IMG/VR virus record: IMGVR_UViG_3300046733_000038
Span: 1 to 25,410 of that record
DNA from: a virus
DNA length: 25,410 nt
Reading direction: 5' to 3' (one strand)
A program made the position numbers and the translations under genes. A model generated the notes under the pieces. It was not told the DNA's origin, ran no database searches, and worked only from the letters and a program-made list of their open reading frames with translations. Positions 1-25,410 of the stretch are shown piece after piece (the stretch's first letter is position 1; every line of letters starts with the position of its first letter).

Positions 1-112
1 TCAGTTTATCCTCAAGAAAAAAGGATTTGAAGATGTCTTGATTGAAGTTAGTCAAGATGCCGAGGGTAATGGAGGTGGATTTTTATTCATAGGAGGGGTT
101 AATCATGGGTAA
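1..112 (+). CDS. C-terminal end of an unknown protein (partial, runs off the left edge)
   Basis: The frame starting at base 2 is open from the window edge to a TAA at 110-112 and encodes the last 36 residues of a protein. The tail is basic, then acidic, then glycine-rich (a GNGGG stretch followed by FLFIGG). The stop overlaps the start of the next gene by 8 bases, and the ribosome binding site of that gene (AGGAGG, 91-96) lies inside this one, as is usual in this operon. I do not recognise the family and no function is proposed. Confidence 0.6.
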   Translation, partial: QFILKKKGFEDVLIEVSQDAEGNGGGFLFIGGVNHG

Positions 113-461
113 TAGAGCAGTAATTTGCCTTAAAGACAACAACAAAGAAGATACAGTCAATGATGATGATTTAGGAATCTATCTACATTGGCATGGCTCA
201 GAGGATGATGTTAAAAGCTTTTTAGACCTCACAAAGTCTTTAATGAGTGATAGGTTAGGTGATGTCATTTATGGCAAGGCAAGGCTTTTAGGTGTCATCC
301 ATGAATGTATAAAAGGCAATTTGTCTTTTGGTTTAGATAAATGCAAATATCTTGATACAGAAAATTATGACAATGGCACTTATATTGTTGACTGTTCAAA
401 GATGGAAATCATACATCAAGAATACTCACTTTTTGATAAATCTGATGAATTTAGGAGGTAA
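105..461 (+). CDS. Conserved phage hypothetical protein (MGNRAVI-type), 118 aa
   Basis: The ATG at 105 follows a strong AGGAGG at 91-96. The protein begins MGNRAVI and has a GIYLHWHGS segment near residues 24-32, then a region matching the pattern ARLLGVI and DNGTYIVD (about residues 66-98). From memory this layout (MGNRAVI, YLHW-G, ARL--VI, YDNG-YI) belongs to a small hypothetical family found in many phages and plasmids; no function is known to me. It is the first complete gene of the plus-strand operon, and its stop is followed within 3 bases by the ATG of a membrane peptide. Confidence is high that it is a gene and low on any role. Confidence 0.75.
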   Translation: MGNRAVICLKDNNKEDTVNDDDLGIYLHWHGSEDDVKSFLDLTKSLMSDRLGDVIYGKARLLGVIHECIKGNLSFGLDKCKYLDTENYDNGTYIVDCSKMEIIHQEYSLFDKSDEFRR

Positions 462-463
462 TC

Positions 464-544
464 ATGAAAGAATATTTAATTATATTTATTGCAATGATAA
501 TGCCTTTATTGCCTTTATTAATGATTTATTTTTTAGGGGGATAA
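464..544 (+). CDS. Tiny single-pass membrane peptide, 26 aa
   Basis: An ATG at 464 lies 6 bases after an AGGAGG (453-458) and opens a 26-codon frame. Almost all of it is Ile/Leu/Met/Phe/Ala with a short charged start (MKEY) and a Gly-Gly end. It would form one transmembrane helix. It sits 2 bases after one gene and 1 base before another membrane micro-gene, which supports translation. The function is unknown; small inhibitory or superinfection-type membrane peptides are one possibility, by analogy only. Confidence 0.5.
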   Translation: MKEYLIIFIAMIMPLLPLLMIYFLGG

Positions 545-545
545 C

Positions 546-635
546 ATGAACCTATTTTTAATCATAGCAATGCCATTTTTATGCATAGCAGTGGTTGCAT
601 TTTGTGCCATGTTGCTAGAACATTATTTAGGTTGA
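546..635 (+). CDS. Tiny single-pass membrane peptide, 29 aa
   Basis: This frame starts one base after the stop of the preceding micro-gene and is preceded by a GGGGG run (536-540) that can serve as a ribosome binding site. The peptide starts MNLFLII, is hydrophobic for about 23 residues with two cysteines, and ends with EHYLG. It looks like a single transmembrane helix. Its last codons overlap the first operator-like repeat (629-642), and a terminator follows at 658-690, so it is the last gene of this transcription unit. Function unknown. Confidence 0.45.
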   Translation: MNLFLIIAMPFLCIAVVAFCAMLLEHYLG

Positions 636-642
636 GACACCT
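629..642 (+). promoter_or_regulatory. Operator-like repeat, copy 1 (AGGT-N6-ACCT)
   Basis: AGGTTGAGACACCT is a short dyad (AGGT and ACCT arms around six bases). It recurs almost unchanged at 865-878. The shared word extends through CTATTT, so 17 bases from 630 match 866-882 with one C/T difference. It lies across the stop codon of the 29-aa peptide, just before the terminator. A binding site for a phage regulator is inferred. Confidence 0.4.
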
Positions 643-657
643 ATTTCATTAAAAAGG

Positions 658-690
658 GGGATGTCATAGTATTGGCATCCCTTTTTTTTT
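658..690 (+). terminator. Rho-independent terminator
   Basis: GGGATGTCA (658-666), a six-base loop TAGTAT and TGGCATCCC (673-681) form a nine-pair stem with one G-T wobble. A run of nine T follows (682-690). A run of five A precedes the stem, so it could also work weakly in the other direction. It ends the small-gene unit that closes with the membrane peptides. Confidence 0.85.
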
Positions 691-726
691 GCCTTAGAAC
701 GCCTTAAAATGACTCCAAATATCTCA

Positions 727-813
727 ATGATCGAAATATGGCCCCAAATTGCACTTGTCGATCATAAAGGTTGAGACAACAAATTCAATGGCCGCGTAGC
801 AGTTTTCAATGGC
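727..813 (+). promoter_or_regulatory. Regulatory repeats upstream of the 161-aa gene
   Basis: Three elements lie between the terminator and the promoter. ATGATCGA (727-734) and TCGATCAT (758-765) are perfect inverted repeats 23 bases apart. GGTTGAGACA (769-778) is a partial copy of the operator-like repeat. TTCAATGGC occurs twice (784-792 and 805-813) with a 21-base period, close to two helical turns. The arrangement looks like protein-binding sites; no frame in this gap looks coding. Confidence 0.4.
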
Positions 814-826
814 TGCAATAATAAAA

Positions 827-857
827 TTTACACAAAACGATATCCATGATATATAAT
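827..857 (+). promoter_or_regulatory. Candidate sigma70-type promoter for the recombination operon
   Basis: TTTACA (827-832) is followed by TATATA (850-855) at a 17-base spacing, or by TATAAT (852-857) at 19. The predicted start of transcription falls at about 862-866, on the edge of the second operator-like repeat, so a bound repressor could block it. Drives the genes from 910 onward if real. Confidence 0.5.
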
Positions 858-864
858 TGTATCC

Positions 865-878
865 AGGTTGAGATACCT
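865..878 (+). promoter_or_regulatory. Operator-like repeat, copy 2 (AGGT-N6-ACCT)
   Basis: AGGTTGAGATACCT repeats the element at 629-642 with one C-to-T change, and the match continues into CTATTT. It sits just downstream of the candidate -10 box, where an operator would overlap the transcription start. Confidence 0.4.
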
Positions 879-909
879 ATTTTTAAACTTTGATAAGGAA
901 AAATAAACT

Positions 910-1395
910 ATGAAATATTTAATCATTCATGTAACAAATGGTGATGACATGTCAAGTTCTGGCGTGTCGATCATCAATGCAAAAAATGATTCTGACATAG
1001 AATCACATATCCAAGAAAACTATATCAATGACCTTAGTGATAATGTTCAAGTCACTAAAGATACTCGTGGCAGAATAACATCAGGTGGTGAAGAGGTCAT
1101 TCCAGGTTTTCAAGCAATTTATTATATTGGTGATAGAGAAGATTGTGATTTCATTGGTTTCATGCCATACGATGACACCATTGAGGCATTTTTGTTTGAG
1201 CCAAATATCTGTGAAGTAACTCCCTTGTATAATAAAGATACACTCAATGACATCATTGATGAGGTGCTTGAAGATTTAGACAATCGTGATTTAACTAAAG
1301 AAGATATTTTAGATGGTGATTTATTTGACTTCTATGAGGGTTCTTATGGAAAAATCGTAACTAAAAATACTTTTAATATGGAGGTGCAATCATGA
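910..1395 (+). CDS. Unknown acidic phage protein, 161 aa
   Basis: The ATG at 910 follows AAGGA at 895-899 and is the first gene after the regulatory gap. The protein starts with a beta-strand-like MKYLIIHV, has a Gly/Ser/Asp-rich middle (residues 46-62) and a strongly acidic last third (residues 110-145, many Asp/Glu). There is no signal peptide, membrane segment or motif that I recognise. The stop overlaps the next ATG by four bases (ATGA). Acidic proteins of this kind are common in early phage operons, but that gives no specific role. Confidence 0.6.
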   Translation: MKYLIIHVTNGDDMSSSGVSIINAKNDSDIESHIQENYINDLSDNVQVTKDTRGRITSGGEEVIPGFQAIYYIGDREDCDFIGFMPYDDTIEAFLFEPNICEVTPLYNKDTLNDIIDEVLEDLDNRDLTKEDILDGDLFDFYEGSYGKIVTKNTFNMEVQS

Positions 1396-1661
1396 ATGGT
1401 CAAATTAAAAGATGGCTTGATGATCGAAAATTAGAATACAGAGAATCATCAACAGGTGGTGGCTTTAGTGCTTTATATATTTGGTCAGGAAACTCAAAGA
1501 AAACATACATCTCTGTAAGTTCTCAAGAGTTTGATGAGATACCTACATCACTAATTCAGCCATTAAATTTAGTCGTGTCAGATGATGACAATACTTTCAA
1601 TATTTCAATATTGCTTAAAGATGGATTTGCATCTTTAGACGATATTATCGTGTGTTATTAA
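1392..1661 (+). CDS. Unknown small protein, 89 aa
   Basis: Starts in an ATGA overlap with the upstream gene, with GGAGGTG (1380-1386) as ribosome binding site. The first 30 residues contain a basic segment (QIKRWLDDRKLEYRE) followed by STGGGFSALYIW. The basic-then-glycine pattern loosely recalls the partial protein at the left edge (FILKKKGFEDVLIE, then GNGGGFLF), so the two could be distant paralogues. The rest is likely a small alpha/beta fold. No known family is recognised. Confidence 0.6.
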   Translation: MNGQIKRWLDDRKLEYRESSTGGGFSALYIWSGNSKKTYISVSSQEFDEIPTSLIQPLNLVVSDDDNTFNISILLKDGFASLDDIIVCY

Positions 1662-1680
1662 CTTTAAAAGGAGACAAACA

Positions 1681-1965
1681 ATGAACGATAACCGAGGAAC
1701 TAACGAATGGGATGGGGATGAAGGAGTTGAAGATAACATCCCAATGGATGGATTTGAACAACAAAAAGAATTAGAGGAGGCTCATCAACATTTCCTCATT
1801 AGAGATTTTGGTGAACTTGTGCTAGAACTTGGCCCTAATGCAGTAATTAATCAAATGGATGAAGAGGTAAAGAGTGAGTTATTACTTGCCTTTAGTTTTA
1901 TGTATAAACAGTTAGTCAAAGATTCTTTTGATGAACATGGAAACCCAATAAGGAGGATTAAATAA
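1681..1965 (+). CDS. Unknown acidic protein, 94 aa
   Basis: The ATG at 1681 follows AAAAGGAGA (1666-1674), a strong site. The N-terminal 35 residues are very acidic and look disordered (DGDEGVEDN). The C-terminal half is predicted helical, ending in a basic RRIK. The stop overlaps the exonuclease start by one base (TAATG), so the two are translationally coupled. Its place directly before the recombination nuclease hints at a partner role, but this is inference. Confidence 0.6.
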   Translation: MNDNRGTNEWDGDEGVEDNIPMDGFEQQKELEEAHQHFLIRDFGELVLELGPNAVINQMDEEVKSELLLAFSFMYKQLVKDSFDEHGNPIRRIK

Positions 1966-2930
1966 TGGTAGGAAAAGTAACACCGAATGACCAACTTTCA
2001 GCATCCGAGATACCTGTATTGATGGGTGCTAGTAAGTTTAAAACAGTCAATGAACTGTTAAAAGAAAAGATGGATATTATTTCAGGAATTGAACCACCAT
2101 TTATATCTAATGAATCAATGGATTGGGGGAATACCTTGGAGGAAACTATCTTGGTTCAAGCGTGTAAGCGTTTAGGATTAGATGTCAAAGATTTAACGAC
2201 TAAACATCCCAAGCCTTATTTTCATAAAGACTTGCCATTCGCATGTAGTTTAGATGGGGATGTCAAAGGCAATGATTCGATCATCATGACCGATCTTGAC
2301 AAGGGTATTATCTGTGTCAATGAGGACGAGATAAAGTTAGAGGGCGTAGGTGTAGTAGAAGCCAAACTAACTGCTCATGAGGTAGAGAGTGCAGACTCTT
2401 TGCCTCTCTATCGTGGCCCATTGCAACTGCAAATGCAAATGGATACAGTAGGTGCGACCTGGGGTGCAGTTTGTGTTCTGTATCGTGGCACAACACTACG
2501 GACTTTTGTTTACCAAAGGGATGTAGATGTATTGGCTCAAATACATGATGCTATCAATGACTTTCAGCGTAGGTTAGATAAGTATAAAACCAATGATGAG
2601 GTTGAATGGTATGAAATCAAAACACCATCTGAGGCATCATCTATTTTCGATCAGCCTGACAAAGATGAGATTGAGATACCTGAAGCCGAACATTACGCTG
2701 AAAAGATAATTGAATTTAGAGACATGATAAAAGACTTGGAGGAGCAGATTGACTTGCATCAGATTCAGATTATGAATTTTATGAGAGACAATCAACATGC
2801 TATTTCAGGGCGTTATAAAATCTCATGGCCTGTAATCAATTATAAAGCGCAGCCTGAAAAGATAGTCAAGGCAAAAGAAGCGAGAACTATTCGACAATCT
2901 AAATTAAGAATTAGAGATAGGGAGTTATAA
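1965..2930 (+). CDS. YqaJ-type viral recombinase / exonuclease
   Basis: This is a lambda-Exo-like 5'-3' nuclease of the YqaJ family, expected to resect double-stranded ends for single-strand annealing. The catalytic core is visible in order: SASEIPVLMG near residues 12-20, WGNTLEE (54-60) with its Glu, SLDGD (95-99) with the metal-binding Asp97, the E-x-K pair E132/K134 (VEAK) and the Gln-rich PLQLQMQM helix (142-149). The C-terminal 100 residues are helical and charged, with a coiled-coil-like stretch near 240-270 and a basic tail. At 321 aa it is a normal length for phage members. It lies 117 bases upstream of the Erf annealing gene, its usual partner. Starts in a TAATG overlap. Confidence 0.85.
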   Translation: MVGKVTPNDQLSASEIPVLMGASKFKTVNELLKEKMDIISGIEPPFISNESMDWGNTLEETILVQACKRLGLDVKDLTTKHPKPYFHKDLPFACSLDGDVKGNDSIIMTDLDKGIICVNEDEIKLEGVGVVEAKLTAHEVESADSLPLYRGPLQLQMQMDTVGATWGAVCVLYRGTTLRTFVYQRDVDVLAQIHDAINDFQRRLDKYKTNDEVEWYEIKTPSEASSIFDQPDKDEIEIPEAEHYAEKIIEFRDMIKDLEEQIDLHQIQIMNFMRDNQHAISGRYKISWPVINYKAQPEKIVKAKEARTIRQSKLRIRDREL

Positions 2931-2932
2931 CT

Positions 2933-3073
2933 ATGGAAGATTATGAATTAAAAGATACTCATACTTTTTTAGAAGTATTGTATCGCAATGTAAAAGATGT
3001 AAGTAAAAGGCAAGACATTATAAAACTTTATTTTGAGGAGAAAGACAATGACAACAACATCGGAGATTGCTAA
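2933..3073 (+). CDS. Small acidic protein, 46 aa, overlapping the Erf start
   Basis: The ATG at 2933 lies two bases after the exonuclease stop with GGGAG (2920-2924) in front. The 46-codon frame (starts MEDYELKD) runs 26 bases into the Erf gene and carries the Erf ribosome binding site within it. The peptide is charged and helical (LEVLYRNVKDVSKRQDI). It fills an otherwise empty 117-base gap and couples the two recombination genes, which is why I accept it. The family is unknown. Confidence 0.5.
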   Translation: MEDYELKDTHTFLEVLYRNVKDVSKRQDIIKLYFEEKDNDNNIGDC

Positions 3074-3482
3074 AGCGTTTGTAGCGGCACAGAAAGAGTT
3101 TGCACCAGCTTTAAAGAACAGTACCAATCCACATTTTAGAAGTCAGTATGTAGACTTGGCTGGTTGTATTGAGGCAGTATTAGATGCACTACACAATCAT
3201 GGATTAGCATTAATACAAAAGACTCATGATGCAGAGTCAGGCATTAGGGTTGAGACAATTTTTCTACATGAGAGTGGCGAAGAGATGTCAGGGGGTGTGA
3301 TTCATGTACCTGCTGACAAGCAGACACCACAAGGTTATGGCTCGGCTTTAACTTATGCAAGGCGTTATTCGATCATGGCCGCAACAGGTATTGCACCTGA
3401 AGATGATGATGGCAATGCTGGCACAAAGTCTATGTCTGAAAAGTTAAAGACAACTGCACCTGTAAAAAAGCCATTAGCCTGA
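3048..3482 (+). CDS. erf: Erf-family single-strand annealing protein
   Basis: The ERF superfamily signature is clear: NPHFRSQYVDL near residues 27-37, then the hallmark GYGSALTYARRYS (96-108) and GIAPEDDDGN (114-123). These proteins form rings on single-stranded DNA and anneal complementary strands; here the YqaJ-type nuclease just upstream would make the substrate. At 144 aa it is shorter than P22 Erf (about 200 aa) and keeps mainly the core domain plus a short Lys/Pro tail. I chose the ATG at 3048, seven bases after GAGGAG (3035-3040); a TTG at 3033 would put the ribosome binding site inside the coding region. Confidence 0.85.
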   Translation: MTTTSEIAKAFVAAQKEFAPALKNSTNPHFRSQYVDLAGCIEAVLDALHNHGLALIQKTHDAESGIRVETIFLHESGEEMSGGVIHVPADKQTPQGYGSALTYARRYSIMAATGIAPEDDDGNAGTKSMSEKLKTTAPVKKPLA

Positions 3483-3505
3483 GTCTGCCAGGCAAAGGAG
3501 AGTTG

Positions 3506-3715
3506 ATGTTTCCTGATGAGTACAAGTTTACAGATGGATTTATAAGCTTGATTAATAAGATAGATGGCTCATCAATAGATGCTAAAACTAAAAAGGAAAA
3601 AGCAGACCTATTATTTAAAACCAACAAAGCGGTATTGGAGAACCGCATATCAAAGTTTAAGTTGTCAGACATTAAAAGAGCAATGGATGACCTTTTTAAT
3701 AAGCATAAGGATTAG
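3506..3715 (+). CDS. Unknown small protein, 69 aa
   Basis: ATG at 3506 with AAAGGAG (3494-3500) at good spacing; a TTG at 3503 is in frame but less likely. The protein starts MFPDEYKF, is Lys-rich and predicted mostly helical, ending FNKHKD. It lies between the Erf protein and another small gene, all in one direction with gaps under 25 bases. It is basic enough to touch nucleic acid, but there is no motif I recognise. Confidence 0.6.
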   Translation: MFPDEYKFTDGFISLINKIDGSSIDAKTKKEKADLLFKTNKAVLENRISKFKLSDIKRAMDDLFNKHKD

Positions 3716-3717
3716 TT

Positions 3718-4023
3718 ATGAAAGACCATTATTTAGTAGATGCAGAGTACGAAAACTTTACATTTAGCAATCCAAACATGGGTAACCCTGATGCTAGATT
3801 GTTTATTGCAATACTAGCTAATGCGATACATGATGCAGTTGCAGCACAATCAGGTGCAAGGGTGAGACAACAAGCATTGGATTGGCTAGAGAATGATGAT
3901 GGACTTATATATTATTGTCTTGGTGTTTCTCGGATAAGTCGTGATGGATTATTAAGACGAGTTCGAGAGATGCGAGCCAACAATATTAATCTTAAAAATA
4001 TGTACACTAGGAGAGATAAATGA
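3718..4023 (+). CDS. Unknown phage protein with HTH-like C-terminal helix, 101 aa
   Basis: Starts two bases after the previous stop with only a weak AAGGA in front, so it is probably translated by coupling. Residues 25-55 (DARLFIAILANAIHDAV and ALDWLEND) and 65-85 (LGVSRISRDGLLRRVREM) match, from memory, a common arrangement in phage and prophage proteins: a helix, a DWL-x-D/S box, then a short helix-turn-helix-like segment. A DNA-binding or regulatory role is possible. The stop overlaps the next ATG by four bases. Confidence 0.6.
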   Translation: MKDHYLVDAEYENFTFSNPNMGNPDARLFIAILANAIHDAVAAQSGARVRQQALDWLENDDGLIYYCLGVSRISRDGLLRRVREMRANNINLKNMYTRRDK

Positions 4024-4235
4024 ATATGACAAATCAAGAAACAAGATTATTGCATTACCTAGAATCAAACAAAAAGATCAGTCCGATGGAAGCTTGGACT
4101 GAACTTGGTATTTATAGATTAAGTGATGTGGTATTTAAGTTAAGAAACAAAAACTACGAGATCGAAACCGAAAGAAAGTCAGTATTAAACAGGTTCGATG
4201 AACCATGTAGTTTTGCAGAGTACAAACTACTATGA
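4020..4235 (+). CDS. Small winged-helix/HTH protein, 71 aa
   Basis: The pattern TRLLHYLESNKKISPMEA, then LGIYRLSDVVFKLRN, then a short strand pair (YEIETE and AEYKLL) matches the small phage helix-turn-helix family I know as HTH_39 (about 70 aa). The first helix pair and recognition helix fall at residues 6-45 and the wing at 46-70. Such proteins are thought to bind DNA and are often next to replication or restriction genes. Overlaps both neighbours by four bases (ATGA type), so it is made together with the methyltransferase. Confidence 0.7.
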   Translation: MNMTNQETRLLHYLESNKKISPMEAWTELGIYRLSDVVFKLRNKNYEIETERKSVLNRFDEPCSFAEYKLL

Positions 4236-5785
4236 ACTATTTATCCGTATGTAGTGGCGTAGAGGCTGCAACAGTAGCTTGGCATAAGCTAGGTTGGAAT
4301 CCTGTTGCATTTTCAGAGATAGAGAAGTTTCCAAGTGAGGTGTTGGCACATCATTATCCCGGTGTGCCTAACCTTGGAGATATGTCTAATTATAAGGAGT
4401 GGAATTTTGGAAAAAAAACAATTGACCTTTTGGTCGGAGGAACACCTTGTCAATCCTTCTCAGTCGCAGGACTCAGAAAAGGACTTGAAGATCCGAGAGG
4501 CAATCTTGCCCTCATCTATGTTGGCATTCTTAACAAGTTTAAACCCAAGTGGTTCATTTGGGAAAATGTGCCAGGCGTCCTCAGTAGTAACAAAGGACGG
4601 GATTTTGGTTCATTCCTCGGGGCGGTGGGCAAACTCGGGTATGGGTTCAGCTACCGAGTGCTTGATGCTCAGAACTTCGGAGTCCCACAGCGAAGGCGAA
4701 GAGTCTTTGTTGTCGGACATTTTGGAGACTGGCGACCTGCCGCAGAAGTATTATTTGAGCCAGAAAGCTTGTCAAGGCATATTGAGGAGAGCAGAAAAAA
4801 GAGGAAAGACACTCCCAAAGACACTAGAATTGGCATTGACACAAGTGGCCCACTTGCAGCCAGAGACTACAAAGACATGGGAACAGATGGACTCAACAGA
4901 ACCTCAGCAAAAATGATCCCTACAACAGCACATTGTTTGCAAACAACAAGCAATGATTACTCAAGAGCTGATGGGTTTAATATGATACCTGAGCAAACAG
5001 ATGCTTTGTTAGCAAGAGATTACAAAGGATTAAACTCTGATAGCTTGGATAAGAAAGCTATTGTTGAAGTCTTTGAGAACCATCCAGCTGATAGTCGTGT
5101 TAAACAGATGGGTGACACTTGTCATTCAGTAACTGCAAGATGGGGTACAGGCGGTGGTAACATTCCTTTTGTGTTAGGAGGTCAGCATCCAAACGCTGCA
5201 GTTTCTAAAAATAAATCACCAACATTAACCAATGCAATGGGTAGTGGTGGCGGTCATGTTCCTGTATTAAACAATCCTATTGCTTATAGCATTCGTGAAG
5301 ATGGGCAAAAAAATAACATGAGTGTTACTAAGTTAGATGTATCTAATTGTTTATCCTCTCATCAGCCAAGCATCATGTCACATCATGCACAAACTTTTGT
5401 AATGGATCAAGCAGTAGCTTTTGGTTGGCAGAATAGTGACTCACAATCTATGTCAGTTGATACGATTACTCCTACATTAGATAAAAGTAAGACACCAGCA
5501 GTTGCTTTTGATACATACAACACAACAGTAAGTAATACTAATCAAACTATAAAAAGTCCTAATGGTGGAGTGCAAGAAAGTGTAGGTACTGTATTTAAAA
5601 ATATGGCAGTAAGAAAATTAACACCAATTGAGTGTGAAAGATTGCAAGGTTTTCCTGATGGATATACAAACATCAAAGAAAATTGTCCTGATGGACACAG
5701 ATATAAAGCAATGGGTAACAGTATGGCCGTTCCTGTAATGAAATGGATAGGAAAAAGGATCGAATTAGTTAGTAAAACAAGCTAA
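4232..5785 (+). CDS. dcm: DNA cytosine C5-methyltransferase
   Basis: Transfers a methyl group from S-adenosylmethionine to cytosine C5, probably to protect phage DNA from host restriction. The conserved motifs are in order: SVCSGVEAA (5-13, cofactor site), GGTPCQSFS (69-77) with nucleophile Cys73, WENVPG (110-115), QRRRRVFVVG (153-162), then RKLTPIECERLQGFP (461-475) and MGNSMAVPV (494-502). At 517 aa it is longer than a minimal enzyme because the region between QRRRR and RKLTP (about residues 165-460) is very long and repetitive (see findings). No restriction endonuclease is next to it, so it is probably an orphan enzyme. Bases 4400-4760 are clearly richer in G and C than the rest of the gene. 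Confidence 0.92.
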   Translation: MNYLSVCSGVEAATVAWHKLGWNPVAFSEIEKFPSEVLAHHYPGVPNLGDMSNYKEWNFGKKTIDLLVGGTPCQSFSVAGLRKGLEDPRGNLALIYVGILNKFKPKWFIWENVPGVLSSNKGRDFGSFLGAVGKLGYGFSYRVLDAQNFGVPQRRRRVFVVGHFGDWRPAAEVLFEPESLSRHIEESRKKRKDTPKDTRIGIDTSGPLAARDYKDMGTDGLNRTSAKMIPTTAHCLQTTSNDYSRADGFNMIPEQTDALLARDYKGLNSDSLDKKAIVEVFENHPADSRVKQMGDTCHSVTARWGTGGGNIPFVLGGQHPNAAVSKNKSPTLTNAMGSGGGHVPVLNNPIAYSIREDGQKNNMSVTKLDVSNCLSSHQPSIMSHHAQTFVMDQAVAFGWQNSDSQSMSVDTITPTLDKSKTPAVAFDTYNTTVSNTNQTIKSPNGGVQESVGTVFKNMAVRKLTPIECERLQGFPDGYTNIKENCPDGHRYKAMGNSMAVPVMKWIGKRIELVSKTS

Positions 5786-5895
5786 TACTGTCAGGAGTTG
5801 TCACAAGAGTCGTGGTAAATATTTTAATATAATCTAATACTAACCCTTAGGTACACATGAGAAAAGCTTACCACGAGCTTTGTGTGAGGTCGTTT
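5786..5895. other. Convergent intergenic region with inverted repeats
   Basis: This 110 bp gap separates the plus-strand early operon from the minus-strand late operon. TCGTGGTAA (5810-5818) and TTACCACGA (5868-5876) are perfect inverted repeats 49 bases apart. The right arm is also part of a hairpin, AAAGCT (5863-5868) and AGCTTT (5876-5881) around a 7-base loop, with ACAC/GTGT able to extend it. A TATAAT word lies at 5828-5833 without a convincing -35. No T-run follows closely, so it is at best a weak terminator. No gene is seen. Confidence 0.45.
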
Positions 5896-6129
5896 TTAGT
5901 GGACTGACTTCATTTTAGGTTCAACTAGATATAAATCTGCACCTTCGCAATGAATTAGTAAATAATCATCATCTTCACGAGAAAAACAGATTTTGATCAT
6001 GGACTGTGTATCATCTTCTAGCAGTTCTACATTCCAAATCTTTCTTCCAATCAACTTATCTAAAGTTTCAGCTTGATTTGCATCAGCCTCGGAAGTAAAC
6101 TCTACATCTAAACTATCGTCCCCGTCCAT
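5896..6129 (-). CDS. Unknown acidic protein, 77 aa (last gene of the late operon)
   Basis: Starts with ATG at 6129, 22 bases inside the end of the metallophosphoesterase gene, which carries a GGAGGAAG ribosome binding site there. The protein is acidic at its N-terminus (MDGDDSLDVEF) and in the middle (residues 38-55), with alternating strand-like segments (RKIWNVELLE, YLLIHCEGADLYLVEP) that suggest a small beta-rich domain. No family is recognised. It is the promoter-distal end of the minus-strand operon. Confidence 0.6.
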   Translation of the reverse strand: MDGDDSLDVEFTSEADANQAETLDKLIGRKIWNVELLEDDTQSMIKICFSREDDDYLLIHCEGADLYLVEPKMKSVH

Positions 6130-6815
6130 CTTCCTCCATCCTTTAATACCATCGGCATTAGTTTTGGTTGTCCATCTATAATCATGCCACAGCCGATTAC
6201 AAATCTCGATTTAAAATTCTTTGCATACTCAAACGCAAGTTCTTTTTGATTGATAAGACATCCTGTTTGTAATCCCCATACTAATTTGTCAGGGTTAGAA
6301 TAATAACTAATACTAAATTTAGAATGATAATGTCCTTGGACTGCATGCATGCCATATTGCTGCGCCACTTTCATTACATCGGCTGCCATTCCATGAGTAA
6401 AGAAACATCTTTGACCATCAGATAGCGTAACCTTTAAGTCATCTACCCATTCCCATTCAGGGCCTACATTTAGAAACTCGTTGTAAGATTTCAGATACTC
6501 TAGGCTCAAGCCATGAGCGACTGCTTTACGATAAACTAATGATGAATGATTAGAGTGTACCAAGGTCATTTTTGGAAAAATTTTTTCTAGTTCTTTTACA
6601 TACTTCCTAGCCTCACGCAGCTCATCGCCCGGAGACTTTAGATCTGGATGATGATTATGAAAACTAATAGAGTGTTGATCGATTTCATCACCGATGTTTA
6701 CGATTAAGTCTGGCTTGTATTTTTTCTTGAGTGCTGCTAAAAATTTAAACGCATCAGGATGATGGTAAGGTATGTGTAAATCTGATATTACTAATACGGA
6801 TTTATAATTACTCAT
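6108..6815 (-). CDS. Calcineurin-like metallophosphoesterase
   Basis: The dinuclear-metal phosphoesterase fold is shown by SDLH (11-14), IGDEID (41-46), NH at 89-90, THG (140-142) and GHYHS (161-165). These supply the Asp, Asn and His ligands in the usual order. In many family members the third motif is GNHE or GNHD; here it reads SNHSS, so the flanking Gly and acidic residue are missing while Asn and His remain. At 235 aa it is a single-domain enzyme; the substrate (nucleotide, nucleic acid or protein phosphate) cannot be told. It follows the lysis genes after a 38-base gap containing a perfect palindrome, AACATATGTT (6827-6836). The ATG lacks a strong ribosome binding site. Confidence 0.8.
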   Translation of the reverse strand: MSNYKSVLVISDLHIPYHHPDAFKFLAALKKKYKPDLIVNIGDEIDQHSISFHNHHPDLKSPGDELREARKYVKELEKIFPKMTLVHSNHSSLVYRKAVAHGLSLEYLKSYNEFLNVGPEWEWVDDLKVTLSDGQRCFFTHGMAADVMKVAQQYGMHAVQGHYHSKFSISYYSNPDKLVWGLQTGCLINQKELAFEYAKNFKSRFVIGCGMIIDGQPKLMPMVLKDGGRWTGTIV

Positions 6816-6853
6816 GTTATAAGGATAACATATGTTGTTGATTCATCAAGGTT

Positions 6854-7291
6854 TTACTCGTACAGTAACACTCCACTCTTACCTATCCTCATCATTTGTC
6901 TACGAGGTTTCTCTCCTTGTTTTGGAAAAGCAATATGAATCCATCTTCCAAACTCTAGGATGAGTTGATCAAACTGTATTGAGCTATCAGCTAATGCTCT
7001 CATCACTTCATGAATATTACCAAAGCTAGGACAAGTAAAGTCTGCGGCTAAACCCAATGTGTGGTAGCTAGTGTCTTTAGATTTTAACGCACGATTTAAT
7101 TCTAGGCATCTAAATCCTGATGATATTAGTATAGGTCTACTATCTAGTTTAGTTCGGACTTGCTCTAATCCTTCGCATAAGATTTCTAGGTTAGCAATTT
7201 CTTCTGCCAGGGGAGTGTTATCTATATCTAATCTTGTAGCTGTATTGGAGTGACTTAGCTCGGCTAAGGTAAAATGAGGACTGAGCTGCAC
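6854..7291 (-). CDS. Peptidase M15-family endolysin
   Basis: A zinc peptidase expected to cut peptide crosslinks in peptidoglycan and release progeny. The M15 signature S-x-H-x-x-G-x-A-x-D is at 75-84 (SYHTLGLAAD) with His77 and Asp84 as zinc ligands, Glu113 as likely catalytic base and WIHIAF with His119 as third ligand. SSGFRCLELN (57-66) is the usual segment just before. At 145 aa it is a minimal single-domain enzyme without a signal peptide, so it depends on a holin. The only plausible start is GTG at 7291, overlapping the holin stop (TAGTG). Confidence 0.88.
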   Translation of the reverse strand: MQLSPHFTLAELSHSNTATRLDIDNTPLAEEIANLEILCEGLEQVRTKLDSRPILISSGFRCLELNRALKSKDTSYHTLGLAADFTCPSFGNIHEVMRALADSSIQFDQLILEFGRWIHIAFPKQGEKPRRQMMRIGKSGVLLYE

Positions 7292-7683
7292 TACTTGGTA
7301 AGGCCCTTTAGCTTTTCAAAAGTTCTTAATCCCGCAATCCCAAGCATTGCAAATACAAGCTCAAGTAGTATCTCTGAATCTATAGAAGGTAGTGTCTGAA
7401 ATGATCCATCTAAATGATCGATCCATGTAGCCAAAGGATGACCAATGAATAACCAAAAGACTCCTAATGCACATGACCATCCAATAGCAGGTCGCCATCC
7501 AGCAACGAATAAACTCTGATGAGCTGCTTCTATTTTATTGGTTTCTGTTTGTGCTAGTAAAAGTTTGTTAGCGTTGTCAGTAAGAGACTTTTCTATCTCT
7601 CTCTTTGCTTTTGCGTTAGCGTTCTTGTCAGGAACTACTCTATCAATTACATTCCCAATCAATGGTAATAAGGCTTGTATCAT
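7291..7683 (-). CDS. Holin-like protein (GTA 3TM holin family)
   Basis: Residues 1-50 are an amphipathic start (MIQALLPLIGNVIDRVVPD) and a charged helix. The family box AAHQSLFVAGWRPAIGW follows (53-69), then a membrane segment at about 67-82, a short loop with LDG, and a second segment at about 105-119. This fits the 3TM holin family first described from gene transfer agents. It lies directly before the endolysin with a one-base overlap and after three membrane micro-genes, confirming a lysis module. Starts with ATG in an ATGA overlap. Confidence 0.85.
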   Translation of the reverse strand: MIQALLPLIGNVIDRVVPDKNANAKAKREIEKSLTDNANKLLLAQTETNKIEAAHQSLFVAGWRPAIGWSCALGVFWLFIGHPLATWIDHLDGSFQTLPSIDSEILLELVFAMLGIAGLRTFEKLKGLTK

Positions 7684-7796
7684 GATTCAGTCCATCCGTA
7701 TAGTAAACATAAAATTACAGGAGTAACAGGGAGTGCTGCCAATAAAGCTATGGTAACAGTTACAGGTTTTGTTAGAAAAAATTTAAACCAACGCAT
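7680..7796 (-). CDS. Membrane micro-protein of the lysis module, 38 aa
   Basis: The frame starts with ATG at 7796 and ends TGA at 7680-7682, overlapping the holin start by four bases (ATGA). The peptide has a basic aromatic start (MRWFKFFLTK), one hydrophobic segment (about 12-34) rich in Ala/Leu/Val/Pro, and a polar end (GWTES). The positive-inside rule predicts an N-in topology. It overlaps the upstream micro-gene by 14 bases and has no clear ribosome binding site of its own. It could be a second holin, an antiholin or a pinholin-like protein; context only. Confidence 0.55.
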   Translation of the reverse strand: MRWFKFFLTKPVTVTIALLAALPVTPVILCLLYGWTES

Positions 7797-7854
7797 AGCA
7801 GTATGTAAATAATACTATAAGTCCAAAGAATGCAATAAGAGTTTCTTCTGTCAT
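7783..7854 (-). CDS. Membrane micro-peptide of the lysis module, 23 aa
   Basis: ATG at 7854 overlaps the stop of the upstream gene (ATGA) and is preceded by GGAAG at good spacing. The peptide has an acidic start (MTEE) and a hydrophobic remainder (about 5-23) with one Cys and two Tyr. At 23 residues it is near the limit of what can be called, but position, overlap on both sides and ribosome binding site argue for translation. Confidence 0.42.
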   Translation of the reverse strand: MTEETLIAFFGLIVLFTYCYALV

Positions 7855-8018
7855 ATCTTCCAGCCTTGAGATGTGGCCCACAAATAAACTAAACCAACTA
7901 ACATCAAAGCAAATATTCCACGAAGAGAGAACTTTCCAAATTCAGAAAACTTTTCATTCAGCCAATCTTGCAAGCCTTCTTTGATCGCTTGTTTAGTTTC
8001 TTCTGGACTAGGCTTCAC
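7851..8018 (-). CDS. Small membrane protein of the lysis module, 55 aa
   Basis: The frame opens with GTG at 8018, inside the last codons of the upstream gene, and ends TGA at 7851-7853. Residues 5-30 form an amphipathic, charged helix (EETKQAIKEGLQDWLNEKF), followed by one membrane segment (about 32-49) and a short QGWKI tail. From memory, similar small proteins (charged helix plus one membrane span, ending QGW-x) occur next to lysis genes in aquatic phages. A holin or spanin-like accessory is plausible; no catalytic motif exists. Confidence 0.6.
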   Translation of the reverse strand: MKPSPEETKQAIKEGLQDWLNEKFSEFGKFSLRGIFALMLVGLVYLWATSQGWKI

Positions 8019-8184
8019 TTGTCTTATTACCTTTAGCTACCCATTTTAAATATTCTTGATAGTCTGTGTTGGCTTCATCAAGAGGAATTGACATAGTAAT
8101 AGTTTCACCATCTTCATTTTCTACTATTTTATTTACTTGAACTATCTCATCTGATAAAGCACTTCTTATTAATTTATATTCCAT
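8008..8184 (-). CDS. Short tail-adhesin companion protein, 58 aa
   Basis: I take the ATG at 8184, two bases after the stop of the 339-aa adhesin; an upstream start at 8223 would lie inside that gene. The protein starts MEYKLIRS, has an acidic strand region (VENEDGETITMSIPLDE) and ends with a helix typical of small fibre-chaperone-like proteins (DYQEYLKWVAKGN). It is the third short protein in this array placed directly after an adhesin-like gene. A folding or assembly role for the preceding protein is inferred from position. Confidence 0.6.
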   Translation of the reverse strand: MEYKLIRSALSDEIVQVNKIVENEDGETITMSIPLDEANTDYQEYLKWVAKGNKTSEA

Positions 8185-8186
8185 AG

Positions 8187-9206
8187 TTAAAACTCCGAAT
8201 TCAGTGTAAAGACTGCATACCAATAAAAGTTACCTGCTGCACTTGCCGAGTGATAATATCCAAAACTATTAGTTCTTTGTTTGTGATAAATATAAGAATT
8301 ATTTACATTACCTGATTCAAGTACAGTAGAAGTTATAGTTGGATTTGCTCTCATTTCAGTATTAAACTGACATCTACCACCAACATGCATACCTGCATTT
8401 ACATAACTTTGGTTGGCATCTAGTATTGTTTGATAATACCTTTGACAATTTGCATACTGCTGTCCGTGTTGTAAATACTCAAAAGGTGTTGCAGTTGTGC
8501 CTTTTTCCACTTGAAGTCCTGTCATATACCATGTTGCACCACTAGTAGATACTACTGATGTTGCTCCTGTAGCACTAAATTTAGCACCACTTGCCCACGC
8601 ACCTGCTGTTCCACTGTAAGTGCTTCCCATGCCAAGTGAAAAATTAACTTGAAGTCCTAGACCATTAGTTTTTAACCAAGTACCTGTAGTATCACCTGCA
8701 ATAGTTACAGATTTTTTTTCCCATGTGTCAGCACTAGATATAGTATAAGTAAATGGATAGTTTCTATCTTCTGCGCCATTAAGTAATGCACCACCAAATG
8801 TTCCTGTTAATGAACTACGAATCCAAAAAGATATAGTTATTGTTTGTGCATCTGAAGTTCCATACTCTAAGTCTGCTACATTATAACCTTCAATATATTG
8901 CATAAATAAAAATAATTCACCTGCTGCTACTGTATGTGCAGAGGTAGATGTAATTGCAACTGAATTTGAAAACCCAACAGGTGCAGTTGATGATTGTTGA
9001 AGTGTAAATTTTCCAGTTGCATTTTGATAAGCTCTAAATCTATCTAATGTATATGTCCCTGCTACTGGAGTTACACTAGCTCCAGAATTTCTTTGGTCAA
9101 TAACCATATCACCATTAATAATTTTATTCTTACCTACAGGAGCAGATGGTTGTAATGAGCCATCATTATATGTAATACCATTAGTTCCGTTGATTGCTAC
9201 CGACAT
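8187..9206 (-). CDS. Tail adhesin / receptor-binding-like protein, 339 aa
   Basis: The layout is familiar from phage tail proteins: a short N-terminal attachment segment (INGTNGITYNDGS, near 5-17), KNKIINGDMVIDQRNSG (27-43), a jelly-roll-like region with YTLDRFRAY, SFWIRS and WYMTGLQVEKG (to about 245), then PFEYLQHGQQYANCQRYY and a variable C-terminal domain. The last 90 residues (from about 255) are expected to be the exposed receptor-binding tip. It probably binds host surface carbohydrate. Starts in a TAATG overlap with the 94-aa gene. Confidence 0.75.
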   Translation of the reverse strand: MSVAINGTNGITYNDGSLQPSAPVGKNKIINGDMVIDQRNSGASVTPVAGTYTLDRFRAYQNATGKFTLQQSSTAPVGFSNSVAITSTSAHTVAAGELFLFMQYIEGYNVADLEYGTSDAQTITISFWIRSSLTGTFGGALLNGAEDRNYPFTYTISSADTWEKKSVTIAGDTTGTWLKTNGLGLQVNFSLGMGSTYSGTAGAWASGAKFSATGATSVVSTSGATWYMTGLQVEKGTTATPFEYLQHGQQYANCQRYYQTILDANQSYVNAGMHVGGRCQFNTEMRANPTITSTVLESGNVNNSYIYHKQRTNSFGYYHSASAAGNFYWYAVFTLNSEF

Positions 9207-9490
9207 TATTCATCTCCCTTTGGATACTTTGCTTTGACTTCTTTTATATGGTCAAGCCATGTTTCTGTACCATCTTGTACATCATGGTATTGCATATCTA
9301 GTTGTTCAGCTAATGGTTTGTATGCTTGTTGTCTTTTATATTTGTATGCTTCTGGATCTACCCAAGCATCAACATCACTCATATTAATTGCTACATTATT
9401 GCCATCTTTATCTTTAGCTCCTTCTGTATCATCTACTGATACTACATTAGGATATAGGGCATATATTGCTACATGATTTAATTTACTCAT
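9206..9490 (-). CDS. Short tail-adhesin companion (chaperone-like), 94 aa
   Basis: It lies between two adhesin-like genes with TAATG overlaps on both sides. The first part is strand-like (HVAIYALYPNVVSVDD), the middle carries YKYKRQQAYKPLAEQLDMQYHD, and the end is a helix finishing KAKYPKGDE. The RQQAY-P-L-EQLDM-YHD pattern is common in small proteins encoded after phage tail fibre genes. The same KAKYPKGDE end is found in the 100-aa protein ending at 10092, so the two share an origin or a recombination joint at least at the 3' end. Confidence 0.65.
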   Translation of the reverse strand: MSKLNHVAIYALYPNVVSVDDTEGAKDKDGNNVAINMSDVDAWVDPEAYKYKRQQAYKPLAEQLDMQYHDVQDGTETWLDHIKEVKAKYPKGDE

Positions 9491-10092
9491 TATGCTGCTA
9501 CCTCCATTAAAACAATATTTAAAGGAACACTCATATTATAAGTCCCAACACTTGCATAAGAGCCACCAATACTAGCAGTTGCACCACTTTCTACTCCTAA
9601 AAATAATTTATAAGTAGTTGCTGATGTAGTACTAGGTGAATCTAAAAAAGTAATATTAAAGTTTTGCGCCCAGCCTGACCCATCAACAGGACTACCTGCT
9701 GAAGCTCTTGTTTCAGAACCTCTTAAATCACCTACTGATATTAATGTTGTGTCTCTTTTAAGTTGTAAAGCTACAGCATAATTATTTGTAGAAACACCAA
9801 AAGCACCACTAATCATAACTAAAACTTTACTACTAGAAGCACTAGGTGTAATAGTCGCATTTCCTCCTGTTATTTCTATGGTAGAAGGTAAAACTGTAGT
9901 GCTAGAAAATTTATCGGTTTTTGTATTTTGAACTACTTGTAATATTTTACCTGTAGTAAGTGCATTTACATCTGCTGTTGTTGCTATCGTGCTTGTACTT
10001 GCAGGTAGTGTAAGTGTATTAGTTCCTGCTACTGCTGGTGCTGCAACTGTAATAGATCCAGAGGTGTTTCCTGTTAATACTATATCAGCCAT
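9490..10092 (-). CDS. Tail adhesin-like protein, 200 aa
   Basis: Begins with the repetitive N-terminus seen in many phage fibre proteins (MADIVLTGNTSGSITVAAPA and TLTLPASTSTIATTADVNAL), then GKILQVVQNTKTDKFSS (about 48-64), after which a beta-rich Ser/Thr/Gly domain of about 130 residues makes up the tip (TPSASSSKVLVMISG near 82-96). The GKxL box at the domain joint also occurs in the 197-aa neighbour (GKVLKQTS). It probably forms part of a trimeric adsorption protein. TAATG overlaps on both sides. Confidence 0.7.
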   Translation of the reverse strand: MADIVLTGNTSGSITVAAPAVAGTNTLTLPASTSTIATTADVNALTTGKILQVVQNTKTDKFSSTTVLPSTIEITGGNATITPSASSSKVLVMISGAFGVSTNNYAVALQLKRDTTLISVGDLRGSETRASAGSPVDGSGWAQNFNITFLDSPSTTSATTYKLFLGVESGATASIGGSYASVGTYNMSVPLNIVLMEVAA

Positions 10093-10394
10093 TATTCATC
10101 TCCCTTCGGGTATTTAGCTTTTACTGCTAAACAATCATCTATATATTTTTGTACTTGAGCATCATCACCTTTTACAATACCATCTAAATAATCTGCATGA
10201 GGCGGATATTCTTTTTCTCTTAAAGCTTTTATCTTCTCTAAAGCTATATTAGATAAAATTGTTTCCCAAGCAGGTTTTTTTGATAAATTTTTCCAACAAT
10301 CTAAAGCATTGTATTCTTTTTCTGTTGTTGGTGGATTACCTTCATATCCTTTAAAATTATCAAACTTACTTACTACATCATCAAATAAAGCCAT
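10092..10394 (-). CDS. Short tail-adhesin companion (chaperone-like), 100 aa
   Basis: I take the start as ATG at 10394, which overlaps the upstream stop as TAATG; a longer frame to 10412 would begin inside the neighbour. The protein is mostly helical and Lys-rich (FDDVVSKFDNFKGYEG, then LREKEYPPHADYLDG near 63-77) and ends KAKYPKGDE like the 94-aa protein. EYPP-ADYLDGIVKGD resembles the EYP-x-x-DYLDG-VK-D box known from small proteins that follow phage fibre genes. Role inferred: folding or assembly of the adhesin encoded just upstream. Confidence 0.65.
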   Translation of the reverse strand: MALFDDVVSKFDNFKGYEGNPPTTEKEYNALDCWKNLSKKPAWETILSNIALEKIKALREKEYPPHADYLDGIVKGDDAQVQKYIDDCLAVKAKYPKGDE

Positions 10395-10987
10395 TATACT
10401 TCTACCTCCCAAACTGTTATTGTCGACCTTGTATTCTGATACCTAGCTTCATCAGTTGAAGTTGGATTTAGTACACTAAAAGGCTTTCCTGTAGTAACGC
10501 CATTAGCTGGTTTCCATCCCCAATAAACAGTCTTACTTCCTGCACCACCCATAGTGCCAAAATCAAGATTAAGATGATGAGTATTAGAGGTACTACCAGT
10601 ACCATTATAAGTATAAGGTTGATATAGGTATGTAGTATCAATTCTAATACCTGCTCCTGCCACTCCAGAATAATTTCCAAAACCTGCAATAGAAGCAGTA
10701 ATAATTAAATTAGAAGTAGCTGAATTTTTTGTTATATTACCAAAACTAAGCCAATAATCAGCGGAGGTTGGTAAAACTGTCCTTGTTGTATTTGTTAGAC
10801 TTGTTTGTTTTAAAACTTTACCTGTAACAACTGCATCACCTGTTAAAGTCTTACCGCTAGCCATTGTTAAACCAGTAGAACTAACTGTAGCAATCGTTGC
10901 GCCTGCTGATTGTAGGTTTAAATTACCACTTGTATCAGAGGTTAATTTTAATCCGTTACTTGTATCTGCATTAATTATTGTAGCCAT
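10394..10987 (-). CDS. Tail adhesin-like protein, 197 aa
   Basis: The N-terminus (INADTSNGLKLTSDTSGNL, then QSAGATIATVSSTGLTMASG) is the repetitive beta-strand type used by phage fibres to attach to the tail. GKVLKQTSLTNTTRTVL (about 56-72) begins a beta-rich tip domain with many Gly/Tyr/Trp, including VYWGWKP near 144-150. It is the first of three adhesin/companion cassettes after the main fibre. It starts two bases before the stop of the fibre gene would end (TAATATG arrangement), so it is coupled to it. Confidence 0.7.
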   Translation of the reverse strand: MATIINADTSNGLKLTSDTSGNLNLQSAGATIATVSSTGLTMASGKTLTGDAVVTGKVLKQTSLTNTTRTVLPTSADYWLSFGNITKNSATSNLIITASIAGFGNYSGVAGAGIRIDTTYLYQPYTYNGTGSTSNTHHLNLDFGTMGGAGSKTVYWGWKPANGVTTGKPFSVLNPTSTDEARYQNTRSTITVWEVEV

Positions 10988-10988
10988 A

Positions 10989-12647
10989 TTATAATATCAC
11001 CCATCGTTGTCCAGAAGGAACAGTTACTGTAACGCCTGTTGCTATAGTTATAGGCCCTACTGACATACCATTCGATCCTGTAGTTAGTGTATAGTTAGAT
11101 GTAATGTCATCTGTGTTTTCGTAGATAGCACCACCTGCTGATGCACCACCTCCAATAGAACCCCACTCACTTCCATTGTATCCTTCAAATCCTGTTGTTG
11201 TGCTATTGAATCTTAGGAAACCAGCACTCGGTGATCCATCTCTTTGTGCTGTAGTTCCTGTTGGCATTTCAGCAGAACCTGTTGCTGATGTTTTAGATAC
11301 TAATCCATCAGTTGATATTACTGTTACTTGCCAAGCTGATCCATTGTATATTCTTGTTTCATTACTTGTTGTATTAAAGTACCAATCACCTGCGGTAACT
11401 GCATCGCCATTATTATCTACTGTTGGGTTAGATGCTTGTGCGCCAAGGTAGAACTCATCAATACTATCTTTAGTTGCGGCGGCGGCGGCGGCACTTGCAG
11501 CAGATGCAGTCGCTGAACTAGCAGATGCAGTAGCTGATGTAGCTGAAGCAGTTGCAGAGGTCGCAGCATTAGTTGCAGAAGTTGCAGCTTCACTTGCCTT
11601 AGTCGTAGCAGTTGATGCTGATGCACTTGCTTCACTTGCTTTTGTTGTTGCAGTTGATGCAGAAGAGGTAGCTGATGATGCTGAACTTGATGCACTTGTT
11701 GCTGATGAAGCGGCTGCTGTTGCACTTGTAGCTGCATTTGTTGCAGAGGTACTTGCTTCTGATGCTTTAGTTGTTGCTGTACTTGCAGAAGTTGATGCCG
11801 ATGTAGCAGAGCTTGCGGCATTGGTAGCAGATGTAGCCGCTTCTCCCGCTTTTGTAGTCGCTGTAGTCGCAGATGTTGCAGCACTAGTAGCACTTGATGC
11901 CGCAGCAGTTTCACTCGCAGCAGCCGCAGTCGCACTAGCCGCAGCAGCAGTTGCACTTGCTCCAGCCGTAGCTGCATCTACAATTAAATCCCATTTAGCT
12001 GCATCAGTATTCGTTGTTAATGGTTGTGAACCACTCGATGTATGAGCAGTGTTAGCCATGAATATGTTGCTAGTTGATGTATCTTTTACTAAGTCACGCT
12101 TGTTATATGATGTACCTGCTGACCAATCACCACGATAGTCACCAATCTGCTCACCAATAACAGGATCACCATTAGCATCAAATGCTAGTGTTTTATTTGC
12201 TCGTGTTGTATTGTCAGGCAACTCCATGTTGACTGTAGTAGGATCTGTGTTTGGCGCACGAAGTGATCGATTAGATTGTTCTAAGTTTTGTTGGGTAAAG
12301 ATAGTAAGACTGTCTAACTCATCATTCAGTGATGCAGCAAAGAGTGGGCCACCTGTCGTAAAGTCAGTAGTTCTTTGTATAGTCCTGTCACCCACGATAG
12401 TAATACGATCATTAGCATCTGGTGTGCTTGGAACTCTTGCACTACCACCTACAACAATAGTTACGCTACCTGTACCATCAGCACTAATAGCAACTGTATA
12501 ATCAGTAGTTAGTGTTAGCTCTGTATCATTAAAGTATACGGCTAGATCAGTATTTACTAATATGTTAAACGCAAAAGCATACGGGCCAGTGCCTGCTGAA
12601 CCAGTGTAAACAATACGCCTTGTTGTTGCTGAAATGTCAATTGCCAT
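10989..12647 (-). CDS. T7-type tail fibre protein
   Basis: Residues 1-150 match the T7 gp17 N-terminal attachment domain: IVYTGSAGTGPYAFAFNIL (12-30), DLAVYFND (34-41), RITIVGDRTIQRTTDF (81-96) and GGPLFAASLNDELDSLTIF (99-117). A carbohydrate-binding-like segment with YRGDWSAGTSYNKRDLV follows (171-187). Residues about 225-390 are an Ala/Ser/Thr repeat expected to form a long trimeric coiled coil. The end has AGDWYFNT, a second GSAW box and a tip ending VTVTVPSGQRWVIL. At 552 aa it is almost the length of T7 gp17 (553). The RBS GAGGAT precedes the ATG at 12647. It attaches further adhesins or binds the receptor itself. Confidence 0.85.
   Translation of the reverse strand: MAIDISATTRRIVYTGSAGTGPYAFAFNILVNTDLAVYFNDTELTLTTDYTVAISADGTGSVTIVVGGSARVPSTPDANDRITIVGDRTIQRTTDFTTGGPLFAASLNDELDSLTIFTQQNLEQSNRSLRAPNTDPTTVNMELPDNTTRANKTLAFDANGDPVIGEQIGDYRGDWSAGTSYNKRDLVKDTSTSNIFMANTAHTSSGSQPLTTNTDAAKWDLIVDAATAGASATAAAASATAAAASETAAASSATSAATSATTATTKAGEAATSATNAASSATSASTSASTATTKASEASTSATNAATSATAAASSATSASSSASSATSSASTATTKASEASASASTATTKASEAATSATNAATSATASATSATASASSATASAASAAAAAATKDSIDEFYLGAQASNPTVDNNGDAVTAGDWYFNTTSNETRIYNGSAWQVTVISTDGLVSKTSATGSAEMPTGTTAQRDGSPSAGFLRFNSTTTGFEGYNGSEWGSIGGGASAGGAIYENTDDITSNYTLTTGSNGMSVGPITIATGVTVTVPSGQRWVIL
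11476..11975 (-). repeat. Ala/Ser/Thr tandem repeat in the tail fibre gene
   Basis: About 500 bases code for imperfect repeats such as ATTKASEASTSATNAATSAT, returning at intervals of a few tens of residues (TTKAGEAATSATN, TTKASEASTSATN, TTKASEASAS, TTKASEAATSATN). The promoter-distal end carries a GCG/GGC triplet run (11476-11492) that codes for consecutive Ala. Triplet slippage would change length without breaking the frame. Confidence 0.8.
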
Positions 12648-12716
12648 AATTTATAATCCTCTGCCTTATTTTACCTATAATATTTATTAAATTCTACTAA
12701 ATGATATCTCTTATTA

Positions 12717-15302
12717 TCAAAAACCTGTAAACTGTTGCGATGGTTTAGTAAACAAAAATTCTTGGTTATAATCTTTTTCCATTCGCTTTTCCATTCTTTT
12801 CAATACCCCTGGATTCATAGTTTCCATCATTTGATAACCAATCAAATAATCAAACGCTGCTTTTGTGTAAAACAAATTTAAAAATGGAATGTTTGTTGAT
12901 ACAGTTTTGTACATCTGTCTATTTACTTTATCCATATCTTGGTCAAATATGCCATACTTCATAGCCTGTAGTAAATCAAACCCAGATAAAGGAACTGGCC
13001 CTAATAGACTAGCAGCAATGTCACCACCTGTCCTTGTTTCTTGGAACAACACATCGCCATATATACCTAATCCACCACCTTGTAAAAACGCAGCTTGCCA
13101 CGATGCTCCTTTAAATGGATCTCTAGGTTTTCTTCCTTTTAATAAATCTTTAGCAGTCATAGAAACATAACCTAACAATGTGGAGGTTACTAAAATAGAT
13201 GTAATGCCACTAAAAGCTCTAGATTTATTTCCTGCTTTCCAGAATGATGCTTCTCTTCCTAAAGTTTTGTATACTATTGACATAGGAAAAGCTTTAAACT
13301 GACCAATAAATCTTATTGCCTCTCCCATTCCTGTGCCAGCAAGATAACCTTGAGTCATCTTTGCCTTAATCCTTGCATCAGGCTCAATAACTGCATATAT
13401 AGATCTATCTAACAACATGCCAGAAACAGATGATTTAAACTTATCTTTAATTATTCTTATTTCACGAGGACTAGCATTATCTAGTCCAGATATTAGTTTA
13501 GCCTGTTGGTCTGTAATTTGATCTAACAACTTAATGTTAATAAACTCTGTACCATCAGATGCTTTTTCCATAGCAACTGACCTAATAACATTCCATCTTG
13601 TAGAGTCAATGTTGTAAGTATTAAATAAATTTTTAAGTCCAGGGTTTAAGTCATCAAACTGTATGCCTTTTTGTTTAGCAAAATAATTTGCCATGCCAAG
13701 CATAGAGCCTTCTTTTAATGTGTTTGTCCACCAAGATAATAAGTTATATTTAAAGAATGTTCTTTGTACATTTGTCCATCCTTTTGATAAATTGTCTCCT
13801 ACTTGAAATCTTCCTGATATATCATATATAGTATTATCTGCCATAAAGCCTAAAGCTTGAGCAATTTCTTTTTTTTCTTTAGTGTTTCTTCCTTTAACAA
13901 GTGAAGATAAAGCTTCAAACATGCCACTAAAAAAACCTTTACCTTGGTATCTCATTTCTCCAGCATATTGAGCTAAATCTGAAGCAGCACTAATAACTGC
14001 GCCACCTAGTTTAGCGGTACTAGCAATAGTTCTTAAAATTGCAGAGTATTTAGCTACACCAAAATTTTCTACTGAATAAATACTACCATCAATAACAGCC
14101 ATTTCTTTTTCATATTGTCTAGCTGACACCACCCCTGAATCTCTACCTTGTTGTGTTAGTCTAGTAGCAACAGCTTTTCTAATCTTTTCAAAATTAACTG
14201 CTGGCTTTGTCCCTAATGTGTCCATAATGCCTATATTACGGCCAGCTGTAGTTAAACCTGAAAAAAATGATTCATTAAGATTGCCTACACCAAACATTTC
14301 ATTATAATCAAACCAAGTATCAGCATCCTTAAAATGTAATACTCTTTTCATTTGTGCAGATTTTGCAGCATTTTTTGTTGGCCTTGCGCCATATGTAAAC
14401 TCAGCACCATCAGATTTTAAGTTATCGTTTCTAACAAGAGAGTTATATACAAACAACATAAATTCATCAATGTTTTCTACATCAGCAAATGTTCTGTCTT
14501 TGTCTAGTTTTTCCATAACAAATTCTTTCCATGCGCTAAAATTTCTGCTGTAGTTTTGATCGTATTTATTAGCTAACTTAGGATCAATTTCAATATCTGT
14601 TTTACCTAATCTTTTAGCAGCATCTCTAACTAGGTATGGATCATGTGATTGCCTAACTACATATCCCCATAACTTTCCAATGTTAGCTCCTCTATCATTT
14701 AATTGCTGTCTTACCATTTCAGAATACTCATGCATTACTTCTGCTAACTTAATTATGTCTGGATTCTTTTCTGTAACAACAGGTTTTATTCCTGTTTCCA
14801 TTTCTGCCTTAGTTGGTTGTTGTGCTAACTCATACATAGTTCTAGTAATTCTTCTTTGTGTATTTTTATCAGCATTAGCAAATAAATTTTCTACACCAGC
14901 TTCTCTTAATCTTGCAGGAAATCCATTAATTAATTGATTGACTGCTGCATGTTGTTGTACTGCTGCTGAAGCTCTTGCACCTTTTTTTTGTAAATTAGAG
15001 CCTACTAATATAGCCGACAAACCTTCTTGTGGGTTATCAGGAAACTCTTCCATTACATAATCAACTAAAGCTCTACCTTTAATTTCATCTTCAATAGCAT
15101 TTCTTTTATTAATTTTTCTTTGTAATATAATCTGTGCTTGTACATCAGCAGCTACTTCATCTACATTAATTTCATCAATACTGTTAAGCTTTAATTCAGA
15201 CTGAGCAATTTTAATTTGATTAATAATCTCATCTCTTTTAACAAAACCAATAGATGATTTATTTAATAGCTTTTCTACCCTTAATAAACACTTTTTAGAC
15301 AT
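12717..15302 (-). CDS. Large internal virion (ejection) protein, C-terminal gp16-like part, 861 aa
   Basis: Position between the 408-aa protein and the fibre, size and alternating helical and hydrophobic segments identify this as an internal core or ejection protein comparable to T7 gp16. The N-terminal 120 residues are charged and helical; residues about 115-260 are Arg/Gln/Asp-rich; there is a small-residue hydrophobic stretch (STAKLGGAVISAASDLAQYAG region) in the middle and another near the end (SGITSILVTSTLLGYVSM). No transglycosylase motif is seen. I take the ATG at 15302 behind GGAAG; a TTG at 15323 is less likely. The stop is followed by a 69-base gap, AT-rich, without a clear signal, before the fibre gene. 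Confidence 0.75.
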   Translation of the reverse strand: MSKKCLLRVEKLLNKSSIGFVKRDEIINQIKIAQSELKLNSIDEINVDEVAADVQAQIILQRKINKRNAIEDEIKGRALVDYVMEEFPDNPQEGLSAILVGSNLQKKGARASAAVQQHAAVNQLINGFPARLREAGVENLFANADKNTQRRITRTMYELAQQPTKAEMETGIKPVVTEKNPDIIKLAEVMHEYSEMVRQQLNDRGANIGKLWGYVVRQSHDPYLVRDAAKRLGKTDIEIDPKLANKYDQNYSRNFSAWKEFVMEKLDKDRTFADVENIDEFMLFVYNSLVRNDNLKSDGAEFTYGARPTKNAAKSAQMKRVLHFKDADTWFDYNEMFGVGNLNESFFSGLTTAGRNIGIMDTLGTKPAVNFEKIRKAVATRLTQQGRDSGVVSARQYEKEMAVIDGSIYSVENFGVAKYSAILRTIASTAKLGGAVISAASDLAQYAGEMRYQGKGFFSGMFEALSSLVKGRNTKEKKEIAQALGFMADNTIYDISGRFQVGDNLSKGWTNVQRTFFKYNLLSWWTNTLKEGSMLGMANYFAKQKGIQFDDLNPGLKNLFNTYNIDSTRWNVIRSVAMEKASDGTEFINIKLLDQITDQQAKLISGLDNASPREIRIIKDKFKSSVSGMLLDRSIYAVIEPDARIKAKMTQGYLAGTGMGEAIRFIGQFKAFPMSIVYKTLGREASFWKAGNKSRAFSGITSILVTSTLLGYVSMTAKDLLKGRKPRDPFKGASWQAAFLQGGGLGIYGDVLFQETRTGGDIAASLLGPVPLSGFDLLQAMKYGIFDQDMDKVNRQMYKTVSTNIPFLNLFYTKAAFDYLIGYQMMETMNPGVLKRMEKRMEKDYNQEFLFTKPSQQFTGF

Positions 15303-15304
15303 AA

Positions 15305-16531
15305 TTATCTTCCATTCATACAATTAATTGCATCTTTAACTGCTGCATCAAATTCATCAGTTTTTGTAGTAGCTTCATCTAATTCTTCTGTTGCTAATTT
15401 AATATCTTTTCTATCTTGATCAAATCGTAAATCTGATTGTGCCTCTCTTTTTTCTTCTAGTCTTGCAGTTAAATCCTCTATCTCTGTATCAAAATCAACA
15501 TCTTTTTTATTAACTGTATTGTTAGTAGCTGTACTTGCGTTTTGTTCGTTTCTTGCACTTTCTGGCTGAACTCTATTAGTAGGTTTAGCAGAAGTATCTG
15601 ATACTGCTTTTAAGTTAGGATCTGCATCTACTATAGGGGATACATCTACTTGTTTTTCTAATAACAAATCGTTTAAAGATTTTTCTAATAAAGCTTTTCT
15701 TGTTTGAGGATCTGTTTCTGCTAAAGCTTTCATAACAGGAGCATCATCAGGATAGTATTCTTTGTAAAGGTTTACCTCAGTATCTCTGTATTTAGCAGCT
15801 TCTTCTGGCCCTATTGCTTCAGTTAAATTTTTTCTAGCTTGCCGTTGTCTTGCTTTAAATTGTTTATTAACGCCATAATCTTTTAATTTGCCAGCACCAA
15901 CATGCAAACCACCACCTAATATAGAACCAAAGGTAATGTTTAAAAAACTGTCTACTAACCCATAATCTGCTTGTAATTCATTTGCTGCCCAAGCTACAAC
16001 TGGCTCAACAACAACTGCACCCACAGCACCTTCTTTTACACCTCTTGTAAGTCTAGCTTTAGTAAATCCTTGTTTTGCTACCATTTGAGCCATACGAGCT
16101 TGCCCAACAACAGGAATAAATGCAGATGCTACATTAATAGGATCAAGCATGCTAACGCCTAACCCTACACCAAACTTAGCAATTCCAACTCCAAGTCCTT
16201 GTGGGCCTCTAGCCATGATGCTTTGTCTTTCAAGTTCTGCTTCTTTTTCCTGCACCATAATATCAACAACTGATTGATATTCATCTTCTTCAAAAGATAA
16301 ACCTAAATCTGCATATTCTTTATTTAAATCTTCTTTTGGAATTAAAAGACTATTGTCGTTTTTTTCTGCGGCTTTTAAACCTATTAAATCAGCAGTAGAT
16401 GATAACGGATTTCTTGCCCAAGTTTCTTCAGCAGTAGCACCTAAAACATCACCAAGAGTTACAGCATACTGATCATATCCAGATTCCATTGCTGTTTTAT
16501 TAATATCAAGACCAAATCCTATTTGAGCCAT
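15305..16531 (-). CDS. Internal virion (ejection) protein, 408 aa, possibly the N-terminal part of a split gp16
   Basis: The protein begins with a soluble helical region, then an alternating Gly/Ala/Val hydrophobic region (ARGPQGLGVGIAKFGVGLGV at 107-126, with SMLDPINVASAFIPVVG next) and a second one (LVDSFLNITFGSILGGGLHV, near 197-216), as in proteins that cross the host envelope during DNA ejection. The last 120 residues are charged and probably disordered or coiled. Its length plus that of the next gene (408 + 861) is close to T7 gp16 (1318 aa). Stop and next start are two bases apart in different frames. Confidence 0.7.
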   Translation of the reverse strand: MAQIGFGLDINKTAMESGYDQYAVTLGDVLGATAEETWARNPLSSTADLIGLKAAEKNDNSLLIPKEDLNKEYADLGLSFEEDEYQSVVDIMVQEKEAELERQSIMARGPQGLGVGIAKFGVGLGVSMLDPINVASAFIPVVGQARMAQMVAKQGFTKARLTRGVKEGAVGAVVVEPVVAWAANELQADYGLVDSFLNITFGSILGGGLHVGAGKLKDYGVNKQFKARQRQARKNLTEAIGPEEAAKYRDTEVNLYKEYYPDDAPVMKALAETDPQTRKALLEKSLNDLLLEKQVDVSPIVDADPNLKAVSDTSAKPTNRVQPESARNEQNASTATNNTVNKKDVDFDTEIEDLTARLEEKREAQSDLRFDQDRKDIKLATEELDEATTKTDEFDAAVKDAINCMNGR

Positions 16532-16532
16532 A

Positions 16533-18956
16533 TTAGTATCTTATATCTCTTTTGTTTTCTAATGCGCGCTTTGCACGCCTTTCTCTTCCAATACGCTCTA
16601 ATCTAGTTTCATCTTTTGGTGCAGATATATCTATATCAGTTGTAGGAATTATCATGTCTGTATCGTTAAAATTAAATCGTAAGTTTTCTCCGTTGCTATT
16701 TTCTATAGGAGCAAATGAACCATCATCTAATACAATAACAAACATTAATCCAGTTCCATCAGCAGTATTAACCCATCTACCATTTTCAACTAATTGACTA
16801 TTAAATTCTGCTTCTCTTTCAGCTTCAGGTATATCAAGGAATGAACCAAAAGGAACAGCATTAAACTTAGCTAACTCTATATCTTTTATTCTATTTGCTT
16901 TAGTTGCTACATCATCTGCATTAATAGGTTGACCATTATATTTCTTAGGAATAAGGTAAGTATCTTCTATTTGAAAGTCATTGTTAATTAAATTAGTTGC
17001 TTCTTCTACTGATGAAGCCATAGACTTACCTGATTGCATTTCATTAATAGCATAATAAGTCAAAGCATTATTAATATTAGCCATTTTTGCAGTTGCTGTA
17101 CTTTTGTTAAAAGGATTTTGCATCATAACCATGTTACTAAAACCTTGCAATTTATCAGCAACAGCTCTTGATACTTCGTTAAAACTTTTGCCTCTTTGAG
17201 TAGCTACTTTTGTTAATCGTTCCTGTTCATCAGGATCATCAAAACTTAAAAATCTTTCTGTAACATTAGGATCACCAATGTAAGATGATAGTTCTGCTGT
17301 TGTAGGTAATCCAGCATTAACTAACTGTAACAATGCTGATGAGTTACTATCTTCAAAACTGTCATCAATCATACGCAACATAGCTACTCTTGTTGCTCCA
17401 TCACCATTTCTATATGCGCCAACAAAACTATTAACTTCTGGTTTAGTCATAATGTTTTGATCGAACTGTGACTCAGACATTCCATACAATGGGCCATAAG
17501 TACCTATTAAAGCTCTCCTTTCTGCTACTTGCTCTTTTAATATATCAGGATTAGATAAATCTAAAGGTGTGTATTCTCCTGCTCTTTTTAACATTGTGCC
17601 TACAGGATCATTAGCAAGTTGAGTTTGTACATTTTTTACATAACTAGTAAGTAACTCAGCTTCTTTAAGCTCCTCATATGATGGTTGATAATTTTTATCT
17701 GTTATTCTGCTGTTCATTGCAGTTAATTTATCTACTAATCCAACATTCTCTTTATCATTTTTTTGAGTAACAAATGGCATTTGATTGTATGTTTCAATAT
17801 TGTCAGAAAATGATTCTGTAACTTTCCATTCTTTGTATTCAATTGAATCTTCATCAATATTGTTATTAACAAAATCCTTAATATCTTGAGGAATAGGTTG
17901 TTGAAATTTTAAAAATTGATTAGATTTTTTAATGTTATAGTTTACTTCTCTGTTTAATTCATCTTTCCCCGCATTCACAATAGTTAATTGATTAGCAATT
18001 TTTTGTTTAAATTTATTTTGCTCTTCAATATTCATACCCTTATAATACTCTGCAAGTTCATATTGATCTGGAGACAATACATCGCCATTGTATGTCTTTT
18101 TAATATTGTTATATTTTTCTAAATCCTGAATTACTTCATTAATTTTGTCGCCTTTATATAAAGTAGCAATATCTTTAGCAACAAACTCATCATCTATATT
18201 TTTTAGTTCATTTTTTAAAATAGTAGTAAGTTCTAGTTGATTTCTAGTCATACTAAGACTTGTATCAATAGCAGTTTTTTCTACTGCTGCTTTATACATT
18301 TGCTTTTGTTGTAAACTAGCATCTGGGTTGTTAGCTAAATATCTGCTGTAGTTATCTTTCTCTTGCTCAATCATTGTTTTAGCATTAAGTTCTGCTTGTT
18401 CTTGTTGCTTGTTTTTAAATATTTGATCGCCTTGTAAATAAACATTGTGTGCATTAGCAGTTGCTTTCGATCCATAAGATTGAGCTTGTTTTGGATCTAT
18501 GTTTGCAAAAAATTCTATTTGAGCTTGAATAGGCTCTTTTAACTTAGCAAGCATCTCTTCTGAGTTTGCTATTTGTCCTGTCCTTACTTGTTCTAAAACA
18601 TCACTATTATATTTATTTAAATCAATACTAAGCTCACCAGCAACTTGTTGACCTAATACTTTAGTTATAGCTTCATTGTAAGCAGTACCGCCTTTTAAGT
18701 AACTTTCTACTGGATTGCCACCAGTATCCATAGCTTGATCTAATTGTTCAGCAGTAATTGGGTTTCTTATTGCATCTTCAACAGCTTTATCTGTAGCGTA
18801 CTCAACTGCTTTTGCTTGAAACTCTGTTTTTGCAGTATCTAGAAATCTATTAATACGCTGACTTGTAATATTTTCTTGTCTAATAACAACATCCGTTATT
18901 CCAGCAATACCTTCGTATGTTGGAGTCATTTTTTTATATGTAGGTAGTTGAGCCAT
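16533..18956 (-). CDS. Internal virion protein, gp15-like, 807 aa
   Basis: A long, mostly helical, Gln/Asn/Lys/Glu-rich protein without membrane segments, ending in a basic RRAKRALENKRDIRY tail. Size (T7 gp15 is 747 aa), composition and location between gp14-like and gp16-like genes make it the middle ejectosome component, expected to form the tube through the periplasm. Similarity is by layout, not by a motif that I can name. Starts in TAATG overlap with the gp14-like gene. Confidence 0.75.
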   Translation of the reverse strand: MAQLPTYKKMTPTYEGIAGITDVVIRQENITSQRINRFLDTAKTEFQAKAVEYATDKAVEDAIRNPITAEQLDQAMDTGGNPVESYLKGGTAYNEAITKVLGQQVAGELSIDLNKYNSDVLEQVRTGQIANSEEMLAKLKEPIQAQIEFFANIDPKQAQSYGSKATANAHNVYLQGDQIFKNKQQEQAELNAKTMIEQEKDNYSRYLANNPDASLQQKQMYKAAVEKTAIDTSLSMTRNQLELTTILKNELKNIDDEFVAKDIATLYKGDKINEVIQDLEKYNNIKKTYNGDVLSPDQYELAEYYKGMNIEEQNKFKQKIANQLTIVNAGKDELNREVNYNIKKSNQFLKFQQPIPQDIKDFVNNNIDEDSIEYKEWKVTESFSDNIETYNQMPFVTQKNDKENVGLVDKLTAMNSRITDKNYQPSYEELKEAELLTSYVKNVQTQLANDPVGTMLKRAGEYTPLDLSNPDILKEQVAERRALIGTYGPLYGMSESQFDQNIMTKPEVNSFVGAYRNGDGATRVAMLRMIDDSFEDSNSSALLQLVNAGLPTTAELSSYIGDPNVTERFLSFDDPDEQERLTKVATQRGKSFNEVSRAVADKLQGFSNMVMMQNPFNKSTATAKMANINNALTYYAINEMQSGKSMASSVEEATNLINNDFQIEDTYLIPKKYNGQPINADDVATKANRIKDIELAKFNAVPFGSFLDIPEAEREAEFNSQLVENGRWVNTADGTGLMFVIVLDDGSFAPIENSNGENLRFNFNDTDMIIPTTDIDISAPKDETRLERIGRERRAKRALENKRDIRY

Positions 18957-19612
18957 TATGTTGGTATCCTTGATTCTTCAAATAGTTTTGCTGCGCTCCC
19001 AATATATCCTAAAGCCTCTACCTTTGATCCAAATGCAGCTGAGTCACCCGCAGCTCTTAACAATGATGATTCAGCATCAGCAAAGTTATCATTATTTAGT
19101 TGGTTAAATTCTGCCATCTGTAAATCACTTATATATTCTTTTTCGTTTTCTTTCATAATTAATTTAACTGAGCCATCTAAACCATTAACTCCACCTGCAT
19201 ATCCAGCCGCAAGAGCAGAGGCATTGACAGCCATCAATCTTTTTGCTTTTTCATTAGCATCATTAATATAATTAAGTTTGTTTATTTCGTTTTGAGCTTG
19301 CACTTGTTGAGCTTGTAAGTCGTATTGACTTTGCATTAGATTGCCTTGAGATAAAGCATTTATTCCTTGCAATACAGAAGTTCCTGTTGCAAGCATTTGA
19401 AACGGAGTCATAGATGATAATGCACTTGAAAAACCAGCAAGTAACCCGCCTCCAGCTCCAGGATTCATAATTAATGGATTTTGCATCATAGATGTTAATC
19501 CAGTGTAAGTTCCTCCTGTTGTTGCTGTTGTTGCTGCTGCTGTACCTCCTGATGCGTACATTGCCCCTGCTGTTAATGCTAAAGGTAGTGCTACTTTAAC
19601 TGCTCCGCTCAT
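18956..19612 (-). CDS. Internal virion protein, gp14-like, 218 aa
   Basis: The N-terminus is Ala/Gly/Thr-rich and hydrophobic (ALPLALTAGAMYASGG, then a Gly-rich stretch GAGGGLLAG near 52-60), followed by a helical region rich in Gln (SQYDLQAQQVQAQNEINKL near 94-112) and a charged helix. T7 gp14 (196 aa) is similar in size and forms the outer-membrane part of the ejectosome. It lies directly after tail tubular protein B in T7 order. Four bases of spacing to the upstream stop and a one-base overlap with the next gene. Confidence 0.75.
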   Translation of the reverse strand: MSGAVKVALPLALTAGAMYASGGTAAATTATTGGTYTGLTSMMQNPLIMNPGAGGGLLAGFSSALSSMTPFQMLATGTSVLQGINALSQGNLMQSQYDLQAQQVQAQNEINKLNYINDANEKAKRLMAVNASALAAGYAGGVNGLDGSVKLIMKENEKEYISDLQMAEFNQLNNDNFADAESSLLRAAGDSAAFGSKVEALGYIGSAAKLFEESRIPT

Positions 19613-19615
19613 ATC

Positions 19616-21574
19616 TTATGTTCCTTGATAAACCGATATTTTATATTCTAAACCCAATAAAGTAAGCTTTAATGGCGCACTTTGTGTTACAGTAATTTGT
19701 CCATTATTGTTATACCCAAGTATACCATGTAAGACTTTAGTCCCTGTAAACTCTGCTACTGCTGTATCTAATGCTCCAGATCCTAAACTTCTTATTGGAA
19801 CTAAATTACCATTGATTACTATGTTTTGTGTTTCAAACAACAAAGCATTGACTTCTACTATTCGTTTTTTAAATCCTATTCTTGTGCCTGATTGCATCTT
19901 AGTTTCTAATGGCATAGTGGTTATCTGTATGCTGATAGGTAATCCACACTCTGAACTTGCAGTTGGTGGATTAGTAAAGGTAACTGTGCCTCCTCCTGGT
20001 ACTGTTTGATTTGCCTCTACATAACCATCAGAAATACAATTAACTGTTTGTCCTTCTAGGTGTGCCATGTTAGCAGTTGTAGATGTTGTCCCTACTACGC
20101 CACAATCAGTTAAAGAATCATCATCAAATACTTCTACATAATATTTATCTGAACCACTATCTGTTCTTTTAACCACTGTATATATATCTGTAATGTCTAC
20201 ACCTACATCTATAAATGATCCTGTTGTTGTAAACTCAGATGCTGCTATAACATTTTGTGATTGTAGTAGTGAGTAAACAGTTATACTGCCATCAGTAGCA
20301 TTCGTTATTAATAATAAATCATTTTCATCTGTAGCTACTGCACGCCTAATATCCATGTTAGTAGGATCTTTTAATAAATGACCGCTTAACAATGATATTT
20401 TAGCTGTTTGGTAAGACAGTGTAGTATCTGAATAATTAATAGTAGATAATGCTTTACCTTGTCTTTGTATAAATAATATGCCTGATTCTAATTGTTTTAC
20501 TCGTATACCTTCTTTCGATCCATTACGAGATGTTGTAGATAAGAAAAAGTTAGATGGTGTTATAGCTGATATATTGTCTTGGATAACAGCAAACTCACCA
20601 CCAGTAGTAAAGATTTGCAAGTCCCTACCAGAGATAATATCTGTAATAGCATTAAAAGTATTGGTATCCAAGGTAGCTTCTACTGCATCGTCATCTAGTC
20701 CTTCTACTGCTTCAAAATCAAAAAATAATGCTACTTTCGATCCCCATATAGTTGATGGTCTTGATTTACTACCACCAAAATATAATCGTCCTTGATGAAA
20801 GGTAACTGTTCTTGGGTATCCTTTTGATGATGACCATACATCTTCATAACCTGTTTCTAGTTCCCAATCAGCATTAGCTATTTGTGATGTATCAAAGAAT
20901 GGAAACTCTGTTACAACATTAACTGTTGTGCCTGTTGTTACTTCTATAATTCTTGCACGCCCTTGTGGTGTAACATTGATGTACTGACCTACATGAGCAG
21001 ATGTAAATATAGAATGCTGTGCGGTTAAAGTAACTTTTCCAGAAACATCGCTTGGTGTTAAGTGACCAGCAGAACTTGTATTAAATATAACAATAGTAAA
21101 TGCATACTTAGGAATAGAATCAAATGATATAGTGCTAACAGTCCAATCAGTATCTGATGCGCCACGAACTATTTTCCTAGGTGCTAGATCTGGATGCACA
21201 ATAATTAATGTATCAGCAGATTGTGTCCAACACATCTTGTCTAAAAAAGTGCTAGTAATTCCTGTACTAGATTCTGTATGTACTAATGCTTTGTTTTTGT
21301 ATACAAACATAGTGTCGTTTGTAAAACACAACATATAACTATCATCTACAGAAAACTCAAACGATACTAATCTAACGCCACTTGCTGGAGTTCCTGTAAG
21401 TTCATTTATAAATTTAGTGCCAGGTCTACGAGTAACGCCACCTTGTGGCTGACATATAACATTTTTTGCTGTTTCTAATGAATTGTTATAAGACTCTATA
21501 TCTATTCTAGCTCTGACAAGAGGATCTAACTCTCCAGAAGTAAAGTTGGTTTGCATGCTAACAAAGCGTGCCAT
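19616..21574 (-). CDS. Tail tubular protein B (gp12-like tail nozzle)
   Basis: Builds the nozzle of the short tail. Characteristic parts are the N-terminus TNFTSGELDP (9-18) with GGVTRRPGTKFINE (40-53), WTQSADTLIIVHPDLAPRKI (111-130) and YPRTVTFHQGRLYFGGSKSR (253-272) with STIWGS next; these boxes are typical of podovirus gp12 proteins. At 652 aa it is shorter than T7 gp12 (794). It overlaps tail tubular protein A by one base (TAATG). Confidence 0.88.
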   Translation of the reverse strand: MARFVSMQTNFTSGELDPLVRARIDIESYNNSLETAKNVICQPQGGVTRRPGTKFINELTGTPASGVRLVSFEFSVDDSYMLCFTNDTMFVYKNKALVHTESSTGITSTFLDKMCWTQSADTLIIVHPDLAPRKIVRGASDTDWTVSTISFDSIPKYAFTIVIFNTSSAGHLTPSDVSGKVTLTAQHSIFTSAHVGQYINVTPQGRARIIEVTTGTTVNVVTEFPFFDTSQIANADWELETGYEDVWSSSKGYPRTVTFHQGRLYFGGSKSRPSTIWGSKVALFFDFEAVEGLDDDAVEATLDTNTFNAITDIISGRDLQIFTTGGEFAVIQDNISAITPSNFFLSTTSRNGSKEGIRVKQLESGILFIQRQGKALSTINYSDTTLSYQTAKISLLSGHLLKDPTNMDIRRAVATDENDLLLITNATDGSITVYSLLQSQNVIAASEFTTTGSFIDVGVDITDIYTVVKRTDSGSDKYYVEVFDDDSLTDCGVVGTTSTTANMAHLEGQTVNCISDGYVEANQTVPGGGTVTFTNPPTASSECGLPISIQITTMPLETKMQSGTRIGFKKRIVEVNALLFETQNIVINGNLVPIRSLGSGALDTAVAEFTGTKVLHGILGYNNNGQITVTQSAPLKLTLLGLEYKISVYQGT

Positions 21575-22188
21575 TAGTACCTCACATCAATAAGTGTAAA
21601 GTCTTGTATTCCGTTTGTTGGTTGTCCTTGCCCATCTATATTCATAGCTTGGCGCATATAACCACCACGACCATTTTCTGATGGAGTGCCTTGTGCTACA
21701 GTTCTCCAGTAATCAGTTTTTTCTATTTGATCTGTAATAGGCATTGCTAAGTGCCATGCTAATTGATACTTCATGTTTTGCACAAAGTAATGTGGCATTT
21801 CATATTCTTCTACTGCATATTGATAATCAACATACACTTCTTCATAGTTAGATAATAACTTACCACCAACTAATCTATATTCTCTTTGTGGCACTGATCC
21901 CTGTGTACTACTGATGAACACCTTTCTTGGTGTACCTATCATATCAGCAGGTAGTGCATATTCGTATTTGTATTCAGTTGTAGGCGTAGTAATGAGCCTA
22001 GCTAACTGAACTTTCTTAAATGAAAAAGACCAAGGATAACTTGCTAATGTCTTAATCTTAATATCTTTGTATAAACTGTCGCATATGTTAGCCTCATCTG
22101 TACCTTCGGTAAATGATGATATAGGACTTGCTCCAAGCATTAATAATGCATCAGAACAAATTGATAATGAGGTGTCTCCAGATGCCAT
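21574..22188 (-). CDS. Tail tubular protein A (gp11-like)
   Basis: Forms the ring between portal and nozzle. The N-terminus LSICSDALLMLGASPISSF (7-25), SLYKDIKIKTLASYPWSF (37-54) and YEYALPADMIGTPR (near 74-87) are the standard gp11 boxes, followed by VYVDYQYAVEE and the helix KYQLAWHLAMPIT. At 204 aa the size matches T7 gp11 (196). A hairpin at 22213-22234 precedes it; its ribosome binding site is GGAGA in front of the ATG at 22188. Confidence 0.88.
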   Translation of the reverse strand: MASGDTSLSICSDALLMLGASPISSFTEGTDEANICDSLYKDIKIKTLASYPWSFSFKKVQLARLITTPTTEYKYEYALPADMIGTPRKVFISSTQGSVPQREYRLVGGKLLSNYEEVYVDYQYAVEEYEMPHYFVQNMKYQLAWHLAMPITDQIEKTDYWRTVAQGTPSENGRGGYMRQAMNIDGQGQPTNGIQDFTLIDVRY

Positions 22189-22212
22189 TTATATTCTCCA
22201 AATGTGCAAATA

Positions 22213-22234
22213 GGTGAGAGCCGAAACTCCCACC
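22213..22234 (-). terminator. Hairpin between head and tail genes (terminator-like, T7 Tphi position)
   Basis: On the minus strand GGTGGGAG, loop TTTCGG, CTCTCACC form an eight-pair stem with one G-U pair. Only a short TATTT follows, so termination would be partial. It lies after the capsid and 89-aa genes and before tail tubular protein A, the same relative place as the leaky T7 Tphi terminator. Confidence 0.6.
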
Positions 22235-22253
22235 CCTTGCATTAAAACTACAA

Positions 22254-22523
22254 CTAGGCTACAGAAAGGTCTGTGCCAGCTGATACATCAACAACGCCTG
22301 CCGCTGTGTTAGTTAGTACGATGTGTAATGATGCTGCTGGTGTAGCAGTATCATAAATCATTACTAAATCACCTACTTTAAGCACGCTTGATGCGCTATT
22401 AAAATAACCAGAAGCTGCTACTGTTGCTTTAGCATCTGCTGATTTGTAAGTCCACATTTGAGGAGCATCACCAGCTTTTGACTGTGCGCCAGCTGGGCTT
22501 AGTCCATCTATGTTATAAGCCAT
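22254..22523 (-). CDS. Small head-associated structural protein, 89 aa
   Basis: It lies 17 bases after the capsid gene with its own AAGGAG ribosome binding site. The protein is beta-rich: APQMWTYKSADAKATVAASGYF (near 20-41), then KVGDLVMIYD (49-58) and strands ending VVDVSAG. This W-x-Y-x-(S/T)-x-D-x-x-A-T-V ... GYF ... L--GD pattern is known to me from small proteins found after phage capsid genes, probably decorating the head. The exact role is inferred. Confidence 0.6.
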   Translation of the reverse strand: MAYNIDGLSPAGAQSKAGDAPQMWTYKSADAKATVAASGYFNSASSVLKVGDLVMIYDTATPAASLHIVLTNTAAGVVDVSAGTDLSVA

Positions 22524-22540
22524 TTTTATATCTCCTTAAA

Positions 22541-23368
22541 TTATGATTCGTCTGCTTGAACTTCAACAATACCTTCGCCATCAATAGCAACTGAGCAAGC
22601 TGATAGCATTGCGTTTACTAAGTGTGATGTTTTTTCAGGTACATAGTTGATTTCAGTTTTAGGGCCGATGCCTTCGCCATAACCAATAGCAGTCTTATGG
22701 AATGCTAGGCAAGAACGAATACTTGAACCATCGATAGAAAGACCACCTTCAGTACGATCACCTAATGTGTGGAATTTAAATCCTAAGAATGTGTCAACTT
22801 CGCCAGATACTAACGCACGAACTGTGTTGAAGTCAGCGGATGTTACTGCTGTTTCTGATAGTAAGTGTGCTAGGTTGTTCGCATGAATAATCATGTGTCT
22901 GTCTTCTGCTGGTACATTGTTAGTGTCCATTGTTTTCTTTGCATCACGAAGTTTAGCAACTGTTAAGTTTGCAGAGCCATGAGCTACTGTAGAACCTTTA
23001 CCTGCTAAAAGTGCATCAAGGATAAGTTGATCTTGTCGACGACCAATAGCGTTCGCTACTACTTGAACTAACTCTGTTCTTTCTTCAAAATTAACTTTTT
23101 GTTGCATAAAGATGTCTGAATACTCAGCTGCGTTCCAATCTTGCATAGTCGCAGTAACTTGTGAAAAGTCAGTATTGAGTGGTGTAACATCTGTTTGTGG
23201 TACACGAAGTGTAGCCACGCCTTTCCCAACTTTTGGGAATTTAACTAAATTGCCTTCAACGCCTCGTCTTTGTCTTGTAGCTTCTACAAGTGCGGCTTTA
23301 CCTTGGTAAGCCTGTTTAACTTCGGCATCAAAGAGCGTTACATATGCTGGGGATAATCCGATAGACAT
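22541..23368 (-). CDS. Major capsid protein
   Basis: Forms the icosahedral head. At 275 aa it is a compact HK97-fold protein of the type grouped as Phage_capsid_2. Boxes seen: VKQAYQGKAALVEATRQRRG (17-36), VGKGVATLRVPQTDVTPLNTD near 47-67, DWNAAEYSDIFMQQKVNFEER near 77-97, RRQDQLILDALLAG near 109-122, DTFLGFKFHTLGDR near 191-204. It follows the scaffold gene, as expected. A strong AAGGAG lies 8 bases before the ATG, and G+C at third positions looks higher than in neighbouring genes, both fitting high expression. A 187-base leader with inverted repeats precedes it. Confidence 0.88.
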   Translation of the reverse strand: MSIGLSPAYVTLFDAEVKQAYQGKAALVEATRQRRGVEGNLVKFPKVGKGVATLRVPQTDVTPLNTDFSQVTATMQDWNAAEYSDIFMQQKVNFEERTELVQVVANAIGRRQDQLILDALLAGKGSTVAHGSANLTVAKLRDAKKTMDTNNVPAEDRHMIIHANNLAHLLSETAVTSADFNTVRALVSGEVDTFLGFKFHTLGDRTEGGLSIDGSSIRSCLAFHKTAIGYGEGIGPKTEINYVPEKTSHLVNAMLSACSVAIDGEGIVEVQADES

Positions 23369-23480
23369 ATATATTCTCCTTAGAAATTAATAAATAAAAA
23401 AATTAATCGCTTTGGTATGCCAGAAGTCTGGGCCTGTGCTTGCTAATTACGATAGCCATACGACAAGATTACTTGCGTTT

Positions 23481-23542
23481 AAGGGTTGTATTACGAGTGA
23501 ATACAATAAGCCTTAACTGTAAAGTAGCATACAATCAAGGCT
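23481..23542 (-). promoter_or_regulatory. Leader hairpins upstream of the capsid gene
   Basis: In the 187-base gap between scaffold and capsid genes, TTGTATT (23486-23492) and AATACAA (23500-23506) are perfect inverted repeats with a 7-base loop; flanking AAGG and CCTT (23481-23484 and 23511-23514) can add to the stem. AGCCTT (23509-23514) also pairs with AAGGCT (23537-23542). In the capsid transcript the two structures compete for one segment. A processing site or an attenuator are possible; no T-run follows. The rest of the gap (23369-23480, 23543-23555) shows only AT-rich sequence and the capsid ribosome binding site. Confidence 0.45.
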
Positions 23543-23555
23543 ATTGCAATAAATA

Positions 23556-24365
23556 TTAACCGAAGTTTTGTGAAAAAGCTTTTTCTACTTTGGCTCTGTA
23601 TACAGGATCAGTTTGATATTTTTCATCTCCGACCATAGCGTATAGCTCTTCTTTTGATGGCGCACCATCTACTGGGGCAGTTTCTACAGGAATACGACCT
23701 TCATAAGATGCTCTAACTTTTTCTAAAGCTGCGAGTCCTCTTGCCGTACCTCCCATTATTTTGAACTCTTCGAAGTCGTCTTTTCCCCACACGCCTTTCT
23801 GGACTAATCCAGCACCCCACTTAACCATGCCATTAATTCTAGCATCAGCGTTAGGGCCGAGTTGTTTTCTTTCTTCTTCTAAATTAACTTGATATTCTTC
23901 TGTAGCATTTTGATTCATGCCAACAACTTCACTTACTAATGAATCTAGTGCAGCTTGACTAATACCATTTTCTTTTGCCCATCCAACAACATGTTGTTTG
24001 ACAGGATCATCTTCAGGAGTTTCACCAAATGCACCTAAATCATACTTACCATCTTTTGGTGCTTTATGTGTTCCTTGTGATATTTGTTTTCTTAAATCCA
24101 TCCAAGATTTAGCTATACCTTCTAAATCAGGTTCTGCTCCATCTTCTTTCCAAAAGTTTTCAGGCCACCATTCTGGTCTTTCTAATGGCTCATCATCTCC
24201 CTCTTCTGCTTTTACTGCTTCAGGATCACGATGATCTATTTCTGTTTCTTTTGGATCTGCACTGACTTCCTCTTCTGGTGTTGCATCGTCGAGTAGGCCA
24301 GTTGTTTCTTCAGTTACCTCTTCCGAAGTTTCCTCAGTCGTACTAGGCTCGATTGCTTCTTCCAT
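23556..24365 (-). CDS. Scaffolding / capsid assembly protein
   Basis: A 269-aa protein with a very acidic, disordered N-terminal 70 residues (Glu/Thr/Asp), then the box RPEWWPENFWKEDG (63-76) followed by helix AKSWMDLRKQI, and a helical C-terminal part ending YQTDPVYRAKVEKAF. This order (P-E--PE-FW, then A-SY-EL) is typical of T7-like scaffolds, which guide procapsid assembly and leave before maturation. It lies between the Bbp19-like and capsid genes, as expected. It starts in a TAATG overlap. Confidence 0.85.
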   Translation of the reverse strand: MEEAIEPSTTEETSEEVTEETTGLLDDATPEEEVSADPKETEIDHRDPEAVKAEEGDDEPLERPEWWPENFWKEDGAEPDLEGIAKSWMDLRKQISQGTHKAPKDGKYDLGAFGETPEDDPVKQHVVGWAKENGISQAALDSLVSEVVGMNQNATEEYQVNLEEERKQLGPNADARINGMVKWGAGLVQKGVWGKDDFEEFKIMGGTARGLAALEKVRASYEGRIPVETAPVDGAPSKEELYAMVGDEKYQTDPVYRAKVEKAFSQNFG

Positions 24366-24628
24366 TATAATTTCCTTGCTCTAATTATCCTTGCTTCTAA
24401 ATCTCTAATTATTGAATTTTGCCCTTCTCGATAAAATGCGTAACTAGAGTCGCTACCTGGCAAGGCTACAGGTTGCTCTAAAATAGTTTTTCGTAACCAT
24501 TCCATTAATTCTATTCCATGTTCATTACCGAATACTCTTAAACATAATCGGTCTGTGTCATCTCTTTGTTGCTTAACATCTCTAGCATCAAGAGGTAATG
24601 CTTGTTCTAAGTCATCCCATCCAGCCAT
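24365..24628 (-). CDS. Bbp19-like small virion-region protein, 87 aa
   Basis: The C-terminal half reads CLRVFGNEHGIELMEWLRK (29-47), then VALPGSDSSYAFYREGQNSI (54-73) and IRDLEARI. It matches a small family that I know from Bordetella phage BPP-1 Bbp19, usually coded between portal and scaffold. Its role in the particle is not established. It follows the portal stop by one short gap and overlaps the scaffold gene by one base. Confidence 0.7.
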   Translation of the reverse strand: MAGWDDLEQALPLDARDVKQQRDDTDRLCLRVFGNEHGIELMEWLRKTILEQPVALPGSDSSYAFYREGQNSIIRDLEARIIRARKL

Positions 24629-24631
24629 AAT

Positions 24632-25410
24632 TTATCCTTGTTGTTGTGTAGCTGCTTCTACTACTTGTGCAGTTGCTTCAGGATTTTCTGCTGCCATCTG
24701 CATCATCTGTTGTTGTTGTGCAGCTTGTTGCATTTGTTGTTTCATCATCATACGCTCTTGAGGTGTTGGTCTAAGTTTTTGTGGTACGCCTAACTTCTCA
24801 GCAACATAATCCATCATCTCATCTACTTTAATATTAACTGCGCCTTCAGGCCCAGCACCTTGTGCAATCTGTGCATACTGTAATACATTCTGCACTTCTT
24901 CCATATTCTGTGCCATTGCTAATGGTGCAACAGGTGATACTTTTATTTCTAATCCATTAACTTTTAATGGTAAAGTAATTAAACCTTTTTCATCCATTAC
25001 TTGTAGCATACGCTTTACAACAGGAATCATTGTTTCATTAATTAAACGACCAAATGCAGAACCTAAGTTCTGTGATAACTCTTTCATACGCTCTACAACT
25101 TCTGTTGCTGATCGTGCTGACATATTATCTGGCGGTAATGATTCATCTAATAATGTACGCTTAATGTTACCTCTTAAATCATCCATAACAATTTGTGATA
25201 CATTAAAGTCACCTGCTCTTGGTAGTGGTCGTAAAGATTCACCTTGTGGGCCACCATTTCTAGCTACAGGAATAATAGCACCTGGCATAATCTTAACTGT
25301 GTTTGGATTTAATACACCATCATCTGCCGCAGTGTAAACACCACTAATAGATAATGAAGCATTCTTTAATACTAACTCTAGTGTTTTATTAAGTGTTTTA
25401 ATGTCAGGCA
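24632..25410 (-). CDS. Portal (head-to-tail connector) protein, C-terminal part
   Basis: The minus-strand frame is open to the window edge, so about 258 C-terminal residues are present and the start lies outside. The segment GVYTAADDGVLNPNTVKI precedes MPGAIIPVARNGGP, a conserved portal stretch. DFNVSQIVMDDLRGNIKRTL, then NMSARSATEVVERM follow, typical of the T7-like head-tail connector family. The last 45 residues are Met/Gln-rich. The portal is the dodecamer through which DNA is packaged and ejected. It heads the visible part of the late operon. Confidence 0.88.
   Translation of the reverse strand, partial: PDIKTLNKTLELVLKNASLSISGVYTAADDGVLNPNTVKIMPGAIIPVARNGGPQGESLRPLPRAGDFNVSQIVMDDLRGNIKRTLLDESLPPDNMSARSATEVVERMKELSQNLGSAFGRLINETMIPVVKRMLQVMDEKGLITLPLKVNGLEIKVSPVAPLAMAQNMEEVQNVLQYAQIAQGAGPEGAVNIKVDEMMDYVAEKLGVPQKLRPTPQERMMMKQQMQQAAQQQQMMQMAAENPEATAQVVEAATQQQG

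Follow-up and report, generated by a model that had tools for sequence, protein, structure and literature searches.

The minus-strand locus at 8008-12647 of the window (the whole 25,410-nt stretch analysed, from IMG/VR virus record IMGVR_UViG_3300046733_000038) carries a T7-type fibre gene followed by three pairs, each made up of an adhesin and a short companion gene, and raises the question of how three adhesins behind one fibre are organised, exchanged and assembled. It is likely to represent a receptor-binding array with three slots, in which slot-specific anchors precede an exchangeable tip and its cognate chaperone, and to belong to a marine short-tailed phage that probably infects Methylophilales.

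Layout of the locus and its anchors

The preliminary description listed pairs of 197 and 100, 200 and 94, and 339 and 58 aa after the fibre, and the open reading frames confirm this layout (Table 1). Residues 5-134 of the fibre match the tail protein family phrog_1640 (E 5e-16) and the gene follows those of internal virion proteins; with its predicted gp17-like N-terminal tail-attachment domain, the 552-aa protein can be classed as a T7-type fibre. Compared by eye, its C-terminal domain is common to MEP402 gp60, MEP401 gp57 and MEP301 gp22, and QRW lies immediately upstream of the slot-1 adhesin in 60 of 98 cases among the loci listed. Companion 1 appears in the mechanical list of open reading frames with 106 aa, starting at an upstream TTG. 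All four TAATG overlaps described earlier (10394, 10092, 9490 and 9206) are present, each stop overlapping the next ATG; the pattern is absent at the fibre/adhesin-1 and adhesin-3/companion-3 junctions of the window. Such junctions are common, not universal, among relatives, occurring at 68 of 112 slot-2 starts, 29 of 62 slot-3 starts and 75 of 239 adhesin-companion junctions (among the loci listed).

Table 1. Features of the fibre and adhesin locus and of its downstream flank (positions in the window).
Feature	Position	Strand	Remarks
Tail fibre, T7-gp17-type (predicted), 552 aa	10989..12647	-	PHROG tail matches phrog_1640, phrog_38058
Fibre C-terminal domain, last ~100 aa	about 10989-11300	-	Ends GQRWVIL; conserved, just before array
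Adhesin 1 (slot 1), 197 aa	10394..10987	-	Anchor A1 (MATIINADTSNGLKLTSDTSG...) + C-terminal domain
Anchor A1	10868..10987	-	Conserved 5' island of slot 1
Companion 1, 100 aa	10092..10394	-	Counted from ATG; phrog_2687, E 6e-7
Adhesin 2 (slot 2), 200 aa	9490..10092	-	Anchor A2 (MADIVLTGNTSGSITVAAPAVAGTNTLTLPA) + C-terminal domain (CTD) family 0
Anchor A2	9985..10092	-	Conserved 5' island of slot 2
Companion 2, 94 aa	9206..9490	-	phrog_9114, E 6e-15; AlphaFold pLDDT 90.7
Adhesin 3 (slot 3), 339 aa	8187..9206	-	Anchor A3 (MSVAINGTNGITYNDGSLQ) + predicted jelly roll + variable tip
Anchor A3	9141..9206	-	Conserved 5' island of slot 3
Adhesin 3 tip	8187..8498	-	Co-travels with companion 3; Venkman DNA about 90% identical
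Companion 3, 58 aa	8008..8184	-	From ATG at 8184; phrog_20370, E 1e-5
Conserved downstream flank	6854..8018	-	Marks array end; nt identity to L009, L011
55-aa membrane-type protein	7851-8018	-	Downstream flank
Holin	7291-7683	-	Downstream flank
Endolysin	6854-7291	-	Downstream flank

Between arrays, the conserved islands extend from the adhesin ATG to about +117 in slot 1, about +108 in slot 2 and about +66 in slot 3, and these stretches, ~40, ~36 and ~22 codons long in adhesins 1, 2 and 3, are accordingly termed anchors; upstream of their ATG, a GGAG-like site alone stands out as conserved. The anchors usually keep this order in relatives: in 156 arrays sharing no identical adhesin, the 119 adjacent slot orders comprise A1>A2 (68), A2>A3 (31), A2>A1 (12), A1>A3 (5) and A2>A2 (3), the loci having been gathered via anchors or neighbouring genes among the matches listed, with a bias in slot and family frequencies. 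The window qualifies as a three-anchor Methylophilales-phage adhesin array as defined here: A1, A2 and A3 succeed one another downstream of the fibre C-terminal domain, and each adhesin is followed by a companion matched to its domain family (companion clusters 0, 0 and 1 behind CTD clusters 7, 0 and 1).

Each N-terminal anchor would plug an adhesin trimer into its own place on the tail, A1, A2 and A3 representing three distinct sockets, often behind the conserved fibre C-terminal domain, and a virion with several adhesins on a single short tail would be plausible. Alternatively, all three slots might be encoded without serving simultaneously, adhesins 2 and 3 binding adhesin 1 serially or acting at different stages, with no multi-receptor virion; each anchor is short, and that of adhesin 3, predicted alone, has low confidence (mean pLDDT 42, 45 and 59 over residues 1-30). 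Such use of the slots is nevertheless unlikely, since they are kept together over many arrays, each with its own anchor.

Linkage of companions to adhesin domains

That each adhesin has its own companion, as had been suggested, is borne out by 214 non-redundant pairs (among the loci listed), in which domain family predicts companion family with 2.228 of 2.537 bits, against 0.727 for slot alone; none of 2000 within-slot shuffles, which served as the null, reached the observed value (shuffle maximum 1.138). CTD1 is paired with companion 1 in 66 of 66 cases (slot 3, 51; slot 1, 11; slot 2, 4) and CTD0, which occupies slots 2 (48), 1 (13) and 3 (2), has companion 0 in 59 of 63. Companion family tracks the adhesin domain, not the slot. 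Out of sample, 10 phage genomes with a CTD1-family gene, from isolates or assemblies, were chosen from 30 listed entries; in 8 of them the gene that follows is recognised by the companion-1 HMM at E<1e-3, the exceptions being S-N03, which misses, and S-SBP1, which is weak (E 0.16). Prochlorococcus phage P-SSP7 (genes 037-041) likewise has tandem adhesin-like genes behind gp17 and is similar to adhesin 2 in three places, but differs in its N-termini and in having fewer companions than adhesins (four adhesin-like genes behind the fibre, one comp-0-type companion); one-to-one pairing is therefore not universal, and 4 of 100 non-S74 pairs also lack a companion.

Within main-family companions (n = 62), the N-half correlates with the adhesin (r 0.656), the C-half far less (r 0.178), and N against C gives 0.141; the halves are adjacent, so this low value is not plain linkage decay. 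These companions are two-part, with an N-half specific to the adhesin and a shuffled C-half, C-half types occurring with differing N-half types. The AlphaFold model of companion 2 has a small alpha/beta N-domain and a three-helix C-domain; for its family, neither sequence nor the fold of companion 2 gave a convincing solved-structure match (lowest Foldseek E 3.4; VIA Z no higher than 2.7). By their halves, and by this model for companion 2, family-0 companions have the Tfa-like build of variable N-domain and conserved helical C-domain. Companion 1 combines an unusual N-half with a C-half of the 'DYLDGIVKG..KAKYPKGDE' type, near MEP402 gp58, while companion 3, of the 'DxxNTDYQEYLxWVAxGN' family (cluster 1), is with 58 aa too short for a second half. 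Adhesin 3 matches phrog_4492 (E 2.5e-47), and residues 26-236 of its AlphaFold model align with CBM4-2 (Z 13.6, rmsd 2.8, 161 aligned), which points to a carbohydrate-binding-module-like jelly roll with putative carbohydrate binding.

None of the three window companions has a Pfam match above cutoff (companion 1 none at E<=1, companion 3 none at E<=0.01). Caudo_TAP and DUF4376, which we take to be the Pfam names of the Tfa (tail fibre assembly protein) family, match none of the three at E<=1 and none of 46 companion-0 members at E<=0.01; PF16778 (Phage_tail_APC) gave no match to the window companions either, and PHROGs 9114, 1787, 2687, 2432 and 20370 are all of 'unknown function'. A function can be approached through related arrays. 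Peptidase_S74 intramolecular chaperones (PF13884), which differ from companions in being part of the same chain, form the C-terminal end of the adhesin in some slots, where they seem to stand in for the companion. Among sampled pairs, the next adhesin stands directly behind in 6 of 12 S74-ending cases against 4 of the 100 pairs that end otherwise (Fisher p 6.6e-5, an optimistic value, the six companion-less adhesins being related and independent events few); of the remaining S74 pairs, five have a companion of 76-80 aa (cluster 3) and one carries a homing endonuclease between the adhesins. HTVC100P gp36, also S74, is likewise without companion; in the window's own adhesins, neither Pfam nor our own profile found the domain. 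Furthermore, the second companion of CTD2 cassettes resembles the tail assembly chaperone family PF16778 in 9 of 9 tested (E 0.0007-0.008; 16.5-19.8 bits, under the curated cutoff of 26.6 bits), and HTVC203P gp38, at a comparable position, passes that cutoff with 32.7 bits. From the S74 adhesins without companions and the tail-chaperone families at homologous positions, we infer that the companions are cognate assembly chaperones.

The gp38 of T2/S16-type phages stays at the fibre end and itself contacts the receptor. Companions might similarly be small tip adhesins or caps that remain at the fibre end and touch the receptor, tip and companion together forming the binding surface; they are small and tightly linked to the tip, and passages of one study propose that Alteromonas phage chaperones serve as transient caps as well and cite TfaMu as staying bound (PMC10579305). 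Such a role is nonetheless rather improbable, given that S74-type adhesins often do without a companion, as if the internal chaperone substituted for it, that tail-chaperone matches occur at comparable positions, and that the shuffled, generic helical C-half resembles a trimerising part.

Exchange behind the anchors and the repeated 3' end

The array had been described as swappable, and related loci display gain, loss and exchange: L009, L011 and L049, with flanks about 81-97% identical to the window, have the same three-slot array with mosaic cassettes of other content. In blastn against the window, homology covers the fibre together with anchor 1, the other two anchors and the downstream flank (94% nt identity over 8091-6854 in L009; 97% over 8091-7264 in L011); short adhesin 3 stretches match as well (69% through most of it in L011), L009 has one match across slots, and nothing else aligns. 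The slot 1 and 2 domains of L011 are unaligned although its flanks are 92-97% identical. Relatives keep the 5' anchors and exchange the adhesin C-terminal domain and companion behind them. Exchange is not constant, since the close relative L274 keeps the slot-1 cassette of the window (96% nt over 1234 nt; adhesin 1 98% identical).

Array DNA is also common to the window and the Methylophilales phages MEP401, MEP402, Venkman and MEP301 (OP830906, OP830907, MT375522, MW452941). MEP401 and MEP402 (both assigned to Zobellviridae) and Venkman have other backbones and carry A1-A2-A3 in order; MEP301 has A1, A2 and a T7-type fibre. The adhesin 2 domain is 66% identical to MEP402 gp59, a slot 1 adhesin there. 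Besides the anchor, DNA similarity is highest at the adhesin end and the companion start, both between window slot 2 and MEP402 slot 1 and between the slots 3 of window and Venkman, where the adhesin 3 tip reaches at least 90% in 9 of 11 thirty-column steps, against about 56% in the gene middle (9086-8528). Adhesin-companion pairs change slot. The host is probably Methylophilales (OM43-type), an assignment weakened by a backbone protein whose closest isolates are pelagiphages (HTVC203P, 55.6% aa). The exchangeable unit would be the adhesin C-terminal or tip domain with its downstream chaperone; recombination between differing backbones would take place upstream in the anchor sequences and downstream in the companion or past it, so that tip and chaperone would travel together and may switch slot.

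The joint had instead been sought in the repeated 3' end of the companions. Companions 1 and 2 do share a terminal KAKYPKGDE, and the DNA at the two stops agrees at 20 of 24 positions (10093-10116 against 9207-9230), but the longest exact run common to the two genes is only 15 nt (AAGGGAGATGAATAA), and their best local DNA alignment is the last 37 nt only. All four mismatches are third-codon and synonymous (GCT/GCA, AAA/AAG, TAC/TAT, CCG/CCA); thus conservation concerns the protein, with DNA conserved over the ribosome-binding site alone, and the repeat is mainly a family motif overlying that site of the next gene. Companion endings (239, among the loci listed) comprise a [YFH]PKG motif in 47 (KYPKGDE in 13), a related PK motif in 22 and neither in 170. 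That the repeat serves as the general joint for cassette exchange is highly unlikely, because arrays whose companions lack it are mosaic too (L009, L011) and the conserved islands begin at the adhesin ATG. What stands is crossover within companions: C-halves, KAKYPKGDE included, are combined with different N-halves, and MEP402 gp58 is identical to companion 2 over its first 120 nt, near companion 1 in the middle and again like companion 2 in the last ~27 nt, where four synonymous sites alone discriminate. Some crossovers therefore fall inside companion genes, and perhaps close to the 3' terminus. Vertical inheritance of a fixed set of tail genes diverging fast without cassette exchange is scarcely credible: slot order and anchors are conserved and L274 retains slot 1, yet the L011 mosaic, domain families found behind different anchors and the 120-nt identity with a phage assigned to Zobellviridae contradict this.

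Known systems and significance

In other phages, a tip and its cognate chaperone are already known to move together. Passages of one study describe a tail fibre and cognate chaperone module in Alteromonas phages A5, V22 and P24, across podo-, myo- and siphoviral backbones (PMC10579305). As in the window array, fibre and downstream chaperone are common to unrelated genomes infecting one bacterial genus, and the chaperones resemble intramolecular chaperone domains; the module differs in being one pair with central fibres and larger chaperones (176-239 aa; DUF4376 in A5 and V22), and sections 7, 11 and 12 report no three-slot anchored array, slot switching or chaperone-half shuffling (PMC10579305). 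In the passages of a second source, gp25 of myocyanophage Pam3 (of gp24-gp25) and TfaMu of phage Mu join an N-domain that binds the fibre and is variable to a conserved trimerising helical C-domain (PMC9608196), the same two-part logic as companion 2; the generic C-half of main-family companions would probably trimerise likewise. Pam3 gp25 differs in its 162 aa, beta-sandwich N-domain, Tfa sequence similarity and single fibre (PMC9608196), whereas no Tfa model in Pfam matches the window companions, which are 58-100 aa long. Passages of PMC8024684 and PMC9004378 do not describe the array, and the MEP401, MEP402, Venkman and MEP301 records annotate its genes only as tail fibre, hypothetical, 'mesocentin-like', 'F-box' and similar. 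The three distinct slots, slot switching and half-and-half companions are new here.

A wider, tentative reading is a community pool of plug-in receptor modules on which phages of one bacterial host group draw, with three specificities per virion. Distinct, orthogonal anchor sockets would let homologous recombination swap single slots without array collapse, the adhesin-specific and common trimerising halves of the chaperone would recombine separately, and homing endonucleases, which are located at anchors (e.g. MEP301 gp20), may drive exchange.

A simple rule emerges, namely that the companion goes with the adhesin tip, not with slot or backbone, and 'hypothetical' marine phage genes become a testable class of cognate fibre chaperones. 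The array explains how phages that differ in backbone but share streamlined ocean bacteria as hosts could renew host recognition by modules; should all three slots be displayed at once, a small phage would have a natural, multi-specific design for receptor binding.

The anchored adhesin array and its conserved islands

The window is an IMG/VR virus record of 25,410 nt. On its minus strand, genes for the major capsid protein, tail tubular proteins, internal virion proteins (phrog_684 and others) and the fibre are followed downstream by three adhesin-companion pairs (slots 1-3), and then by a small membrane-type protein, a holin and an endolysin. The gene lengths, the TAATG junctions and the KAKYPKGDE ending common to two companions, as given in a preliminary description, are all correct. 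The near-identity of these two companion 3' ends also holds, with 20 of 24 bases matching and all four mismatches being synonymous; the longest exact run extends over the stop codon and the GGAG site that serves the following gene. Elsewhere in the window, the 517-aa gene with methyltransferase matches (see table) also partially matches a primase-annotated PHROG, and genes similar (by eye) to the metallophosphoesterase gene lie after the lysis genes in the relatives L004, L006, L009 and L010.

The preliminary description took the repeated KAKYPKGDE end for a recombination joint. Anchor-probe searches, together with four Methylophilales isolates, provided at least 222 loci with anchored adhesins and, from these, 156 arrays sharing no identical adhesin. 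Among the matches listed, 402 of 424 adhesins were complete and 292 were unique, while the 119 pairs of adjacent slots were ordered A1>A2 (68), A2>A3 (31), A2>A1 (12), A1>A3 (5) and A2>A2 (3), A1-A3 being the conserved 5' anchors of the three adhesins; gaps of 120-330 nt, space for one companion, separated 76 of them. Arrays were compared that differ both in the adhesin domain and in the companion upstream of it (slot 1: domain alone). Between them, identity climbs at the ATG and drops at about +117 in slot 1 (2464 pairs), +108 in slot 2 (523) and +66 in slot 3 (41); upstream of the anchors, a GGAG-like site alone stands out. By a loose definition, a ribosome site precedes 101 of 112 slot-2 starts (40.6 expected from shuffled windows), all 62 slot-3 starts (18.4 expected) and 39 of 98 slot-1 starts (23.6 expected), and it is overlapped by the 3' ends of companions from different families. 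The conserved islands are the anchors and not the 3' repeat, and the common 3' DNA of the companions is accounted for by one protein family and one ribosome site. As a general joint KAKYPKGDE was rejected, because the islands begin at the ATG, the exact run is only 15 nt and, among the 239 adhesin-companion pairs used (after removal of incomplete genes, genes lacking a following ORF, directly adjoining adhesins and following genes >260 aa), 170 companions carry no such motif, the others ending in KYPKGDE (13), [YFH]PKG (47, including those 13) or another PK motif (22). The mosaic companion MEP402 gp58 calls for a reservation.

Two probes, the holin and the 862-aa virion protein encoded nearby, were used to seek relatives and brought in 53 loci together with the 80 best of 126 matches. 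The three-slot layout of the window recurs in the relatives L009, L011 and L049, in which blastn aligns the fibre with the start of adhesin 1, the starts of adhesins 2 and 3, and the downstream flank, leaving the stretches between mostly unaligned (except for short adhesin-3 stretches and adhesin 3 of L011, 69% identical over most of its length). In L009, the domain of the slot-1 adhesin aligns at 65% nt to that of slot 3 in the window, and L001, with a 96% identical virion protein, carries no anchored adhesin. Both the contents of the array and the array itself are thus gained and lost. Long fibre-like genes of other kinds, together with 2OG-Fe(II) oxygenase genes (PF13640), occupy the array's place in a sister branch whose virion protein is 81-82% identical.

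Coordinates of features in the window and in related loci
Feature	Genome or locus	Position	Strand	Remark
T7-gp17-type fibre	window	10989-12647	minus	
517-aa gene	window	4232-5785	plus	DNA methyltransferase PHROGs (phrog_116, E 3e-93)
Metallophosphoesterase gene	window	6108-6815		phrog_221; between lysis genes and methyltransferase region
At array's place, sister branch	L004	6784-7899		
At array's place, sister branch	L006	17267-17851		
At array's place, sister branch	L008	5140-5715		
CTD2 second companion	L009	15656-15883		
CTD2 second companion	L094	5458-5682		and 13 similar
gp20	MEP301 (L138)	6420-7001		5' end of slot 2
Genes 037-041	P-SSP7 (L346)	1017-3737		
gp17	Alfacinha1 (L359)	2520-2906		

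Pairing of companions with adhesin domains

The companion family goes with the family of the adhesin C-terminal domain (CTD), with little uncertainty left. Over 214 non-redundant pairs, domain family explains 2.228 of the 2.537 bits of companion family and slot explains 0.727; companion shuffles within slots reached a mean of 0.953 and a maximum of 1.138 bits, none of 2000 attaining the observed value. CTD1, the domain of window slot 3, occurs with companion family 1 in 66/66 cases, which cover each of the three slots; CTD0, that of window slot 2, occurs with family 0 in 59/63, CTD2 with family 2 in 24/27, CTD3 with family 0 in 17/18 and CTD4 with family 3 in 4/7. Out of sample, the gene following CTD1 matched the companion-1 profile (E<1e-3) in eight of ten phage records chosen from 30 CTD1 matches listed, the exceptions being S-SBP1 (weak, E 0.16) and S-N03, which fails the profile; gp38 and gp37 of pelagiphage HTVC100P are also consistent with this pairing. 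Companion and adhesin tip correlate clearly in CTD1 (partial r 0.359, against -0.008 for the middle), but in CTD0 (0.107 and 0.223) and CTD2 (0.258 and 0.222) the correlation is weak or common to the middle; linkage alone could account for this correlation as a whole.

A better test is offered by the two halves of the companion, as neighbours here correlate less than non-neighbours. Family-0 companions combine several kinds of N-half with three kinds of C-half (QLDMQYHD, EQLDNIYHNG and DYLDGIVKG) in many combinations, and MEP402 gp58 joins the N-half of window companion 2 to a C-half of companion-1 type. Across 62 pairs with CTD0, the N-half follows the adhesin domain (partial r 0.656), the C-half scarcely does so (0.178), and the two halves, adjacent as they are, scarcely follow one another (0.141). 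These pairs derive from 100 family-0 members, of which motif splitting and duplicate removal left 70, so that short XkdW-like members are absent.

Architecture and putative chaperone role

Companion 2 is predicted by AlphaFold (pLDDT 90.7) as a small alpha/beta N-domain with a three-helix C-domain, an arrangement that resembles Pam3 gp25, for which a variable N-domain on the fibre and a trimerising, conserved helical C-domain are described (PMC9608196). As a fold search of companion 2 against the PDB gave no usable match, the likeness to Pam3 and TfaMu is one of architecture and literature. A profile search of solved structures with its family returned, probably by chance, a Rho-associated kinase chain (E 0.53) and nucleoporin Nsp1 (E 0.0015 and 0.054), and the companions matched only unknown-function PHROGs at significant E in Pfam and PHROG. 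Gp17 of the Acidovorax phage Alfacinha1 (Peduoviridae) carries a companion-1-like N-part with an additional C-terminal part, which makes window companion 3 a possible minimal version of some longer tail-fibre helper.

Some adhesins end in the intramolecular chaperone Peptidase_S74 (Pfam match in 5/5 tested; 17 by a self-built profile). The next adhesin comes immediately behind them in 6 of 12 adjacent pairs, against 4 of 100 for others (p 6.6e-5; the pair sequences are related and the true number of events is smaller than the count). Of the remaining six pairs, five carry companions of 76-80 aa from a single family, and the sixth, in MEP301, has a GIY-YIG endonuclease at that place; HTVC100P gp36 (S74) is likewise without a companion. 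Among the matches listed, 15 of 16 CTD2 cassettes hold a second companion of 74-75 aa, which resembles the tail assembly chaperone PF16778 (Phage_tail_APC) below cutoff in 9/9 tested. In pelagiphage HTVC203P, gp38, similarly placed, exceeds that cutoff and matches a 'tail fiber assembly' PHROG, and gp40 combines an XkdW domain with a family-0 C-half (the latter by eye). Judged from these relationships, the companions probably serve as chaperones. The model cyanophage P-SSP7 differs in having four tandem adhesin-like genes with different N-termini behind its fibre but a single companion.

In the model of adhesin 3, a jelly roll (26-236) precedes the variable tip; it scores up to Z 13.6 against carbohydrate-binding modules and Z 12.6 against a domain of CBA120 tailspike 4, a resemblance that suggests sugar binding; tip and anchor are poorly predicted as a monomer. 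The profile of its family matched a phage spike among solved structures at E 0.039.

Exchange across backbones and the probable host

Against 50,697 phage records, window DNA 7900-12650 was matched best by four Methylophilales phages (MEP301, MEP402, MEP401 and Venkman); pelagiphages rank lower and, among the 15 matches listed, resemble the window in the fibre region only. Two of the four, MEP401 and MEP402, are placed in the Zobellviridae. The slot-2 domain of the window sits in slot 1 of MEP402 (66% aa). The DNA is about 86% identical across the columns of window 9873-9514, and 100% identical in a stretch that takes in the end of the adhesin and the companion's first 120 nt. Slot 3 of Venkman is about 89% identical in the first 120 columns, about 56% in the middle and about 90% in the tip, and the first 150 columns of its companion reach about 85%. 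In these alignments, the travelling unit is the adhesin tip with its companion. Venkman gp54-gp56, labelled mesocentin-like, FhaB-like and F-box, are reread here as companion, adhesin and companion. MEP301 gp20 is a GIY-YIG/NUMOD3 homing endonuclease gene, and its first residues (MASIKLQGDTS) are a near copy of the anchor of the following adhesin; a homing endonuclease at a recombination island could drive cassette exchange.

Joint movement of fibre tip and chaperone between unrelated phages has already been described (PMC10579305). New here, as far as the open-licence literature searched shows, are three slots with distinct anchors, the switching of cassettes between slots and half-companions that recombine. 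The five isolates nearest by the 862-aa backbone protein infect Pelagibacter and are distant (44-56% aa). The cassettes point to Methylophilales, which is the more probable host.
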